Below are positions 1 to 64,000 of a DNA stretch of 64,000 nucleotides, in pieces (within the stretch, counting starts at the first letter, position 1; each line of letters begins with the position of its first letter). Source of the DNA: a virus. The notes below the pieces were generated by a model. That model ran no database searches. It was not told the origin of the DNA and was given only the letters and a program-made list of their open reading frames with translations. Both the position numbers and the translations under genes were made by a program. The DNA lies in the IMG/VR virus record IMGVR_UViG_3300010392_000664, positions 29,005 through 93,004 of that record; one strand, given 5' to 3'.

Positions 1-6
1 CGATCT

Positions 7-1032
7 CTACGAGGCGGTGAATGCCGACTTGTAAGCGGCCTTCAATGCCCTTTGTGTACGCTTCTCATTCAAACCGAACAGGTTACTGTACGCCCGTTTT
101 TCAACCCGGTTCGTGTCATCTTTACCCCGCGATTTGCGATCATGCTGGATGAGTCCTGACCAAGCGTTGAAGGCATTCCAGAAACTTGTTCCGGCGATTT
201 CCTTTTCGTCGTCAAACCGTCGCATGAAAGAAGAGTTCGCTTCCATTGCCCGATTTTTCCGATTTTCTTCCACTTTCGTTCCGGGATTCGTTTTGAATTC
301 CCCGAATTCCTCAACGTACATCTCAACGAAAAACTTCTGCAGTTGCTCGTTGTTGATCTGTCGCTGAGCCATTCGGTTCATGACTCCTCGCGTAGCTTCA
401 ATCGCTTTTGAGTACTGCTTCAGCATTTTTTTCGCATCCTCAAGTCGATCCTTCACGTTAACCGTGTGCTTGAAAGTGAATGCCGAACCCAACAACTCAC
501 CGGTGTCATCCCTTGGGATGATGGCATGCAACGTGTTACTGCATACCGCCCGTACCGTCGTCGGTGTCCCTCGAAAGGTAGAAAATCCATCATGACCGTT
601 ACTGATGAGAGTGTACGGAAAAATCTGATCTCCGTTAGCTACGTCGAATGACTTGCCCTTGAGGAGGAACCACACCTTTTTACCTCCCTGAATGGATCCC
701 GCCGTTTCGACCTTTACCAATTCATCGTTAAGTTGCAGTGCCTCACAAAAATCAGCTAATTCGTAATTTTGAATCGGCACATACCGATCACTCGTGACTC
801 CCATAAATGTGTTCGTGTCCAATCGCCAATTTGAAAGGTGATCTGGAACCTCGATGTCGTTACCGTCCGGCCCTTTAACGATCAAAGGACGTTGCTCAAT
901 GCCCCATTCCAAACCGGCCAGGGTCAACGCCTCTCGCGGTGTAGGGGCATCCTCAACCACCATTCCCAATCCGTGCCAAGCACCTGATTTGTGAAGCACT
1001 ACGTTGTCTGTGTCGGTAATTTCGTGTGCCAT
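7..1032 (-). CDS. DUF932 (phage/plasmid TIGR03299-type) protein
   Basis: Predicted 341-aa protein of the DUF932 family, found in phages and plasmids; its biochemical role is unknown. Visible family features are the early WHGLG motif (about residues 19-23) and the C-terminal WNAFNAWSGLIQHDR stretch, which matches the family's usual 'NA...DH' ending. The ORF stays open further upstream, but I place the start at the ATG at 1032: it has a good ribosome site (AAAGGGAAATC before ATG), and the upstream Met lies inside the predicted promoter. It is the last gene of the leftward block in this window; the stop is at 7-9. Family call is confident, function is not. Confidence 0.85.
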   Translation of the reverse strand: MAHEITDTDNVVLHKSGAWHGLGMVVEDAPTPREALTLAGLEWGIEQRPLIVKGPDGNDIEVPDHLSNWRLDTNTFMGVTSDRYVPIQNYELADFCEALQLNDELVKVETAGSIQGGKKVWFLLKGKSFDVANGDQIFPYTLISNGHDGFSTFRGTPTTVRAVCSNTLHAIIPRDDTGELLGSAFTFKHTVNVKDRLEDAKKMLKQYSKAIEATRGVMNRMAQRQINNEQLQKFFVEMYVEEFGEFKTNPGTKVEENRKNRAMEANSSFMRRFDDEKEIAGTSFWNAFNAWSGLIQHDRKSRGKDDTNRVEKRAYSNLFGLNEKRTQRALKAAYKSAFTAS

Positions 1033-1075
1033 GATTTCCCTTTCGAAGAGTGTGAAAAAGTTTGACTTCCGATAT

Positions 1076-1107
1076 AGACATTGTAGACTTGTCTTGTGAA
1101 ATATCAA
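1076..1107 (-). promoter_or_regulatory. sigma70-like promoter with AGACA/TGTCT dyad
   Basis: Reading leftward: -35 TTGATA (1102-1107), 16-bp spacer, -10 TACAAT (1080-1085). A dyad AGACA...TGTCT (1076-1094, 19 bp overall) covers the -10. The same arrangement, with the shared strings GAGTTGAYATT and TACAATGTCT, occurs upstream of the sigma-like gene at 6527-6555, which makes a shared regulator plausible. Confidence 0.65.
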
Positions 1108-1147
1108 CTCACGTTTTGTAGTTTTTTGATGATTTTTTGAAAAAACC

Positions 1148-1541
1148 TCAGATAGAGGAATGTTGCTGGAGTTGGTACTCTACCCCACCATTTTTGGGAA
1201 TCATGGCCATTGATCCGATGTTTTTCTTGTTTTCGTCAACAAGAATAAGTCTCAGACCTTCTTTTCCCAGATGAATGGTAATTTCCTGCATGACTAAAGG
1301 TTTACTGTTTAGATCTTTCGGATAGTACTCTCCCAAAACATCTTTCAGCATTTCTTCTTCAGTCCAATCCACATAACCTTTTTTGACCCTATTCGATGAC
1401 TGCTGTTTAGATTTGAATACAGCGGCCCAGTTTCTTGCTACTTGGTAAGAGACACCTGGATGGTACTTTTTTTTTCAGGTATTCCTGTATTCTGTGAATT
1501 TTTTGTGTGTTTTTTGTAGGCTTCTTTTTTTCTTCACTCAT
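1148..1541 (-). CDS. small hypothetical protein split by a frameshift in an A9 run
   Basis: The intact downstream piece is a 74-aa frame starting at a GTG at 1372. Upstream, an ATG at 1541 (preceded by GAGG) opens a second frame starting MSEEKKKPTKN that runs into nine A's (T run on the + strand at 1467-1475) and then stops. With eight A's the two join into one 130-aa protein through YHPGVSYQVARNWAAVF and SNRVKKGYVDWTEEE. The joined sequence is lysine-rich at the start and looks like one continuous protein. It may be a sequencing or assembly error in a homopolymer, a real mutation, or slippage on A9. No family recognised. Confidence 0.5.
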
Positions 1542-1566
1542 GTTGTTTTAAACCTCATCTAGAATT

Positions 1567-1597
1567 GAAAACATCCCCCTGGATTAACAGGAGGATG
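1567..1597 (-). terminator. rho-independent terminator candidate
   Basis: Inverted repeat CATCCCCCTG (1572-1581) and CAGGAGGATG (1588-1597), 10 bp with one mismatch that is a G.U pair on the leftward RNA, with a 6-nt loop. It is followed on the leftward strand by a short TTTT. It sits just downstream of the HARE-HTH gene. Confidence 0.6.
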
Positions 1598-1636
1598 TGG
1601 TAAAAAATTCAGCTTCGCTGCACACATCTTAGAGTT

Positions 1637-2125
1637 TTAGGATTTCAGGCCGAACTTACCACGATCGACCTTCTCAAACCGTGACTCGTCGCCTTTGACC
1701 TTGATCTCGCGAGCAATAGCCGCCGACAACGTAGCGTGAGGAGTTTTGCCTCCCGGTGAAGTCCAGTACCCCTTTTCAGACATCTGCTCAATCAACTCTT
1801 TCGCATTCAAAGGATTGTCAGATTCACCGAGAACCTTTGCTGCTGCATCAAGAGCACTGGTCTTCTTTTCTTTCGGTTTACTGTCCTTCTTGGGCTTTTC
1901 ATCTTTGGTTTCAGCTTTTGCGGCTTCCTTGGTTTCCGCGTCTTTGTTTTCAGCTTCCTTTGTTGCTTTGTTACCACGTGCCATTTCGTTCTCCCAATCT
2001 TTTGCGTCTTCTGGATCTCTCGGTCTGCCGCATCTGGAGCAGTTCCGAAATTCGTAATGATGAACCGCACCGCACGACTCATCTTCGCATACACAGCGAA
2101 TTCTTTTTGTGCTTGACCGAATCAT
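1637..2125 (-). CDS. zinc-ribbon plus HARE-HTH (winged-helix) protein
   Basis: About 162 aa. The N-terminus has a Cys-rich knuckle (CVC, C, CSRC near residues 11-32 of this start). A charged Lys/Glu/Ala linker follows, and the last 75 residues form a HARE-HTH-like winged helix ([35 protein letters not shown]). This C-terminal pattern is, from memory, very common in Planctomycetes proteins and is my main clue to the host. Likely DNA-binding. The start at 2125 has AGG at 6-nt spacing. An internal ATG at 1984 (MARGNK) has an even better GGGAG-AACGAA spacing, so a shorter form without the Cys knuckle may also be made. Confidence 0.75.
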
Positions 2126-2153
2126 GTGCATCCTATCGTGTGATGTTTACCTG

Positions 2154-2384
2154 TCAAGTTCTGATTACGCTATTTCTTCCAAATTTCTCATTTCGAAGAG
2201 CATGATCGACTATCATTTCAACCAAGCCCTTCAGATTCTCTCCACCACCGATTCCAATCAAAACCCGTCCGGATGCCCAATTACAAAATTCATTGTACGT
2301 CATCTCAGTGGCATGCTTTGGTCTGTATTTTGATGATTCAACTTCGACAACTTCCCTTTCCTTTTTTCGACTTTTCCTTGGCAT
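2154..2384 (-). CDS. hypothetical protein, 76 aa
   Basis: Small basic N-terminus (MPRKSRKKERE) followed by an acidic and aliphatic body with a glycine-rich GIGGGENLKG stretch. The ribosome site AAAGGA lies inside the last codons of the upstream gene (stop at 2387), which suggests translational coupling. No family recognised. Confidence 0.6.
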   Translation of the reverse strand: MPRKSRKKEREVVEVESSKYRPKHATEMTYNEFCNWASGRVLIGIGGGENLKGLVEMIVDHALRNEKFGRNSVIRT

Positions 2385-2386
2385 GT

Positions 2387-2785
2387 TTATTCCTTTAATG
2401 GATCAAATTCAGCAAAAAGTTGATGTTCAGCAGCAAATCGAATGCAAAATTCATAAAGCTGTTTTATAGCCTCTGGATACCCTTCAAAATAAACTTCTTT
2501 TCGATAAGCAATAACGACATAACGAATACATCCATTATCCCGCATGTTATCCGCCATTTCAGACATGACGTAATCTTCTTCTGATCCATAAACATGCCAA
2601 TAGTGGTGGCCTTCTTCCTCATCTAATCTTTCACATTCCAGACGTGTTTCATCCAATCCTTGGACTAAAGATTCATAATTTGGAATGTACTTTTGTAGAG
2701 TTGGATTTTCCTTGACGACAGCCAAATGGTTAAAGTACCCACATTCAAAAACCTGTTTAGTAGGGGTAATCCATCCTGCCTTCAC
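2387..2785 (-). CDS. hypothetical protein, 132 aa
   Basis: I place the start at a GTG (2785) because AAAGGGAAAATC precedes it, the same ribosome-site string used by the DUF932 gene; the frame is open a little further to a TTG at 2806. Soluble, acidic, Tyr-rich, with paired aromatic residues (HHYWHVYGSEEDYV). No recognisable domain. It lies between the primase and a small gene in the same operon direction. Confidence 0.6.
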   Translation of the reverse strand: MKAGWITPTKQVFECGYFNHLAVVKENPTLQKYIPNYESLVQGLDETRLECERLDEEEGHHYWHVYGSEEDYVMSEMADNMRDNGCIRYVVIAYRKEVYFEGYPEAIKQLYEFCIRFAAEHQLFAEFDPLKE

Positions 2786-2876
2786 GATTTTCCCTTTCGG
2801 TAACAATTGATGTTTTCTTTCGTCGGCATCATTATACCACCAACTGCAGTAAAGTCATTGAATAAAATGACAATTT

Positions 2877-3761
2877 CTAAAAGATTTCAAGAAATTCGCT
2901 GCGAATCGACTGAATTTCTTCAGGATCTGCCGTCGCCGCATCATCCCCGGTTTCTAGTTCAACATTTATGGTGACCCCGTCAAACATCGACAATTCCTCA
3001 CATAACTGTCCAGCTCGATGTTGGGCATCTTCTTCAGAATCGAAACATATTGCTCGAACCGGGTATTCCGCAATCGCCGCCAATTGCTGAGGGCTATAAC
3101 CGACGCCACACGTTGCCACACAACCGGGTCCAATAGCCCAAGCGTCAATCGGTCCCTCGACAACTACAATGGCGTGACGGGCCAAGTGTGACCCATACAA
3201 CAAGGTCTTATGAGGAATCAATTCTTCTTCCGATTTCGCAGCCAAATATCTGAAATCAGTTTTTTCTTTTATCGACCGAGATGTCCATGATACTACGTTA
3301 CCAAGTGAATCATGGATAGGAATGAAGATCCGCCATTGTAGAGGATGGGGAGGTCCGATTCCTTTGATTTCCCATAACCGTGAGATTTCATGAGGATCGA
3401 ATCCTCTCGAACGAAGGTATTGATTATGGGCAGGAAGAAGATCATTTATCCCTATCGGGAGTTTTAATGTACCAGTGTGCTCTTTTGGACTGTAGAACTG
3501 AAAACCTAGCCCATCACTAAGTTCTTTTGCTTCATGGTAACTGATACCACAAAGCATTGCCAACATAGTAATGCGACTTTGACGCCCACAGAACCAGCAA
3601 TTTGTTCTCCCGGAGGAGATATCAAATCCAAGTCGGAATTTTCTATAGTTGGGAGAACACTTCGGGCAATCCACACCAACCCATCCAGATCTCACATTTC
3701 TATGATCACCTTCAAGGCGGAACTCAACATTATATTGAACAAGAATATCTATTATGTTCAT
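2877..3761 (-). CDS. phage Toprim primase (DnaG-type zinc finger + Toprim)
   Basis: A 294-aa protein with a CHC2-like zinc site (C32, C35, C55, C58: CPKC...CWFC) and a Toprim domain. The Toprim signature is VVVEGPIDAW (catalytic E202) and the acidic CFDSEEDAQ around D241. This is the layout of short phage and plasmid DNA primases that make RNA primers for lagging-strand synthesis. It is much shorter than bacterial DnaG (about 600 aa) and carries no helicase domain; a helicase partner may be elsewhere. The ATG follows directly on the TGA of the upstream gene, so the two are probably coupled. No DNA polymerase was seen in the window. Confidence 0.85.
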   Translation of the reverse strand: MNIIDILVQYNVEFRLEGDHRNVRSGWVGVDCPKCSPNYRKFRLGFDISSGRTNCWFCGRQSRITMLAMLCGISYHEAKELSDGLGFQFYSPKEHTGTLKLPIGINDLLPAHNQYLRSRGFDPHEISRLWEIKGIGPPHPLQWRIFIPIHDSLGNVVSWTSRSIKEKTDFRYLAAKSEEELIPHKTLLYGSHLARHAIVVVEGPIDAWAIGPGCVATCGVGYSPQQLAAIAEYPVRAICFDSEEDAQHRAGQLCEELSMFDGVTINVELETGDDAATADPEEIQSIRSEFLEIF

Positions 3762-4118
3762 TCAACAGCTAATCTTCTGAACTGGCACTTTGGCGTTAAG
3801 TGCTTGTTCTACCATGTTATTAGTCCCAAAGCCTCCTGGAAATGCTACAACGAGATCTGGTTTCCCGTCTTCAAGCATTTCTTTATTTCGAATTGGTCCT
3901 GCTGCTCTCCCATAACTGTCCCAATCTGCAAGATAAATTCTCACCGGCATATTACGTGAATAAGCCCACTCCCCAGCAAGGGTATCAGCTCCAGTGGCCC
4001 CACCATGAATTATCTCAACTTCTTTATGCTGCAGTAATAATTCATCAAGAGCAAGATACAGAATGCTTCGTTTTTTGAATTTCCGCCCACCGGTGACGAG
4101 AATTGTGTAATGATCCAT
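3762..4118 (-). CDS. SLOG-family (DUF2493/YspA-like) nucleotide-binding protein
   Basis: A 118-aa single-domain protein with the SLOG signature: ILVTGGR near the N-terminus, HGGATGADTLAGEWA, DWDSYGRAAGPIRN and the glycine-rich PGGFGTNNMVEQA. Members of this DprA/LOG-like fold bind nucleotide-derived ligands and are frequent, poorly understood phage and plasmid genes. I start at the second Met (4118) because AGGAG lies 6 nt upstream; the Met at 4124 would leave no spacing. It sits between the 81-aa hypothetical gene and the primase. Confidence 0.85.
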   Translation of the reverse strand: MDHYTILVTGGRKFKKRSILYLALDELLLQHKEVEIIHGGATGADTLAGEWAYSRNMPVRIYLADWDSYGRAAGPIRNKEMLEDGKPDLVVAFPGGFGTNNMVEQALNAKVPVQKISC

Positions 4119-4127
4119 CAGCATCTC

Positions 4128-4373
4128 CTATGGAACAAAACCACATACAATCAAGATAGCACCATCCCGAATTGCCTGGGTCGCTTGCTCTATTGTTACT
4201 GGGTCAATAGACAGTTCTTCTCCTTGATCATTGTATATTAAATCCTGAAGTTCATCCTCTTTTTCATCTCCAAATGAATTAAAATAAACTTCATGCAAAT
4301 GGGATAAGTCACCATCAAAGATGTAAAACTTTAATTCTGCTTGACAGTCATCAAAAATCATAACTGTTTTCAT
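4128..4373 (-). CDS. hypothetical acidic protein, 81 aa
   Basis: Small acidic protein (MKTVMIFDDCQAELKFYIFDGD at the start), predicted soluble, no recognised domain. It is tightly packed between the ribbon-helix-helix gene and the SLOG gene, with GGAG of its ribosome site inside the upstream coding end. Confidence 0.65.
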   Translation of the reverse strand: MKTVMIFDDCQAELKFYIFDGDLSHLHEVYFNSFGDEKEDELQDLIYNDQGEELSIDPVTIEQATQAIRDGAILIVCGFVP

Positions 4374-4374
4374 T

Positions 4375-4590
4375 TCAGCATCTCCATCCTGCTATGTCAT
4401 GATCAAGTTCAATGTTTTCTTCTATAGCTTTTTTCATCAAAGCTACCAAAGCTCCATTCATGGTGAAATCATTTTTAGCACACCACGTTCGAAATTCCGA
4501 TCTGAATCTCTTAGTGACATTCCGGATTTGAACCGTTGCTGAAGTGTCACCTTCCTCAGCATACACTTTTATGCCTTCGTTTTTTTCCAT
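4375..4590 (-). CDS. ribbon-helix-helix (Arc/CopG-like) DNA-binding protein
   Basis: 71 aa. A beta strand candidate (ATVQIRNVTKRFR) is followed by two helices (EFRTWCAKNDFTMNGALVALMKKAIEE), the pattern of a short RHH repressor or antitoxin. Such proteins bind DNA as dimers. No toxin partner is evident next to it, so I favour a small phage regulator. It ends 4 nt before the next gene's start region, within the helicase-primase operon. Confidence 0.7.
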   Translation of the reverse strand: MEKNEGIKVYAEEGDTSATVQIRNVTKRFRSEFRTWCAKNDFTMNGALVALMKKAIEENIELDHDIAGWRC

Positions 4591-4592
4591 AA

Positions 4593-5963
4593 TTAAGCCG
4601 CCTTGATTAGTTCTTTTCTCAATTCTTCGAGAATGTTAAACTTCCCAACGGAATTATCACCGTCGATTGCTTCATTGATGATTTTCCTTTTTTGATTGAG
4701 AATTCTGCACATCTTTTCTTCGATCGTGTCACCTGCAATTAGATACCAGATCCATGCAGTTTCCGTTTGACCGATTCTATGAATTCGGTCAGAGCACTGA
4801 TCCAATTCAGGTGGAGTCCAGGGCAATTCGACAAAAGCCAACGTGGAGGCCGCAGTCAACGTGATACCGACACCTGCCGCCCGTATATTGCCAATGAATA
4901 CCTTTGTTGTTGGATCCTTCTGAAATTGATTTACCGCTATCTGCCGATCCTTGCTATTCACAGATCCATCCACAACAACTGACTTATGTGGAATGCGTCT
5001 TTTCAAAACTGAAATTGCTTTTTTGTGATGTGCAAAAAGAACTAATTTTTCATTCGTTTCTTCAAGAAAAGTATTAGACCAATCAACAACAGACTTCATT
5101 TTTAACCGAGATGCCATTCTCAGCAACGTACCAGTTCTGAATAACCATTCAGCATTATCGGCAGATGATATTTTATGCCCGGCATTCTTTTTGATCCACT
5201 TTATGAAATTTGAAGATGCTTCTTGATACTCCGAATAGTCACTGAGAGCACATGGATAAATGCGATGAACCTTATCCGGGAGATCTTTAAGGACGTCCTT
5301 TTTCTTTCTACGGATCATGCCGATCGTTTTCAATTGATCGTGCAACAAATTCATGTTGCGAGATTCGTTATAGGTGAACTTTCCTCTTACAGCTCTTGGT
5401 TTACAGAATACCTGAGCATAACTCCAAAATGAATTATACACTCGAGGCCACACAATATTCAAAATTGACCACATGTCTTTAGCTCTGTTGGTCAACGGAG
5501 TACCTGTCAACGCTATCACGTGTTTACACTTTTGTGCTAACCGACGGACAGCTTTTGTTCTCTGTGACTTTGGATTTGAGCAATAGTGAGCTTCATCTAT
5601 GATTAAAGTTTTATAATCTTGTTCAATAATCCAGTCAATCCAGTATGGTAAAATTTTGTAATTGATAATGATAATCGGGGTTGAACTTTTTATGTCAAAT
5701 GATCCATTGACCGGAGGTGTTGTCCCTGAGCAAACGGATGATCTTAAATTGACATGAATCAAAGCCTCATGCTGCCAATTGTATTTGACCGCTGCCGGGC
5801 AGACAACTATTGCTGGAGCCCAAGTCGGATTTCGTTTTACCGTCCACAAAGCCTGCATTGTTTTGCCAAGTCCCATTTCATCTGCTAACAATGCCCTCCC
5901 GTTAAGTTTTTCAATTAATCGAACACCTTCTTTTTGGTACTCATGTGGTTTTATTTTTTCCAT
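4593..5963 (-). CDS. SNF2-family DEAD/DEAH-box helicase
   Basis: 456 aa, full two-lobe SNF2 ATPase. Motif I is DEMGLGKT (28-35), motif II DEAH (123-126), motif III LTGTP (152-156), and motif VI QCSDRIHRIGQ near residue 400. This compact SMARCAL1/HepA-like form is common in phages, where it is thought to help replication fork repair or recombination. The ribosome site GAAGGATAA directly precedes the ATG, close to the stop of the sigma-like gene. Well supported; the substrate cannot be told from sequence. Confidence 0.9.
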   Translation of the reverse strand: MEKIKPHEYQKEGVRLIEKLNGRALLADEMGLGKTMQALWTVKRNPTWAPAIVVCPAAVKYNWQHEALIHVNLRSSVCSGTTPPVNGSFDIKSSTPIIIINYKILPYWIDWIIEQDYKTLIIDEAHYCSNPKSQRTKAVRRLAQKCKHVIALTGTPLTNRAKDMWSILNIVWPRVYNSFWSYAQVFCKPRAVRGKFTYNESRNMNLLHDQLKTIGMIRRKKKDVLKDLPDKVHRIYPCALSDYSEYQEASSNFIKWIKKNAGHKISSADNAEWLFRTGTLLRMASRLKMKSVVDWSNTFLEETNEKLVLFAHHKKAISVLKRRIPHKSVVVDGSVNSKDRQIAVNQFQKDPTTKVFIGNIRAAGVGITLTAASTLAFVELPWTPPELDQCSDRIHRIGQTETAWIWYLIAGDTIEEKMCRILNQKRKIINEAIDGDNSVGKFNILEELRKELIKAA

Positions 5964-5970
5964 TTATCCT

Positions 5971-6486
5971 TCAACCAAAAATAGCTGATTTTGTTGCACG
6001 AAAAGCCTTAGTCACCCTGGCAACGGACCATCCAGATTCGTGCAAATATTCACGAAGGGAGGATCTCCAATTGTAAGGGCGACCACCCTTATCTGATGCT
6101 GAAACAGTAAGTGCCACCGGTGGGTTTAAAAGCAATCGAATGACGGTTTTTGAATCTTCAGTAAACCCATCACAAAATTCATCAAAGTTGAATTCCTGTC
6201 TTTTTAGACAAGAGAGCATTTCGATTGAAATGTTAGTAAGAACACCTTCCACCAATTTGTTGTGCCCTCTAATCACATTGCTCAACTTGTTGTTGATGCA
6301 GGTGCCAAGATAAGTGGTGAATTTGATTCCTCGATTCGGGTCATACGAACGACGGGCAGCAAGGTATGCCTCATACGCAGGAGTCAACAAATCCTCCGGT
6401 TCCCTGTAGTTGAACTTTTTGGCATTTCGATGAATCAGCATCCATACGAATTTTTCCACATCTTCATAACTTTGTTTTTCGGGCAT
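5971..6486 (-). CDS. sigma-70 region 2-like transcription factor
   Basis: 171 aa from the ATG at 6486. The segment YREPEDLLTPAYEAYLAARR through YDPNRGIKFTTYLGT (about residues 27-62) matches the core-binding and -10-recognising region 2 of sigma factors, where 'FDP.RG..F.TY' is the hallmark. The C-terminal part has a possible helix-turn-helix (SSLREYLHESGWSVARVTKAFRA region), but region 4 is not obvious. The frame is open to 6651, but those extra codons lie upstream of a strong promoter (-10 at 6527-6532), so the shorter start is right. Candidate phage sigma factor controlling later genes. Confidence 0.75.
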   Translation of the reverse strand: MPEKQSYEDVEKFVWMLIHRNAKKFNYREPEDLLTPAYEAYLAARRSYDPNRGIKFTTYLGTCINNKLSNVIRGHNKLVEGVLTNISIEMLSCLKRQEFNFDEFCDGFTEDSKTVIRLLLNPPVALTVSASDKGGRPYNWRSSLREYLHESGWSVARVTKAFRATKSAIFG

Positions 6487-6522
6487 TGTGCCATCCCTGT
6501 AAAAATGGAAGTTTTGGTATGG

Positions 6523-6555
6523 AGACATTGTACACATGTCTTCAAACAATGTCAA
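6523..6555 (-). promoter_or_regulatory. strong sigma70-like promoter with operator-like dyad
   Basis: Leftward strand: -35 TTGACA (6550-6555), exactly 17 bp, -10 TACAAT (6527-6532). AGACAT/ATGTCT (6523-6528 and 6536-6541) form a dyad of 19 bp over the -10. It reads into the sigma-like gene about 35 nt downstream and resembles the promoter at 1080-1107. Confidence 0.8.
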
Positions 6556-6558
6556 CTC

Positions 6559-6620
6559 AAAAACCGGAAATAGTCCATCGAGGAGATGCCGCCACAGGAA
6601 AACGGCTGGACTATTTCCGG
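6559..6620 (-). terminator. terminator hairpin with 14-bp perfect stem
   Basis: CCGGAAATAGTCCA (6564-6577) pairs with TGGACTATTTCCGG (6607-6620). The 29-nt loop can itself fold (GCCG/CGGC). On the leftward strand it is followed by TTTTT (6559-6563). It overlaps the last codons of the 98-aa gene and lies just before the promoter of the sigma-like gene, so it insulates the two units. Confidence 0.75.
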
Positions 6621-6907
6621 CTTGGGTCAACCACATTGCCATTTTCGGCAATCAGTTTAGAATCCCCCATAAAATGTTTCCAAATTTTCCAATAATGTTC
6701 AGGATCTCGTACTTCGCTATCCCGAATGAGTCTTTGGCTTCCCCGAACATCCCAGCAATTCAAAAATACCCCACATACCGAAAATGCCTCAACCCGCACT
6801 ATTTGCCCATCTTTAATCTCGGTCAACTCTAAATAAAGTGACGGAGTCTCCTCGACATCATCCTCTTTAAGCCAATCCTGAATTTTTCTTTTAATCCACT
6901 TCAGCAT
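6611..6907 (-). CDS. hypothetical protein, 98 aa
   Basis: Starts MLKWIKRKIQDWLKEDD, an amphipathic basic helix, then a mixed, mostly soluble body with WDVRGSQRLIRD. Its start overlaps the end of the methyltransferase-like gene by 17 bp. No family recognised. It is the promoter-distal gene of the modification cluster and ends inside a terminator hairpin. Confidence 0.6.
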   Translation of the reverse strand: MLKWIKRKIQDWLKEDDVEETPSLYLELTEIKDGQIVRVEAFSVCGVFLNCWDVRGSQRLIRDSEVRDPEHYWKIWKHFMGDSKLIAENGNVVDPSRK

Positions 6908-7496
6908 TTTTCACCACAAAAATTTTCCGTTTTAATTTTTTTGTTTTTGGTGACAAAACCGCTTCTATGGCACCATGCCGTTTAAATAACTCGTCATACT
7001 CCTCATAGGTGGCCGCATAACAATCTGCTTTATTCCACCTGCGGCCCAAACGATTGTGGTACTTATGCCACTCAACGTAAAGTCTGCCGTCTGGTTTTTT
7101 CAATTCTTTCAACCACGCCTGAACAGCAGCATCCGGATCTCTGGCATGATCCAATGAGTTAGTGTACACCAAATCAAATCGACCAACCCAACTCGACGGC
7201 ACCTCAGTAAAATCAATGCAAACTATCCTTTCTCCATCACACAGATCTTCGAAAATTTCAGTGCCTGTCCATAAAGATTCAGAAGGACTTTTACTTTCGA
7301 ACAAATCTAATTCTTCTCCACGACGAACCCCATGACACAAACCGTGCATCACTGGAGAGCCATGATATTCTAAGATAGAATCTATCACAGACTCCTCAGA
7401 TGAAAATGATGAATTAGGTCTTTTAACCTTTATTTGTGTAGTGTTCCTCTGAGCTTTAATATAGTCGTCGTAGGAATCAAATTTAATTTGTTTCAT
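6891..7496 (-). CDS. class I SAM-dependent methyltransferase-like protein
   Basis: 201 aa. Order of elements fits a type-11 methyltransferase: HGLCHGVRRGEELDLF (glycine-containing first loop, degenerate compared with the usual E/DxGxG), the acidic strand ERIVCIDFTEVP, then FDLVYTNSLDHARDPDAAVQAWLKELKKPDGRLYVEW, the classic 'LDH..DP...L.E..R.L.PGG.L..E' block. It starts with a 4-bp ATGA overlap with the upstream gene. Likely small-molecule or glycan O-methylation in this cluster; the substrate is unknown. Confidence 0.7.
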   Translation of the reverse strand: MKQIKFDSYDDYIKAQRNTTQIKVKRPNSSFSSEESVIDSILEYHGSPVMHGLCHGVRRGEELDLFESKSPSESLWTGTEIFEDLCDGERIVCIDFTEVPSSWVGRFDLVYTNSLDHARDPDAAVQAWLKELKKPDGRLYVEWHKYHNRLGRRWNKADCYAATYEEYDELFKRHGAIEAVLSPKTKKLKRKIFVVKNAEVD

Positions 7497-8248
7497 TTTG
7501 TCTTTGCTCCATGATCAACAGTCCCGCCGTCTCGTCCTGCACGAGAATGCCGAATACGGTAAACGTCGAGTATCGCTGCGGCTTTTGATGGGCCTACTTG
7601 TTTCCTGAACGGCACATCTCCTTTGCACGACCGAAAGCCTTGCGAGGGATCAACCCCCTTTGTCCATTTGGTGCCTTTTAGGTAGCCGTTCTTTCGGCAC
7701 CAATCACCTTTGACGATCTGGATGCCCCCTATTGCTCGTTTTTCTCTTCGAAGAACGAATTTTGTCAGGTCAATAGGTTTACTGGGATCATTTATAAGTT
7801 CATCCCCATACTCATGTTTTTCATGAATATTCACATATTGAGGAAACACCATGTTTTCTTCTGCTCCCAGGCATTCATAATATGCATCTTTTAATGAATC
7901 TCTGAAGAAGCAATAATCAACATCTGTGAACCATACAACATCAGCACTTGTTAAACAAGCTGCCCGATTTCTTCCTATTGCTCGCCTGAATAGAGCTTCC
8001 TTTTCAAGATGACAAGGATTAATTCTCAAGGGTCCAGAAGTAACGTCTCGATTTTCACGTGGCAAAACAAAATCTTTTAATACATCAACCGTTGCCATGT
8101 CTTGACGATTAAAGTACACAGATAACGTGACTTCTATGCCATCTTTATGCACTTCAGCTAAACTGGCAAGTTGATGTCGAAGGAGATGATGGTAAATCGG
8201 AACCTCATCCCCGGAATAACAATGTGTGACGATTTCTATTGTTTTCAT
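7493..8248 (-). CDS. glycosyltransferase-like (GT-A fold) protein
   Basis: 251 aa from the ATG at 8248, which overlaps the previous stop (ATGA). The N-terminus IEIVTHCYSGDEVPIYHHLLRHQLASL resembles the start of GT-A glycosyltransferases, and ADVVWFTDVDYCFF carries a D-x-D (DVD) candidate metal and sugar-nucleotide site around residue 114. AIGGIQIVKGDWCRKNGYL resembles the acceptor-loop region. A small family-2-like enzyme of unknown sugar specificity; neighbours are methyltransferases and a CMP-Kdo synthetase. Confidence 0.6.
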   Translation of the reverse strand: MKTIEIVTHCYSGDEVPIYHHLLRHQLASLAEVHKDGIEVTLSVYFNRQDMATVDVLKDFVLPRENRDVTSGPLRINPCHLEKEALFRRAIGRNRAACLTSADVVWFTDVDYCFFRDSLKDAYYECLGAEENMVFPQYVNIHEKHEYGDELINDPSKPIDLTKFVLRREKRAIGGIQIVKGDWCRKNGYLKGTKWTKGVDPSQGFRSCKGDVPFRKQVGPSKAAAILDVYRIRHSRAGRDGGTVDHGAKTK

Positions 8249-8808
8249 TTTACCACGTATCCCCATAACCTATTATCACGAACGTTAATATTCTCTTCAC
8301 CTAAAGAAGAAACCACAGCCCTTTTCACACCTCTATAACCACCCCCGTAGTCATGGCCACACAACAAACCTCCTTGGCGAACTTTAGGCAACCATAATTC
8401 AATATCCTTTTTAACCTCTTTGAATGTATGACATGCATCAATGAAAACGAAATCAAATGTTCCATCAAGATATCGTTTACAGACAAATTCACTTGTTTCT
8501 TTCCAAATAGCAGGAGACACTCCAGGATTAGCTGAATTAATATTTTTTATGGCAGTGTCATAAATGGAATCCCATTGTTTTTGTGACAACTTACCGGTTC
8601 TTTTCATGAAGAAATATTCATCACCTTCTTCCCATTCTCTCCAAGGGTCAACAAAAACCATTGCTATATCTGGAAATGTTGTCAGGATTTTTTTAGATGC
8701 CAACCCCTTGAATACTCCGATCTCGGCTCCTCTATCTGGACTTGGTCCGAGAAATTCTTCGATCATAAGGACTAAGTCCTCTGACATCGGTCTATCCCAC
8801 TTCACCAT
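8245..8808 (-). CDS. class I SAM methyltransferase (MTase_24-like)
   Basis: 187 aa. GAEIGVFKGLASK is the SAM-binding loop (about residues 28-40), FVDPWREW the acidic strand end, and FDFVFIDACHTFKEVKKDIELWLPKVRQGGLLCGHDY the 'FIDg.H.Y..v..D...w...l.pGG...gHDy' block of methyltransferase family 24. Such enzymes sit in glycan biosynthesis loci. Its start overlaps the KdsB-like gene end by 17 bp. A second member of the same family lies at 10089-10790. Confidence 0.8.
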   Translation of the reverse strand: MVKWDRPMSEDLVLMIEEFLGPSPDRGAEIGVFKGLASKKILTTFPDIAMVFVDPWREWEEGDEYFFMKRTGKLSQKQWDSIYDTAIKNINSANPGVSPAIWKETSEFVCKRYLDGTFDFVFIDACHTFKEVKKDIELWLPKVRQGGLLCGHDYGGGYRGVKRAVVSSLGEENINVRDNRLWGYVVK

Positions 8809-9544
8809 TTTCTACCATCCTTTTGAATTCATCAAAATCTTCTTGAGTGTTGATTGATAAAGGAGCTTTTTTATATGTTCTGGTTGCCCCTATTTTATAA
8901 CCATATTCAAGCCATGCTATCTGTTCCAAAGATTTAGATACTGACAGCAAAGTATGACTCAACACATTACAAAGACGCAAAAGAGCATCCTTTTGAAATA
9001 TATAAACACCAATATGCTCTGAACCAGATGATTCATCACGTGAAAACCAAATGCACCTTGACTCAGGGAAACAGCCCCCATGATCGGTTAGTGTTGCTTT
9101 TACAGCATTTCTGTTATTGACTCTGCCTGTGTCAATAATTCCCACTAATGTGCTTATAACAAACTTCCTATTGTTCCTTGAATACAATAATTCAATATCT
9201 TTTGAATCGACAAGAGGTTCATCACATTGAAGATTTATTACATTATTAATGCTGTTAAAAAAGAACTCATCTTCAATCCTAAGAAGTTCTAAAGCTCGTG
9301 CACATCTATGTGTTCCAGTAGGAATATCCAATTCCGTTTTTATGCAATGCAATTCATTTTTTTCACAATACTCATGGATTTCTTTATCCCCACTCACAAC
9401 AAAAACTTGACGAGGTTTTGCACATCTAGCCTTATCATAAGTCCATTTCAACAAAGGACTTCCACCCACTTCTAAAAGAGGCTTACCTGGCAAACGAGAT
9501 GAAGCCATGCTCGCCGGTATCATGATAATTGTGTCATTTTGCAT
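8792..9544 (-). CDS. kdsB: 3-deoxy-manno-octulosonate cytidylyltransferase (KdsB-like)
   Basis: 250 aa, the normal length for KdsB, which joins CTP and Kdo to give CMP-Kdo for lipopolysaccharide cores or capsules. Visible motifs: the nucleotide loop SSRLPGKPLLEVGG (15-28), LQCDEPLV near residue 110, EHIGVYIFQKDALL, SLEQIAWLEYGYKI and the closing PLSINTQEDFDEF. The ribosome site AGGAAAACAAC is the cluster standard. Finding it in a phage suggests modification of host surface glycans or decoration of the virion. Related cytidylyltransferases for other 8- or 9-carbon sugars remain possible. Confidence 0.85.
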   Translation of the reverse strand: MQNDTIIMIPASMASSRLPGKPLLEVGGSPLLKWTYDKARCAKPRQVFVVSGDKEIHEYCEKNELHCIKTELDIPTGTHRCARALELLRIEDEFFFNSINNVINLQCDEPLVDSKDIELLYSRNNRKFVISTLVGIIDTGRVNNRNAVKATLTDHGGCFPESRCIWFSRDESSGSEHIGVYIFQKDALLRLCNVLSHTLLSVSKSLEQIAWLEYGYKIGATRTYKKAPLSINTQEDFDEFKRMVENGEVG

Positions 9545-9553
9545 GTTGTTTTC

Positions 9554-10105
9554 CTAAAAGTAATCGTAGGTTTCACAGAATTCCAATTCTGCAGAAATGA
9601 CGGCTTCTTTTTGTCGCCTATTTGTGATATGTGGAGAACCTTTTCTGGCATTCTGTGGAGTAATTTTTCGAACTTGGCCATCACATGATACACGAGAATT
9701 CCTGAATGTATCGAAGATTTCAATAGCAGATTCAGGATAATCTTCAAGTCGAATAACAGTATTTGCTTTGTACGAATCAAACATCTCAGTGACTCTACCA
9801 GGGAACATCCTGAGATAATTGTTAATAAAAGCCTCAACCGAAGGTGACTTTCGGGCAATCCAACAAAACAGATCGACCCCTACAACGCCCACGGTGCCGC
9901 CACGGAGCGATAGGTAGTAGGAAACTAGCCAATCATACGGATGGCGGATTGTAGTCACCACGAACCCTTTGTGGCCATCAGGTGGTGGGTCATGCAAGTT
10001 CGTCTTCTTCTTATGCCCCAAACCTGCCTCGTAAGCTGCCTTGATAAACCACGTAGTTCCGGTTTTAGGGGCAGCAGCATACTGAAAATCAGTATAGGAT
10101 ATCAT
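9554..10105 (-). CDS. PAPS-dependent sulfotransferase-like protein
   Basis: 183 aa from the Met at 10105. The 5'-phosphosulfate loop is clear: AAAPKTGTTWFIKAAYEAG (about residues 10-28), and the 3'-phosphate loop is RHPYDWLVSYYLSLRGG. FDSYKANTVIRLEDYPE matches the acceptor-side 'v.rlEd' element. Sulfotransferases move sulfate from PAPS to sugars or other hydroxyls. Start is uncertain: Mets at 10168 and 10120 are also in frame; 10105 has GTTGGAA close by and the smallest overlap with the upstream gene. Inference: sulfation of a glycan made by the neighbouring enzymes. Confidence 0.75.
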   Translation of the reverse strand: MISYTDFQYAAAPKTGTTWFIKAAYEAGLGHKKKTNLHDPPPDGHKGFVVTTIRHPYDWLVSYYLSLRGGTVGVVGVDLFCWIARKSPSVEAFINNYLRMFPGRVTEMFDSYKANTVIRLEDYPESAIEIFDTFRNSRVSCDGQVRKITPQNARKGSPHITNRRQKEAVISAELEFCETYDYF

Positions 10106-10790
10106 TTCCAACTTTCTCATAACAGTCACAGAACCGATGTTGCCATTGTAACTCAACCGCCGGTTCATGTTTTTCTAAAAACATCTCCAAACCATCAACA
10201 ACGTGATGTTTCTTTCTCCCTCGATTCCGGACGTCATCAAAGACCATCCATCCGCCGACTTTGAGAAGTTCAAATGACAACAGGGCATCTTCAAGCACTG
10301 CTGTATCTTCATGATCCCCGTCAATGACAATCAGATCAATTGAATTTTTTGTGAACGGCACATCTTTTACAGCAGCACCTTTTCTGACAAGTTGAGTAAG
10401 GGTATCACTGCTATAACCCCTGACAATTTCAAGCTGATCTCTCCAAGGGGCTAAATTATGAATAGCTCGTGAATGCACTCCATCCATATGATCCTGATCT
10501 AGTTTTCTCGTTGCCGCCCAGGGATCTACCGCAAAAACTCGACTGTCGGGATGTTCCAAGAAGTTTTGCAGGCACCAAATCAAATCCATGCCTTCAAAGA
10601 CACCAATTTGGATCATCTTGATTGGTTCATCCGATGAAAACTTCTTCGGCAGGAAAGTACTCCACGTCACTTGATTTCGTTGCCGAAACCATCGTTTCGT
10701 AAATTTGAAATCGTGAACATCCATATCAATAGGAATGCTTTGTTCATCATCTCGTTTTGCGAAGGCTTGCTTTTTAGAAATTCTAGGCAT
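10089..10790 (-). CDS. class I SAM methyltransferase (MTase_24-like), second copy
   Basis: 233 aa. IKMIQIGVFEGMDLIWCL is the SAM loop, VFAVDPWAATRKLD the acidic strand, and IDLIVIDGDHEDTAVLEDALLSFELLKVGGWMVFDD the typical 'IDG.H.y..vl.D.......L..gG....DD' block. Strong ribosome site GGAGGAAGTCA before the ATG. It resembles the 8245-8808 gene in fold and probable role (sugar or lipid-linked glycan methylation) but is not a close copy. Confidence 0.8.
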   Translation of the reverse strand: MPRISKKQAFAKRDDEQSIPIDMDVHDFKFTKRWFRQRNQVTWSTFLPKKFSSDEPIKMIQIGVFEGMDLIWCLQNFLEHPDSRVFAVDPWAATRKLDQDHMDGVHSRAIHNLAPWRDQLEIVRGYSSDTLTQLVRKGAAVKDVPFTKNSIDLIVIDGDHEDTAVLEDALLSFELLKVGGWMVFDDVRNRGRKKHHVVDGLEMFLEKHEPAVELQWQHRFCDCYEKVGNDILY

Positions 10791-11742
10791 TGACTTCCTC
10801 CTGATACAAGGGGCACTTTTTGGTATGTGTAGTAATCAAACCATCACAATAAAAACACGTATCATCAGACAGATTTTTTACCCTATCCATGTACCTGTTG
10901 AGATACTTATAATCAATTTGAGGCAACCAATCATTAATTTTGCCGACGTTGTTCTCCAGCACTTCCTTAAAAATCGGCTCCCATAGCCATACACCTTTCG
11001 GTGTTTTATTCCATCGAAGATTTGAATCACCATGAAAATGCCATACTTTTACATCATCATCATTCAAATAAGGCGGTTGGAATTTTGGTGAACAATTAAA
11101 CGCCCCGCCCAAGTGCACGTGCATATCATTAGGTGAAAAAATAGATGGTAGAAGATGAAGAACAGTTTCATCCGCAATGAAAATATCCTGAACTTTATAA
11201 GTCAAGGAAAACCATTTTTCCAACACCGGAGAGTTGGGACAAGCAGAAAAAATCCCGCCGTTAAGTGATGGGAACTTATTGGCGGGATTCAAAACCCGGC
11301 GAACATGAGACTGATCAATCCCATCTCTTCCTTCGAGGCGAGAGATTCGTTTATTGACAATTCTGCCAACAGCTACCCAGTCATTGAATTGAGTAGCAGA
11401 AAAACTAATGCCGTTGTTCAGTACATCGAATAGCTGTTCGATGTCGCCCTGCACCACGGTGTCGGCGTCCAGGTATAAAACACGATCGGCCTCAACTTCC
11501 TGCATTAACCGAATCTTATCCATGAATTGACGATTACGCCTATTGTAATTCGGCTTTTCTCTTTCATGAGCAGTGATTCTTAATTGCCTGTGCGAAGCTA
11601 TTTCCTGAACAAGAGGGTAACTTTCCGGCCACGCATAAACTTCAACAGGACCATCCCATACTTTTCTAAGGGAATGGATGCTGGCGACAAGGTAAGGGAG
11701 GTGGCCTTCACCGCTCATCAGATACACTACTTTATGATTCAT
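10783..11742 (-). CDS. glycosyltransferase family 8-like, with C-terminal zinc knuckle
   Basis: 319 aa. GT8-like N-terminus (VVYLMSGEGHLPYLVASIHSLR) and metal-binding DxD in RVLYLDADTVVQGDI (D92-x-D94), followed by FPSLNGGIFSACPNSP and WHFHGDSNLRW, which sit where GT8 enzymes bind substrate. The last 25 residues form an unusual appendage with CFYC...KKCPLY, a possible zinc knuckle. GT8 enzymes transfer hexoses, and in some bacteria act on Ser-rich proteins; this makes the phage's own polyserine virion proteins a possible target. SD GAAGGAG; the ATG overlaps the TAA of the previous gene. Confidence 0.75.
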   Translation of the reverse strand: MNHKVVYLMSGEGHLPYLVASIHSLRKVWDGPVEVYAWPESYPLVQEIASHRQLRITAHEREKPNYNRRNRQFMDKIRLMQEVEADRVLYLDADTVVQGDIEQLFDVLNNGISFSATQFNDWVAVGRIVNKRISRLEGRDGIDQSHVRRVLNPANKFPSLNGGIFSACPNSPVLEKWFSLTYKVQDIFIADETVLHLLPSIFSPNDMHVHLGGAFNCSPKFQPPYLNDDDVKVWHFHGDSNLRWNKTPKGVWLWEPIFKEVLENNVGKINDWLPQIDYKYLNRYMDRVKNLSDDTCFYCDGLITTHTKKCPLYQEEVNA

Positions 11743-12062
11743 TACTCTCCTTCGAAATCTTTGCAGTCACCCAAAATCATTACATTGGCACCTTTTAAAC
11801 CAGCATACTTGATTGCCATTCCTAAAAGCATATATTCATCATCGTCATATGCCGCAGCGAAGGCATCTTGATGCAGGGCCACAAATTTAGCTTCTCCCTC
11901 GGCTACAAGACGGACAGATTCCACAAATTCAGGGAGGTACTTATGCACTGTATCCCATAGAATTGCCTTTCTTGTATTAAATTCTTTTTTAGACACCTTT
12001 GGTCCCGACACCCCAGGTGTCAATTTTTTAGCTTTTGAAAAATCTTGTTGTTTTTGAATCAT
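11742..12062 (-). CDS. hypothetical protein, 106 aa
   Basis: Charged N-terminus (MIQKQQDFSKAKKLTPG), then a predicted helical body ending in AGLKGANVMILGDCKDFEGE. It looks like a small soluble protein with no recognised motif. The stop and start codons overlap those of both neighbours, so it is translated as part of the glycosyltransferase operon. Confidence 0.6.
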   Translation of the reverse strand: MIQKQQDFSKAKKLTPGVSGPKVSKKEFNTRKAILWDTVHKYLPEFVESVRLVAEGEAKFVALHQDAFAAAYDDDEYMLLGMAIKYAGLKGANVMILGDCKDFEGE

Positions 12063-12862
12063 TAACCGACCTTTTTATTATGAGCCCATCTTGCATACGA
12101 ATCTGGACAAGAACAGTAACGGGGATCGAAATGATCCTCGTCTACATAAATGGCATCGAATTGACCGATAACAGAACGATGAGTATGAGTCCAAACCTGA
12201 TAAAATCCCAGTTTAACTAATTCAAGATGAACTTCATATGGTGATGCCCAACCACCCTTGTTGCGAGGTTTCCCGGTCATCTCTACATTGATGACTTTGA
12301 CGTGATTCTTGATAAACTTTTTGCCACCACGAATAACCAATGCTTCACTGCCTTCACAGTCAAGCCATAAAAGACATTCCTCATTTTCAAATGACATCAT
12401 ATGGTGACTAAAAAAATCATCTAAAGTCGTAGTAAGTACCGACACCGGACGAGTTTTATTTTGATCCCCGTCATTTTTCTTTTTGTAGAATGAAGACCCA
12501 TCTTTCCAACTACGGCTCACATAAAGAATCTCTGAACCAATCTGATCGGATAAAGCCTTATCAGTTAAGTAACCGGGGAACTTATCCTTAATGGATTTAC
12601 AAATCTCCGGCGAAGGTTCGAATCCGTACAACTCAAAACCTTCGAAGTTTTCTCGCATGACTTCCGTTTCATGATGCCGCATACCGACACCGCCCATTAC
12701 AATCAAATCAGGATTAAATTCAAGCAGTTTGCAGTACTCCACTACTGCGTTTCCTGATCGACGATGAACCTTACTTCGATGTGGTTTTTTAATTAAATCC
12801 TTCAAGAGACTTCTCCACTTCCTTACGAACTGAACTTGTTGAAGAACAATGTTTCCAGCCAA
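12062..12862 (-). CDS. FkbM-family methyltransferase
   Basis: Up to 266 aa. FkbM/Methyltransf_21 features: DLIVMGGVGMRHHETEVMR (SAM loop), LYGFEPSPEICKSIK, TDKALSDQIGSEILYVS, VLTTTLDDFF, and CLLWLDCEGSEALVIRGG, the family's signature 'lK.D.EG.E..vl.G'. These O-methylate sugars. The start is unclear: the frame opens at a TTG (12862), overlapping the upstream gene by 74 bp. AAGGATTTA precedes an ATT at 12793, and a GTG lies at 12742, so the real protein may be 20-40 aa shorter. Confidence 0.75.
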   Translation of the reverse strand: MAGNIVLQQVQFVRKWRSLLKDLIKKPHRSKVHRRSGNAVVEYCKLLEFNPDLIVMGGVGMRHHETEVMRENFEGFELYGFEPSPEICKSIKDKFPGYLTDKALSDQIGSEILYVSRSWKDGSSFYKKKNDGDQNKTRPVSVLTTTLDDFFSHHMMSFENEECLLWLDCEGSEALVIRGGKKFIKNHVKVINVEMTGKPRNKGGWASPYEVHLELVKLGFYQVWTHTHRSVIGQFDAIYVDEDHFDPRYCSCPDSYARWAHNKKVG

Positions 12863-13601
12863 GATTTTTCATGTTGGTGCAAATCACCGAATGCCCCATC
12901 CGCTTTGCCATATACCAATGATACCCATCTTGCGACCGAACCGGCAGCATTCCTTTGTCGCATGTAGCTATGGCATGAGCTGCACATACCTTAGTGAATT
13001 CAGTATTAAAAAACGCACACCATGAAATGATTCTTTTATGCCGCAACCGACTCCACCCATCCTTCGGTTTTAAATTCAAAGGAGGACTCACTTCATCATC
13101 AAAAACGGAATGTTCTTCAGCCCATCTATCCAATTGAATCATTTGATCCGCTGGTTTAGTAAATCCCCAGGGATGTGAAATGATAGCTGGGTTACCTTCA
13201 AACCATTCCTGATCCACCCAACCCCCATCATGTCTTGTGGCTACTGTATCAAGATCTAATTTAAGCCAATATCGGGTATTCACATACCATGCTGGGACAT
13301 AAACAAAGCCCGCAAGCATTTTATACCTTTGCGGACAAGTCCACTTATTCGAAGGATCACCTGGGTACACAACACCCACTTCTGACCAAGGGACAAGTGA
13401 TATTTTTGTAGTATAAAAGCTCAAATGAGAATCAAGCACATCCCAAACTTCATGATGGGTCACCTGTTCTCTGTCATAAAAAATTACAAATTTATGCTTA
13501 AAAAGATCTGGTTTATGTTTCTTCCAAGTAGGCAGAACGAGATTAAGCTGAGCTAAGTGTTTTCTGTCAACACCCAAAACCACGGTATAGTCATCATACA
13601 T
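12789..13601 (-). CDS. putative glycosyltransferase (DLD motif), uncharacterised
   Basis: 270 aa. The N-terminus YTVVLGVDRKHLAQLNLVLPTWKKHKPDL is like the start of GT-A enzymes, and RYWLKLDLDTVA holds a D-x-D candidate. SHPWGFTKPADQMIQLDRW and ISWCAFFNTEFTKVCAAH follow. The conserved-looking LGWKHCSS near the C-terminus is of unknown meaning. I call it a glycosyltransferase by motif order and context only. The ATG overlaps the stop of the DNA methyltransferase gene. Confidence 0.55.
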   Translation of the reverse strand: MYDDYTVVLGVDRKHLAQLNLVLPTWKKHKPDLFKHKFVIFYDREQVTHHEVWDVLDSHLSFYTTKISLVPWSEVGVVYPGDPSNKWTCPQRYKMLAGFVYVPAWYVNTRYWLKLDLDTVATRHDGGWVDQEWFEGNPAIISHPWGFTKPADQMIQLDRWAEEHSVFDDEVSPPLNLKPKDGWSRLRHKRIISWCAFFNTEFTKVCAAHAIATCDKGMLPVRSQDGYHWYMAKRMGHSVICTNMKNLGWKHCSSTSSVRKEVEKSLEGFN

Positions 13602-14776
13602 TAAAAGAAACCCCCCTTTGCGGCTTGGGTTGTTTTATCAGGTCTTTTTGATCGTACCACCCCACGTTGCAGACGAGTCTTTATAATCTCGCAATACTCT
13701 TCCTGCAATTCGACACCAACTGCCCTACGCCCAAGTAATCTAGCAGCAACCAAAGTAGTTCCAGATCCGCTAAATGGATCCAAAACAACACCATCTTTTG
13801 GGGTTACAAGTTTAATGAGATACCTCATTAATTCCAATGGCTTGACAGTAGGGTGATTGTTTGCAGCACCCTTTTCCAGGGCATCGGCTTTTGGGCAATA
13901 AAAGAACCGAGCAACCGATCCATTTGCATCCGTCGGAAAGATATCAATAACTTCATCACTTCCGTCGTGCATAAGATTCGCTGGGAATCTCCCAGGAGTC
14001 AAATCAGCAAGCACAACATCACAAGCATTAAATACTTTTTTAGATGTGCGAGGGCCGACCCATTGCTTTCTGGCGTCAGTCAACTTGTCCTGATCCTCTG
14101 CAGGAATTCTGCATTCCCGAAGATTCAACCCGCCAGTTCCATGCTTCAAAACATTTTGAGCTACGGTTCCTTCAAATGACTTGCGTGCCATTGTAATCGG
14201 TTCCATGCAAGGTTTGATGGCAGTTCCCCAGCCATCCCATATTTTTGCCTCTTCAGTAGCGGGTGCCGATACCGGGACAAGGCCAGTTTCGGGGTCAGGT
14301 GCGTTTTCTGGCCTTGCGGTAAAACTACCTACCGTCACCCGTCCGTTCGCGTCCTTGCGACCAGCGTGCAACCCTGCCGCCTTATGGCCGATCACTTCGC
14401 GAGTAGCCCCAGCTTCAATATCAATTCTTTTGCCGATGTCGGTAGATTTCGGGAAACCTTCCCCATAAATCCATGCCAGCATGTCCCTGATCTGAAACCC
14501 GGCATCTTCGATGTTGATGGCCATTCTGTGCTGGGTGCGAGTTCCGGCAAATGCTAATACATGGCCTCCAGGTTTCAGTACACGGAGACATTCCTCCCAT
14601 ACTGCTTTTACTGGAACATCGTAGTCCCATTTTTTTGCCATAAAATTGATTCCGTAAGGAGGATCTGTGACGACAGAATGGATACTGTCGTCAGGAATCT
14701 CTTTCATCATTTCTAAGCAATCCCCATTCAAAAGGGTGATGCCAAGATTCTCATCCTCATAATACGGTTCTTTCAT
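13601..14776 (-). CDS. beta-class DNA (adenine-N6 or cytosine-N4) methyltransferase
   Basis: 391 aa from the ATG at 14776 (SD GAAGG; ATGA overlap with the previous gene). Catalytic motif IV DPPYGINF lies near residue 38, well before the SAM-binding motif I DPFSGSGTT near the C-terminus, which is the beta-class order. NNHPTVKPLELMRYLIKLVTP is the usual lead-in to motif I. Between them is a large target-recognition region. No restriction enzyme gene is adjacent, so this is an orphan phage methyltransferase, probably protecting phage DNA. Its target cannot be read from sequence. Confidence 0.9.
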   Translation of the reverse strand: MKEPYYEDENLGITLLNGDCLEMMKEIPDDSIHSVVTDPPYGINFMAKKWDYDVPVKAVWEECLRVLKPGGHVLAFAGTRTQHRMAINIEDAGFQIRDMLAWIYGEGFPKSTDIGKRIDIEAGATREVIGHKAAGLHAGRKDANGRVTVGSFTARPENAPDPETGLVPVSAPATEEAKIWDGWGTAIKPCMEPITMARKSFEGTVAQNVLKHGTGGLNLRECRIPAEDQDKLTDARKQWVGPRTSKKVFNACDVVLADLTPGRFPANLMHDGSDEVIDIFPTDANGSVARFFYCPKADALEKGAANNHPTVKPLELMRYLIKLVTPKDGVVLDPFSGSGTTLVAARLLGRRAVGVELQEEYCEIIKTRLQRGVVRSKRPDKTTQAAKGGFF

Positions 14777-15843
14777 TTTTTCCTTCTTCTGTTCTTTTTC
14801 TTTTTCTCTTTGAAATACCACCCATCACAATCAAACGGCTCTTTCGGAAAGAACTGCAGGGCATCCTCAACTGCTAAATCAAATGGAGCATAATCAAATG
14901 CAGCTAAATGTGAATTCTGATTACAGTTAAATATTTCTAATCCGAACTTAGAAAATATTCCTTTTTGCTGCATTTCGCATAACCATTGATTGACGATCTT
15001 ATATTGATTATTGTTTGACCGAACTGCTCCTTCATCCCGGACTTCTCGGAAGGCATAATTGTCATGAAGATCCCGTCGTGGATCCATATACATATCCACT
15101 CCGACAAGATAAATTCTTCTTGCTCCCAGATAGTATAGTACTCTGATGGCAAGTAATAACGTACAAACCGTCTTCATTCCTCCAGTTTTTTTCACACCGG
15201 CATCCAGGTTTCCCCAAGCAGCATGATCATCTAAGAAAAATGATTCATCAGGAATCAACCACGATCGTCTACCGAATCCCCAGACATTTGGGCAATGGCA
15301 AGCAGACACCTTGTTTCCATTGATGAATAATTGCTGAAAACTACCATCTTCTTTTTTCCGCAGCCCACCCCTGTTCACCCGCATTTTCGGTGTAGGAACA
15401 AACTTCATAACTCTAGGATCTTGCCAAATCCCATTATGAAATTTACTGGGAGGATCCGCACAGATGAAAGCGGAAGCCCGATAATACGCCGCCATATTAT
15501 TTACGGCTAAAGAAAAGATGCCCCGTTGCTCGATTTTAGAAAGATCAAGCTGACGTGCGGAAGGACCACCTGCTACGAGAAAAGCAGTTCCATTAGCAAG
15601 CAAATTCCGCAAAGCATGAGTTTTTACTCCACACCAATCCTGAATAACAAGATCATCCTGAAATCGTTTATCAAAACATTTTGCATCTAATGTGAGTCTT
15701 TCACAACAGTCTTCGCATGAAGCATAAGGAAAATTCAATCCTGTTTTTGTGCAGACCTCATGTATAGCACATTTATAGGTTTGTCTTCCATCATCGGTTT
15801 TCTTATCGGGCAAAGCCTCTTTTAGATACACGCACTTGGGCAT
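14773..15843 (-). CDS. DUF115/MptE-like Rossmann protein with Cys-rich N-terminus
   Basis: 356 aa. Residues 1-60 contain many cysteines (CVYL, CAIHEVC, CEDCCERL, CF), suggesting a zinc or Fe-S site. The body carries FLVAGGPSARQLDLSK, FSLAVNNMAAYYRASAFICADP, and later RRIYLVGVDMYMD, a pattern of the DUF115/6-hydroxymethylpterin pyrophosphokinase-like fold often seen in surface-glycan loci. The C-terminus is a run of Lys/Arg. No strong ribosome site is visible; the first 41 bp overlap the upstream gene. Confidence 0.65.
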   Translation of the reverse strand: MPKCVYLKEALPDKKTDDGRQTYKCAIHEVCTKTGLNFPYASCEDCCERLTLDAKCFDKRFQDDLVIQDWCGVKTHALRNLLANGTAFLVAGGPSARQLDLSKIEQRGIFSLAVNNMAAYYRASAFICADPPSKFHNGIWQDPRVMKFVPTPKMRVNRGGLRKKEDGSFQQLFINGNKVSACHCPNVWGFGRRSWLIPDESFFLDDHAAWGNLDAGVKKTGGMKTVCTLLLAIRVLYYLGARRIYLVGVDMYMDPRRDLHDNYAFREVRDEGAVRSNNNQYKIVNQWLCEMQQKGIFSKFGLEIFNCNQNSHLAAFDYAPFDLAVEDALQFFPKEPFDCDGWYFKEKKKKNRRRKK

Positions 15844-16147
15844 TTGAACGGCTCACTGTGTTGATTTGCCATGCCCTTCCGTTTGCTATCCTGACACCAT
15901 GACCACAACTTTTACATTTTGTCCCACTTTTATGCACCAGAACTTCTAATTCTGATCCGCAATAGGGACAAGCACCATACCGAGATAAGGTGACGTAAAT
16001 TGGTCCAGCAAATAGGATACAACTTGCAATCCACACCGGAGGGCAGATGAAGCCCAGGATAACAGAGAATATCCCTAATGGCCAGCCGAAAATAAAACAA
16101 GCCATAATAAAAAGACAACCCGGTGATTTGATTTCTGCACCATTCAT
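15803..16147 (-). CDS. small membrane protein with zinc ribbon
   Basis: 114 aa. Two hydrophobic segments (about 10-30 and 34-52) are followed by a CPYCG...CKSCG zinc ribbon (about residues 60-83) on the presumed cytoplasmic side and a basic tail. Excellent ribosome site GGAGGTAAAATT. It is the first gene after the tail genes. Function unknown. Confidence 0.7.
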   Translation of the reverse strand: MNGAEIKSPGCLFIMACFIFGWPLGIFSVILGFICPPVWIASCILFAGPIYVTLSRYGACPYCGSELEVLVHKSGTKCKSCGHGVRIANGRAWQINTVSRSNAQVRVSKRGFAR

Positions 16148-16201
16148 AATTTTACCTCCAGCACAGTATACACAATCTTTCTGAGTTTTTGATGAAAATT
16201 T

Positions 16202-18331
16202 TCAAGAACTTGAAGAACTCGAGCTTTGCCCAGAACTTGAATCACTGCTGTCTTCTTCCTCACATCGACTATCAACTAACGTATGCCCCAAAAACACAGA
16301 CCCCTCTCCGTCCTCAGCTATCGCATAAGGGTTAGCTATTCCGACTTGCTTGTTTTCCCAAACTAAATCCCCATTTGAATCCAATTGCACTAAAGATCCA
16401 TACTCTGGATTTTCAGTATTTGATGTGAAATAATACCTTTCCAAATCTTCAGAAATATGAACAGCGGGATAGTTTGTGTTACCGGTGGTTCTTTCTAATA
16501 ACTTATCAGGAGATTTTGCCCACACCATTTCTCCTTTTGTTATTGTCAATCTACTCACTTCATAAAGTTCATCACCTGAATATTCAAATATTCTTTTTCC
16601 CCATCTATAAAAAGATCCATTTCCTGAAAAGGTCATTGCCACCGTTGAGGCAGAACCACCTAATGGACTAACTCTAAAAATCCCAAACAAGTACTCAACG
16701 CCATCTATTTCTACAATTTCTGATCTTCCATAAGCCCAATCAATAACATTATCATTTATAACCGAAGTGCTCCCAAACAGTACTATTCCTCCACCTCCCC
16801 CATAAATGGTTCTTTGCAAATTACCATCTGTATCATAAACCACTATTGCAGGAAATTCGGAAGAATCCCGTTCAGTTGATAGCCATATATTCCCATCATG
16901 AATAGTCATTGTTCTTCCAGATGGAACAGCTAGAGGCCAATTTCCAGCGGTCACCTCCTGCAACCCTAAAGTGAATTTCAAAATATATCTTTGTAATGCA
17001 ACCTGCCCCATAGTATAAATGAATGATCCGTCAGTAACCATACTTGTAGGACTAATGCCCATACTCCACGGACCAGCCTGAAGTGTTGGTGTAGCGGCAT
17101 GATTCGTTCTGTCAACTTTGTAAAATCTAAAGGGAAATGGTGTATTAAAGGCATAGTAATAGTTTCCTATAAAAACACCTGCACCTAATCTTAAATTGAA
17201 GTATGAAGTTAAAGAACCCCCCGAATCAAAAAACGTCATCCCAGCTCTGTTGAATAAACCACCAACAACACCATCTTCATCGCAAGCATAAGGAGCTTCT
17301 ACACCAAATCCAGTTGTAGCCGAAGCATCCGTAGTCCAATCAGGCGTAGCAGAATCAGTGAAATGATTCATACCATTACTATTAGCAGCATAAAATCCAC
17401 CATTAGGATCCCCTAATCCATTCATAAATCCAAATCCACCAGATTCAACATCTCTAAAATCTTCCGAAATTGAAATTTGTCTTAATGTGATTTCATTATC
17501 TGGTAATTGAACATTATATGGACTTGATTCAGATATTCGCTCTTCGCCAATTAAAATATAATCACCATTCACATCGTAAGATTGAGCATTTTGATTAACA
17601 AAACCTAAAATGATTCCTGTTTCTGGATCTGCTATTGCCGGTCCTAGTCCTCCAGCATTCAAAAATAAGTTATTGTCAGTATTAAATGATAGTTGAGGCT
17701 GAGCTGTGCCAACAAATGAGCGAAAGGTGCGTGACAGGTAAACTAGATTTCCATCAAAATCCAACTTTGCTATTCTAGAGTAATCTAAAGATACATAAAT
17801 GAATTGATTATCTTTATCAACAGCAAATCCTATTGTTGCCGCCCGTCCAAAAAAAGTTCCATCAGCATGCAGTATCTCAACAGGCCAATTAGCTTGAACT
17901 AATTCAATTCCATTTTTATCTAAAAGATGAATATCAGCATGCTCATCAAAAACTCCAAATGTATGAGATGAGACTGACTGAGTATTTCCAAGAGGGGCAT
18001 GCTCATCATACCCGTTCACCTGATACCATTTTACATCTCCAAGCACACGACCGACCTTGATAGCCGCTCCAATAGGAGTATCAAAATCAGATGCTGATGA
18101 CGCTGATGATTCGCTATCTTCATCAGCTAATTCTCGAATTGTTGATTGAGAATAAATGAACCCGTCTATTTTCAAAGTCCGAGGAAGACCTACACGAGTT
18201 TGGCCGAAGAACTTACCATTTGCTATATTGATATTTGATAAATCAACCAAATCCTCACATGGAAATGGTTGATGAAAAAAAGCCCACGGCGGTCGGCAGC
18301 ATGGGCATAATCCAGAATAAATAGATGTCAT
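16202..18331 (-). CDS. putative distal tail/fibre protein, beta-propeller-like with Ser tail
   Basis: 709 aa. After a Cys-containing N-terminus (CPCCRPPW) there is a long beta-rich body with repeated 'D..G.....' turns (AVDKDNQFIYVSLDYSRIAKLDFDGNL, YAIAEDGEGSVFLGH), as in NHL/PQQ-like propellers. It ends in a Ser tract of about 16 residues. A short Ser cluster also lies near residue 75. The ATG overlaps the stop of the previous gene. Position after tape measure and tail genes supports a virion tip or fibre role. Confidence 0.55.
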   Translation of the reverse strand: MTSIYSGLCPCCRPPWAFFHQPFPCEDLVDLSNINIANGKFFGQTRVGLPRTLKIDGFIYSQSTIRELADEDSESSASSASDFDTPIGAAIKVGRVLGDVKWYQVNGYDEHAPLGNTQSVSSHTFGVFDEHADIHLLDKNGIELVQANWPVEILHADGTFFGRAATIGFAVDKDNQFIYVSLDYSRIAKLDFDGNLVYLSRTFRSFVGTAQPQLSFNTDNNLFLNAGGLGPAIADPETGIILGFVNQNAQSYDVNGDYILIGEERISESSPYNVQLPDNEITLRQISISEDFRDVESGGFGFMNGLGDPNGGFYAANSNGMNHFTDSATPDWTTDASATTGFGVEAPYACDEDGVVGGLFNRAGMTFFDSGGSLTSYFNLRLGAGVFIGNYYYAFNTPFPFRFYKVDRTNHAATPTLQAGPWSMGISPTSMVTDGSFIYTMGQVALQRYILKFTLGLQEVTAGNWPLAVPSGRTMTIHDGNIWLSTERDSSEFPAIVVYDTDGNLQRTIYGGGGGIVLFGSTSVINDNVIDWAYGRSEIVEIDGVEYLFGIFRVSPLGGSASTVAMTFSGNGSFYRWGKRIFEYSGDELYEVSRLTITKGEMVWAKSPDKLLERTTGNTNYPAVHISEDLERYYFTSNTENPEYGSLVQLDSNGDLVWENKQVGIANPYAIAEDGEGSVFLGHTLVDSRCEEEDSSDSSSGQSSSSSSS

Positions 18332-19230
18332 CCCTCTACTACTCCAAGTTGAGATAAGGCAGCAATAACACCCATTCCACTACCCCCTTCCAGATCACTC
18401 CAATCTGCCCCAGGTATCGGTTGTGGGCGATTACCACAATCGTTTATGAATTCAACTCTGATCGTTGCATTTGGTAACGGACCCATAGTGACTTTGATAT
18501 TAGAATCATTTGACGTGCCGTCAAAAGGATTATCACTTGCTGAACTTTCAGAACTAACTTCATCGTCATCATCTACAGGATTATTAATTACTGCAAGATG
18601 GGTGAGAAGAATATTTTTGAATTCAGTAGCTGTTGCATCATATGGAAATGTCAGAGTTTGTGTGTGATCATAAAATTGAGTGTTAATTCTCCATATTAAA
18701 TCAAACTCACCATCAGTAGGTTTCCCTAACAGGGTAATATCAATGATGGCGTTTTGCGGATCACAAAGACCACCAGCTCCTGTCAGGATCGGTATGAACG
18801 CCCCACGTTGAGAATCCCAATAAGCTGTGAGTACATCACCAACTTGAAGTGTTGTGGCGTTGACTGATCCGGCGTCTAAATCATGTGGCTCAGCTTCATC
18901 ATCGGTATACCATTCTCGTGCAGCATGATCATAGTACCGAAACCGACATTCGAACAACACCTCGTCATCTAAAATACTAGATTCAGACGACCGGGATGAG
19001 CTTAGTGACTCAGAAGAATTAGATGAACTACTTTCTAATTCAGATCCTTCAGCAGTTATAACAACTACACGTTGAATATGGGGAGGAAGGGGACTGGAAG
19101 ACCCATCTCGAGTGATTGCATATGGAGAACCACCTCTGCTGGCTATAGGCCGCACAACAGAATTTATGTCATTGACATGCTCATGACTTAAAAAGTCACC
19201 TGCTCTTTTATCGGGAAAGATTTCTCTCAT
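18328..19230 (-). CDS. virion protein with internal Ser-rich linkers
   Basis: 300 aa. Two Ser/acidic linkers (around residues 62-88 and 222-245) separate beta-rich parts. HIQRVVVITAEG, FECRFRYYDHAAREWY and VGDVLTAYWDSQRGAFIPIL are shared-looking elements of planctomycete-phage tail proteins, as far as I can judge. It lies in the distal tail gene group. No catalytic motif. Confidence 0.5.
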   Translation of the reverse strand: MREIFPDKRAGDFLSHEHVNDINSVVRPIASRGGSPYAITRDGSSSPLPPHIQRVVVITAEGSELESSSSNSSESLSSSRSSESSILDDEVLFECRFRYYDHAAREWYTDDEAEPHDLDAGSVNATTLQVGDVLTAYWDSQRGAFIPILTGAGGLCDPQNAIIDITLLGKPTDGEFDLIWRINTQFYDHTQTLTFPYDATATEFKNILLTHLAVINNPVDDDDEVSSESSASDNPFDGTSNDSNIKVTMGPLPNATIRVEFINDCGNRPQPIPGADWSDLEGGSGMGVIAALSQLGVVEG

Positions 19231-19233
19231 TGT

Positions 19234-20205
19234 TTATATTCTAAACAGAACATTAAAATCTACTGTTTCATGTATTTCATTCTTCCCGTCAATTTTTACT
19301 CTAACCCACCCGGTTTTGGGATCCCAAATACTATTATGACCGTGTACCCTGCCCTTCCAAAACACCCGCTTTTCCAAAAACTTCATGTCAACAGTAACGG
19401 GCGGTGTTTTAGTAATTCCAGCTTGCCATGTTTTCTGTTCCGAGTATGACCACCCTACAAATAAAATCGTTTCCGGACCAGCACCAAAAAGCCAATCTAG
19501 GGGACTTCTGTTAATTTTCCCCATAGCAGCTCGCAACCGACCTATGATTTTATCGGTAAATAAATCGTAAGGTACACTTCTCCACTTCACTGACCATTGC
19601 ACCATTGGCACCATGACAACTACCGGGAGAAGGGGATCTCTTAAAGGAGAGTCATTTTCATTAGTATCATCTTTTGATTGATCTTCTACAAGATGTTCTT
19701 CTTGGGGTTCATCAGCAGGAGGAGGTGGTATTTCCTCTTCCGTTTTTACTCCATTGGGCATAGGGGCATGAAGAAAGTCACCAGTAGCGGAGGCGTTAAC
19801 CTCTAAAAACGCATCGGGATCTTCATCTTCCTGGATTTCAGTGTCGTAATGAATTGTGCATTCAACGATACCAAAATAAGTGTTAGCTGGTGCTCCAGAA
19901 TCAAACCCCCAAGGATCAATAGGGTAATCTGAATCTAATGATCGGAAACTTATCTTTCGTGCTCCCAAAGCCGGGAGTCCGATGAGCTGTTTCGTAGTGG
20001 GGTAAGATGTTTGCCCGAATTCAATAGGGGCAGGGAGCATAAACGATAAAAAATCAGGAAGACGATTAGCGGGAATCAACACCCTTTGAGATAGGTTTCC
20101 TCTTTCCCTTTCAAATTCACCTTCAACGCCCGCCGCTAACTTGTACGGAATGCCGTTGTCGGTCCTTAATCTCCATTGTGTGGGATCTTCCGCATTACCA
20201 GCCAT
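19234..20205 (-). CDS. putative tail protein downstream of tape measure
   Basis: 323 aa, beta-rich, with a Pro/Glu/Asp-rich hinge in the middle (EEIPPPPADEPQEEHLVED). The C-terminal half contains WSVKWRSVPYDLF and ETILFVGWSYSEQ. Position directly after the tape measure (TAATG overlap) suggests a distal tail or baseplate-like part; no family identified. Confidence 0.5.
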   Translation of the reverse strand: MAGNAEDPTQWRLRTDNGIPYKLAAGVEGEFERERGNLSQRVLIPANRLPDFLSFMLPAPIEFGQTSYPTTKQLIGLPALGARKISFRSLDSDYPIDPWGFDSGAPANTYFGIVECTIHYDTEIQEDEDPDAFLEVNASATGDFLHAPMPNGVKTEEEIPPPPADEPQEEHLVEDQSKDDTNENDSPLRDPLLPVVVMVPMVQWSVKWRSVPYDLFTDKIIGRLRAAMGKINRSPLDWLFGAGPETILFVGWSYSEQKTWQAGITKTPPVTVDMKFLEKRVFWKGRVHGHNSIWDPKTGWVRVKIDGKNEIHETVDFNVLFRI

Positions 20206-22310
20206 TACGTTAATCCTCCACCTTGGCGTCTTCGTTTAGTTTCTTCGAGTTGTTTGTTTTGAATATCAACCATCGTTTCCAGCAGTGAGTTGCGTTTGCC
20301 GTCTAGATCGCCGCCTGTTAAAAAGGCATCTTGGATAGCACTACCAAAATCAGGAATAGCAAACCGACCGGCGTCCAGAGTAACCCCAGGTGCCGAAGGT
20401 TTGGACCTGGGTTTTCTTCCACGAGGTTTTGGCTCATCTTCTGGTTCTCCACCAATGTCTTTTGCTTTTCTATTAAAGACATTTTTCATTCGGGCTACTT
20501 CCATTTGCCTTTGCAGATCTATCAAGTTTTTCTTTGCAGCATCAATCGGCATGGCTAATGGGTTTTTTGGTCCTTGGAATATTTTCAGATCCGTTTTGAA
20601 TTTATCAGACACTCCATCAAGAAATGAAGTGTCGAGTTTGTTCATTTCTTTTGCAAATTCTTCGACAAATGCCGTCCCCATTCCTCTTCCGTTAAAATCT
20701 CCTTTAATGCCTTCCCACATAGCAATAAACATGGCTTTAACTGTTGTGACCACAGCATCAAAAACAGACATCAAAGCAGTTCCTAGATTTGAGAAAACAT
20801 AAATTCCAGTTGAAACCGTCGCTTTGAATAGACCAGTGATCCTATTCATTGTGGCCATGACACTATTAGCTATTTCAAGGAAAATCAGAATCACTGACGT
20901 TTTTAAGAACTTCCATGTTAAACCCCAATCCGTTGTGAAAAGACTTATAGCATTCATAATACTATTAATCTTCTTCATAAAGAAGTTAACAAATTCACTA
21001 ACGGTGAACATAGTGACTCCAAACACCGATTTTATGATACTAGCCACAAAGTTCCAAGCGAATTTAGCTGCTGTTTTAATCACACCCCAAACATTAACAA
21101 CTACATCCAATAGATTGAAAAATATATTCTTAGCGAAGAAGAAGAACTTATCAAATTCTTTTTTGTTCCGCTCTATTACTCCTTTTATGCCATTAACTAT
21201 CCCCATCAAACCTTTCATGATGGCCCCAGAGACAGCATTGAATACACCTTTAATAGCAGCAAACGCTTTTCCAAGAAGACCAGATGATGTTTCAGCTTCT
21301 TTAAATTTAGCAATCAACCAACCGAGAGCTGCCCCAGCTAATACGAAGAAAATACCGACACCAGATCCTATCAATGCGGATCTAACGGATATGCCTAAAA
21401 GTCGAGCAGCAATCCTTGCCGCAATTAATGAACTCACAAGTCCACTCACAGCAGTAGTAGTTGTGATGATAGCCGCTGTCAATTTAGGAAATTGTTTTAT
21501 GATTACTTTAATTCCATCCACAACAGTAATCAAAGCGTTCACTATCTTTGTCACCGTAGGGATGATAGCAGCACCCATTTCACGAAGAGCTTGTGTCCAT
21601 GAGTCTTTAAGATTAGAAAAACGACCCATCATTGATTGGTTTTGTTTTTCCATTAAATTCTCAAACATCCCACCGGCACCGGTCATTCTGTTGAATGCTT
21701 GTTCAACCATGTCGGCAGAAATCTCGCTTCTGGAAGTCATGTTAGCGATTTCAGATTCTGCTACTCCTAGCATATCTGCTAATTCGCTAACCATAGGAAC
21801 ACCCAGAATACCGAAGTCCCTTAATTCACGACCGGTCAATTTAGATGCCCGCCGAACCTGAGCCATATTCGCAATGATTCTCTCTAGACCAAATTCTCCT
21901 TTTCCAATACCAGCAGAAACATCACCGATACTTCTTAATGTAGGGATTAATTCATCAGCAGCATAACCTGCAGCAATCAATTGACGAGCATTGTTCTCAA
22001 TGCCAGTTAATTCAAAAGGTGTGCGGGCAGCAAAATCAGCAAGTTCCTGAAGTTTTTCTTTAGCAAGTTCCTCACTTCCCAAGATAGTAGAAAAGGCGAT
22101 ATTAGTTTGTTCAAATTCACCAGCAAGGGTAGTGGCCTGTTGAATAAGTCCTGAACCGGCAGCAGCTACAGCGGATAAAATACCACCAGCAGCAAGTTCG
22201 ATTCCTTGGAGAGTCTTTTGGGTTTCGCCTTTAACGGAACGAAGACCAGACCGCATGCCAGCAGCATCCAGTCGGACTCTCACAAAAACTCGTGCTAATT
22301 CATAACCCAT
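20205..22310 (-). CDS. tail tape measure protein
   Basis: 701 aa. Alanine/glycine-rich helical N-terminal region (KTLQGIELAAGGILSAVAAAGSGL), the TMP-domain-like block QELADFAARTPFELTGIENNARQL, and DVSAGIGKGEFGLERIIANMAQVRRASKLTGRELRDFGILG, typical of tape measures with lambda-like fold. Several long hydrophobic stretches follow between residues 255 and 560. By the usual rule of about 0.15 nm per residue the tail would be near 100 nm. Ribosome site AAGGAGTAGGCA. Antisense frames here are long but are shadows. Confidence 0.9.
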   Translation of the reverse strand: MGYELARVFVRVRLDAAGMRSGLRSVKGETQKTLQGIELAAGGILSAVAAAGSGLIQQATTLAGEFEQTNIAFSTILGSEELAKEKLQELADFAARTPFELTGIENNARQLIAAGYAADELIPTLRSIGDVSAGIGKGEFGLERIIANMAQVRRASKLTGRELRDFGILGVPMVSELADMLGVAESEIANMTSRSEISADMVEQAFNRMTGAGGMFENLMEKQNQSMMGRFSNLKDSWTQALREMGAAIIPTVTKIVNALITVVDGIKVIIKQFPKLTAAIITTTTAVSGLVSSLIAARIAARLLGISVRSALIGSGVGIFFVLAGAALGWLIAKFKEAETSSGLLGKAFAAIKGVFNAVSGAIMKGLMGIVNGIKGVIERNKKEFDKFFFFAKNIFFNLLDVVVNVWGVIKTAAKFAWNFVASIIKSVFGVTMFTVSEFVNFFMKKINSIMNAISLFTTDWGLTWKFLKTSVILIFLEIANSVMATMNRITGLFKATVSTGIYVFSNLGTALMSVFDAVVTTVKAMFIAMWEGIKGDFNGRGMGTAFVEEFAKEMNKLDTSFLDGVSDKFKTDLKIFQGPKNPLAMPIDAAKKNLIDLQRQMEVARMKNVFNRKAKDIGGEPEDEPKPRGRKPRSKPSAPGVTLDAGRFAIPDFGSAIQDAFLTGGDLDGKRNSLLETMVDIQNKQLEETKRRRQGGGLT

Positions 22311-22313
22311 TGC

Positions 22314-22790
22314 CTACTCCTTGCGTTTTCTTCGCTCCTCCCGCCGTTTACGCCGCCGTTCGCGGGCCTCTGCCCGTTGCTCGCGGCCAGTTGGTTCCTT
22401 CTGGTGTTGTTTTGCCGCCTCTGCTTCCATCAACCTACGTGCTAGGGATTTGCCGCCCACGTTGAGCTTGGCCTTTATGGGTTTGCCATACTTATCTCGG
22501 CCACGGACCATTCCATGTTTATCCGCCATTGCGAGGCCAACTTCGCTATCAACTTTTATTGATCGTTTCTTTCCAGACTTTCTGAGATTTTTAGAATCTA
22601 CCAATAACATATAAATTTGATCCAAAGTCATATGGCCTACTTTAGTAGGGCATATCCCAAGACCCCCATCCCAAGGATTATCACATAATCTTCTTATGTG
22701 CCAAGGACCGAGCCCAGCCATAAGATCATGATAAATTATCTCATCCGTTTCTTGGGCATCCCCGTCACTTCTTGCGACGGACCCTAAGTA
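22314..22790 (-). CDS. tail assembly chaperone, frameshift-encoded C-terminal part (gpGT-like)
   Basis: This frame has no good start of its own. It is open from immediately after a TGA in the -1 frame, just before the GGGAAAT heptamer, to a Lys/Arg-rich end (REQRAEARERRRKRREERR). Read as a -1 extension of the upstream gene, it adds 158 residues, beginning YLGSVARSDGDAQETDEI and including MAGLGPWHIRRLCDNPWDGG, giving a fusion of about 374 aa. This mirrors the lambda G/GT pair that coats the tape measure before tail tube assembly. An independent start at the ATG at 22721 is possible but lacks a clear ribosome site. Confidence 0.75.
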   Translation of the reverse strand, partial: YLGSVARSDGDAQETDEIIYHDLMAGLGPWHIRRLCDNPWDGGLGICPTKVGHMTLDQIYMLLVDSKNLRKSGKKRSIKVDSEVGLAMADKHGMVRGRDKYGKPIKAKLNVGGKSLARRLMEAEAAKQHQKEPTGREQRAEARERRRKRREERRKRKE

Positions 22791-23437
22791 TTTCCCATTT
22801 CAGGAGCACTTAGGGATTCGATCGTTCTGCTAAGCTCAATCATCAATTGAGGGTTTTTGCTGACTGCTAAAATGATGTCACTTCGCGTAACTGGATTTCC
22901 TTCAAAGCATTTGCAGATCATTTCAAGTTGACCGGCGTGAGATCCCGTTATCCACCAACTGGAGTAACCAACTTTATGCTTTCGAGGAACGTCATCAGTT
23001 AATTTTGTGTACAATTCAACTGACAGATCTTCGCTTTCCAGGCAAGTTGCGATGATTTCCTGCTTTTGTCTTTTGACTTTCTCCTTTGATGCGTTTTTTA
23101 CAGGCGTATAGTCAAATGAATCAGTAAGCCATTTACTTATCGAACCATTGATTTTGATTTTACTGACATCATAAACTTCCTTTGTCGGAAGGTCTTCTAG
23201 TGTCCAAAGAGAAACCTCATCCATCTTCTCTCGCAGCAACCGCTCACCGGCACCATCCGGCAAAAGATCAGCATTGTCAGAATAAGTGGAAAGGTACTCT
23301 CTCTTGTACATCTTGAGACATGTTCTCTCCAATTCGGTAAGCTCAATGATTGTCAAAGGGCGAACTTTACATTCCACATCACCAATCATAAGTGTCCCGG
23401 CACTGGCACCAAGAACACGAGCTACATCTTCAGCCAT
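22784..23437 (-). CDS. tail assembly chaperone N-terminal protein (gpG-like)
   Basis: 217 aa. Begins with the beta-rich block VARVLGASAGTLMIGDVECKVRPLTIIELTELERTC typical of siphophage tail chaperones, and lies directly between tube protein and tape measure. Ribosome site GAGGAAAACAACA. It ends two codons after a slippery GGGAAAT that can redirect some ribosomes into the next frame. Confidence 0.75.
   Translation of the reverse strand: MAEDVARVLGASAGTLMIGDVECKVRPLTIIELTELERTCLKMYKREYLSTYSDNADLLPDGAGERLLREKMDEVSLWTLEDLPTKEVYDVSKIKINGSISKWLTDSFDYTPVKNASKEKVKRQKQEIIATCLESEDLSVELYTKLTDDVPRKHKVGYSSWWITGSHAGQLEMICKCFEGNPVTRSDIILAVSKNPQLMIELSRTIESLSAPEMGNT
22790..22796 (-). promoter_or_regulatory. 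-1 ribosomal frameshift slippery site GGGAAAT
   Basis: In the frame of the upstream gene the heptamer reads G GGA AAT, the canonical X XXY YYZ form, two codons before the stop (ACT TAG). The -1 frame is closed just before it and open for 158 codons after it. Confidence 0.8.
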
Positions 23438-23452
23438 TGTTGTTTTCCTCTG

Positions 23453-23650
23453 TTACTTTGACAGTTCCCTTGCGAAGGAACCAAACGGATTGATCTTGGG
23501 AATGAACCCAAGTATATACGCTGACTTAGGGGGAATTTTAATAAGACGAGATGATGAGATGAGTCTTCGTTCCAAACGGCACCCATCACAAGAACAGGAC
23601 GGAAGATAATGCCGTTTGGTTTTTTCGAAGATTTCAGGAGGGTTTGTCAT
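23453..23650 (-). CDS. small Cys-containing hypothetical protein, 65 aa
   Basis: Starts at the ATG at 23650 (MTNPPEIFEKTKRHYLPSCS). It has a CSCDGCR knuckle and a positively charged middle. The frame is open further upstream but would overlap the tube protein. No clear ribosome site. It fits exactly between tube protein and chaperone genes, so it is probably real. Confidence 0.45.
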   Translation of the reverse strand: MTNPPEIFEKTKRHYLPSCSCDGCRLERRLISSSRLIKIPPKSAYILGFIPKINPFGSFARELSK

Positions 23651-23661
23651 GATAACATGAC

Positions 23662-24087
23662 TTATAAGGATCTGGAGGGTGCTCCAGCTTGACCCGGTCG
23701 ATAGAAAATGCCGTCGGCACCGAAAGAGGTAGTCCAACCGATAACCTCTTCTGTGTCAATATCAACTGAAATATTGAAATCGGTGCATAAAGCTCTTGGG
23801 AAATCCCAATAAAGCGAAACGTTATTCATCCAAAGAGTTTCAATGGCAATATCACCCGGCATGAAGGTATCGTATACCTCGGTTCCGGTATCGTACACGC
23901 CTTCGGCTTCGGAGGTGGCATCTCGACGACCCGCTGCCCGGTTAGTGTACCCGGCGGAGTCAGAGTCACCCCATTCGGAACTACTCGCTTGCGTAGGATT
24001 GACAGACCAGTTCTTCGTTCTGGCGACCGTAGTGGACGCCACCTGGAACTTGCCGGTCCTCCCGGTTAATGCTGTTTCACTGGTCAT
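23662..24087 (-). CDS. putative major tail tube protein
   Basis: 141 aa. Features of small siphophage tube proteins: GRTGKFQVASTTVARTKNWSVNPTQ, a surface loop rich in Asp/Ser/Tyr, MPGDIAIETLWMNNVSLYWDFPRALC and IDTEEVIGWTTSFGADG. Position just upstream of the chaperone pair and tape measure matches the usual gene order. No exact family recognised, so the call rests on size and context. Confidence 0.6.
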   Translation of the reverse strand: MTSETALTGRTGKFQVASTTVARTKNWSVNPTQASSSEWGDSDSAGYTNRAAGRRDATSEAEGVYDTGTEVYDTFMPGDIAIETLWMNNVSLYWDFPRALCTDFNISVDIDTEEVIGWTTSFGADGIFYRPGQAGAPSRSL

Positions 24088-24117
24088 GCTGAATTCCTTA
24101 TCAGATCAAATTTAAGT

Positions 24118-24840
24118 TTACGGTGAGGAGGAAGAGCTACTCGAAGCTGACGAAGTTGACGATGCCGACGAACTCGACAGACTACTACTTGATGACGATA
24201 CCGATGACACTGAGCTGCTGCTTGACGAGCTACTCGACACCGAGCTACTGGAAGAGCTGCTTGACGAACTGGAACTTGCGTCAGCATCATCTCTACCTAT
24301 CAACAACACAGTGTAGGTAACTGCTGCTGAATTTGCCGTTACCTTAACACGATGACTTGATGCGTCCGTTACTGCAAATGCTGCTTCAGCAGGCTGTGCT
24401 TTTGCTAACCACCCTTGGCCTCGTAGCCCACCTCCTAATGCCGCAGTATGGGAACCGATCGGACTCCAACCATTTGTGGCGTCAGGTTCGACTTCCAGGA
24501 TACCAGCAGCATCCACCGCATTTTCATTCACAAACCCAACAAACACGATTTCTTCATTTAAGTTTGCCTGCCCATTTATATCGTTTCCAGCACCCGCCCC
24601 AGTGTCAATAGATCCCGTATCGTAGACATCAATTACCCGCGAAGATCCACTTGATAGGGTTTCTCTGAATTCCCATGCTCTGTTTGCTTCATTTGCATTA
24701 ACACCAGACGACAAAGTTAATGAAAGCACAAGCTGCTGCACACCAGACGAATTTCTGCTGGTGTTGGATGTCATTGTATTGACAACAGTAGCAGTGGCCG
24801 AAATTGATACTTTCGCTGCTGCAAGGGATCGTGTTCCCAT
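24118..24840 (-). CDS. virion protein with C-terminal polyserine tail
   Basis: 240 aa from the ATG at 24840 (AAGG upstream). A beta-rich N-terminal domain of about 190 residues (VQQLVLSLTLSSGVNANE, EEIVFVGFVNENAV) is followed by about 50 residues that are nearly all Ser, broken by single Val, Ala, Leu and Thr. Ser codons are mixed, so the DNA is not a simple repeat. One of six polyserine proteins in the window. It sits between tail completion and tube genes, so it probably decorates the tail or neck. Confidence 0.6.
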   Translation of the reverse strand: MGTRSLAAAKVSISATATVVNTMTSNTSRNSSGVQQLVLSLTLSSGVNANEANRAWEFRETLSSGSSRVIDVYDTGSIDTGAGAGNDINGQANLNEEIVFVGFVNENAVDAAGILEVEPDATNGWSPIGSHTAALGGGLRGQGWLAKAQPAEAAFAVTDASSHRVKVTANSAAVTYTVLLIGRDDADASSSSSSSSSSSSVSSSSSSSSSVSSVSSSSSSLSSSSASSTSSASSSSSSSP

Positions 24841-24850
24841 CACTTAACCT

Positions 24851-25357
24851 TTATAATAATTTAACCGGAACGTCGAGTAAGAAGAGATAAAAGATGTCCC
24901 ATCTATACTCTTTATCACCCGTTTTTATTCCAACATCATTCTGGTACTGCACATTCAAAACATTGCCATAAGTCAGTTCGATCGGCAGGGGATCCGCTTC
25001 TGGATGCCCGCCGAATTTTTGCATAACAAAACCGGCGAGGCGAGCAGCAGTCTCTTTCGCTGTTTCATTATTTGTACTGATTTCTTTTGCATGTATTCTG
25101 AAAATCCAAGGGACTAGTCTATGCTCATGTTTTTCGTCTGCAGAATGACCAGAATCCCTTGAATCTGTATTTCCAGCTTCTTGCTCGTATACGCAATAAG
25201 GAAATGGCTGTTTTGCCATCCCGTCTTGATCGTTTAGGGAAGTGAATTGAGTGCGTAATGACTCCTCCCAATTCTTCTTAAATTCCCATGATATTCCTGA
25301 ATCTTCCCATACAGTGGCAATGGCTTTATGTAAGTCCGCTGATCCTACAAAAGTCAT
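24851..25357 (-). CDS. putative tail terminator/completion protein
   Basis: 168 aa, compact, with SADLHKAIATVWEDSGI at the start and IELTYGNVLNVQYQNDVGIKTGDKEYRWDIFYLFLLDV at the end, a layout seen in siphophage tail terminators (minor tail U-like). It lies immediately after the gp10-like protein with an ATGA overlap, where the tail terminator is normally found. Confidence 0.55.
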   Translation of the reverse strand: MTFVGSADLHKAIATVWEDSGISWEFKKNWEESLRTQFTSLNDQDGMAKQPFPYCVYEQEAGNTDSRDSGHSADEKHEHRLVPWIFRIHAKEISTNNETAKETAARLAGFVMQKFGGHPEADPLPIELTYGNVLNVQYQNDVGIKTGDKEYRWDIFYLFLLDVPVKLL

Positions 25358-25815
25358 CGTATTGGCCCTGACAATAACTTAACCAGTCGTTGTCTATTTT
25401 CATTCAAAGTTCTACGCAAAAACGACCGATTCATCTGAAGTTCTAGGGTCACACCATAATCAACAGGTGTGCCAATCACCCCATCGTATACTCCAGGACT
25501 AGGGGAAAAGGTCGTTTGAAAAATTGACTTCATCAGGTTAGTTGTGTCTGCTTTCGGAAATTCTCCAGGTTTCGATCGGTTCGAAACCCTGACCACTCCA
25601 TTGACCAGAGATTTCGTAACCGGACGAGAGATATTTTTGACCACCTCATTTCTAACGAATTCTGAAGCTAAAGAAACTCGTTGTCTTACGGTCAACTCTA
25701 TCTTACTAGAAACTTCCTCAATGAACCACTTTGTTTCGCTTGCTCTGTCTCCAGCAGTCGCAGCCCGGCGAAACCGAGCTTTTTCAATGCGATTAATTCC
25801 TGCTTGAGTTGCCAT
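25354..25815 (-). CDS. HK97 gp10-like neck protein
   Basis: 153 aa. Ending IFQTTFSPSPGVYDGVIGTPVDYGVTLE and RSFLRRTLNENRQRLVKLL match the gp10/head-tail joining pattern 'G.VGT.v.YA...E.Gt...raFL...l......l'. The N-terminal half is helical and charged. The ATG overlaps the TAA of the upstream gene. Acts at the head-tail interface. Confidence 0.7.
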   Translation of the reverse strand: MATQAGINRIEKARFRRAATAGDRASETKWFIEEVSSKIELTVRQRVSLASEFVRNEVVKNISRPVTKSLVNGVVRVSNRSKPGEFPKADTTNLMKSIFQTTFSPSPGVYDGVIGTPVDYGVTLELQMNRSFLRRTLNENRQRLVKLLSGPIR

Positions 25816-26417
25816 TAACCACCTGATCGTGAAAGATTTTCAACCCATTCGTCCCATTGATCTTCATAAACGGGTTGGGTGTTACCAATTCGACTGCCAG
25901 GATTCAGCAAAAACTTACCCGGCAATTCTTCAATTTCTTCGATTGTTGGTTGCTTGCCCCGAACCAACTTGGCATCTCCTGATTCCAAGAGCCACAACAT
26001 TTCCCGGCAAAGGGTCTTCATTCGATGTGGGTCAAGTATTTCAGTTCTCGGAGGCACACCTTCGATCTTATCCCCGACCGAAAATGCACTTGTTTCCTTC
26101 ATGTACCGATAAATCCGTTTGCACATCTGTTCATCATTATTCAACGGATCCTTGATCATGATCGTTCTGTTTTCCGGGTCCACGTGCAATTCCATTCCCG
26201 GAATCCTTTGCAGAGTCGCTAACCCCCGCGATCTATCAACGGGAACCATCATTTCCCCGGATTTCACATCCTTGACTGGTCGATGCCCATCAATGGCAGA
26301 ACGTAATCTCAATCCGGGAACTGATTGAATCAACTGATTACCGTTATTCTGGTTATCAATCTCAATCCCGAACTTTACATAAGTTCTGCTCTCTTGCTTC
26401 TCCGCTGTTGCCGCCAT
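25815..26417 (-). CDS. hypothetical structural-region protein, 200 aa
   Basis: Soluble mixed alpha/beta protein (TYVKFGIEIDNQNNGNQLIQSV, MELHVDPENRTIMIKDPL, VPPRTEILDPHRMKTLCREML). Ribosome site AAAGG before the ATG at 26417. Directly downstream of the capsid gene and a hairpin. Head completion or decoration is possible, but nothing in the sequence decides it. Confidence 0.5.
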   Translation of the reverse strand: MAATAEKQESRTYVKFGIEIDNQNNGNQLIQSVPGLRLRSAIDGHRPVKDVKSGEMMVPVDRSRGLATLQRIPGMELHVDPENRTIMIKDPLNNDEQMCKRIYRYMKETSAFSVGDKIEGVPPRTEILDPHRMKTLCREMLWLLESGDAKLVRGKQPTIEEIEELPGKFLLNPGSRIGNTQPVYEDQWDEWVENLSRSGG

Positions 26418-26448
26418 TAACTCTACCTTTCTTAAATGCTATAGTGAA

Positions 26449-26520
26449 CCCTGTCTGCTGGCAAAACAACAAATCCAGCAGACAGGGACTCAAGATAGCA
26501 GATTCCTTCCGCTATACAAG
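26449..26520 (-). promoter_or_regulatory. hairpin after major capsid gene, with upstream CTTGTATAGC
   Basis: CCCTGTCTGCTGG (26449-26461) and CCAGCAGACAGGG (26475-26487) form a perfect 13-bp stem with a 13-nt A-rich loop. Upstream on the leftward strand lies CTTGTATAGC (26511-26520), a possible -10. No T-run follows, so this could be a partial terminator, an RNA processing site or a 5' stabiliser. The same order (CTTGTATAG, then hairpin, then gene) occurs at 31008-31122. Confidence 0.5.
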
Positions 26521-26526
26521 TTCAAC

Positions 26527-28191
26527 TTACGCAGGTGCAGTAGTGGTCAAAGCCGCCGTTGCACCTCGTTCGAGCTGACCGCCATATCGTGCCATAGCAA
26601 CGACAAGCATCTCGTTTCTGCGGAGGAGGGTGTCACCCTCGGTACTCGTTCGAATGGCTAGGCCACGACGACGGTACATCCGGTAACGGGCCAAGATTGC
26701 ATAGAAAATTTGGGTATTCGCCAAACTTTCGTTAATCTTGTATGGCCGTTGCATCCATTGGTAATCATCGTAATTCATACCACCGAGGCGACGGGCATCA
26801 GAAGCTCCAACCGGGATGGCCTTTGCTCTCTGATAAGAGGTTTCCGTTCCGCAAAAGACAGCAGTCGATTTGACATTTGCCTTATGCTCAGGTTTCGCAA
26901 CACCGAACCGCAAGGATTCGTAGTTACCCAGGCTAGTTGTACCGCCCCAGGCAACCGTCGTGATACCCGACTTGTTGACAACACCTTCGGGTTGGGTCGT
27001 ACCGTTACCGACCGCCACAACGTCGTCCAGGTCTTCGAGAAGCCGTTCACCGTATTGTGAGGTGATGAGTCCACCGAAGTCCAGGGGTGTGTCTGACATG
27101 AAATCCAAACCGATTCGGACAGCACCTTCCCAACGATAGATGGTAGTGTCAAATGCCGAAACATAGTTTGTGGTGTCAAACAATGAAATCGACGTGTCAT
27201 CAACACCGCCCCAAGAAGCAGTGATGTTGCTGACTTCAACACCTTCAATCCGACGACCACGATCCAACGGAATTGTGTTGACAAGCGGGAACAACTCACC
27301 ATAAAGCAGGGGAGTTTGAATCACCATGTCATCAAAAACAATAGGAGCAGCTTCAAGACCACCAGATGCAGCATCGTCGATAAGAGCTTTAATGCCCGTT
27401 CCGCTGCGGCCACGATAACCCTTTGAAGTCATCGATTTGTAGTCTTCCGACGAATCCCATTGTTCTTCAAGGGCAAGGTAAGTCAGCAGATTCTTTTCAT
27501 GATCTGACAACATTTCCCAAGCCCGGACTGCGGTTCCCGCAATATTCGGTGCCGCTGCAGCAATCTGCAACTTAGCAAATGCACCGGCGAGTGCCTTATC
27601 CCGGTCAGAAGGACTGTACAAGGTACGCCCAAGATCGGTGACAGGCATTCCTGCCAATTGATTACGATGACCACTCTTTGTGGCTTCCGGGTACTTCAAC
27701 ACAGATTTCTCTGTTGAGTACCGCTCAGCCGCCGATTTCACTCGGATAGTGGAATCATCGGAATCCTTCTCAGTGGAATTTCCTGCATTTGCCATGACAG
27801 CTTTTTCCAACTCACTCGGTTTCTTTTCTTTTTCGCCATCCGGAGTTTCCGACTTCTCGGAGGTTTCCTTGGCACTCTTTTCTTCATCACCCGCAGGTTC
27901 TTCAACGGCATGCTTTTCAACAACCGTTTCGGCGGTTTTTTGACCGTCGATGATGGTTTGTTTCAAGTCACCGACAACGGACACAAGATCCGTCATTGCC
28001 TTGGTGAACTCATTCGGAGCTTCATCAGAAGCGTCCTTTGTGAGATCATTCAAAATATCCAAAGTAAGATCACTTTCTTCGGATACCAGGGCTTCGGCTA
28101 CCGCCTTGCGGAATTCTTCGTCAGTCGAGTTTGCCTTAACTTGGCAGTTATCGACCAGCCACTTCTTCAGCTTCGCAGTCAATTTAAACAT
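26527..28191 (-). CDS. major capsid protein (HK97 fold) with N-terminal scaffold/delta domain
   Basis: 554 aa. The first 230 residues are highly charged and helical (TAKLKKWLVDNCQVKANSTD, EEKSAKETSEKSETPDGEK), as expected of a delta-domain scaffold removed by the protease. The mature part begins around ALIDDAASGGLEAAPIVFDD and contains IPLDRGRRIEGVEVSNI, ESLRFGVAKPEHK and MNYDDYQWMQRPYKINESL, the usual HK97-type capsid pattern (phage_capsid). Strong ribosome site AGGAGTAAAA. It follows the protease gene, the normal order. Confidence 0.9.
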   Translation of the reverse strand: MFKLTAKLKKWLVDNCQVKANSTDEEFRKAVAEALVSEESDLTLDILNDLTKDASDEAPNEFTKAMTDLVSVVGDLKQTIIDGQKTAETVVEKHAVEEPAGDEEKSAKETSEKSETPDGEKEKKPSELEKAVMANAGNSTEKDSDDSTIRVKSAAERYSTEKSVLKYPEATKSGHRNQLAGMPVTDLGRTLYSPSDRDKALAGAFAKLQIAAAAPNIAGTAVRAWEMLSDHEKNLLTYLALEEQWDSSEDYKSMTSKGYRGRSGTGIKALIDDAASGGLEAAPIVFDDMVIQTPLLYGELFPLVNTIPLDRGRRIEGVEVSNITASWGGVDDTSISLFDTTNYVSAFDTTIYRWEGAVRIGLDFMSDTPLDFGGLITSQYGERLLEDLDDVVAVGNGTTQPEGVVNKSGITTVAWGGTTSLGNYESLRFGVAKPEHKANVKSTAVFCGTETSYQRAKAIPVGASDARRLGGMNYDDYQWMQRPYKINESLANTQIFYAILARYRMYRRRGLAIRTSTEGDTLLRRNEMLVVAMARYGGQLERGATAALTTTAPA

Positions 28192-28269
28192 TTTTACTCC
28201 TAATCATCTGCGACCGCATCAAATACTGCCATGCATACGAGACCGACCCGTTGCCATGACTTCGAACTA

Positions 28270-29736
28270 TCAGTTCATCAACTCTTTGAACTTTTTAGTT
28301 CGTTCAGTCCTTTCATCAATTTCTTGGAATGCCTTCAGGGAATCCAGTAATTTGCTCCGCTGCCCCCTGTCAGCATAAGCCAGAATTGTTTTCATTGCTG
28401 CTTCAACGCCATTACTTTCGGCTTGCTTGCGAGCTTCAGCAAGTTTCTTAAGATGCTGGAACAGGCTTTTATCTTCTATCTTAGTTGTCGTGGAAACATT
28501 AACCTCAGTTGGTGTCCCGGTTAGTTTGGGACTGCCGTCTTTATACTTCCAACCAACTCGAATGAAGTTTTCTTTATAACCATCATCATATTCTTCATAC
28601 ATGATGATTACGTTTTTCTGAAATGTACCAACAACATGGCAATAACAATAATCATCCATATCGATGTCATTTTCATCCAGATAACCCTTAACCTGAGAAT
28701 TCAAATCATCTCGAATGGCCTCGTAACTACCATCAATTGCCGACGAATAAAAACCTTTCTCGGAAATGACCAGATCTTTTTCTTCGGTCACTTCTTGGTT
28801 TTTGGTGTCATTGATTTTGGTTTCGACCGCATTGGTTTCTTTTGGTGAGCTACCTCCGCAGGAACATCCTTTACTTCCGGTTTCAGTTTTTGATTCGGAT
28901 TTTGCTTTTTCGTCATCTTTGTTTTCCTTGGCAAGCACTAAAGTTTCCGGCACGACGAAGGTCTTGTCACGACGGTCCCGGATGCCTTGGCCCACACTTT
29001 TCATGATTCCAGATGTAAGTTTACCGCCTTCAACCAACGAAAGCAGAACCTCTTCAACCACCGCATCAGCATTCGCCGGTACGGAAACAACGGATTCCTC
29101 AATGATGGCATACTTTTTGATGTCAAATCCACCAGCCATCCCATACTCGTCTTCATCTTTTAGCTGGCTGAATTCTAAAGCACTGAATCCGTGAGAAAAC
29201 CTACCCATGTCATTGTCAACCATGACGGCAGCGTCTTTTGCCACGTCATTGATATCCACAATGGCCGAGTAAAGCGACAAACTTTTAGAAGTATGGCTTG
29301 CAACCCCCAACATTTTGCCAATCGGCAAAGTATGGATATGTTGCCACAACAGCAACATTTTAGGATCAAGAACAGCACCATCTGTTCTTAGAATATCACC
29401 ATCTCGATCCTTTGTTGACGTTGTCAAAACATGTTTGATCACCATCAATGTATTTTTAGGAAGTTCAATGGAAAGACCATCTTGTGAAATGATATCCTTT
29501 CCCTTATCTTCCACAACCATTTCATCATTGCTGTAGGTCAATGTTTCCGATGCCTTTTTGAGAACATCAGAAAAACTGACATTTGATTTAGATGCAAATT
29601 TATAACATGCATCTAAACCAACGCACGACTCAACAGTCTTGACGTAACGATCTGCCGTAAGGATGCCGCGATTGAACTCAGTGTTCTTAGCACCGCGTTC
29701 TTTCAGCAACTTAAGCAGTAGCTCATTTGGATCCAT
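28270..29736 (-). CDS. prohead protease (S78/U35-like) with long C-terminal extension
   Basis: 488 aa from the ATG at 29736; a TTG at 29754 is also in frame. The protease domain (about residues 90-240) has the catalytic His in LLWQH (about 133) and the Ser in EESVVSVPANADA (about 215), as in herpes-like prohead proteases. It cuts the scaffold and capsid delta domain. Unusual: about 250 further residues, with a CSCGGSS knuckle, a globular section (FQKNVIIMYEEYDDGYKENFIRVGW) and a helical charged end. The extension may serve as a second scaffold. Confidence 0.85.
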   Translation of the reverse strand: MDPNELLLKLLKERGAKNTEFNRGILTADRYVKTVESCVGLDACYKFASKSNVSFSDVLKKASETLTYSNDEMVVEDKGKDIISQDGLSIELPKNTLMVIKHVLTTSTKDRDGDILRTDGAVLDPKMLLLWQHIHTLPIGKMLGVASHTSKSLSLYSAIVDINDVAKDAAVMVDNDMGRFSHGFSALEFSQLKDEDEYGMAGGFDIKKYAIIEESVVSVPANADAVVEEVLLSLVEGGKLTSGIMKSVGQGIRDRRDKTFVVPETLVLAKENKDDEKAKSESKTETGSKGCSCGGSSPKETNAVETKINDTKNQEVTEEKDLVISEKGFYSSAIDGSYEAIRDDLNSQVKGYLDENDIDMDDYCYCHVVGTFQKNVIIMYEEYDDGYKENFIRVGWKYKDGSPKLTGTPTEVNVSTTTKIEDKSLFQHLKKLAEARKQAESNGVEAAMKTILAYADRGQRSKLLDSLKAFQEIDERTERTKKFKELMN

Positions 29737-29737
29737 A

Positions 29738-30025
29738 TCAGATAGTCCGTCCAAAGTACTGAATATTTAGTTTAGTGTCACCGGCACTCTGACAGAATTT
29801 AAATCCCTGCAACCATGCCCTGGTAACTTCAACATAACTACCACCAGCTTGAAGGATCATTCCACGAGAACCTCCTGGTGTCGATCCATCCAAAACGTAG
29901 TTAATGTCACCCTCATCCTGAGCTTGGATTTGAGCAACAGTCGTTCCGTCAGGGATAGTAAGATCACTGACTGACTTCACCGCTGGGGTGTTAAGATCAA
30001 TTTGTTCATAGCCGAGGCAATTCAC
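29738..30025 (-). CDS. small virion protein candidate, 95 aa
   Basis: Starts at a GTG (30025) with GAGAGGAAG 6 nt upstream; this GTG overlaps the TAG of the upstream gene. Beta-rich (VSDLTIPDGTTVAQIQAQDEGDINYVLDGS, GSYVEVTRAWLQGFKF), compatible with a capsid decoration or spike-like domain. Directly upstream of the protease. Confidence 0.6.
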   Translation of the reverse strand: MNCLGYEQIDLNTPAVKSVSDLTIPDGTTVAQIQAQDEGDINYVLDGSTPGGSRGMILQAGGSYVEVTRAWLQGFKFCQSAGDTKLNIQYFGRTI

Positions 30026-30381
30026 TATCGACTTCCTCTCGCTACACATGTGGCATCAATGGCAACCAGTTGGCGGATAGCTTTTCGATGACCACTTTCG
30101 ATTCTTTTCATCCATGCCAAAATGGTTCCGACGGAAACTTGATCTGAGCCATCCGGCACATCAGATTGAGCTTTGTTCATGTTACGGCTAACACCTAACC
30201 GTTTCAAAGCCCGAAAGGATCCCTCTCGGATCGAACGAGCACGGTCAACTGGGCCGGTGTTGATCCATCGGATGACATTCGCAAACTTTTGCTTATCAAG
30301 AGCAACCACCTGTTGTGCTTCTTTTTCAGTACTGGAATTATCCAGAACAGGAGTTACTTGTGGGTTTTTTCGAACTGCCAT
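30025..30381 (-). CDS. hypothetical protein, 118 aa
   Basis: Basic, helical protein (KQKFANVIRWINTGPVDRARSIREGSFRALKRLG...). DNA or RNA binding is possible from charge alone, but no motif is present. Located between a Ser-tailed gene and the head genes; ribosome site GAGGAAAAC. Confidence 0.55.
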   Translation of the reverse strand: MAVRKNPQVTPVLDNSSTEKEAQQVVALDKQKFANVIRWINTGPVDRARSIREGSFRALKRLGVSRNMNKAQSDVPDGSDQVSVGTILAWMKRIESGHRKAIRQLVAIDATCVARGSR

Positions 30382-30430
30382 GTTTTCCTCATTGTTATAA
30401 GTAATTCTAACCTGCAGTCATGCCGCTAGA

Positions 30431-30988
30431 TTACGATTGACTGCTAGAGTTACTAGATGCCGAACTGCTCGATTGACTGCTGCTCGATAACGAGGAGGAT
30501 GTCGAGCTAAAGGAACTCGGTGAGCTACTCGATGGTGAGCTACTTGACGATTGAGAACTGCTCGATGTCGATTGAGAACTGCTAGAGCTTGAAGAACTGA
30601 CCGAGAAGGAACTTGTGGAGCTAACCGAACTCTGGGAACTGCTCGATTGACTACTGCTCGATTGAGAAGAGCTGGAAGAAAGATCTTCCATCGAAAGAAC
30701 AGAAAGCCGATCCCCTGACGAAGGTCCAGGAAATTGCAATTCACCGGTGTGGAAATTCAAAACATCCGTAGTTGATGTTTCCCCGGAATTTAGCACATCA
30801 ACCAATTTTGCTTGCCAGATAGTGTTACTCGGAAGAGCAACAGTGACATTTTCAACTACCCCTGCATCAGCACTATGCTGTGCTGCTGGAGCAGAATCAT
30901 CACCTGCTCGATGCATTCTTGTGATAGTCAAGGTGCGGGTAGCCAAATTGGAAGGTGCCGGTCCCAGACCAAAAGTAACATTTTTCAT
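30431..30988 (-). CDS. virion protein with C-terminal polyserine tail
   Basis: 185 aa from the ATG at 30988 (GGAGAAG upstream). An N-terminal beta domain of about 100 residues (LATRTLTITRMHRAGDDSAP, VENVTVALPSNTIWQAKLVDVLN) leads into about 80 residues of Ser broken by Gln, Val, Thr, Pro, Ala and Phe. It resembles the 24118 gene in layout. Preceded by a hairpin with a perfect 16-bp stem. Likely head or decoration protein by position. Confidence 0.6.
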   Translation of the reverse strand: MKNVTFGLGPAPSNLATRTLTITRMHRAGDDSAPAAQHSADAGVVENVTVALPSNTIWQAKLVDVLNSGETSTTDVLNFHTGELQFPGPSSGDRLSVLSMEDLSSSSSQSSSSQSSSSQSSVSSTSSFSVSSSSSSSSQSTSSSSQSSSSSPSSSSPSSFSSTSSSLSSSSQSSSSASSNSSSQS

Positions 30989-31007
30989 TTCTGACTTCTC
31001 CAAGTGA

Positions 31008-31065
31008 AAACAGCGGCAATGCCATTAGTCGTAACAAATACAACTGAAAGGCATTGCCGCTGTTT
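31008..31065 (-). promoter_or_regulatory. 5' leader hairpin, perfect 16-bp stem
   Basis: AAACAGCGGCAATGCC (31008-31023) pairs with GGCATTGCCGCTGTTT (31050-31065); loop 26 nt. On the leftward strand it ends in TTTTCACTTGGAG, running into the ribosome site of the Ser-tailed gene. Could be an incomplete terminator for the upstream cassette or an RNA element in the leader. Confidence 0.6.
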
Positions 31066-31077
31066 GTCTTACTTTGG

Positions 31078-31122
31078 CGTTGCGTTGACGCACTATACAA
31101 GATTAAAAAAATCAACGCAACG
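31078..31122 (-). promoter_or_regulatory. promoter-like region flanked by 11-bp perfect inverted repeats
   Basis: CGTTGCGTTGA (31078-31088) and TCAACGCAACG (31112-31122) bracket CTTGTATAG (leftward -10-like) and an A/T run. The arms could be an operator. The -35 is poor. Confidence 0.5.
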
Positions 31123-31163
31123 TCTTATTTCTGGTTTTTGTATATTTTTACCAGATCTTTATT

Positions 31164-31373
31164 TTAAGAAGATCCAGGAACTTCACGCTCATCCGTAAGA
31201 ACTCTGACGTGCTTTAATTCGTTAGAGTTTCCTTTAACTTCTAATCGAAGGGTGAAATCAGATCCTTTATTCATTGCTGCACAAAAGAATTCGTCAAACT
31301 CTCTCATTTTCATGATAAAAAGTTTCAGGGCAGCTTGGTCAAGAATATCTTGAAATGTTGCTTTGTTATTCAA
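31164..31373 (-). CDS. hypothetical protein, 69 aa
   Basis: Starts at TTG with a 4-bp overlap (TTGA) to the previous stop; GGGGTGACAG lies upstream. Sequence KMREFDEFFCAAMNKGSDFTLRLEVKG suggests a small alpha/beta protein. No family. Confidence 0.5.
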   Translation of the reverse strand: MNNKATFQDILDQAALKLFIMKMREFDEFFCAAMNKGSDFTLRLEVKGNSNELKHVRVLTDEREVPGSS

Positions 31374-31798
31374 CTGTCACCCCATTTTGCTAATATCTCA
31401 ACATCTTTGCCCGCCCACATTTTGATATAGTCCAGCGTAGATTTTTGCACGGCTAAACTAGTATTTCTGAACGACCGAATAAATAATTTGTCTCCGGGAA
31501 CAAAGATGACTTTTCTCAAACTAATATTCGCAACACCACTCACAGTAGAGGGCATCTGAGCATGCTCCTTACCGCACAACAATTCTTCATCATCTACACC
31601 AATTCTCCGCATTCGATAATCAAGACAATTTACTATCAAAATCCGAAGTTCCGCACCGGAGAACTTTTCAATGGACCGACGGATTTTAAATGCATTGCTG
31701 GGAGGCATGTCATCTACTGCACGAACTAAAACTCGATCACCAGGGTCGAACTTGACTCGTTCAGTATGGACATTTTCTATATGGGGAATTGCTGGCAT
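31370..31798 (-). CDS. hypothetical protein with internal duplication
   Basis: 142 aa made of two related halves: VKFDPGDRVLVRAVDD with AELRILIVNCLDYR, and VIFVPGDKLFIRSFRN with DVEILAKWGDS. Each half has 'v.F.PGD...iR....' then a helix and a closing strand. This looks like a tandem duplication of a domain of about 45 residues. Role unknown; it sits in the head gene group. Confidence 0.6.
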   Translation of the reverse strand: MPAIPHIENVHTERVKFDPGDRVLVRAVDDMPPSNAFKIRRSIEKFSGAELRILIVNCLDYRMRRIGVDDEELLCGKEHAQMPSTVSGVANISLRKVIFVPGDKLFIRSFRNTSLAVQKSTLDYIKMWAGKDVEILAKWGDS

Positions 31799-31805
31799 TG
31801 TTCAC

Positions 31806-32114
31806 CTAAAAGATTTTTTGAATTGGTTGATTTCTCAAACTTGAGTTAATGTCAAGGGTCCATTGAGCTATCCGTTTCAACGCCTTAGCTTCATCTTCTG
31901 TATGCCGCCTGTCTCCTAGTTTATGTCTAGTAATTACAGCATTCCATAATTCGAAGTCAGCCTTGATAGTTAGTTCTGGGATCAATTGGGTTCCATGTAT
32001 TCTTTTATGCAATTGAAAAACAGACTGCAGTCTAGGATAAATTGCATTAATGAATTCCAATGTCGCTTCATCGGAATCTCGTAGAATATTAGCGTGCCTG
32101 TTGTCTTTTGTCAT
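31806..32114 (-). CDS. hypothetical helical protein, 102 aa
   Basis: Mostly helical (DEATLEFINAIYPRLQSVFQLHKRI, DEAKALKRIAQWTLDINSSL). The start overlaps the stop of the gp7-like gene by 4 bp. No motif seen. Confidence 0.55.
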   Translation of the reverse strand: MTKDNRHANILRDSDEATLEFINAIYPRLQSVFQLHKRIHGTQLIPELTIKADFELWNAVITRHKLGDRRHTEDEAKALKRIAQWTLDINSSLRNQPIQKIF

Positions 32115-33214
32115 GCTTCTAATTCTTCCGTCGTTCTTAAAGAGTGTTCCTCAATTAATTGATTTGCAGTATCACTTGTCATTCCGAACATGGTCATAAC
32201 AGTGCATAAACAATTCACGCGATCTTCTGCAGGCAGGTTAACATCTGCGGGCCATCGAACCATTACTCCGTTAAGATTCCACAAACCCTCCCCATCTTCC
32301 GGCACACCATCTAAATCAGCATGAGCGTCCCTTGTAGTATCGGCCAACACCGACAACCAACCACGACGAATATTGCGTTGCTGGGCCGTATCTACGATCA
32401 CCTGATTGATTGCCCTAGTACGGGCCGCATTTAGGGCGTGTCCGCTCTCTGTGCGGGCTATCCGGCGACCTCTCCGTTTACCGTAGATTCCTTCTTCCAC
32501 AAGATTCGGGACCATGTTTTTAGCCATCGTTTCGATCGACTGGCCCTTAGCTATCCCATCTCGCAAATACTGCTCAATATCACCCGTTGTAGTTTTATTA
32601 ACATCTTCCCAATACGGTTGACTGAATGTTTCAGTCAGGCGGGATTGAATTTCTTCCTGCATCCAATTGGGGTACTCGGTTGAAAGCAATATATTCACTG
32701 TTCCTAAAACAGATGCTAAGGTAATGAGTTTGGTATCTTCATCTTCAACCTCACCCTCAGTCAATTGCTGCAGTAACAATTCAGATGCAGTTGACAATTT
32801 CGTTCTGTCAAATCCTTTAGAGGAATCCATAGAAGTAAGCAAAGTTTGCACCCGCATGACTTCTATAGAAGTGTTGATCCAAAATGGAACAATCAATTCC
32901 AATAATTCTTGATTCCAATCCACCGAAGTGTGTATTTGATCCGCGAGACGGGTAGCTTGGTCATCCGTAGTGAATCCCTTAGATCCCGACATTTCGCTTA
33001 ATCGAATGGAGGCGGATTCAATTTGCTTATTAAAAAACGGTTCTAGTAAATTTGACAGTGAACCGAACTTTTCGATTTGATTAGTGTTGATTTCTTTATA
33101 AACAGTTTTGCGAACATCTTCCGCCTGAAATTGACTTTTTAAGTCAATGACACATTTAGCCACATTTAACATTTTTGTGGCTACTTCTATCTTGTTGTCA
33201 ATATGCAGAACCAT
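32111..33214 (-). CDS. phage head morphogenesis protein (Mu F/SPP1 gp7-like)
   Basis: 367 aa. A helical N-terminal two thirds is followed by the C-terminal morphogenesis pattern: RIARTESGHALNAARTRAI, TRDAHADLDG and DVNLPAEDRVNCLCTVM. The conserved spaced His, Asp and the paired Cys at 'NCLC' are typical. Such proteins bind the portal and are minor head components. The ATG overlaps the stop of the portal gene, the standard arrangement. Confidence 0.85.
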   Translation of the reverse strand: MVLHIDNKIEVATKMLNVAKCVIDLKSQFQAEDVRKTVYKEINTNQIEKFGSLSNLLEPFFNKQIESASIRLSEMSGSKGFTTDDQATRLADQIHTSVDWNQELLELIVPFWINTSIEVMRVQTLLTSMDSSKGFDRTKLSTASELLLQQLTEGEVEDEDTKLITLASVLGTVNILLSTEYPNWMQEEIQSRLTETFSQPYWEDVNKTTTGDIEQYLRDGIAKGQSIETMAKNMVPNLVEEGIYGKRRGRRIARTESGHALNAARTRAINQVIVDTAQQRNIRRGWLSVLADTTRDAHADLDGVPEDGEGLWNLNGVMVRWPADVNLPAEDRVNCLCTVMTMFGMTSDTANQLIEEHSLRTTEELEA

Positions 33215-34875
33215 TATTTAGATTCTAATAACAGGGCAGGTGGTTTTTCTTCCTGCAGCCCACCTTTTGACAAGACGGATTCTATCAAACTCTGTGGAGT
33301 TTCAATAAGAGCATCTACCGACAGCTTCAGAGCTTTGGCCGCATCATCCAATGCTTGATCTTCTGGTGAGGGTGGGTCACCCTCACTTGGCGGAAATCCT
33401 CCTTGGTCTTGCGGAGGATCTTGTTCAATTTTGTCACCGGCGATTTGATTTGCGAGATCATCGGGCAACCCCAATCCGATTAGAATACCACGACCTTGTT
33501 CTACGGAAATCGTGCCTTCAGCCACAGCTTCAGCAGCATTCACTACTCCATGAATGTTTTGCTTTGAGATATAAGCCTCATTACCATCAACATCAGGAGG
33601 CAGGCCCATAAAAGCTCTGAATTCATTTTGTGTGATGTCACCACGATCCCTTGCTTTCTCGTACATGGTTTTTTCCATGCTGGGATCTGTTGCAACGCAC
33701 GGCTCTGACCATACCCGGTACTTTTCCTGCACTTTATTTGTTTGCGATTTATTAGCAAACCCGGTGAGGATAATCCCCAGCATGTCAAGAAAAGCATTCA
33801 CTCTTTGGCAAAAGCGATCCTGAACCACAAACGCCTGAGCATAACTACCGGCCATTTCTTCACCCAAGATAAATGGATGAACTCCAAAAGCCGACAAAAT
33901 TCTGGATCGGATTGCCTTTTCTGACTTTTCCCACCCCATTTCATTCTGGGTAGCCGACAGACGTTCGATTTTGTCAATATACCCATCAATGATAGCCGGA
34001 TTGCCATAATCAGCTACTCCCTTACTGACTCGGCCAATAGCTCCATGAACCTGCCTACGTTGGGCAGCAGTCAACCGAGGCCGGATACCTGCCGGGACGT
34101 CGGGGTGAGGATTTGTTCCCATTGTGATAATGACAGACGGGAACACACCATTTTCAAAAAACACCTTTTGTGAATTTTGAATATGATCATCAATACTGAT
34201 AGCGTTGTTTTGTGAATGGGCAGGTGCCATTGCTTTAGTGACATCCGACGGATCCGGTATGTAGGCAAATCCTACCTGATCCCTACTGAATGGTTCAGCG
34301 TTATATGATTTTGAAGGGTCATTTGGATTCACAATCTTAAATTCAGAGAATGCACCTTTCTCATGAATAGGCTGTACCCAGGTAGTGGGCAACGAAAACA
34401 TTTCAAACTTACCTTCACCATTCTCACCACCAAAGATGTAACTCCATCCGGTAAGATTTAAATTGGCAATGAAATTATAAACGAATTGCCATTTGCCCTG
34501 AATGGCATTCGGTTGACTTAATGCATCCAAAAAAGGATGATCAACAATAACCTCTTCCTCGTTCAAAGCTGATTTATGGGAAACCGACTTTGATGAAGTC
34601 CATTGCTTCTTATCAGTTTTTGAATTCATTTTAGACATTACAATGGACTTAGAAGCACCCTCCATTGCAATAGCATTCACTGCCGCATGCACCCAACCCC
34701 TGAAAAGAGCATACCGTTGCCTGTTACCGGATTGGCTTTGCATACCAGCAGTTAAAGAACCGGTCCCTAGATCGAAATCAAAGGAACCGGCTTGTTTCAT
34801 TCTCAAAGCCTGCTCATACGTTGATCGTGAACGGGCTTTAGACCGAGCTAAAGATTTTGTCAAAGCACTAGCCAT
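33214..34875 (-). CDS. portal protein (HK97-like)
   Basis: 553 aa. AVNAIAMEGASKSIVMSK near residue 50, NLNLTGWSYIFGGENG, LPTTWVQPIHE, DHIQNSQKVFFENGVFPSVIITMG, SATQNEMGWEKSEKAIRSRILSAFGVHPFILGE and a C-terminal acidic/Pro-rich region (PPQDQGGFPPSEGDPPSPED) match HK97-type portals. It forms the dodecameric DNA entry ring. The missing terminase would normally be upstream; here upstream genes are head-tail connectors, so the gene order is atypical. Confidence 0.85.
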   Translation of the reverse strand: MASALTKSLARSKARSRSTYEQALRMKQAGSFDFDLGTGSLTAGMQSQSGNRQRYALFRGWVHAAVNAIAMEGASKSIVMSKMNSKTDKKQWTSSKSVSHKSALNEEEVIVDHPFLDALSQPNAIQGKWQFVYNFIANLNLTGWSYIFGGENGEGKFEMFSLPTTWVQPIHEKGAFSEFKIVNPNDPSKSYNAEPFSRDQVGFAYIPDPSDVTKAMAPAHSQNNAISIDDHIQNSQKVFFENGVFPSVIITMGTNPHPDVPAGIRPRLTAAQRRQVHGAIGRVSKGVADYGNPAIIDGYIDKIERLSATQNEMGWEKSEKAIRSRILSAFGVHPFILGEEMAGSYAQAFVVQDRFCQRVNAFLDMLGIILTGFANKSQTNKVQEKYRVWSEPCVATDPSMEKTMYEKARDRGDITQNEFRAFMGLPPDVDGNEAYISKQNIHGVVNAAEAVAEGTISVEQGRGILIGLGLPDDLANQIAGDKIEQDPPQDQGGFPPSEGDPPSPEDQALDDAAKALKLSVDALIETPQSLIESVLSKGGLQEEKPPALLLESK

Positions 34876-34879
34876 TTAA

Positions 34880-35263
34880 TCATTCCGGCCTAGAGTGTGA
34901 TGATCCCACGGCAACTGCACGTGCTATTTCGATAGCACTTTCAGCATCAAACCTATCAAGTAAAACTTGATTAGCTGATATTAATCCGGGGATTGTGACT
35001 TCTTCAGCTATCTTGAGTTTTTCATTCAGGGCATCCATGCCCGATTCCATTTGTTTGACTTTGTCATTTGCTTCAAGAACAGATTCCTTAGCCCTATCTA
35101 ACACCACGCCTATTTCATGTTCCAGATGTGAAATGCTGTCTTTTAGGTCATTAAGTTCTTTTCTTGTTTTTTTGGATTCCGAAATCAGAACCCTGGCTTT
35201 TTTAGATAAGCTGCTCTCAGATGACTTAGCAAACAATCCTTTTATCTTAGAAAAGAACGGCAT
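34880..35263 (-). CDS. coiled-coil hypothetical protein, 127 aa
   Basis: A long coiled coil (residues about 15-90: ESKKTRKELNDLKDSISHLEHEIG...) preceded by a basic MPFFSKIKGLFAK helix. Possibly a scaffold or portal-associated protein, by context only. The ATG overlaps the upstream stop. Confidence 0.55.
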   Translation of the reverse strand: MPFFSKIKGLFAKSSESSLSKKARVLISESKKTRKELNDLKDSISHLEHEIGVVLDRAKESVLEANDKVKQMESGMDALNEKLKIAEEVTIPGLISANQVLLDRFDAESAIEIARAVAVGSSHSRPE

Positions 35264-35667
35264 TAATCTGATCCATTAAAATTGTCGAAGTAATTCGATT
35301 TGCTCTCATTTTGTGGAGCAGAAACGTCAGGAAGCTCATTCTTTTCTAGTACCGCACCAGCACCGGGGAAGGGTTGAGCTTCAAATGCATCCGATGATCT
35401 TGTTTGAAACTGAGGTGCAATTTTCAAAGGAGTGGGCGAATCCTCAGCAATGCCCATTTCCTTTTCAAGCATCTCTTTCAACAAACGAAGACAATTCCAA
35501 AACTCCCCCGTCGGAAAGTTGGATGTTGTCTTTCGGAGAGTAACATCACCATTAGGCTCAATGGTAAACATTGCTCCCATCCATTTTCCCGTCGCCCCAC
35601 CTTCCTCAACCTGCTGAGCAAATGCCTTCTGGCCGTTCTCGTGATTCAACACTTCTTCTACGTTCAT
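35263..35667 (-). CDS. hypothetical protein, 134 aa
   Basis: Start at the ATG at 35667, preceded by AAGGAAAACAACGTC, the standard ribosome site here; an earlier Met at 35688 is possible. The body contains EEGGATGKWMGAMFTIEPNGDVTLRK and a Pro-rich hydrophilic tail. No family. Confidence 0.55.
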   Translation of the reverse strand: MNVEEVLNHENGQKAFAQQVEEGGATGKWMGAMFTIEPNGDVTLRKTTSNFPTGEFWNCLRLLKEMLEKEMGIAEDSPTPLKIAPQFQTRSSDAFEAQPFPGAGAVLEKNELPDVSAPQNESKSNYFDNFNGSD

Positions 35668-35680
35668 GACGTTGTTTTCC

Positions 35681-36019
35681 TTATTCATGAATAATTCCTG
35701 GTAACAATTTAAGTCGATTGACTTTTGCAAATTGCTGAAGATTTTTTACTAATTCTTCAGCCTTTTCACTCCCATTCCTTTCCGGTGGATTTTCATTGTA
35801 ATCGTAACCACAATGTTCTGCAGACTGCAAAAGATATTCACCGGGGTCAGCAACCACCACAGTAGTTACTTGAAGAATCACCTCCTCTTTTATTTGAATT
35901 GTAGGATCCTTGCCAACGGGTCTCCTTACCACACTATACCGAATTGCGTTTTGAAAGAACTTCTCTTCCGATCTTACACAGTCAAAAAACTCTTGAAGTG
36001 TAGGACACTCGATACGCAT
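35681..36019 (-). CDS. putative head-tail connector component, 112 aa
   Basis: Small protein with ECPTLQEFFDCVRSEEKFFQNAI and VILQVTTVVVADPGEYLL. The ribosome site GGAGGTGGTTG lies in the end of the upstream gene, and the ATG overlaps its TGA. Located between the head closure candidate and portal; the role is inferred from position. Confidence 0.5.
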   Translation of the reverse strand: MRIECPTLQEFFDCVRSEEKFFQNAIRYSVVRRPVGKDPTIQIKEEVILQVTTVVVADPGEYLLQSAEHCGYDYNENPPERNGSEKAEELVKNLQQFAKVNRLKLLPGIIHE

Positions 36020-36387
36020 CAACCACCTCCGGTCAGTTTATTGCACATTACCTTGAAAGCAACCCCAAGTCCTGCAGTGCAATCAGGTTCCGCCACGGTC
36101 ACCACATCTATCAAATCCGGGGAACTGACCGCAACTCCATTTCTTTTTGTCACTAAAATTTCATTTCGTTCAGTAACATTAGGATCTGTTGTGAAGTAAA
36201 TTTTCGTATTGACAGCATATCCACGTTTTTCAAAATCCTGAACTTCTTTAGCGGAAGCCGGTTGTTCCCAACACTCGACTTCAGTTTGAACAACTGTTCG
36301 AGAATCTTTACTTCCTCCAAGTGTACCCGCAGACCGAGTTCGTAATCTTATTGTGCACTCATGAGGAAAGTTATCGAGAAGACTCAT
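36019..36387 (-). CDS. putative head closure (gp16/stopper-like) protein
   Basis: 122 aa. SLLDNFPHECTIRLRTRSAG...VVQTEVECWEQPAS, KIYFTTDPNVTERNEILV and VVTVAEPDCTAGLGVAFKV follow the beta-barrel pattern of phage head closure proteins ('...C.......V.f..dp.l.....v...G..y.V......aG.g...kv'). The frame is open to 36396. Supports a head completion role. Confidence 0.6.
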   Translation of the reverse strand: MSLLDNFPHECTIRLRTRSAGTLGGSKDSRTVVQTEVECWEQPASAKEVQDFEKRGYAVNTKIYFTTDPNVTERNEILVTKRNGVAVSSPDLIDVVTVAEPDCTAGLGVAFKVMCNKLTGGG

Positions 36388-36535
36388 GCACCACATCCCG
36401 TCTTGTAATTAACCCTTGTGGTTTTTCAGATTCAGGACACCCATTTATCAAAATATCTTCTTCCTTAGCATTGCCCTTCTCCACGACTTGCTTCATAAAT
36501 TCTAATAGCTCCGGTGAAATTTCGTTAGAATTCAT
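36371..36535 (-). CDS. hypothetical protein, 54 aa
   Basis: Starts at the ATG at 36535 in an ATGA overlap with the previous stop. Helical (NSNEISPELLEFMKQVVEKG) with an acidic/basic tail. Its end overlaps the next gene by 17 bp. No function recognised. Confidence 0.5.
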   Translation of the reverse strand: MNSNEISPELLEFMKQVVEKGNAKEEDILINGCPESEKPQGLITRRDVVHESSR

Positions 36536-36816
36536 GACAAACCCGCCCATTTGGATTCCATAGAAACAGAGTGTACAAATGCTTCCGCTTTGCACCCAGC
36601 TTTCATTTTTTGGCAGTGATGTGTTACAGGGAAGTGGATCCCATTCAAATCAAAGGAATCCTGATTTCTATTCAATTCACTTGTGATGATAACCCCTTCG
36701 ATCACAAGACAATCTGGAATATGAGCTTTATAGATAATCTCTTCTTTTTTCTCCTTTTTCAGGAAGCCCAAACCCATCAAACCAGCAACACATTCCAAAA
36801 AAGATCTTCGTTTCAT
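36532..36816 (-). CDS. small protein with twin-arginine-like N-terminus, 94 aa
   Basis: Begins MKRRSFLECVAGLMGLGF, which resembles a Tat signal (RRxFL followed by a hydrophobic stretch), then a body with HIPDCLVIEGVIITSELN and FPVTHHCQKMKAGCKAEAFVH. Export of a small phage protein would be unusual; the N-terminus could also be a membrane anchor. Ribosome site AGGAAAACAAC. Confidence 0.5.
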   Translation of the reverse strand: MKRRSFLECVAGLMGLGFLKKEKKEEIIYKAHIPDCLVIEGVIITSELNRNQDSFDLNGIHFPVTHHCQKMKAGCKAEAFVHSVSMESKWAGLS

Positions 36817-36825
36817 GTTGTTTTC

Positions 36826-37617
36826 CTAACTTGCCAAAGCCCAACCGTAGTTAACAAAATCATTCAGTTTTTCAACTGTCTCCGGAAGTAAATCCCACGC
36901 CCCACCTACTAATTTTTTAAGAGCTGAAGCATCTACCTGATAGTTATATTCCCCCATCCTTTCGCTGATTAGAGGCCCGGCAGTGAAACCAAGGCGAGCA
37001 CTTTTCTTTAATGCCTGGACTTTCAGAAATCTTCGAACAGCCTCATCAACAACAGCTTCATGAATCGGAGATGCATCAAGAATTAAATCTTGGCCACGCA
37101 ATTCCGCCTGAGTATACCCGGCAACATAAACGATTTTGACAGAACCTGCTATGTTAGGCCATCGCCCTCTGGATCGAATAATTCCGTCTTCGCATACTTT
37201 ATTGCCAGAAGAATCTACAAGATTATAATTTGGTTGAAAATCAGTCCCCTCTGTGCTCAAAGATGAAAAGGAACCCGGTCTTGCACCATTTCTGCCGTCA
37301 TAATCAATTGACAATGAAGTGATAGAGCGAACCGGTAAGTGCCGCACCTGCAATTCTTCGGACGACAAACCCCCTAACTCCCTCAGATACGCCTCCGTAC
37401 TGTTTACCTCCCACACGGCTTGCCGGGCATCCCTTGCGTAATCCATCTGAGGATAAAATTCAGTATGAGATCTTTGCACCGGATCGTACTTTAATTGCCG
37501 CTTAACAGCAGCTTCGGCTTTAGTGATACTTTGTATCACTAAAGCACGTTCTGTCTCGGTTTCAGAATCTTGCAAACCCAAAGCCAACAGCACTTCTGAT
37601 GTGTCTACTATTTGCAT
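36826..37617 (-). CDS. putative head-tail connector (gp6/adaptor-like) protein
   Basis: 263 aa. The early part TSEVLLALGLQDSETETERALVIQSITKAEAAVKRQLKY is like the helical start of adaptors. WEVNSTEAYLRELGGLSSEELQVRHLPVRSITSLSIDYD and SVKIVYVAGYTQAELRG are also typical of larger connectors ('lpv..v.......', 'i.v.Y.AGy'). The C-terminus is helical. Upstream of head closure, matching the gene order of the neck. Confidence 0.7.
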   Translation of the reverse strand: MQIVDTSEVLLALGLQDSETETERALVIQSITKAEAAVKRQLKYDPVQRSHTEFYPQMDYARDARQAVWEVNSTEAYLRELGGLSSEELQVRHLPVRSITSLSIDYDGRNGARPGSFSSLSTEGTDFQPNYNLVDSSGNKVCEDGIIRSRGRWPNIAGSVKIVYVAGYTQAELRGQDLILDASPIHEAVVDEAVRRFLKVQALKKSARLGFTAGPLISERMGEYNYQVDASALKKLVGGAWDLLPETVEKLNDFVNYGWALAS

Positions 37618-37626
37618 GAGAGCACC

Positions 37627-37992
37627 TTATGTGTCTTCTAAAATAAAGATCTGTCGATCCACATTTTTCCATTCACCTACGTCCGCATTATCAAAATAAT
37701 CCAAAAATAAGGTGTAGACTCCAGGATCAAAGGTTAGATCACTGGCGTCAATTCTCAACCTATTTTTTCCGGAGGTAGGGGAATTTTTTGAAAAACTACT
37801 GCCGTTATCGGTATCTGCATCACTATCTACGCTAAATTGGGCATCTGCTAAAGCCGTTCCCAATCTACCGACACGACCAACAACCGCTCGGATTTTATCG
37901 TTTGACTGGGGTATTATCACACTAGAGTCAGCCTTAAGGATTTGAAAATCTTTAGTAAAGCCCCGATTTTTGTATGCGTAGATAATTGCCAT
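37627..37992 (-). CDS. small beta-rich virion protein, 121 aa
   Basis: NRGFTKDFQILKADSSVIIPQSNDKIRAVVGRVGRLG and DASDLTFDPGVYTLFLDYFDN give a beta sandwich-like pattern as found in BppU-type N-terminal domains of baseplate or fibre proteins. Located between the giant Ser-rich protein and the connector gene. Confidence 0.5.
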   Translation of the reverse strand: MAIIYAYKNRGFTKDFQILKADSSVIIPQSNDKIRAVVGRVGRLGTALADAQFSVDSDADTDNGSSFSKNSPTSGKNRLRIDASDLTFDPGVYTLFLDYFDNADVGEWKNVDRQIFILEDT

Positions 37993-38013
37993 GACGACTT
38001 TATACCTTATTTT

Positions 38014-40608
38014 TTAGGACAAGGGCACCTCACAAGTTGCACTTTTTGGACTTACAATAATTCCAGCAGAGCTACTTGATGACTCGGAACTTGATGTTGA
38101 AAGACTTTGGCTGCTTGATTCGGAAGAACTGCTCGATGAGCTTACTGAACTACTCGATACCGATGAACTACTTGATGATGAGCTACTGCTGCTACTTGAT
38201 ACGGACGAGGATGAGCTACTCGATTGTGAAGATCTACTGGATGCCGAACTACTTGAATGAGATGATTCAGAAGAACTGCTGGATTCCGAAGAAGCCGACG
38301 ATACCGATGAGCTACTTGATGACTCACTCGATTGTGAACTGCTTGTAGATGATTGACTCGATGAACTACTTGATGATGATTCACTAGATCCCGACGATCG
38401 ACTAGAAGCTGAGCTACTTGATTTACTTGATGAGGTAGAACTTGATGAGCTACTTGATAATGACGAAGATGAGCTACTCGACTCGGAACTACTTGACGAG
38501 CTAGAGGCCGAAGACGGTGACGAGGACGACTCACTAGAAGCCGACGACGAACTAGCCGAGGAACTACTCGACGACGCAGACGACGACGATTCTGACGACG
38601 ACGACGACTCTGATGACGAAGTTGACGATGAGCTAGAGAGTGATGATGAACTTATCGATGAACTACTGGTTGAGCTTATCGAAGATGATGAGCTACTTGA
38701 TGATGCAGACGACTTGCTTGACGCAGAACTACTGGATCGACTGCTTGACAAGCTGCTTGATGATTCAGATGAACTGCTCGACGAGCTTACTGACGAGGAA
38801 GAACTGCTCGATAACGAGCTACTCGAACTGCTCGACAACGAACTACTTGACGAAACACTCGAAACACTACTGCTTGATATGGATGATCTACTAGAAGCAG
38901 AGCTACTTGATTGGCTACTCGCGGAACTGCTACTTGATTGGCTACTGGCAGAACTACTCGATTGACTGCTGCTTGATACCGATGAACTACTTGATGATGA
39001 TAAGGAAGAAGATGAAGACTCTGACGACTGGCTAGATGTAGAAACCGACGACCGGCTAGATGCAGAACTGCTTGATTTACTAGATGACTGTGAGCTACTT
39101 GAAACCGATGAGCTACTTGAAGATGAAACCGACGAGCTGCTTTGACTTGACACCGACGAACTAGAGGTGCTGCTACTGGATGTGCTGCTACTAGAGCTGC
39201 TGTTACTGCTAGATGTCGATGAAAAACTCGACGGTGAACTTGATGAAACAGATGATGACGTTGAATTTGACGGAGAACTACTGCTACTTGATTGACTACT
39301 GCTTGAACTGCTAGACTGACTGCTAGACGATTGCGAACTTACTGATGAAGATGATTGACTGCTAGATGATTGACTAGATGACGAATGACTAGATGACGAA
39401 GATTGGCTACTCGTAGAAGATACTGACGATTGACTACTACTGGATAATTCGGAAGACGAACTACTTGATTGCCCGCTGCTTGATTCTGAAGATGACGAAC
39501 TGTTGACAGAAGATAGCGAACTACTACTGCTCGACAAAGATGAAGATGAACTGCTTGATACAGATGAACTGCTTGATACGGATGAAACAGATGACGAACT
39601 GCTTGACAGGCTACTGCTAGAACTACTCGATACGCTTGAAGATGAAGATGTAGAAATCGAACTGCTTGACACCGACGAGTAACTCGAAGGTGAGCTTGAC
39701 GATAACGAAGAGGATACGGAACTACTAGAACTGTTTACAGATGAAACAGAACTACTTGACACCGAAGAAACAGATGACTGACTAGATGACGAAAACGACG
39801 AAGGTGAACTGCTGCTCGATCTACTTGATTCTGATGTACTTGAAGCCGAACTACTCGACAAAGATGACACACTCGATACCGACGAAGATGACGATTCCGA
39901 TTGTGAAGAAGATGACGAAAGACTTGATAAAGAACTTTCTGATGAACTACTCGAATTAATAGATGATAAGCTACTGCTTGATGAAGAATTTATTGAAGAT
40001 AAGGAACTACTGCTTGACGAATTCAATGACGACGGAGAACTGCTTGACGCAGAACTACTGGAACTTGAATTTACAGATGACGAAGAATCAGAGCTACTCG
40101 ATGACTCATCTGCCGCAGTGTAGTATACCGTTATTGTCAAGTGATCAACATATGCAACAGCACCTTCACCAGAATTAGAACCTCCCGTTACTGATACAGC
40201 AAAACCAAATGTTGATGCATTTATATCAGAATCAGTCCAGGTCTCTCCCCACAAGTAGGATGAACCTCCCAATGCACGAGAAGTTTCTGCACCTGACCAA
40301 GATAAGGTTTGATCCGTAGAACCAATGGATCCACCTTTGACTATTCGGGCAGCGTTATGACTCAGCACGCCGGTGAGGTCGTTGTCCCCACTTTCAGGAG
40401 TAACAACAATTCCATCTATCGTTGCTCCAGATGGGATTGAAAACCCGAAGCTCTGGAATAGAAGGTAGTGGGAAGTCGCAGATTCTACGTCAGCCGTCGC
40501 CCGCGAATCATCGCTTGACGCAGCATTTGAAGGATTCGACCATGACACAGTACCCACTGAAGCATCGTCAGAGATCGAACCGGATGAATTTGGGCCTTCC
40601 GATGCCAT
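38014..40608 (-). CDS. giant polyserine virion protein
   Basis: 864 aa. A 170-residue N-terminal domain with TVSWSNPSNAASSDDSRATADVE, LLFQSFGFSIPSGATIDGIVV and VDHLTITVYYTAA looks like a beta-sandwich attachment domain. About 670 residues follow that are mostly Ser, with single Val, Gln, Ala, Glu, Leu, Lys, Arg or Thr every 3-6 residues, and a short hydrophobic end. The Ser codons are widely mixed, so this is not a simple DNA repeat. Likely an extended, flexible or glycosylated fibre. Reverse-strand ORFs rich in Leu/Asp/Glu here are shadows. Confidence 0.75.
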   Translation of the reverse strand: MASEGPNSSGSISDDASVGTVSWSNPSNAASSDDSRATADVESATSHYLLFQSFGFSIPSGATIDGIVVTPESGDNDLTGVLSHNAARIVKGGSIGSTDQTLSWSGAETSRALGGSSYLWGETWTDSDINASTFGFAVSVTGGSNSGEGAVAYVDHLTITVYYTAADESSSSSDSSSSVNSSSSSSASSSSPSSLNSSSSSSLSSINSSSSSSLSSINSSSSSESSLSSLSSSSSQSESSSSSVSSVSSLSSSSASSTSESSRSSSSSPSSFSSSSQSSVSSVSSSSVSSVNSSSSSVSSSLSSSSPSSYSSVSSSSISTSSSSSVSSSSSSSLSSSSSSVSSVSSSSSVSSSSSSSLSSSSSSLSSVNSSSSSESSSGQSSSSSSELSSSSQSSVSSTSSQSSSSSHSSSSQSSSSQSSSSVSSQSSSSQSSSSSSSQSSSSSSPSNSTSSSVSSSSPSSFSSTSSSNSSSSSSTSSSSTSSSSVSSQSSSSVSSSSSSSVSSSSQSSSKSSSSASSRSSVSTSSQSSESSSSSLSSSSSSSVSSSSQSSSSASSQSSSSSASSQSSSSASSRSSISSSSVSSVSSSSSLSSSSSSSLSSSSSSSVSSSSSSSESSSSLSSSRSSSSASSKSSASSSSSSSSISSTSSSSISSSSLSSSSSTSSSESSSSSESSSSASSSSSSASSSSASSESSSSPSSASSSSSSSESSSSSSSLSSSSSSSTSSSKSSSSASSRSSGSSESSSSSSSSQSSTSSSQSSESSSSSSVSSASSESSSSSESSHSSSSASSRSSQSSSSSSSVSSSSSSSSSSSSSVSSSSVSSSSSSSESSSQSLSTSSSESSSSSAGIIVSPKSATCEVPLS

Positions 40609-40617
40609 TTGCTTACT

Positions 40618-41061
40618 TTAATCAATAGTAGCAATTAATGCCGTCAAAGCATCCCGCAACCCTGCGGTCTGTCCCGGTGTAAATGTTCTTACACTCACTC
40701 CAGTTGGAGTCAAAATATCTTTCAAGATATAAGTCCCGTCATCAGGGAAGTTCGTGGATATCCAAGAAACGACGGAATCTATAGCGGCTATCATAGTATT
40801 GAATTCTGCCACAATATCCAGACCGATATCTTCAAATTGTTCTTGAGCATAGGCAGCAATACCTGGTGTTGCTTTGATTTCGTTAAATTCTTCATTTGCG
40901 TTAATGCATTGTCGATATATTTCAAGAACAACATTTGCCGACACATCATCGGCTTGCATAGCACTCACATAATTAGTGGATCGTTCTTTTATCAGACCCG
41001 CCAATTCTTGTGCTTTCTCAAGAGCCACAGCTTGAGAACTATTGGTTGCCGGAAATGCCAT
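40618..41061 (-). CDS. hypothetical virion-region protein, 147 aa
   Basis: Helical N-terminal part (QAVALEKAQELAGLIKERS) and a C-terminus with DDGTYILKDILTPTGVSVRTFTPGQTAGLRDAL. Good GGAG ribosome site. It lies between the two largest Ser-rich genes; its C-terminal half recalls the 129-aa protein at 43948 only in composition. Function unknown. Confidence 0.5.
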   Translation of the reverse strand: MAFPATNSSQAVALEKAQELAGLIKERSTNYVSAMQADDVSANVVLEIYRQCINANEEFNEIKATPGIAAYAQEQFEDIGLDIVAEFNTMIAAIDSVVSWISTNFPDDGTYILKDILTPTGVSVRTFTPGQTAGLRDALTALIATID

Positions 41062-41073
41062 AATATTTATCTC

Positions 41074-43242
41074 CTAAATCAAATCAGAAGCCGACGACGA
41101 AGCCGGTTCATTATTTGTTAAAACCGACGATTCTGACGGTCCTGTACCTTCTACCGTTTTACCGACTGGAAAATCAAGGATCCCTTCGGAACTACTTGTG
41201 CTGGAGCTGCTTGATTGTGAAGAAACACTGGATTGACTTGAGCTTGACACACTTGAACTAGAAACCGAGGACTCGCTTGAACTTTGTGAACTTACTTCCG
41301 ATTGACTGGAACTGCTTGAACTTTGTGAACTTGCGGAACTGCTCGATACTGAAGAAATGCTTGATGAAGAAATTGACGAAGAACTGAAACTTGATAAGCT
41401 CGATGCACTAGATGATGAAAAACTACTTAATGACGAGACACTTGACACACTCGATGAAGAAGCAGATGAGATGCTTGATGCACTGGATACCGAAGAATTG
41501 CTTGATGACGATACCGATGAGCTACTTAATGATGATACTGATGAAACACTTGATGAGGAAACAGATGAGACGCTAGAACTACTAAATGAACTACTGGAGC
41601 TAGAATTTATTGAACTTAATGAACTGCTTGAACTACTCGAATTTTCTGCCGATTGAGAACTTGAGCTGCTTGAATTCAGTGATGATGGGCTGCTAGAGCT
41701 ACTTGAATTTATTGATGATAGGGAACTGCTGCTTGATACACTAGATGCACTAGAACTGCTTGAATTTAAACTGCTTTGTGAACTACTGGAACTGCTTGAA
41801 TTTACAGATGACAGAGAACTAGAACTACTCGATGAATTTACAGATGACAGAGAACTACTGGAACTGCTTGAATTCACCGATGACAGAGAACTTGAGCTGC
41901 TGGAGTTTATAGATGAGGATGAGCTATGTGAGCTTGAACTACTGGAATTTAAACTACTAGACGAACTGCTTGACGTTCCAAGAGAAGATAACGAACTACT
42001 GGAGCTGCTCGATGAATTTAATGAACTACTGGATGAAGTCAGGGAACTCGAGCTTGATGTTCCAAGAGAAGAGGAAGGTGAAGAAGACGAGCTGCTCGAA
42101 TTTACCGATGATGGAGAACTGGAACTACTGGATGAATTTAAGCTACTTTGTGAACTACTAGAACTGCTCGAATTTATTGAAGATGATGAATGACTAGAAC
42201 TTGAGCTGTTGATGCTGCTTTGTGAACTGCTCGATGATGAATTATCACCACCTCTCAATTCATTTCCATCAAATGCACCTATACTCCAAGTAGTTGCCCC
42301 AGCATTACGATCATACCCTGTAATGTCTAATTCTACATCTGTTGGAGTTGTTCCATAATCATTGCCCGCCTCGAATATATCAGCATCCACATCTTGAATA
42401 TGGTAGTCTTCACTGCCTACCGTTGTAGAAACGAACTGATTCGCTCTTGTTATCGAATCAATGGCACCCGTTCCACTTGCTGATGTATCCTCTGCTGCAT
42501 TGTATTCAGTTTGAGCATTAGTTGGTGAAGCCAAACTGTAATCTTGAATAGTACCAGAAGTAGATCCGCTAACTCCCGTAACAACGCAATTTTTATATTC
42601 ATTATTTGCATTGTCACCCATCGCCAAACCGTAACAACTGCCGGTTCCAAGATTATTGACAATGTTATCAACAGTTACGTTGAACACTTCTTGAATACGG
42701 ACATTATTTGCAGTTGAACAATAAACTCCTGTCACAACATTCGCAGTAGAGGCCGAGTTTGATATTCCATAAACCACACTATTATGAAATTCACAACCAC
42801 CATTGAGAACTTTGAAACCATTTTGACTATTATTATTGGATGTGCAATCATGCAAGATCAACCACTTATAGAAATTTTGACTATTTCTATCTGTACCTGA
42901 CCGAGCATCATAAACAATCCCCTCATTAGAACCGACACTAAAACCAGCGACATCTATATCCAACCATTCTACAGTAGTATTTGGAACCGCAACAGATACG
43001 ACACTGTCATTATCTGTTCTTACAATCTCTACTCCGGTGCCTTCAGTCCCGTCATGCCTATGTCCAGATGCTACCGATAGCGTAATATCATCAGGATCTG
43101 TGTCATTAATAATGACAGCTTCATCAAATGGAGAATCGTCGTAGCATTCACCAAGTTGGGATCCCGTTCCTAGAGCTGCCTCCCACGAAGCTATTGTTGT
43201 GTAGTCTCCGGTTCCGTTTGATCTAATAGCTAAAGTTGGCAT
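41074..43242 (-). CDS. beta-helix protein with polyserine half
   Basis: 722 aa. The N-terminal 335 residues look like a right-handed beta helix (repeated NNVRIQEVFNVTVDN, NEYKNCVVTGVSGST, GFKVLNGGCEFHNSVVYG), a fold of phage tailspikes and polysaccharide lyases. The next 330 residues are Ser tracts punctuated mostly by Asn, Leu, Val, Gln and Ile, giving a regular 'NSSSSSS' cadence. The last 40 residues are less repetitive. The enzyme, if any, is unidentified: no catalytic set was seen. Confidence 0.65.
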   Translation of the reverse strand: MPTLAIRSNGTGDYTTIASWEAALGTGSQLGECYDDSPFDEAVIINDTDPDDITLSVASGHRHDGTEGTGVEIVRTDNDSVVSVAVPNTTVEWLDIDVAGFSVGSNEGIVYDARSGTDRNSQNFYKWLILHDCTSNNNSQNGFKVLNGGCEFHNSVVYGISNSASTANVVTGVYCSTANNVRIQEVFNVTVDNIVNNLGTGSCYGLAMGDNANNEYKNCVVTGVSGSTSGTIQDYSLASPTNAQTEYNAAEDTSASGTGAIDSITRANQFVSTTVGSEDYHIQDVDADIFEAGNDYGTTPTDVELDITGYDRNAGATTWSIGAFDGNELRGGDNSSSSSSQSSINSSSSSHSSSSINSSSSSSSQSSLNSSSSSSSPSSVNSSSSSSSPSSSLGTSSSSSLTSSSSSLNSSSSSSSSLSSLGTSSSSSSSLNSSSSSSHSSSSSINSSSSSSLSSVNSSSSSSSLSSVNSSSSSSSLSSVNSSSSSSSQSSLNSSSSSASSVSSSSSLSSINSSSSSSPSSLNSSSSSSQSAENSSSSSSSLSSINSSSSSSFSSSSVSSVSSSSVSSVSSLSSSSVSSSSNSSVSSASSISSASSSSVSSVSSLSSFSSSSASSLSSFSSSSISSSSISSVSSSSASSQSSSSSSQSEVSSQSSSESSVSSSSVSSSSQSSVSSQSSSSSTSSSEGILDFPVGKTVEGTGPSESSVLTNNEPASSSASDLI

Positions 43243-43243
43243 C

Positions 43244-43948
43244 TTAGCCTGCTCTCCTTGCCACTACTCTTAAAGAACAGGCATAACCAAGACAATACAA
43301 ACAAATCAGTTCATTTGTGTTTTCAATGCGTTTGACTAATTCTAAAGGAACCAATCTTCTCCACGGAAGGACTTGCCCCTGCAATTCTTTAGCTGCCGCA
43401 TCACTTAATGGCCGAGATAGGGGTAATACCAAATGCTCTTTATTTTCTTTCCACCCGAACGGACCCCAGGTAGGACGCCTGCCGGTCCTCAAGGTGATCT
43501 TATCCCAGAGTAACTGCATTGAAGCTAATGATAAATCACGCCTACCACCAAACCATATCTCTTGTCCAGGAATACCGAAAATTCGATGATTGCCGTGATC
43601 TAATCGATTATCAATGTATTCCTGTACATGATTATGCTGAGCACGGCCATCTACTATTTTGGGAATTTTTCCAAATGAGTGCTGCTCCCCTGTAGGCAAC
43701 TCTGTTCTCAAAACCTCATCACCATGCCGAGCAAACTCATACTGATATGTGGATGATTGCATTAAGTATGCTAATGAATAGGTGGGTAATAACCCATTTG
43801 GTGTTTTTTTCACATTTCTGACATGGCACACATGAGATGCATCCACATGCAAACAACGTCGATGGGAAATAGCTGAAATTACTTTCCCATCGACTTTACG
43901 AGGATTTCCTAATTTATCCCCCACCTTGATTATCAAAGCACCGTTCAT
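43244..43948 (-). CDS. hypothetical virion-region protein, 234 aa
   Basis: No family recognised. RCLHVDASHVCHVRNVKKTPNGLLPTYSLA, IWFGGRRDLSLASMQLLWDKI and the closing ELICLYCLGYACSLRVVARRAG (with CLYC) are visible. It overlaps the upstream stop (TAATG). Placed among fibre-type genes. Confidence 0.5.
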   Translation of the reverse strand: MNGALIIKVGDKLGNPRKVDGKVISAISHRRCLHVDASHVCHVRNVKKTPNGLLPTYSLAYLMQSSTYQYEFARHGDEVLRTELPTGEQHSFGKIPKIVDGRAQHNHVQEYIDNRLDHGNHRIFGIPGQEIWFGGRRDLSLASMQLLWDKITLRTGRRPTWGPFGWKENKEHLVLPLSRPLSDAAAKELQGQVLPWRRLVPLELVKRIENTNELICLYCLGYACSLRVVARRAG

Positions 43949-44337
43949 TAGACATCCTGATCAACTGCAACAACAACTCCATTTTTATAAAGCCTCATCT
44001 CATTTGCTCCGCCTTCTAAACCGGCTTGCTCAGATAAGTCAGCAATCAGTTGAGCAAATGCATTGATGCCAGTTTTGCCGCTGTAAGCAAATGAGGCACT
44101 CAATACGGAAACAAGATTACTTCCCCAGTCAGACTGAATTTGAGCAAGCCCATATTCATCTTGGCTCGCTGCTGCCGCATCAGTGACAACAGTATCCAAA
44201 AGAGCTTTCAAATCAGCATGCACAGATAAGTTATTTCCGAAATTTGTAAATGCCGTTAAAATGGCATTTCTCTGTGTCGCTGGTTTACCACTCGCAATAT
44301 CTCTTGTGAGTGTTTCAATTTCTGTTCCAGTTGCCAT
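43948..44337 (-). CDS. hypothetical helical virion-region protein, 129 aa
   Basis: Helical, Ala-rich (RDIASGKPATQRNAILTAFTNFG, DAAAASQDEYGLAQIQSD), ending NEMRLYKNGVVVAVDQDV. Ribosome site AAGGAAA. Could be a fibre-associated coil; no family identified. Confidence 0.5.
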   Translation of the reverse strand: MATGTEIETLTRDIASGKPATQRNAILTAFTNFGNNLSVHADLKALLDTVVTDAAAASQDEYGLAQIQSDWGSNLVSVLSASFAYSGKTGINAFAQLIADLSEQAGLEGGANEMRLYKNGVVVAVDQDV

Positions 44338-44338
44338 G

Positions 44339-46645
44339 CTAATTTCCTTTCAATTTGTTCTGTAACAATTCTGGGAGAGTGATACCTAACGTGCTTGCCT
44401 CAGCTTCAAACGACTGCCATAGCTCCACGTTTAGTTCTATGGGCATTACTCGTACTTCTGTCTCTGGCTCCGGATCTGGGTCAGGGTCAGGGTCAGGGTT
44501 TGGATTAGGGTTACTGGTAGACTCTTGAAAACTGCCACCAAGGATTAAACCATACGTGTCAAATATCTGTTGGTTGGTTAGACCGGATAGGTCTGTGTCT
44601 ACCCCATTGATGCGTTGTGGTCTAGTACCCGCTGGAACTAAGTAGTCTGGATCTTGCTGGTCAAAGTAATAGTCGGTTCCGTTAATGCGTAAGGGTGTTG
44701 CAGAGAATAGTGATGACTGTGTTTTCTCTGTGCTCTTCCAAGTCCATATTTGGTAAGGTGCTTCACCTTTATCGAATGTCGCTGTTACGATAGAAGGTCC
44801 AAGGTTATTCTGTGCTGCGTTGTTAAACTCGATTCCATGTGTGCAGTTAAACCTACCACTCTGTATTTCAAATGTGCTGTTAGGAAAGTCTCTGTGTGAC
44901 TTTGTTGGTGGGGCAACACCAAAAGTTAATCCACTCAGGTTTATATTTCTGCCTTTGAAATGGTTCAGGTCGTAGGTAGTGCCACAATCCATACCTAACG
45001 GATCAACTCGACTGGCATTAGCATTAACAGATGGGTCGTTTATAATCCATAACCCGTCTATCTCTAACCTTGCGTCATGGTACGCTCTTATGATTCCTCG
45101 GTAACCATAACAGTGCCAAGCGTACATATCACGCAGAACAACCGTGTCATAAAATTTTTGATCCGGCCCTTGACTCCAAGCATAATACATTAATCCTTTA
45201 CAGTTTACAGCCTCTATGTTTTCTACCTTGTGTCCATACTTGGTAATGCTCTGGTTATTAACTCTGGTCTTGGTGTTGCTGCCTCTGGTTAAAGCAACCT
45301 CCATACTTTCCCAACCGTGACCATACCCGCTAATGTATATCGCGTATCCGTCGCAAGCGTAACTTGTACAGTTTGTGGCGGTGGATGCTTGTCTTGTTAA
45401 CCATACTCCAGAACCATTAGTTCCCGTTGTTTGAATCTTTAGTATAGAACCATCCGGTAACGTAACGACTTTTTTGAGTAGGGGTTTTAGTATTCCTTGG
45501 CAACCCACAACCACTATGTCATTGTATGTGTTGTTTATTTCCGAACCATCTTCTTCCATTACACCACTGCCAACACAATTAGCAGCAATGCACTTATCAA
45601 TCAGTGTGTAATGCGAACCGTGAACAACGTAAGCCCATGACGGAGTACCATCTACGACACACCCGATTAACCGTGACTGATAAGGACTGTCTGTTCTACC
45701 ACCAGCAAGACCAAAACTATGATGAGCGTGTAATGGGTAACGGGCTTTAGGGTTTTCTGCTTGGTAAAGTATGGACCCGTCAACAGCAATAATAGTTTCG
45801 TCTGTTAGTTCGTCATTACGTGTCCTGCCCATATCTAAGACAGCAACGTAACTCAGATCGACATAGCCGTTCATATGCCATGCAATATGCCCGCGTGTGC
45901 CTTGCGGGTTTTCACTACGGATAACTATATCGCGTGTGTCATTGCATACGTGTGGGTACTTGCTGACGTTAAACGGGTTACTAACAATCCCTTTGTGATT
46001 GTACAGTGTAGGATTTTTAAGTGTAATAACATTGCTGTTGATGGACTCTACAACAACATACTCATTAAGCCTACCAGCATCATCTCCGTTACGGGTAGCA
46101 ATCTGTTGTGAAGTATCTGGTAGCAGTAGCCTGTCACCTACAGACCAGTTACTAGGAACTGATTCTAGTGTTAGTAGTTTAGTTCCTGCCGTTATGTTGT
46201 TAGCTGCTCGTATGGCATGACTCTTAGGCGTACCTTCCGCAGTCAAAGCTCCTAGAACTATAACACCAGTCTTCCACTCTTTTGGATCGTGCTGCCCGCC
46301 TGTTGGCATATCCCGTATAACAATTTCACATCCGGGTTTTAGATGTGTTGTACCACCGCTGTAGACCAACAAGTTAGCAACATTAAGTTGAGCACTATGC
46401 TCTGTCCACCCGTTAACCGCTAGGGTGGTTACCGTGTGTGGTGTATCGAACACCACCCTATGAATTACCTTTACCGTGTCTGTGCCTTGCGGTACTCGGT
46501 TCTGGTCCCACGTTGTAGGGTCATTTGCGTTACCGTCTTGAACACTGGTTATCGTAGGTGCGTTTCCTACGTCTGGTATGTAGTCGTGGCCCAGGAAGTC
46601 ACCTAGATGCCCTGTAAGTGCAGCAGCTAAAAGTAGTGAGTGCAT
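44339..46645 (-). CDS. G8-domain / beta-helix protein (CEMIP-like), candidate depolymerase
   Basis: 768 aa. The N-terminal MHSLLLAAALTGHL is a short signal-like segment. NDPTTWDQNRVPQGTDTVKV begins a G8 domain; a long right-handed beta helix follows (RDIVIRSENPQGTRGHIAWHMNGYVD, YPLHAHHSFGLAG, DKCIAANCVGSGVMEEDG). Similar architectures occur in CEMIP/TMEM2-type hyaluronan-binding and degrading proteins. The tail has a PNPDPDPDPDP linker and a final 40 residues resembling a ribbon-helix-helix (VELWQSFEAEASTLGITLPELLQNK). Likely a host-glycan binding or degrading virion protein. Ribosome site AAAGGGATACC. Confidence 0.6.
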   Translation of the reverse strand: MHSLLLAAALTGHLGDFLGHDYIPDVGNAPTITSVQDGNANDPTTWDQNRVPQGTDTVKVIHRVVFDTPHTVTTLAVNGWTEHSAQLNVANLLVYSGGTTHLKPGCEIVIRDMPTGGQHDPKEWKTGVIVLGALTAEGTPKSHAIRAANNITAGTKLLTLESVPSNWSVGDRLLLPDTSQQIATRNGDDAGRLNEYVVVESINSNVITLKNPTLYNHKGIVSNPFNVSKYPHVCNDTRDIVIRSENPQGTRGHIAWHMNGYVDLSYVAVLDMGRTRNDELTDETIIAVDGSILYQAENPKARYPLHAHHSFGLAGGRTDSPYQSRLIGCVVDGTPSWAYVVHGSHYTLIDKCIAANCVGSGVMEEDGSEINNTYNDIVVVGCQGILKPLLKKVVTLPDGSILKIQTTGTNGSGVWLTRQASTATNCTSYACDGYAIYISGYGHGWESMEVALTRGSNTKTRVNNQSITKYGHKVENIEAVNCKGLMYYAWSQGPDQKFYDTVVLRDMYAWHCYGYRGIIRAYHDARLEIDGLWIINDPSVNANASRVDPLGMDCGTTYDLNHFKGRNINLSGLTFGVAPPTKSHRDFPNSTFEIQSGRFNCTHGIEFNNAAQNNLGPSIVTATFDKGEAPYQIWTWKSTEKTQSSLFSATPLRINGTDYYFDQQDPDYLVPAGTRPQRINGVDTDLSGLTNQQIFDTYGLILGGSFQESTSNPNPNPDPDPDPDPEPETEVRVMPIELNVELWQSFEAEASTLGITLPELLQNKLKGN

Positions 46646-46682
46646 AAGGTATCCCTTTGATTTCTTAAGTAAGCAGTGTAAA

Positions 46683-47819
46683 TTAACTTCTTGAATACTG
46701 CGGACAAGTAGGGCAATAGGATCTTGATTTTTGAACCCTTACTTCTGCCGCAGCCTGCTTGACTGAACTAGGATTGTAATGCCCCTCATGAATATCATCA
46801 TGAGCTGACCACAATTCGGCCTTAGTCCATTTATTCAAATCTGTGTTGTTAAATCGACCCCGATAATTATGGACCCGTTTCAAATGATTCACCATAAATG
46901 ACTTCGAAGGATTCCATCTTCCTTCAAAATTCCATCGCATTCCATGAACCGGATAATTACCAGAAGTTGCCACCCTTAATTTCTCAGTGGCAGGTGCCTT
47001 CTTTTGCACCCCGGTATACAACCAATCCAAGGCGTAACTATCAATCACCGTGCCGCACCCTAAGTCTATTCGACGAACAACTTGACCGTCCTTTACCATC
47101 ACAAACGCAGGAGTGTAGTGAACCCCTAACCTATCATCAATATTCGACTTATCCACATCTACGATTTGAATATGAACTGACCCTTCTGTACCGATCAACC
47201 ACCCGGATTCCTTGAGTTTATCAAAAGGACCATCCTTCTTTTGAAGTCTGTCAAGTGCTTCCTTACATGGAGGGCACCCTTCCGCCGTCATGATGTACAT
47301 GCGATCTAGAATTTTTTCTGGCTCATCCTGTGGAACAGTATAGGTAACCGGCCAAATGGATGCCTGTGCCACTTCAACACTTTTATCTTCAACAACTGGC
47401 CACAACCCGGCTTGTGCAAATGAAGGCATCAGTAACAAGGGTAACAACACCCACAACGGCCACAACCCGCCCGGCTTCGGAGGTGGTTGAGGAACATCTG
47501 CTGCATCGTCGAGAATCATCTGAATTTCTTCTTCAGACAAATCCCTTCCTTTTTCAGCAATTTCACGGGCAACCTTTTTCACATTCCCTTCGTACCCTTG
47601 TTTTTTCAATGCCTTCTTGACAGATCTATAGGCAAGTGATTTCCCACGTTTGATTTGGCGTGACGCAGATGCCGGACTGCTGCAACCTCGAATCATCTCA
47701 AAAATACTTGAAACAATTCCGATTATCATAGTCACATCAATCGCTTGATTTGGATTGACTTTTTCATGAGATTCCACAATACCTTTATGCAGAATCGATT
47801 CGCCTGTAATAGGTTCCAT
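46683..47819 (-). CDS. membrane-anchored thioredoxin-domain protein
   Basis: 378 aa from the ATG at 47819 (GGAGTAAAAAC upstream). Charged N-terminal region, then a hydrophobic segment LWPLWVLLPLLLMPSFAQA (about 119-137), then a thioredoxin-like domain with YIMTAEGCPPCKEAL (CPPC at 182-185) and HYTPAFVMVKDGQVVRRIDLG. A C-terminal module (WTKAELWSAHDDIHEGHYNP) ends in CPTCPQYSRS. Probably acts outside the cytoplasmic membrane. It sits in the lysis-type gene group; a role in host envelope redox or virion folding is inference. Confidence 0.65.
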   Translation of the reverse strand: MEPITGESILHKGIVESHEKVNPNQAIDVTMIIGIVSSIFEMIRGCSSPASASRQIKRGKSLAYRSVKKALKKQGYEGNVKKVAREIAEKGRDLSEEEIQMILDDAADVPQPPPKPGGLWPLWVLLPLLLMPSFAQAGLWPVVEDKSVEVAQASIWPVTYTVPQDEPEKILDRMYIMTAEGCPPCKEALDRLQKKDGPFDKLKESGWLIGTEGSVHIQIVDVDKSNIDDRLGVHYTPAFVMVKDGQVVRRIDLGCGTVIDSYALDWLYTGVQKKAPATEKLRVATSGNYPVHGMRWNFEGRWNPSKSFMVNHLKRVHNYRGRFNNTDLNKWTKAELWSAHDDIHEGHYNPSSVKQAAAEVRVQKSRSYCPTCPQYSRS

Positions 47820-47824
47820 TGTTT

Positions 47825-48766
47825 TTACTCCGTAGGCCAAATGCCTTCACTGTTTGAGGGTAATTCGTAAATCACATCGAATTGCCCATTAGGATAAACT
47901 CGACACACGGCCATCCTTGAGTCAGGTGTGTCACGAGGAATCGGTTCACCACCGAACCGTTGTTTCAGTAAGGGATAAGATACGTCATCTTTCCAAGAAA
48001 TCGGCAAACCACCCAAAAGATAGGAATTCATAACCCCACCTCTTGAATGACTCAAACCACAGTTATGACCAAATTCGTGCTTCATCAAACTGATCCAGCG
48101 GTTAATCAAAACTGCGGTATCTCCACCACCGGGACGGTAATTCTTATCAAATTTCGCCCAAATCTTACCACTGCACGTTTCTCGATTGCTGACAATTGCC
48201 AAACCAATCCATCCACCGTCAGGGCGAACAAAATACACATCTACATTTGGACGAGAAGCATTATCATCTCGAGTCCAAAGCAAACCGACCTCGGCATAAG
48301 AGGAGACGACACCTTCCCATATTGTGTCAAAATGCGGAGCAAGAAATGACGGGACGGGATAATTGCTATGAAATTTAGCAATAGCTGAATGAAAATTTCC
48401 AATTCCATGACACCCTCTCCAATTGCCGGATCCCTGGGCTTCCTCTACCTCGTAGGATTCCTCTTTAGGTAAATCGTAATCCTTGCACTGACAACGGGGT
48501 TGTTCCATCAACTCCAACATAGCCGGTCCCAATTGACCATCTACTCGCATAGCAGCAGACAATCTTCTGGGATAGTGCTTCGCCACAAATGACTCAGCAC
48601 TGAAAGAGTGCATATCCTGATAACTTTCAATAGCCAACCGAACAGCACGATCTCCTATCTTCAGATTATCAACATGGTCTTGCACCGACCGGGTATCTCC
48701 AAACGGAGCATGCAAATGCCCGGTGTCGGCCAATAGTTGAATGATCTGTTTCTCCGTCATCGGCAT
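47825..48766 (-). CDS. matrixin-type zinc metalloprotease with PGBD-like N-terminus
   Basis: 313 aa. Zinc site HEFGHNCGLSH (230-240) and Met-turn GGVMN (244-248) define a peptidase M10-like (matrixin) catalytic core. The N-terminus (RAVRLAIESYQDM, MRVDGQLGPAMLELM at 39-87) resembles the peptidoglycan-binding-1 domain found at the front of matrix metalloproteases. A CQC cysteine pair follows. No signal peptide. Neighbour of a holin and a secreted protein, so it is a good candidate for a proteolytic lysis or entry enzyme, possibly instead of a muramidase. Confidence 0.75.
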   Translation of the reverse strand: MPMTEKQIIQLLADTGHLHAPFGDTRSVQDHVDNLKIGDRAVRLAIESYQDMHSFSAESFVAKHYPRRLSAAMRVDGQLGPAMLELMEQPRCQCKDYDLPKEESYEVEEAQGSGNWRGCHGIGNFHSAIAKFHSNYPVPSFLAPHFDTIWEGVVSSYAEVGLLWTRDDNASRPNVDVYFVRPDGGWIGLAIVSNRETCSGKIWAKFDKNYRPGGGDTAVLINRWISLMKHEFGHNCGLSHSRGGVMNSYLLGGLPISWKDDVSYPLLKQRFGGEPIPRDTPDSRMAVCRVYPNGQFDVIYELPSNSEGIWPTE

Positions 48767-49614
48767 TATAAGGCTCCCGCTACTTCGACCAGGGCTTCTC
48801 CGTAATCAGCCACAGTTTTAATTTTTCCAGATTTTTGCAAGGCATCTAATTCAGTCATAAGACTTGAACCGAATTTGTTCCAAGCCTGTTTATTTTTAAT
48901 AGTAACTTGCAAACCTAGAATAGTAACAGATTCCACCTCCTTGATCTCCTTAAGTGTTCCAGCAATTGCCGCTCTTCCGGAAGATTCAAGAACTTTGGCG
49001 ATAGACTCCGCATTTGATTTATGTTGATCCGGAACTGTTTTTATCCATCCCGGTACTTTTGCTGCCAATCCAAATCCTGCAGGAGGATCTGGGTCAGGTT
49101 CCGGATCTGGTTTAGGATCCGGTTCATCAGGTGGTTCAGGTTTTGGAGAATCAGCAGATACCTTAATTGTCCAAGGCAGCATCTTGATTCCAGCACCGTC
49201 AACGGCAACGGCCAAAACGATACGGTACGTCCCAGGATAGCTCGACAGGAACAATTCCTTACCTTCATTCCGAATCGCGTACAACGGCGAAGTGTCGCCG
49301 CCTCCTGGGGCTTCTACCTTAAATCCCAACCGTTTCAGATTTTCGGTCAATTTAGTGATCTCTTCGGGATCACCACCAACCGGGACTTCAACATCAGAGA
49401 CATCAACCAACCAAGTAAGATGATCCGCTGTTGATTTTGATGCATCTAAAAAAAGAAGATCCCCTGTACGTGCTTTTGGTGGACCTTCAATGACTGGAAT
49501 GGGTTGGCGTTGTTTTGGGGTGTCAGTTTCTTCTGCTGACAACACAGCAGAAATAAAACTGAAGTAAAGGCATGCACCCAGCATAACCCCCACCGCACCG
49601 CGAACGTGTTTCAT
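48766..49614 (-). CDS. secreted PKD-like protein
   Basis: 282 aa. Signal peptide MKHVRGAVGVMLGACLYFSFISAVLSA, then a beta sandwich-like domain (PIPVIEGPPKARTGDLLFLDASKSTADHLTWLV, YPGTYRIVLAVAVDG) recalling PKD/Ig-like folds, a Pro/Asp/Glu linker (PDEPDPKPDPEPDPDPP), and a helical C-terminus. The ATG overlaps the stop of the holin gene. It is probably an exported phage protein acting on or in the envelope. Confidence 0.65.
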   Translation of the reverse strand: MKHVRGAVGVMLGACLYFSFISAVLSAEETDTPKQRQPIPVIEGPPKARTGDLLFLDASKSTADHLTWLVDVSDVEVPVGGDPEEITKLTENLKRLGFKVEAPGGGDTSPLYAIRNEGKELFLSSYPGTYRIVLAVAVDGAGIKMLPWTIKVSADSPKPEPPDEPDPKPDPEPDPDPPAGFGLAAKVPGWIKTVPDQHKSNAESIAKVLESSGRAAIAGTLKEIKEVESVTILGLQVTIKNKQAWNKFGSSLMTELDALQKSGKIKTVADYGEALVEVAGAL

Positions 49615-49871
49615 CGTGCGTTTCTTTCGTAAGTGTTAGGTTTCTTATCAAAGGCTGCAGCCGTGCCAGGGTTCCCGGTCTTCCTTGATCCGAAAGAAGT
49701 GAGCACGGAGTACAGTGCAGCCGTACCAACTATGGCAGCAAAGTGCTTCCAATCCAAATTCAAAATATTTGTTCCGTCAACAGTCAACAAAGCTGCCCCA
49801 GATTGAGCTGCTGTTTTAATAGCACGTTCAATGACATCTCGGATAAATTGGGGATCGGTCATCTTAGCCAT
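49611..49871 (-). CDS. holin, r1t-like
   Basis: 86 aa from the ATG at 49871 (GGAG at 6 nt). The string DPQFIRDVIERAIKTAAQSGAALL, DWKHFAAIVGTAALYSVLTSFGS and short charged C-terminus fit the phage r1t holin family with two hydrophobic segments. Holins form pores or lesions in the inner membrane at lysis. It is translationally overlapped with the secreted protein. Confidence 0.75.
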   Translation of the reverse strand: MAKMTDPQFIRDVIERAIKTAAQSGAALLTVDGTNILNLDWKHFAAIVGTAALYSVLTSFGSRKTGNPGTAAAFDKKPNTYERNAR

Positions 49872-50112
49872 TGTCATCTCCATTATTTTCAGGAGGGTTG
49901 GGAGAAGTGGAATCCTTATGAGACTTCCATCTCAATTGAATCCACCGAGCTATCTCTACCGGAAGCAATACGGTGAGAATATTACCCCAAGCATTGATCT
50001 CCGTGTGATCAAATTGGGAAGCTGTAATGTACAAAACAACAATTATGGTAAAAGCCGTGATACCGTAATGCACCAAGCCCCATATAGGATGATCCGGATC
50101 ACTGTACTTCAT
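49864..50112 (-). CDS. small membrane protein, 82 aa
   Basis: One to two hydrophobic stretches (VHYGITAFTIIVVLYITASQF, NILTVLLPVEIARWIQL) and a hydrophilic tail. Next to the holin; could be an antiholin or a second holin-like protein. No family recognised. Confidence 0.55.
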   Translation of the reverse strand: MKYSDPDHPIWGLVHYGITAFTIIVVLYITASQFDHTEINAWGNILTVLLPVEIARWIQLRWKSHKDSTSPNPPENNGDDNG

Positions 50113-50129
50113 GGCAAACTCTGAAGGTT

Positions 50130-50474
50130 TTACTTTTGAATTTGTCTCCGTAAATCCTTAATCGACTCTTCAATCGTATCCTGCCCGTCGTCAAGAGTTT
50201 GCAGCTTGCTCAAAATGACGGCAATACTGGTTGAATTGTCATTCGAAATTTGTTGTTTTGCCACTACCTCAGCTTGTATCTTAATCAATTGTTGTTGACG
50301 CACATTCATTACGTCAACTTCTCTACGGTACTGCATAAAAAACCCGAAAAGGGCTAACATGACCGTTATGGCAGGGCCTAAAGCTGCCGCTACAAGCCAC
50401 TTCCATTCCCTCTTGTCCAAACGCACTCTGTTCACAACACTTCCGCCGTTTTCATCTGAAGTCATATTCATTCG
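50130..50474 (-). CDS. membrane protein with coiled coil
   Basis: 114 aa from the ATG at 50474. The frame is open to 50531, but those codons are the terminator hairpin. A single TM segment (WLVAAALGPAITVMLALFGFFMQYRR) is followed by a coiled coil (QQLIKIQAEVVAKQQISNDN... LQTLDDGQDTIEESIKDLRRQIQ). The layout is like phage spanin- or holin-associated proteins. Start is uncertain (a second Met at 50468). Confidence 0.55.
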   Translation of the reverse strand, partial: RMNMTSDENGGSVVNRVRLDKREWKWLVAAALGPAITVMLALFGFFMQYRREVDVMNVRQQQLIKIQAEVVAKQQISNDNSTSIAVILSKLQTLDDGQDTIEESIKDLRRQIQK

Positions 50475-50498
50475 AAAACCCAATCCATGACGGCCATT

Positions 50499-50528
50499 AA
50501 AAAAGACGTCCGAGAATACGGACGTCTT
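50499..50528 (-). terminator. rho-independent terminator
   Basis: AAGACGTCCG (50503-50512) and CGGACGTCTT (50519-50528) form a perfect 10-bp stem with loop AGAATA. On the leftward strand it is followed by six T (50499-50504, partly in the stem). It ends the early unit of genes 57.2-50.6 kb and separates it from the lysis group. Confidence 0.85.
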
Positions 50529-50600
50529 CAAGTTTAGTTCGTGATTTCAGAAAAGTACAACCCCAGACCGGGCTTATTTTCCTATCTTAGTGAAACTCCT

Positions 50601-50912
50601 TTAGGTTTCTAAATCAACTCTCCTCATTTTTTCTATGAGACTTGCATTCAACTCTTCCACAAATTCATTCCAAGCCAAAATGACTTGTTCCAAGGTAGCT
50701 GGCCGATCACCACCCATGCTAATGACCTTCAACATTTCTAATGCTGGAAGTGGCAAATCTTCGGATGTGCTTTCAGCTACTTTTTGGGCAGGAAGACCAA
50801 AAGTATGAATTCGATCTTCCTGATCCTGCCAAACCAATAGTGGACCGGCGTCACGCAAATCAGTGACGGGGCGAACTCCAGAAATTGGATCTTTTTTAAT
50901 ATCTGGTAACAA
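50601..50912 (-). CDS. hypothetical protein, 103 aa
   Basis: Starts at a TTG with AAAGGAGAAGTGAG directly upstream. HTFGLPAQKVAESTSEDLPLPALEMLKVI and helical ending. No family recognised. Its stop is followed by the terminator at 50499-50528. Confidence 0.55.
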   Translation of the reverse strand: MLPDIKKDPISGVRPVTDLRDAGPLLVWQDQEDRIHTFGLPAQKVAESTSEDLPLPALEMLKVISMGGDRPATLEQVILAWNEFVEELNASLIEKMRRVDLET

Positions 50913-50926
50913 CTCACTTCTCCTTT

Positions 50927-51382
50927 TTAATCAGAACTGTCGTATGAGTATGTGTGACCACATTTATCACACCTTACTGTGTGTAAACACCTACGCCTAT
51001 CTTCCGCTGGGCCAACTTCTTCATAATCATGATCACAACCAATTTTGACATAAATAATTGGTTCAGTGTAAATAACGGAATGATCGACCCTATTCAATTT
51101 CCACTTGCTCGGCCAGACCACTGCAATGGCATGTCCATTATACCACATGATCTCAGTATTTCTGTAACCCTCCACCAAATTTTCTTCACTTTTCCAAGTT
51201 TCCCCAATGAATCTCACCTGACGAAATGATCGAAAGTGAGGAACTTCAACTTTTGAAGAATGAATGTACTCATTCACATCGACGACCCGATAGGGCTGCG
51301 GTAAATCATTGTACCTTTTCAAATCGGTTATCCATTCCGGTTTTTTGAAATCCTTATCTGCAACACGCGTGAACCTATACAT
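50927..51382 (-). CDS. hypothetical protein with C-terminal zinc ribbon
   Basis: 151 aa. HYDP-type core not seen; the last 40 residues hold a zinc-ribbon-like set: GCDHDYEEVGPAEDRRRCLHTVRCDKCGHTYSY. The middle contains FIGETWKSEENLVEGYRNTEIM. TAATG overlap with the upstream gene. Function unknown. Confidence 0.55.
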   Translation of the reverse strand: MYRFTRVADKDFKKPEWITDLKRYNDLPQPYRVVDVNEYIHSSKVEVPHFRSFRQVRFIGETWKSEENLVEGYRNTEIMWYNGHAIAVVWPSKWKLNRVDHSVIYTEPIIYVKIGCDHDYEEVGPAEDRRRCLHTVRCDKCGHTYSYDSSD

Positions 51383-51843
51383 TAATTCAACTCCTCTCGT
51401 TTGATCGTTTGTTCCTTATGTGTCTTGATGATTATATGAGAAATGTCAAACACTAATCTGTCAGAAAACACACCGACGGATTTACTGATAAATCCCATGA
51501 CTCTCTTCAAATCAAATTTACTGTTTTGCAATGAAACTCTTTCAACACAATGAGCAAATTCCAAAACATTACTCAAGTACTCTTTGATGTCCTCTTCTGA
51601 AAATATTTTTTCGTATTTCGGAACCTTATCATAACAATACCGAAGAACGAGATTCGCTATACTGATTATTTCCTTCACAGGCAGTTCACATTCACCAGAA
51701 TACTCTTCTGGATCAAAAAGCATGCAAATGACCTTCCTCAACCAATCCTGACAAAACTCATCACCATCTTCCGCTTTTTTGAGAGCATCCTCCATGATCC
51801 TCCCACGACGACGATCCCCTGCCGGATCTTCAATGATTTGCAT
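51382..51843 (-). CDS. hypothetical helical protein, 153 aa
   Basis: Start at the ATG at 51843 with AAAGG upstream; the first 12 codons of the longer frame are less likely. Mostly helical and acidic (CQDWLRKVICMLFDPEEYSGE, EDIKEYLSNVLEFAHCVERV). No motif. Shares general composition with the 52782 protein. Confidence 0.5.
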   Translation of the reverse strand: MQIIEDPAGDRRRGRIMEDALKKAEDGDEFCQDWLRKVICMLFDPEEYSGECELPVKEIISIANLVLRYCYDKVPKYEKIFSEEDIKEYLSNVLEFAHCVERVSLQNSKFDLKRVMGFISKSVGVFSDRLVFDISHIIIKTHKEQTIKREELN

Positions 51844-52771
51844 TTCGATTTTTCCTTTTATACTTTTTTCGGATTTCATCAGCCAAAGCTATTTCTGAAT
51901 AGGAAAATAACTTCACAGGCATGTGGTTCCACGTCCTGTACGAACAAACCTCAGTTGATATAATGCCCTTCGCTTCTAGCAGATATACCATAATCGTAGT
52001 CAATGAAGTGTCAGCAATCACCTCGTTCACTGTACCCCACCCCTGAACGTCAGGATCTACCCCAGGAAGCCGATCGACCAATTCCTGGTGCCACAGTTCA
52101 AATATATCGGGTTTAGCCATAGCAACTCCACTAGGAGGTCTACAATCCGAGTTGCAGTAGATCTTTCTGTTATTTCTGAGATTTTCTATGGCAAACACTT
52201 TTCCACAAGTCACGCACTTTTTGGTTCTTAATTCTTCTCTTCGTCGTTTGATGACTGGGATAAGATTTTTGTTAACAAAAATCTTACCGTTTTTCTGAAT
52301 TGTTTCCCCCTCTTCTACCAATTCATGGAACATAGAAGACCCCATCTTTAAATTTTTACACACAACAGTCATCGGTAAACAATCAGCGGGTCTCCGTATC
52401 GTTTTCTTGCCATGAGCAGAAAGCACTTGACGCACCCTTTCACGGGTAATCCCAAACCAATCCCCCATCTCTTTCAGAGTGAATCCGGAGTCACACAATT
52501 CAAAAAGAACATCAAGCAGCTCACCTTTCCATACCTTATCACCTTCATGCACACCCCGTTTTTTTCCTACGAAATCTTTCTGAAGTGCCTGTTCAGCAGG
52601 GATTTTCCTTCTTAGCCTGCCAACCAGAGTTTTTCTTTTCACTCCCAAAATATCAGACCATTCCGTAAGTGTATGAGATTCCCCATTACAAGTGTACAAC
52701 TTCTCCGGTCGCCCCCTACCGACTTGAAATGGGAGGTCATCCTTCATGAATTTTTCTAAAGAATCACTCAT
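51830..52771 (-). CDS. DNA-binding protein with sigma region 4-like HTH and zinc knuckle
   Basis: About 313 aa (ATG 52771; a TTG at 52795 also possible). LFELCDSGFTLKEMGDWFGITRERVRQVL is a near match to sigma-70 region 4.2 ('tL.eIg..fgvTRERVRQi'). A second possible HTH lies at TLTEWSDILGVKRKTLVGRLRR. CVTCGKVFAIENLRNNRKIYCNSDC is a zinc knuckle. The C-terminal part is winged-helix-like (TVNEVIADTSLTTIMVYLLEAKGI). With three DNA-binding elements, this is a candidate early regulator and could be a reader of the repeated sites to the right. Confidence 0.65.
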   Translation of the reverse strand: MSDSLEKFMKDDLPFQVGRGRPEKLYTCNGESHTLTEWSDILGVKRKTLVGRLRRKIPAEQALQKDFVGKKRGVHEGDKVWKGELLDVLFELCDSGFTLKEMGDWFGITRERVRQVLSAHGKKTIRRPADCLPMTVVCKNLKMGSSMFHELVEEGETIQKNGKIFVNKNLIPVIKRRREELRTKKCVTCGKVFAIENLRNNRKIYCNSDCRPPSGVAMAKPDIFELWHQELVDRLPGVDPDVQGWGTVNEVIADTSLTTIMVYLLEAKGIISTEVCSYRTWNHMPVKLFSYSEIALADEIRKKYKRKNRNANH

Positions 52772-52781
52772 AACAATAGGG

Positions 52782-53243
52782 TCATTCCTCCCCAAGGCTG
52801 TCTACAAGACCATTGTACACAACATTCATGAATTTCACAAGAAAATCCTGATCAATAAGATCATATGATAAAGATTTTTGAAAAATAGCAGTAAACCTGG
52901 CTATCGATTCTACATCACCTTTTTCAATCCCTTCAGTAATACCATCATGGATTTTCAAGGTTTCCGGCAAGTCATTACAAAATTTAGATTTAATGACTCC
53001 CGGAATGCGATCATCATCAATCACCGCTTTATTCGTTTTGATGACATGACCTCGGAATTCCTTTGCAAGATCCACTAAAACATCTTTTGGCGGTCCTTCT
53101 CCGCATGAGGCATCTGCCGCATTATATAGAAAAGATTTCATCCATAAAATTTCTGTGTCACTTGCTGGTCCGCGACTATATTGAATTTTATCAATCGCGG
53201 TTCGAATTTCTTTTAATCTGACCATTCTCTCTTTGTCATTCAT
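52782..53243 (-). CDS. hypothetical helical protein, 153 aa
   Basis: ATG at 53243 with GGGAG upstream. Helical, charged (NDKERMVRLKEIRTAIDKIQYSRGPASDTEILWMKSF). LVDLAKEFRGHVIKTNKAVIDDD follows. Overlaps the next gene's alternative start. No family recognised. Confidence 0.5.
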   Translation of the reverse strand: MNDKERMVRLKEIRTAIDKIQYSRGPASDTEILWMKSFLYNAADASCGEGPPKDVLVDLAKEFRGHVIKTNKAVIDDDRIPGVIKSKFCNDLPETLKIHDGITEGIEKGDVESIARFTAIFQKSLSYDLIDQDFLVKFMNVVYNGLVDSLGEE

Positions 53244-53311
53244 AATTTCTCCCATAACCACTTAATCAGTACAGTCCACGCCAATACAACAGGAACGAGG
53301 ATTCTGATTTC

Positions 53312-53509
53312 CTAAATGAAATGAATTTCATGAACCCCATAATCATTTGCAACTTCCTCACAATCAAATCGCAAAGGACAGGATTCACTGTGAACGGACA
53401 CAGAATCACCGGATTCAAGTCTGTCGACTACGACAACCGACCACGGACTTTCCGCCGTTGTTTGATCATTATGAATGTAGGCCACTCGCTTCTTTACTTC
53501 ATTAGCCAT
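53312..53509 (-). CDS. hypothetical protein, 65 aa
   Basis: Small alpha/beta protein (KKRVAYIHNDQTTAESPWSVVVVDRLESGDSV). Ribosome site AAGGAAAAATCTA. No function seen. Confidence 0.5.
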   Translation of the reverse strand: MANEVKKRVAYIHNDQTTAESPWSVVVVDRLESGDSVSVHSESCPLRFDCEEVANDYGVHEIHFI

Positions 53510-53520
53510 TAGATTTTTCC

Positions 53521-53874
53521 TTAATCATACCAGATTACAGATCGCTGGGCTTTACTACCAAGGCTTCTATAATTAAGAGTAGTTGACTTTACATCAGCAT
53601 CTACTGTAAAACCAACTTTTCCATCTCCGTAGACGTAAACCCCTAATCTTGGTTTTTCAGGAATCTCAAAACCATCCTCGATTTTATCACTCCAGAAACA
53701 ATCCTTGGGATTGTAAGCAAAATCGTATCCGGAGTATGTAGTGTAAATTAATTTGCCATCCACATCTTTCTTTACTTCAACAATGATTTTAGATGTACCT
53801 GGAGTATCAACTCGGCACCAATAGTAACCGGGCTCCCCTGGTATGTTACTTTTCCGCATCACCATTTTGTTCAT
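53521..53874 (-). CDS. 'PGYYW...IWYD' small phage protein
   Basis: 117 aa. Begins KSNIPGEPGYYWCRVDTPG and ends RSVIWYD, matching the start and end of the 56095 protein (NVPTEPGWYWHKLDE ... GVIWYD). The shared frame of Pro, aromatic pairs and the terminal Trp-Tyr-Asp defines a small paralogous family in this phage. Function unknown. Ribosome site GAGGAAAAG. Confidence 0.6.
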   Translation of the reverse strand: MNKMVMRKSNIPGEPGYYWCRVDTPGTSKIIVEVKKDVDGKLIYTTYSGYDFAYNPKDCFWSDKIEDGFEIPEKPRLGVYVYGDGKVGFTVDADVKSTTLNYRSLGSKAQRSVIWYD

Positions 53875-53901
53875 CTTTTCCTCGATTTTGCAAATTTCGA
53901 T

Positions 53902-54168
53902 TTAGGAAAACTGTGTAAATACATGCCAAACGAATGGGGGCATCTGAACGGTCCCTAGAAACCGGGTCATTTTGTAATACTCAAACGGATTTCCAGTACC
54001 GACTACCGCAAATTTCACAGGCTCAAGATCGGCATCCGGATTAACTGCAAACCACGCACACAAGATTCCATCTTGAACACCAACATGCAAGAACACTGAA
54101 TTCCTTGGAATCATAATCTCTTGCTCATCGGTAATTATAAGTTGGTACTTATAAATCTTTCTTGTCAT
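53902..54168 (-). CDS. DUF7352-like small phage protein
   Basis: 88 aa from the ATG at 54168 with AGGAGAATATTG upstream. KIYKYQLIITDEQEIMIPRNSVFLHVGVQDGILCAWFAVNPDADLEP and GTGNPF match, from memory, a common beta-rich phage family of unknown role. The longer open frame to 54225 lacks a ribosome site. Confidence 0.65.
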   Translation of the reverse strand: MTRKIYKYQLIITDEQEIMIPRNSVFLHVGVQDGILCAWFAVNPDADLEPVKFAVVGTGNPFEYYKMTRFLGTVQMPPFVWHVFTQFS

Positions 54169-54589
54169 CAATATTCTCCTCTTCGTCGTACCAGTGGATT
54201 TCGATGCCATCATGTTTAAGGCCATTCCCGGTGAAGCCGTCGAAGATTCCGGCTTCGCTTTTCATTTTGAATAAACCTCTAAATTCCGGTGCATTGACTG
54301 AGAATCCAGACCACTTCACCCCGTTCCGCACAAACCAGCACAGCCTCGGCTTCGGAGGCGGATCCGGGGTTTCCTCGACTGTTGCCCGAATTTTTTTATA
54401 CTTGCCGGGTTCAGGGACGAAGCCGAACATTTCTATACATTTATCTTCAGAAAAACTATAAATAGGATTACCGTATGCTATGGCACCTGAATTCTTAGAA
54501 AGAACTGGTAACTCAAAGTGAAGATTGCATGGTGCGGAGCAGTTATATCCATCCCGACTCACCCACAGTTCAAATACATGTTTACTCAT
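54149..54589 (-). CDS. hypothetical protein, 146 aa, related ending 'EIHWYD'
   Basis: SKHVFELWVSRDGYNCSAPCNLHFELPV at the start; later EETPDPPPKPRLCWFVRNGVKWSGFSV and EIHWYDEEENIDD. The PPPKPR and WYD elements also occur in the 56095 and 53521 proteins, so it is likely a diverged family member. ATGA overlap with the upstream stop. Confidence 0.55.
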   Translation of the reverse strand: MSKHVFELWVSRDGYNCSAPCNLHFELPVLSKNSGAIAYGNPIYSFSEDKCIEMFGFVPEPGKYKKIRATVEETPDPPPKPRLCWFVRNGVKWSGFSVNAPEFRGLFKMKSEAGIFDGFTGNGLKHDGIEIHWYDEEENIDDKKDL

Positions 54590-54876
54590 AATGGATTTTC
54601 CCCAGGAATTAATTGCCAGCCCTCTTTATTAAATACCTGAACGCGACCACACCCAGCTACTGTACTGAATCCCTTTATTGTTACCTTGTCACTCATCACT
54701 ACCCCAAAACCAGATTTATCCACCATTTGAACATCCAGGATGTTTCCACCGGTAACGGGATATCCCTCCTCATCCACCACTTTCAGTTGAATTGTTTCCC
54801 CGTCCCGATCTAAAGCCAAATAAATTGGCTTTTCATGATCTTTTGATTCATCAAATGTGTAAATCTTTATTGTCAT
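54586..54876 (-). CDS. hypothetical beta-rich protein, 96 aa
   Basis: IKIYTFDESKDHEKPIYLALDRDGETIQLKVVDEEG and GFSTVAGCGRVQVFNKEG. Looks like a small single-domain beta protein. ATGA overlaps at both ends show coupling to its neighbours. No family. Confidence 0.5.
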   Translation of the reverse strand: MTIKIYTFDESKDHEKPIYLALDRDGETIQLKVVDEEGYPVTGGNILDVQMVDKSGFGVVMSDKVTIKGFSTVAGCGRVQVFNKEGWQLIPGENPL

Positions 54877-55154
54877 TCTTCTACAATACCTTTCATGATG
54901 ATTTTTTCCAGATGTTCTAAACGATCGTTCATTGATTTCATATCTGTATCAACGATTTTCAACCGTTCAGCACTCTTCACAATGAGATCAACATTATCAT
55001 GAATCAACGTGTTATGTTGGTAGATCTTTTTCTCAGTACCCTTAAGCTCGTCAGATAGTTTTTTCATTCGAACGCATACACCGGAGAGTGTCATCCACAA
55101 AATTGACATCCCTACCAGAACAGCCCCGCATGTAAATCCAAAAAACCACTGCAT
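54873..55154 (-). CDS. membrane-anchored coiled-coil protein, 93 aa
   Basis: One TM segment (FFGFTCGAVLVGMSILWMTL) followed by a coiled coil (KKLSDELKGTEKKIYQHNTLIHDN ... DMKSMNDRLEHLEKIIMKG). Similar in layout to the 50130 protein. Ribosome site AAAGGAATACAA. Confidence 0.55.
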   Translation of the reverse strand: MQWFFGFTCGAVLVGMSILWMTLSGVCVRMKKLSDELKGTEKKIYQHNTLIHDNVDLIVKSAERLKIVDTDMKSMNDRLEHLEKIIMKGIVEE

Positions 55155-55198
55155 TTGTATTCCTTTCAGTATTCCTCGCCGTCGTTATCATCGTGCGG

Positions 55199-55459
55199 TC
55201 AGACCGATACGCCCTGAATTGCACATCCCGATTTAACCGTCGCCAAAACGACTCCGTCTCTATAGGCAGCACCGTCGCACAACTCAGATCGCTTTCCCGC
55301 TTCTTCGTCGATAACGCTTAAAAAGGCATCGCCACCGGTCACTAGCCCAAGTCTCTCTGGACACTCCAGCAAAACGTTTTCAAGTCTCTTGATCCATCCC
55401 CGCTCTTTTCTGGTAAGACGGGGAACTTTGATCTCGTCTTTGTACATGTAGTACGGCAT
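55199..55459 (-). CDS. hypothetical protein, 86 aa
   Basis: YMYKDEIKVPRLTRKERGWIKRLENVLLECPERLGLVTGGDAFL, then VIDEEAGKRSEL and a Gly/Val tail. Small phage-type protein of unknown role. Ribosome site GAGGGG. Confidence 0.5.
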   Translation of the reverse strand: MPYYMYKDEIKVPRLTRKERGWIKRLENVLLECPERLGLVTGGDAFLSVIDEEAGKRSELCDGAAYRDGVVLATVKSGCAIQGVSV

Positions 55460-55503
55460 TTTTTAACCCCTCGAATGCAGGTTGTTTAATTGTCATCCGG
55501 CTT

Positions 55504-55773
55504 TCAGTCCAACTGTTTTTTCGTTTTGCTGTCGGACCAGCATTCACCCACTAACTCCGTTGCGTCGTGGATATTCCGATTCGCTTTATGGTCATACCCA
55601 GCAGCAAAACCATCATAGTATGCCAAAAACAACTTCTCAGACTCCGTAAGTTTTCGTTCTTGCTTTCTCTCGAAGTAAAGCGGAGATTTGCACTCATTGC
55701 AGGTGGCTGAGCCCCAGCCAGATTGGCAGTGCCAAAACAAGTTATTGCTTCCGCATTCACTGCATTTTTTCAT
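55504..55773 (-). CDS. small zinc-ribbon (Lar-like) protein, 89 aa
   Basis: From the ATG at 55773: MKKCSECGSNNLFWHCQSGWGSATCNECKSPL gives C-x2-C and C-x2-C knuckles with a Trp/Gly middle, the pattern of small Lar-type restriction alleviation or ribbon proteins. The C-terminal half is helical (ESEKLFLAYYDGFAAGYDHKAN). Interesting next to an orphan DNA methyltransferase phage, but the anti-restriction role is a guess. Confidence 0.55.
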   Translation of the reverse strand: MKKCSECGSNNLFWHCQSGWGSATCNECKSPLYFERKQERKLTESEKLFLAYYDGFAAGYDHKANRNIHDATELVGECWSDSKTKKQLD

Positions 55774-55802
55774 GCTCTCGACCTTCGAATGTTTAATTGT
55801 CA

Positions 55803-56054
55803 TTACGTCTTAAGAGATTCTCTGGCCTTGTCGCAGTCGGAAATTGCCTTCGGGCAGACCTCTTTGACTTGTTCAAAAAGTCGCCGCAGTCCCGACTCGT
55901 GTGGCTTGAGATAATAAGACCCCAGGTTCTTGTAAAACGCCTCAATGAAATCATCGATCCCGTAGCCTGCCAAAGCGTCCAACGCCCGGATCTGCTCCTC
56001 GTCAAGCTCCAAAGTTGCATTGACTGTAACTTTGTGACGAATTTTGATTCCCAT
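55803..56054 (-). CDS. hypothetical protein, 83 aa
   Basis: ATG at 56054 preceded by GAGGGAATC. MGIKIRHKVTVNATLELDEEQIRALDALAGYGIDDFIEAFYKNLG has a beta strand then a helix pattern like a short repressor-type or RHH-like fold. Unknown. Confidence 0.5.
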   Translation of the reverse strand: MGIKIRHKVTVNATLELDEEQIRALDALAGYGIDDFIEAFYKNLGSYYLKPHESGLRRLFEQVKEVCPKAISDCDKARESLKT

Positions 56055-56094
56055 GATTCCCTCAATCGCAGGTTGTTTAGTTGTCATCGTGTTT

Positions 56095-56433
56095 TCAGTC
56101 GTACCAGATGACGCCTTTGTCGTTATCAAGGGGTGGTCCGTATGCCACTAACAATTTTCCGCACTCGGTTTCGACAACATATCTCCTGTCACTTTCCGCA
56201 AAAGGCAGCACCCCCACACGTGGTTTCGGCGGAAGTTCGATTGGTTCTGGGAGGCGGTCGGAGAATAGGGAATCGTCGCAAAAGTGCTCCAAGAACCTGA
56301 TAGGACTCCAGTCCACTCCTAGACGGCCCGCAAAATCACGCACCTCAATGACTTCCTGATACTCGTCCAGTTTGTGCCAGTACCACCCCGGTTCGGTCGG
56401 TACGTTATTCGGCTTCAGAATTAGTTGTTGCAT
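56095..56433 (-). CDS. 'PGWYW...IWYD' small phage protein
   Basis: 112 aa. Shares its first block (NVPTEPGWYWHKLDEYQEVIEVRDF) and last block (KGVIWYD) with the 53521 protein, and LPPKPRVGV with the 54149 protein. The family is of unknown function. AAGGAGAAATA precedes the ATG. Confidence 0.6.
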   Translation of the reverse strand: MQQLILKPNNVPTEPGWYWHKLDEYQEVIEVRDFAGRLGVDWSPIRFLEHFCDDSLFSDRLPEPIELPPKPRVGVLPFAESDRRYVVETECGKLLVAYGPPLDNDKGVIWYD

Positions 56434-56464
56434 TATTTCTCCTTGATTGCTGGATGAACCTTTG

Positions 56465-56761
56465 TCATCCGATGGTCATGTATTCATCTCGCAGCTTCGC
56501 GAGCTTCTCGTTTGCGAGGTCGATGATTGCTTGTCGCTCTGGAGTTGCGTCCTCTGAGTAGCAACTCACAAACCAAAGATCCGGCTCATTGCGGAACTTT
56601 CCACCAAAGCCTAGAACGCCTTGGAATCGGTATTCGCGACAGCCTTCCCAATCGTGCGTAAAGATAAAGTTCCGGCGATTGCCATCCAGAGCACCGCAAC
56701 ACTCGCAAAGGATGTCATATATTCTTCCGCCATATTCTTCGTGTATGAATTCAAATTTCAT
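56465..56761 (-). CDS. hypothetical protein, 98 aa
   Basis: ATG at 56761 (MKFEFIHEEYGGRIYDILCECCGALDG). CECC is a possible metal site. VSCYSEDATPERQAIIDLANEKLAKLRDE ends it. The longer frame to 56839 overlaps the next gene and has no ribosome site. Confidence 0.5.
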   Translation of the reverse strand: MKFEFIHEEYGGRIYDILCECCGALDGNRRNFIFTHDWEGCREYRFQGVLGFGGKFRNEPDLWFVSCYSEDATPERQAIIDLANEKLAKLRDEYMTIG

Positions 56762-56802
56762 CAAACCGCTCAACCTACAAATGAACCTTTGATAACCTGA
56801 TT

Positions 56803-57186
56803 TCACGCTGGTTGGTACGGTTCTATGCAATAACGCCACGCAATTACGTTGCTTACTACTTTTGCCTCGAAGTCATCTCGACGAAATTTACCACCGATAT
56901 ATACGGCACGGCACGTCAGTCGGACGTTGTTTTCACACTGAAAGGTAATATCGATTGGTCTCGACGACTGAAATCTTCCTGTGTCATCCGGCAGATGCTT
57001 CTCGACCGGTATCCAACAGTCGTTCTCAGATTGATTAGTTGACTCCCTTTCCACCTTTGTTTTGGTAATTGAATACTCCCATGTGTCGTCTGAAGACTCG
57101 TGCCAAGTAGAATCATCAGAATCAAGAAATCCTTCCTCGTATGCCTTTTTCAAATCCGCCGCCGTAAATCGCTTCTCGTCACTCAT
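56803..57186 (-). CDS. hypothetical protein, 127 aa (first leftward gene)
   Basis: SDEKRFTAADLKKAYEEGFLDSDDSTWHESSDDTWEYSITKTK, then NDCWIPVEKHLPDD and VIAWRYCIEPYQPA, the 'W.p.....P......V......' ending of DUF551-like phage proteins. ATG preceded by GGAAAGTGAACT. It is the first gene of the leftward unit, 86 nt from a TATAAT box. Confidence 0.6.
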   Translation of the reverse strand: MSDEKRFTAADLKKAYEEGFLDSDDSTWHESSDDTWEYSITKTKVERESTNQSENDCWIPVEKHLPDDTGRFQSSRPIDITFQCENNVRLTCRAVYIGGKFRRDDFEAKVVSNVIAWRYCIEPYQPA

Positions 57187-57213
57187 AGTTCACTTTCCGT
57201 CCGACTTTGTGTC

Positions 57214-57301
57214 AAAAATCACCGGTCTCTTACCGGTAGCGGGATGCGTTGTTCAAAACAGAGTACTCCCTATTATACACCTACCACCTTGACTTTGTCG
57301 C
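57214..57301 (-). promoter_or_regulatory. leftward early promoter and leader hairpin
   Basis: A perfect -10 TATAAT (57272-57277, leftward) has a weak -35 GCGACA at 18 bp (57296-57301). Downstream, ACCGGT...ACCGGT (57221-57237) makes a 6-bp hairpin followed by five T (57214-57218), which could attenuate transcription before the first leftward gene. Confidence 0.6.
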
Positions 57302-57372
57302 AATATATTTCCAGAAAATAAAATTTCAATCAAAACAAAGATTTAGCAGGCGTAAGCCCGATTTCCTACTAC

Positions 57373-57665
57373 CCTAAAATTTCCCCCCCACAAAATTTTA
57401 GACCTACCAGTTATCAGAAAATTACTTATCCCCATTTCTATCCCCGTACTAGGCCGGTTTGCCCCTAGTCCCCTCAGTAATCAGGTAATAAGAAAGATGA
57501 TCGGATAGTGTAAAGAGTATTATTCTACGCCTAAAAAAATTCCCACCAAAAATTTTCAGATGTATCAGTTATCAGAAAATCAGTTATCATAATCCGTAAA
57601 ACATCATTTATCGTAAATGGAAAAAATTTGTGCCGTAAAATTTTCAGACGTATAAGTTGGGGGTC
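57373..57665. repeat. three imperfect AT-rich repeats (iteron-like)
   Basis: Copies at 57392-57422, 57549-57580 and 57637-57660 share AAAATTTT then (C)AGAYSTAY and CAGTTATCAGAAAAT (the third copy keeps the first half). Two are preceded by CCTAAAA and a C-rich loop so that CTAAAATTT/AAATTTTAG can pair. CAGTTATCA occurs three times. One near DnaA-box (TTATCCCCA) lies at about 57425. Together with AT-richness and divergent transcription this is a replication-origin candidate. Confidence 0.55.
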
Positions 57666-57736
57666 GTGCCAAACTGTTGAATCAGTCAACAAACTTCAAA
57701 AGACCCCCACACCCCCCTATCCCCCCTACCTTAACA

Positions 57737-58360
57737 GTTGACTAGGTAACCGTTGCCCCAGTCACCTGTTGACCGGGTATCAGTTGACTGAGTCGCCGTT
57801 GACTAGGCCTACGTTGACCCGGTAACCCGTTGACTAGGTATATAGGTGATTGAGTCAACTGTTGACTGGGTAGCCTGTAGACCGGGTATACGTTGACCTA
57901 GTAGCCTGTTGCCTAGGTATACCCGTTGACTGAGTACGCTGTTGACTAAGATGACTGTTTACTAGGACAACTGTTGAGGCGGTCAACTTGTTGACTCAGT
58001 CATCTGTTGACTGGGTCGCGGTAGTTGACTGGGTATACTGGTGACTGAGTCACCTGCGGGGGCGGGTAGTTGACTAGGTAACCTGTTGACCGGGTATACT
58101 GTAGACTAAGACAACTGTTGACCTAGCTGACACGTTGAATCAGTCATCTTGTTGACTAAGACAACAGGTGACTAGGTAGCGTTTGTTGACCGGGTACACT
58201 GTTGACTCAGTCAACTACAAAGATAGATAGTTGACTAGGTCTACTGTTGACCGGGTACACGAGTTGAATCAGTCAACTTGTTGACTAGGTAGCCTGTAGA
58301 CCGGGTAAACCGTTGACTAGGTTTACTTGTTAACTCAGTCAACTGTTGACTAAGAAACAT
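57737..58360. repeat. tandem array of 37 degenerate 15-16 bp palindromic units (GTTGACYNRGTMNNC)
   Basis: Units start at 57737, 57752, 57768, 57783, 57798, 57813, 57829 and so on to 58345, at 15-18 bp spacing (16 the most common), with two double-length gaps (58040-58069 and 58201-58230). The left half GTTGAC is nearly invariant (variants GTAGAC, GGTGAC, GTTGAA). Position 7 is Y, 9 is R, 10 is G, and 15 is usually C. Perfect palindromes occur, e.g. GTTGACTCAGTCAAC and GGTGACTGAGTCACC. No ORF is supported in this stretch. Confidence 0.9.
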
Positions 58361-58668
58361 ATTGATTGGCACGGCAATTGCAGCATATTGCCAGCCTAGT
58401 CAACAAAGATCTTTTTTTTTAGTCAACTTTTCTAGATCTCGCGTATACGGGCCATATTGCCCCCTTACGGGCCAATTGATTAATCAGGTACTATGCTATT
58501 GCCCGCGAGTTGGGGGTTTAGGTAATATAGGGCGTTGACTAATATGACTTGGTACGAAAATTGCGGTTGTTGACTAGGTAACCGGTATCGGGCGGTATTG
58601 TTGACTAAGAAACTTTCTTTTTTTTTCGGGTTTTGTTGACTGGGACACCTTATTATTGTAGCTAGGGG
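58361..58668. other. non-coding A/T-rich stretch with scattered GTTGAC sites
   Basis: About 300 bp with no supported gene. It holds two GTCAAC sites around a T9 run (58401-58430), an inverted GGGCCA pair near 58450-58475, and a partial copy (58600-58620) of the conserved GTTGACTAAGAAACTTT block seen at later gene junctions. A leftward ORF here overlaps the promoter and is not believed. Confidence 0.6.
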
Positions 58669-58697
58669 TTGACAATTGCCGATACTAAACCTATAAT
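58669..58697 (+). promoter_or_regulatory. consensus sigma70 promoter, rightward
   Basis: TTGACA (58669-58674), exactly 17 bp, TATAAT (58692-58697). Both boxes are perfect. The -35 also overlaps a GTTGAC site. Drives the rightward early genes; the first ATG is 62 nt downstream. Confidence 0.9.
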
Positions 58698-58709
58698 CAA
58701 TAGACCGAT

Positions 58710-58725
58710 CGGTTGACGTCAACCG
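58710..58725. promoter_or_regulatory. 16-bp perfect palindrome, operator candidate
   Basis: CGGTTGACGTCAACCG, a fused back-to-back GTTGAC/GTCAAC pair, lies just past the expected transcription start of the consensus promoter. Placement suggests an operator read by the same factor as the array. Confidence 0.6.
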
Positions 58726-58759
58726 ACAACCCGACAACCCAGTTGACTAGGAGAACCCG

Positions 58760-59029
58760 ATGATTTCCGCCTTTTTTACGTTGATCGGATTAGGATCAAC
58801 TCTTTTTTGCGTTGTTGTTGCCGGTCAACAATTGTACCGCAAAGGACTCAGTCAACTTGTTGACCTAGTATGGGCCGACATTGACGATACCCTAGTCAAC
58901 AAAAAGCCGACCGTTGACCAAGTATCAACTAGCCTACGTAGGGCAATCGACAATGCCCTAGTCAACGCTAAACCGCCGCAACTAGGCCAACTGGCCTGGA
59001 CGTTGGAAGAAGTTGACCAAGCAAACTAG
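58760..59029 (+). CDS. small membrane-anchored protein, motif-rich gene
   Basis: 89 aa. N-terminal hydrophobic segment ISAFFTLIGLGSTLFCVVVAG (about 2-22), then a charged body. AGGAG sits 6 nt before the ATG, inside a GTTGACTAGGAG. At least five GTTGAC/GTCAAC sites fall inside the gene and encode QQL, SQLVDLV, LVNK, TVDQV and LVNA, so different reading frames of the same DNA motif are used. No family recognised. Confidence 0.6.
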   Translation: MISAFFTLIGLGSTLFCVVVAGQQLYRKGLSQLVDLVWADIDDTLVNKKPTVDQVSTSLRRAIDNALVNAKPPQLGQLAWTLEEVDQAN

Positions 59030-59078
59030 CCGGTTGTTGACCAAGTACCCGATACCCAATACCCGAAAGATGACCGAG

Positions 59079-59237
59079 ATGACAACCCAAAAACCCGACA
59101 ACCGACAACCCGTTGACGTACACGATCAACTAGTCAACGCAATCGGAAAAGTTGCCGAAGTCAACGATATTTCGCTACGTCAACTCCGTCAACAGTTGAT
59201 TACAATCGTCAACGGGTTGACGAACCTTGTTGACTGA
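59079..59237 (+). CDS. hypothetical protein, 52 aa
   Basis: I start at the ATG ACA (59079) after the leader GAAAGATGACCGAG, the same leader used by later genes. PVDVHDQLVNAIGKVAEVNDISLRQLRQQL then ITIVNGLTNLVD; the VD-stop is GTT GAC TGA, a motif copy. Predicted helical. No family. Confidence 0.5.
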   Translation: MTTQKPDNRQPVDVHDQLVNAIGKVAEVNDISLRQLRQQLITIVNGLTNLVD

Positions 59238-59263
59238 GACCACAAACCCGAAAGATGACCGAG

Positions 59264-59431
59264 ATGACAATAACCGACCTACTCGTAGCGTTGACTATAT
59301 TGACAACCCTTCCCGCGACCGTAGCGTTGTTGGTACGGGAAGATAACCGAGTCAACAATGACCCAGTCAACAACTTCCAATACCCGGGCCTGTTGACTGA
59401 GTCGCAACGCCTAGCCGAAACCGACTGTTGA
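59264..59431 (+). CDS. small hydrophobic protein, 55 aa
   Basis: Short ORF after the same CCCGAAAGATGACCGAG leader. TITDLLVALTILTTLPATVALL is a TM-like stretch, then a polar tail with RVNNDPVNNFQYPGLL. Motif copies give RVNN, PVNN and LLTE. Stop TGA. Confidence 0.45.
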   Translation: MTITDLLVALTILTTLPATVALLVREDNRVNNDPVNNFQYPGLLTESQRLAETDC

Positions 59432-59486
59432 ACGAGTCAACGCTTGTAAAAGTTGACTCAATACCCAAACCCGAAAGGTGACCAAG

Positions 59487-59930
59487 ATGACAACCGACAA
59501 CCCGACGACCCCATTGACCAAGTCAACCCTAGCCGAGGTGATCCGGTCAACAACGGCAAAGTTGACCCAGACACTATACGGAGATCAATTGATCGACGTA
59601 GCTACGTTGACCGAGGCACTTTTTGATATTGCCGATCGACTTGACCCAGTCAACTTCCCCGACCAGATGATTGAGTCAACAAAACCGGTTGTTGGCCTAG
59701 TCAACTCGGCTTACCAACATTACCCCGCTGCCTACGTCGACAACGGAGTTGACTGGTTATACGATATTGCCCTATCGGAAGATGACCTAGTCATCTTAGA
59801 GTTGTTGACCGGGTCAGGGGTTTTGCGGGCGGTCAATCGCCGTTGGGAAGGTGGCCTAGTCAACTTTGTTGACTGGGTACAAAAAGACCTCGACGCCCGC
59901 AATCGTCATCACAGTCAACAGCAAGCCTAG
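59487..59930 (+). CDS. hypothetical protein, 147 aa, motif-rich
   Basis: Starts at the ATG at 59487 with AAAGGTGACC upstream (good ribosome site); the ORF's GTG is 9 nt earlier. Helical, acidic (KSTLAEVIRSTTAKLTQTLYGDQLIDVATLTEALFDIADRL). About ten motif copies are in the gene, read as KST, TLTE, PVNF, EST, LVNS, GVDW, LLTG, LVNFVDW and SQQ, i.e. in all three frames. Stop TAG is CTAGTCAAC. No family. Confidence 0.6.
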   Translation: MTTDNPTTPLTKSTLAEVIRSTTAKLTQTLYGDQLIDVATLTEALFDIADRLDPVNFPDQMIESTKPVVGLVNSAYQHYPAAYVDNGVDWLYDIALSEDDLVILELLTGSGVLRAVNRRWEGGLVNFVDWVQKDLDARNRHHSQQQA

Positions 59931-60363
59931 TCAACAGTTGACCGAGTACGCGGTTGCCCCGGTCAACAAATGACTGGGTCAACTGTGTACGGAGTCAACA
60001 GATGATTGAGTCAACAATGACCCAGTCAACAGATGACGCAGTCAACGTCAGCTCGGTCAACGGGCAAAAAGTTGACCAGGATGACTGTTGACTGAGGAGC
60101 CACGAAAAATTTTCAACGGTCGGAAATTGACGGAGTCTACTGGCGGAAAAAAGATGAATCAGTCAACAACAACCCGATACCGTGAAACCCCTGACCTAGT
60201 CAACAATTGGCGGTTGTTGACTAAGAAACTTTTGAAAAAACCCGAAAATAATCGTTTTTCTTGTAACATTTCGCGTTGCAATTACGCTTAGCAATATAGG
60301 CGACGGGTTGACAACAACCCGCAACGATACCCGATACCCAAAACCCGAAAAAGAAAGATACCG
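59931..60363. other. intergenic stretch: dense GTCAAC sites and first conserved module
   Basis: 59931-60090 holds about ten sites, mainly as YNRGTCAAC (CCAGTCAAC, CTCGGTCAAC). 60198-60222 is a hairpin AGTCAACAA/TTGTTGACT. 60216-60300 is conserved module copy 1 (GTTGACTAAGAAACTTT, then TTTTTCTTGTAACAT, then TTACGCTTAGCAATATAGG). A weak ORF spanning 60088-60291 is contradicted by the module and not accepted. Confidence 0.6.
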
Positions 60364-60564
60364 ATGGCCGATCAACGAGTATGGGACGAAATTGACGAAC
60401 AAGCACAAGCGGAAGGTTCCGGGCTCCGTCGGGCCTACCATAGCGTAGGCAGGCGACTGGGACGCAAAAACCTAGCCTATCACGACCGATCAACCGACCG
60501 ACAACAACAACCCCAGAAAAAGTACCCTAGCCTACTTGATCGACTAGAAACGGAAATCGGGTAG
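60364..60564 (+). CDS. hypothetical basic protein, 66 aa
   Basis: ATG preceded by AAAGAAAGATACCG. ADQRVWDEIDEQAQAEGSGLRRAYHSVGRRLGRKNLAYHDRSTDRQQQ; basic with a Gln-rich part. Nucleic-acid binding is conceivable. No family. Confidence 0.5.
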   Translation: MADQRVWDEIDEQAQAEGSGLRRAYHSVGRRLGRKNLAYHDRSTDRQQQPQKKYPSLLDRLETEIG

Positions 60565-60570
60565 TCGGTG

Positions 60571-60603
60571 ACCCGGTCAACGGTGTCGGGCCGTTGACCG
60601 GGT
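60571..60603 (+). terminator. gene-end hairpin built from an inverted motif pair
   Basis: ACCCGGTCAACGG (60571-60583) and CCGTTGACCGGGT (60591-60603): perfect 13-bp stem, 7-nt loop, each arm containing one motif copy. No T-run follows, so it may be an RNA element or a factor-dependent stop. Confidence 0.55.
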
Positions 60604-60917
60604 ATATGGGTTTGCTAACCCCCTACCGATTTCCCCAGTCAACTATCAGACTTCTGATCCCAATACCCGACGATACCGACACCAATACCAACAACAACGA
60701 TACCCAGGCAACTATAGGCTAGGTCAACAATCCAAAACAAAGATAACCTAGTCAACAAGTACAATCAGTCACCAATTTACCTAGTATACAATACCCCTAG
60801 TCAACAATTTACTCAGTCAACTTCCCACAACCGCCGACTAGTGTTTTCCTGGTCAACCGGTTGTCATAGTCAACAGTCTCCTGATGTTTTCCCAGTCAAC
60901 TAAAAGAAAGATACCCG
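60604..60917. other. non-coding stretch with GTCAAC sites
   Basis: About 314 bp with no supported gene. Contains eight or so GTCAAC/GTTGAC-type sites, repeated CAATACC/CGATACC strings, and the AGTCTCCTGA element at 60875-60884, which recurs at later gene ends. Confidence 0.55.
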
Positions 60918-61055
60918 ATGAACTATTATTTCACAGGATTCGGTGACCTGCTCGATACCGAAAACACTGATAATTGGCAAGATGATGATAACGAGGAAAG
61001 CGAACTGCTTGATTCTGAAATAGAAGTACACCTCGATGATCTAGTCGACAGTTGA
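60918..61055 (+). CDS. small acidic protein, 45 aa
   Basis: Too short for standard calling but it has the family leader AAAGAAAGATACCCG. MNYYFTGFGDLLDTENTDNWQ followed by a very acidic DDDNEESELLDSEIE. Could be a DNA mimic, in the way other small acidic phage proteins are. Stop TGA is in GTTGACTGAG. Confidence 0.45.
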   Translation: MNYYFTGFGDLLDTENTDNWQDDDNEESELLDSEIEVHLDDLVDS

Positions 61056-61108
61056 CTGAGTACGCGATTGTAAGTTGACCGAGTCTCCCTAAAAGAAAGA
61101 TGACTAAG

Positions 61109-61303
61109 ATGACATACGCACTAGCACGATTATTAAAAGACGCACATCCCGAACAGAACCCCCGATATTACCCAAACTACTCTGGTCGAGGAATGTACGG
61201 TGAGTCAACTCTCGGACTCGTCGTCAACGACAAGCCTGCCGTTATCGCGAAACGGCATCGACTACGATACGACAACCTAGGGCTCCGATGGATATTGTAC
61301 TAA
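61109..61303 (+). CDS. hypothetical basic protein, 64 aa
   Basis: ATG at 61109 after GAAAGATGACTAAG. MTYALARLLKDAHPEQNPRYYPNYSGRGMYGESTLGLVVNDKPAVIAKRHRLRYDNLGLRW. Basic, with Tyr/Gly loop. No family. Confidence 0.5.
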   Translation: MTYALARLLKDAHPEQNPRYYPNYSGRGMYGESTLGLVVNDKPAVIAKRHRLRYDNLGLRWILY

Positions 61304-61424
61304 GTCAACAATCGGCGGTTGTTGACTAGGCTGACGAGTTGACTAAGAAACTTTGGAAAAAACGCCAAAAAAACACGTTTTTCTTGTAACATATCGCGAG
61401 TTTTTACGCTTAGCTATATAGGAA
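61303..61424 (+). promoter_or_regulatory. conserved module copy 2 (hairpin + promoter-like block)
   Basis: AGTCAACAA (61303-61311) pairs with TTGTTGACT (61319-61327). GTTGACTAAGAAACTTT starts at 61338, then an A-rich run, TTTTTCTTGTAACAT and TTTTTACGCTTAGCTATATAGGA. The TATATAG end is -10-like. Precedes the gene at 61466. Confidence 0.65.
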
Positions 61425-61465
61425 AACAACCGACAACCCGATACCCGAAAAAAGGAACCTGACCG

Positions 61466-61672
61466 ATGGATCCGAACGCCACAGTCAACGAAATCGAAAT
61501 TGCAATGGAAGACCAAGACTGGGAGCAGGCAAGGTATCTTGCCGAAGACCTGCTGACATGGCTCGACAACGGCGGGTTTCCCCCGTCAACAATGTCAGGA
61601 ACCGAAGCATACGCTTACGCTTCCTGGGTACTAGAACAATCGGATCAACGACTGTTGATGTTGACCCGGTAA
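61466..61672 (+). CDS. hypothetical acidic protein, 68 aa
   Basis: AAAAAAGGAACC before the ATG. DPNATVNEIEIAMEDQDWEQARYLAEDLLTWLDNGGFPP resembles a small TPR-like or helical phage protein of unknown function. Confidence 0.55.
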   Translation: MDPNATVNEIEIAMEDQDWEQARYLAEDLLTWLDNGGFPPSTMSGTEAYAYASWVLEQSDQRLLMLTR

Positions 61673-61728
61673 CGCGGTCGCAGTCAACAAAAGTCTCCTT
61701 ACCCAACAACCAAAAAAGGAACCCGACT

Positions 61729-62070
61729 ATGTCACGCCGGTCAATGTTAGCCGAAAACATGTATGATGCCATCACCGAAATCATGGAAAAGGAAATTGAA
61801 GAACACGTAGAGGAATCGATCGACAACGTCGTGGAGGACGCAGTCAACTGCATCATTGAAGATAAACTGAGCGAATTGCGGGACGATTTGGAAAAAGAAA
61901 TTGAAGAGCAAGACCTACGGTCAGAATTGGACGATGCCATCAGTCACATCGAAAGGTTGACTGACCGAATCGAAAAATTGGAAAAAACCAAGGTGCCCTG
62001 GTATACACCAATCATCGACCGGATCCGTTGCCTCAGTCAACGGTGGCAAAACCGAAGAGTCTCCTGCTAA
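61729..62070 (+). CDS. coiled-coil acidic protein, 113 aa
   Basis: ATG at 61729 after AAAAGGAACCCG; the frame is open from 61558 but overlaps the previous gene. Continuous helical heptads (DAITEIMEKEIEEHVEESIDNVVEDAVNCIIEDKLSELRDD...) and a basic, Trp-containing end. Possibly oligomeric. The antisense ORF of similar length is a shadow. Confidence 0.6.
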   Translation: MSRRSMLAENMYDAITEIMEKEIEEHVEESIDNVVEDAVNCIIEDKLSELRDDLEKEIEEQDLRSELDDAISHIERLTDRIEKLEKTKVPWYTPIIDRIRCLSQRWQNRRVSC

Positions 62071-62117
62071 TCGTCAACCAACAACCCGACAACCCCAAAC
62101 CGACAAAGGAAAACAAG

Positions 62118-62417
62118 ATGACCAACAACACAAACATCACCGTCCCACACTTTGGATGCTCTTGGACCGACAGCATGACGAAACATCTCAAAAAGGAATG
62201 GTTTCGGCTACACTACGATGACTTTCAAACTTCGTTGACCGAGGCAATGCCGAGGATCTGCGAATCCTGGGGGGACTGGTACAAAGCCTATAAAATCGGC
62301 TGGGTACTCAGTCACCTTTTGAAAAGAGAGATGATCCGATTGGAGACCTACAATAACTGCATCGAAATCGTCGAACTATGGAAAACAACGAAAGAGTTGA
62401 CTGAGTCGCGGTTGTAA
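62118..62417 (+). CDS. hypothetical protein, 99 aa
   Basis: ATG at 62118 with AAAGGAAAACAAG. HFGCSWTDSMTKHLKKEWFRLHYDDFQTSLTEAMPRICESWGDWYKAYKIGWVL: aromatic, helical. Stop TAA lies in the loop of the hairpin 62396-62434. Confidence 0.5.
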   Translation: MTNNTNITVPHFGCSWTDSMTKHLKKEWFRLHYDDFQTSLTEAMPRICESWGDWYKAYKIGWVLSHLLKREMIRLETYNNCIEIVELWKTTKELTESRL

Positions 62418-62434
62418 CGGTTGCCTCAGTCAAC
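62396..62434 (+). terminator. gene-end hairpin over the stop codon
   Basis: GTTGACTGAG (62396-62405) pairs perfectly with CTCAGTCAAC (62425-62434); the stop codon of the 99-aa gene is in the loop. AGTCTCCTGA follows (62435-62444). Confidence 0.55.
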
Positions 62435-62447
62435 AGTCTCCTGAAAA

Positions 62448-62534
62448 GTTGACTAAGAAACTTTCGGAAAAATTGAAAAAAACATCAGATTTCCAGTAAC
62501 ATTTGCTGACTTTTTACGCTTAGCTATATAGGAA
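62448..62534 (+). promoter_or_regulatory. conserved module copy 3
   Basis: GTTGACTAAGAAACTTTC, A-rich run, CAGTAACATTTGCTGAC, TTTTTACGCTTAGCTATATAGGA. Ends 40 nt before the ATG of the 62574 gene. Confidence 0.65.
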
Positions 62535-62573
62535 GCAGTAACAACAACCCGAAACCGACAAAGGAACCCGACA

Positions 62574-62993
62574 ATGGCAATCAACCGCAAAAAAACCCAC
62601 AACGTACATGCCACTTTCCTGTATTCCGGAATGCCCGATTATTGGAAAGGAGACGGCAGCCGATGGGATGACGACAACGGATGCCTCTTTGCATACTACG
62701 ATCACACGACAACCCTTCGACAATTGATCGACAATTGGGTAAGCGATTTTGCAAACGGCGGAGACTGCGATACTATCGACGAAAACATCACCGAATTGGA
62801 CATCAAAGTAGCATTGTTGGAAATGTTGTCACCAGCAGGAGTACAAGACTATCACGGAGACGAATTGGCAGGATGTGCGAAAGACTACCGAGATGCGAAT
62901 ACCGAAGAGGATCTGGCAAACGAGGACTGGGAATCACCCTTCGCTGTCGTATTGATCGAAACAGAACCCGTTGACCAGGACGACGGGGAATAA
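62574..62993 (+). CDS. hypothetical acidic protein, 139 aa
   Basis: AAAGGAACCCG before the ATG. Body: YSGMPDYWKGDGSRWDDDNGCLFAYYDHTTTLRQLIDNWVSDF, GDCDTIDENITELDIKVALLEML and EDLANEDWESPFAVVLIETEPV. Mostly single domain, acidic. A phage-type hypothetical protein; no catalytic motif. Confidence 0.6.
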   Translation: MAINRKKTHNVHATFLYSGMPDYWKGDGSRWDDDNGCLFAYYDHTTTLRQLIDNWVSDFANGGDCDTIDENITELDIKVALLEMLSPAGVQDYHGDELAGCAKDYRDANTEEDLANEDWESPFAVVLIETEPVDQDDGE

Positions 62994-63032
62994 GTTGACC
63001 GGGTAGCCGGTTGTACGGTTGCCCTGGTCAAC
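62994..63032 (+). terminator. gene-end hairpin, long stem
   Basis: GTTGACC (62994-63000) pairs with GGTCAAC (63026-63032) and the inner GGGTAGCCG with CGGTTGCCC (with G.U pairs); loop GTTGTA. AGTCTCCTGA follows at 63033-63042. The same sequence recurs at 63625-63663. Confidence 0.6.
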
Positions 63033-63045
63033 AGTCTCCTGAATT

Positions 63046-63130
63046 GTTGACGGAGAAACTTCTGGAATTCTGGCAGAATTTGTCAGAATTCCAGTAACAT
63101 TTGCTGACTTTTTACGCTTAGCTCACTGGA
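63046..63130 (+). promoter_or_regulatory. conserved module copy 4 (variant)
   Basis: GTTGACGGAGAAACTTCTGG, then a short A/T-rich run, CCAGTAACATTTGCTGAC, TTTTTACGCTTAGCTCACTGG. The TATATAG end is replaced here, so the conserved core is upstream of that end. Confidence 0.55.
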
Positions 63131-63164
63131 AGCATTGACAACCCCAAACCAAAAGGAAAAACCG

Positions 63165-63629
63165 ATGACTAACAAACCAGAACCACGATTGATCAGCGAC
63201 ACAGATTTCACAGATTTCTATGCAAAGGAATTCAACGACAGCGAAGAGGCATTGAAGCAGGCAATGGGCTCCGATTATTGGAACACGGTGATTGAAGTAC
63301 AAGATCGGATTTTCATCGTACCAGAGAAGGTGGCCCAAACTTTCGAAGACATGAAGTGCCCTTTCTATCGGCACCGATTTGTTGCCATACTGGAAAATAT
63401 CAACGGTTGTGAACCAAAGGAGTCTCCTGTTGACAAAGAGCATGTGTACGGGTTGAATCCCACACCAACGTATCGCTGCATCGAGGATGCCATTGTTGAC
63501 GAGATGAATACCGTCCACCATAGATGGAATCATTTCGATAGAAAAGTCATCGAGTTGGATGACTTGGTCAGCATCATGCTGCGTATTGCAGCAAGGGTTG
63601 ATCCGAAATCAGTATCCGACTGGCGTTGA
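63165..63629 (+). CDS. hypothetical protein, 154 aa
   Basis: ATG at 63165 with AAAAGGAAAAACCG. SDTDFTDFYAKEFNDSEEALKQAMGSDYWNTVIEVQDRIFIVPEKV and IEDAIVDEMNTVHHRWNHFDRKVIELDDLVSIMLRI. Soluble, helical. TTGAC-type sites remain but are sparser in this gene. No family. Confidence 0.6.
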   Translation: MTNKPEPRLISDTDFTDFYAKEFNDSEEALKQAMGSDYWNTVIEVQDRIFIVPEKVAQTFEDMKCPFYRHRFVAILENINGCEPKESPVDKEHVYGLNPTPTYRCIEDAIVDEMNTVHHRWNHFDRKVIELDDLVSIMLRIAARVDPKSVSDWR

Positions 63630-63663
63630 CCGGGTAGCCGGTTGTACGGTTGCCTCAGTCAAC
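63625..63663 (+). terminator. gene-end hairpin, near copy of 62994-63032
   Basis: GTTGACCGGGTAGCCG, loop GTTGTA, CGGTTGCC then CAGTCAAC, followed by AGTCTCCTGA (63664-63673) and the ribosome site of the next gene. Confidence 0.55.
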
Positions 63664-63687
63664 AGTCTCCTGAAAGAAAGATACCCG

Positions 63688-63975
63688 ATGAAAACTTATC
63701 GTCTCATAAACGTAGTCGGTGGGGGATTCCTCATGGAATGCCTCACCTTTGGTTTCGCAGTCAACAATGCAGTCAACATCGTGCGAAAGTCAAGCAAGGA
63801 TGCTGGTGGGATTCACGTATGGTACGATGACAAACTTGTGGCGAAAATTGACCGAAATCAAAAGTGGGTTTCCGAAGAGCATATTGCCACCTTGGTAGAA
63901 ATCGAGGAATTGGATTTCCGTCGATGGTTCGACCAAGTCAAACTTCCGTTGACTGAGTCGCCGGTTGTTGACTAA
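63688..63975 (+). CDS. hypothetical protein, 95 aa
   Basis: ATG at 63688 after GAAAGAAAGATACCCG; the long frame from 63559 overlaps the previous gene. KTYRLINVVGGGFLMECLTFGFAVNNAVNIVRKSS, GGIHVWYDDKLVAKIDRNQKWVSEEHIATLVEIEELD. Beta then helix. It ends GTT GTT GAC TAA, using a motif copy as its stop. No family. Confidence 0.55.
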   Translation: MKTYRLINVVGGGFLMECLTFGFAVNNAVNIVRKSSKDAGGIHVWYDDKLVAKIDRNQKWVSEEHIATLVEIEELDFRRWFDQVKLPLTESPVVD

Positions 63976-64000
63976 GAAACTTTGGAAAAAACGTCAAAAA
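63967..64000 (+). promoter_or_regulatory. conserved module copy 5, cut by window edge
   Basis: GTTGACTAAGAAACTTTGG then an A-rich run identical in layout to copies 1-3. The region clearly continues past the window. Confidence 0.6.

Follow-up and report, generated by a model that had tools for sequence, protein, structure and literature searches.

Gene order and an 85-bp module ahead of small genes

The window, by which we mean the whole 64,000-nt stretch analysed here, runs from base 29005 to base 93004 of a virus record 93,004 bases long, so that window and record share their right end. The minus strand carries almost all genes, from about 57.2 kb leftwards, with terminase at the far left of the window and the capsid, portal, polymerase and RecA-like genes in between. 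Small genes on the plus strand follow from 58.76 kb to the record end. Judged by gene content, the phage belongs to a group of tailed phages that is coherent but poorly named, since its capsid relatives share much of the core gene set. These relatives were found in viral contigs with capsid (52-65% identity) and RecA-like queries; no relative was found there when the terminase and one small-gene protein were used as queries, and the plus-strand small genes tested had no homologue in the capsid-related phages compared. Several large minus-strand proteins contain long serine-rich runs (window positions 16202-18331, 24118-24843, 38014-40608 and 41074-43242), and serine-rich large proteins are shared in kind by the related phages.

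Within the small-gene region an 85-bp module occurs in four full copies and one cut copy (Table 1), as the original prediction had it; self-BLAST in the 93-kb contig (E 2e-19 for copies 2 and 3, 9e-18 for copies 1 and 2, 5e-8 for copies 2 and 5) and alignments confirmed both number and places. Copies 3 and 4, with the upstream hairpin included, matched at E 1e-28. A proper alignment of the copies, set beforehand as the refutation test, found them to be related.

The module is composed of the blocks A (GTTGACTAAGAAACTT), C (GTAACAT), E (TTACGCTTAGC) and F (WATATAGG). From the start of block A to the start of block E the distance is 66 bp in all four full copies, and the exact block E has no occurrence outside the modules in 93 kb. 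Copy 4 departs from this pattern in that its block A reads GTTGACGGAGAAACTT and block F is absent. Two elements thought to be common to all copies proved less general. Only copies 2 and 3 carry the exact TATATAGG end, copy 1 having AATATAGG and copy 4 TCACTGGA instead, and the A-rich run does not extend to copy 4, the middle of which is of another kind. It might be argued that ordinary recent duplication, or misassembly at a contig end rich in repeats, produced the copies, because they are alike and the contig ends inside one of them. We regard this as very improbable indeed, since the genes following the copies differ, the block spacing has been kept while the middle diverged, and 600-1100 bp of non-repeated genes lie between copies.

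Start codons follow the ends of copies 1-4 at 63, 43, 41 and 34 bp, respectively. A cassette before each small gene, with every gene as its own unit, had been envisaged; in fact the genes starting at 60364, 61466, 62574 and 63165 have a copy in front of them and those at 60918, 61100, 61729, 62118 and 63688 do not. Because five of the nine small genes lack a copy, each module, on the present map, stands at the head of a unit of one to three genes. That the module is a repeated cis-regulatory cassette ahead of small genes is well supported.

Table 1. Location of the features discussed in the text (window coordinates)
Feature	Position	Strand	Remarks
Sigma-like protein, 226 aa	5974..6651	-	putative; candidate module reader
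GTTGAC-word array, non-coding	57670..58360	.	16-bp (8-9-bp) period; lag-16 autocorrelation z 10.8
Dispersed word GTTGACYNRGTCAAC and variants	57737..63958	.	coding and non-coding DNA
Perfect sigma-70 promoter TTGACA-17-TATAAT	58669..58697	+	12/12 matches; before first plus-strand gene
Module copy 1	60216..60300	+	before gene 60364
Inverted-word hairpin	60571..60604	+	after gene 60364-60564; DNA fold z -6.25
Inverted-word hairpin	61300..61331	+	end of gene 61100-61303, before copy 2; z -3.7
Module copy 2	61338..61422	+	before gene 61466
Inverted-word hairpin	62396..62434	+	over stop of gene 62118-62417, before copy 3; z -2.2
Module copy 3	62448..62532	+	before gene 62574
Inverted-word hairpin	62994..63032	+	after gene 62574-62993, before copy 4; z -5.5
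Module copy 4	63046..63130	+	before gene 63165; variant block A, block F missing, 14-bp stem
Inverted-word hairpin	63625..63663	+	over stop of gene 63165-63629; no module after; z -3.3
Module copy 5	63967..64000	+	cut by contig end; first 34 bp 97% identical to copy 2

The dispersed GTTGAC word, its array and the hairpins

Block A is not private to the module. It is one variant of a regional word with the core GTTGAC/GTCAAC. The consensus of this word is GTTGACYRRGTMAAC, which is close to the palindrome GTTGACYNRGTCAAC, and the word is degenerate in the region, with only one perfect copy of GTTGACYNRGTCAAC and eight with one mismatch. Between 57600 and 64000 there are 129 exact occurrences of GTTGAC or GTCAAC, compared with 0.69 per kb in the rest, and GTTGACYRRGT was found 39 times in the window against 0.26 expected. 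The core word shows both orientations (68 plus, 61 minus) in a region transcribed in the plus direction, and inside genes it occurs in all reading frames. Close to the array its density is about 30 per kb; in the genes beyond 61 kb it has dropped to about 5-11 per kb. Since block A is one form of the regional word, it is plausible that one controller governs the region, as proposed; no such controller was identified, and a scan of ten genes of the region gave no significant DNA-binding match.

The array lies in the divergent intergenic region which separates the minus-strand from the plus-strand genes, and T-rich stretches lie beside it. A 16-bp period across 0.7 kb of non-coding divergent DNA with T-rich stretches adjoining, in a phage that encodes a replication-initiator-like protein, might point to iterons of a replication origin or partition site, in which case the modules would be side copies without a role in transcription. 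This is improbable, considering that the word runs on for 5.6 kb through genes and that the modules precede genes and carry boxes C and E, which are absent from the array.

A further word, AGTCTCCTGA, was predicted upstream of the modules. It is present there in copies 3 and 4 only, and is also found at 60875 and 63664 with no module following. Together with its near copies it constitutes a second dispersed word (window 60875-63674) that follows GTCAAC at several gene junctions, and words of this type were also seen inside two genes (62058, 63421).

The prediction of hairpins made of inverted GTTGAC copies upstream of copies 1-4 was borne out (z -3.5 for copy 1; Table 1 for the others). The hairpins at gene ends possess no T run. 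As strong hairpins also occur within genes, the association of hairpins with gene ends is only moderate. A terminator consensus scan found 10 sites where 8.5 were expected by chance, that is, no excess. A terminator role for the cassette may be possible, but it is weakened by hairpins without a T run and by a scan at chance level.

Promoter region or RNA element

Whereas a perfect sigma-70 promoter precedes the first plus-strand gene, none of the modules contains a convincing one; copy 3 alone has a site, a marginal 9/12 match. In total the sigma-70 scan found 12 promoters against 8.4 by chance. The suggestion that TATATAG is a -10 element is doubtful, as no conserved -35 lies 16-18 bp upstream and copy 4 is without TATATAG. 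Lacking a convincing sigma-70 promoter, the modules are either read by another holoenzyme or are not promoters. GTAAC is followed by CGCTTA at a spacing of 16-17 bp within the module, and this arrangement can be read as having the form of a bipartite promoter.

A candidate for the reader is the sigma-like protein listed in Table 1. It matched Sigma70_r2 (E 3.9e-6, over the cut-off) and the sigma factor family phrog_351 (E 3e-11); the match covers region 2 only, and the predicted fold is poor (mean pLDDT 44). A search of the contig for a T7-like RNA polymerase gave no match, although the control also went undetected and the contig ends in the region.

In the middle of the module two features compete, the phasing of tracts and the pairing of arms. 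Each copy contains three A/T tracts of at least 4 bp, spaced approximately 10.5 bp apart, which is about one turn of DNA. In copy 4, whose middle sequence differs, the tracts are retained, with AATT-type ones replacing the A and T runs. The 93-kb record contains 20 sites with triple in-phase tracts; its last 6.4 kb has four of them, all within the four modules. A test of placement only, used because a shuffle test mixes the possession of tracts with their phasing, gave p values of 0.07, 0.01, 0.26 and 0.03 for copies 1-4. Copies 2 and 4 are thus clearly phased, copies 1 and 3 only weakly. Promoters may have UP elements or curved upstream DNA. The phased tracts upstream of the core boxes resemble these, with the difference that the core boxes here are not those of sigma-70. 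Fixed spacing combined with phased A/T tracts favours a promoter-like DNA element.

We therefore tentatively propose, at slightly less than even confidence, that the module may be a phage promoter region with an operator block, starting a unit of one to three small genes. Block A, a specialised version of the region's palindromic word, would serve as operator. The middle would be intrinsically curved DNA, its three A/T tracts at the position of an UP element, and GTAACAT and TTACGCTTAGC would be the core boxes. Their reader would be an altered holoenzyme rather than the host's main sigma-70 enzyme, perhaps one containing the phage sigma-like protein. A protein binding the word could then control the whole region. 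The start of transcription at the module, the identity of the polymerase and the function of the word as operator are what we infer. The proposal draws on the copies themselves, with their fixed 66-bp spacing and their position always before a start codon, on phased tracts in each copy (copy 4 included, despite its different middle), and on block A, a variant of a word whose core is present 129 times in 6.4 kb. It is also in keeping with the three-copy module possessed by a related phage (G001, see below) and with the presence of a sigma-like protein in this phage. Against it speak the sigma-70 match, which is marginal and confined to copy 3, the weak phasing in copies 1 and 3, and a sigma-like match limited to region 2 in a protein with a poor fold and with nothing tying it to the module. 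Moreover, paired changes on both sides of the middle could mean RNA structure.

This last point leads to the main rival of the promoter region, namely that the module is an RNA element carried by a single long early transcript that starts at the 58669 promoter. Flanked by conserved unpaired sequence, its hairpin would be cleaved, shield 3' ends or govern translation of the next gene, and the hairpins at gene ends would be its partners. RNase III, for instance, cuts T7 early mRNA. A perfect sigma-70 promoter ahead of all plus-strand genes could supply such a transcript, and the arms of the module are able to pair as a stem. Changes on both sides were seen at 5 of 11 pairs, 84% of cells in the stem alignment are paired as against at most 58% in slid versions, and the stem of copy 4 reaches 14 bp. 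Yet the covariation comes from four related sequences only, and whole-module RNA folding of copies 1-3 is no better than that of shuffles. Watson-Crick pairing exceeds shuffles clearly in copy 4, less clearly in copy 2 and in no other copy. The total length of the module is fixed to the base, and Rfam models gave no match at the gathering score. An RNA element is consequently possible, though on balance unlikely. The middle fits curved DNA upstream of a promoter, as proposed above for the promoter region, and the stem might then be partly a by-product of symmetric tracts.

Parallels in other phages

Promoter early stem-loop (PeSL) cassettes of T4-like phages were reportedly described in Arbiol 2010 and Comeau 2014, and are said to have been proposed as recombination cassettes which let small genes swap between phages. 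By analogy, the modules might be promoter and stem-loop repeats enabling such swaps. They do flank unrelated small genes without homologues in related phages, but the same module is present in no relative found, and its fixed internal spacing indicates a binding function as well. This role is improbable; it does not exclude the promoter reading. Like PeSLs as cited in PMC4503421, our module is a repeated promoter-like cassette, possibly with a stem-loop, between small, poorly conserved genes. It differs in lacking a recognisable sigma-70 early promoter and in a stem that is strong in copy 4 and weak in copies 1-3; nor is the phage T4-like by any match found.

The SAS of cluster K mycobacteriophages is a 13-bp sequence with a Shine-Dalgarno core, 3-7 bp from the start codon (PMC3203893). 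In both SAS/ESAS and the module, some of the small non-structural genes are preceded by a conserved sequence that has inverted repeats on its upstream side, in SAS/ESAS at a subset of sites, but the module has 85 bp and ends 34-63 bp before the start codon. Cluster O mycobacteriophages carry 17-bp palindromic repeats with the arms TGTTCGG/CCGAACA in about 34 nearly invariant copies genome-wide (PMC4351075). There, as here, a single dyad-symmetric word is scattered through intergenic and coding DNA. The present word is GTTGACYNRGTCAAC, however, with arms other than those of cluster O, and it comes in about 130 degenerate copies in 6.4 kb, with periodic arrays and an added module. In cluster A mycobacteriophages, asymmetric 13-bp sites called stoperators are distributed genome-wide and mostly share one orientation (PMC6550527); the phage repressor binds them and thereby halts elongation. 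They too are dispersed words resembling binding sites, many of them outside promoters, but the word described here is palindrome-like, occurs in both orientations and is concentrated in one region, and no repressor was found. Since PeSLs, SAS/ESAS, cluster O repeats and stoperators each fail to agree in at least one defining feature tested, the module cannot at present be assigned to any of them. Functionally it most resembles a repeated early control cassette.

Neither word nor module was present, at the thresholds used, in 14 records related by capsid, RecA-like protein or a small minus-strand gene. Matches in the collection to GTTGACTAAGAAACTT, TTACGCTTAGCWATATAGG and tandem GTTGACYNRGT were rejected as chance, being scattered and without the word around them. 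Other repeated modules were nevertheless encountered. Three copies of another module, ~100 bp long, are present in G001 (L095:860-1060, 2590-2770, 4195-4400), each ahead of a minus-strand gene, with sigma-70-like boxes TTGCAA-16/17-TACAMT and A tracts upstream; the surrounding DNA is rich in GCAGC words. In G005, another related phage, a 1.2-kb stretch without clear genes (L084:8450-9640) shows a strict 5-bp period (lag 5, z 11.2) and holds five or six copies of the module AAGGACTTTTTAACTTCCAAGCAAACAAATGAGG. The G001 and G005 modules are parallels to the present module, not homologues. Two arrays of a 24-bp repeat in G005 (contig 81647-82175 and 88637-89165; period 8 codons) were dismissed as a parallel because they look like coding repeats.

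G005 also encodes a 481-aa Cas12f/TnpB-like protein upstream of a CRISPR-like array (L084:10912-12996, contig 70912-72996). The protein matched Pfam Cas12f1-like TNB at E 1e-21 and its best solved relatives at E 1e-52. The array lies directly downstream of the gene and consists of about seven 66-bp units with a 36-37-nt repeat. The locus is a candidate compact phage-borne type V system.

Taken together, the GTTGAC palindromes here, the GCAGC words and TTGCAA-TACAMT module of G001, and the 5-bp array and module of G005 raise the speculative and rather unlikely possibility that each phage of the group has a private word or periodic pattern plus a repeated module in a fast-changing region, reinvented per phage. 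Each phage would then have its own DNA-binding controller that targets the word, with a specificity shifting so quickly that coding sequence, too, is rewritten to hold it.

A few phage groups are known to have repeated control cassettes ahead of unrelated small genes, the readers of which are mostly unknown. The clear anatomy of the cassette described here (fixed spacing, phased tracts and two boxes), together with a candidate sigma-like protein, makes its function directly testable. A single palindromic word saturates coding and non-coding DNA more densely here than in the other phages considered for comparison. Should the word prove to be an operator, this phage would illustrate how an entire gene region can be placed under one controller.
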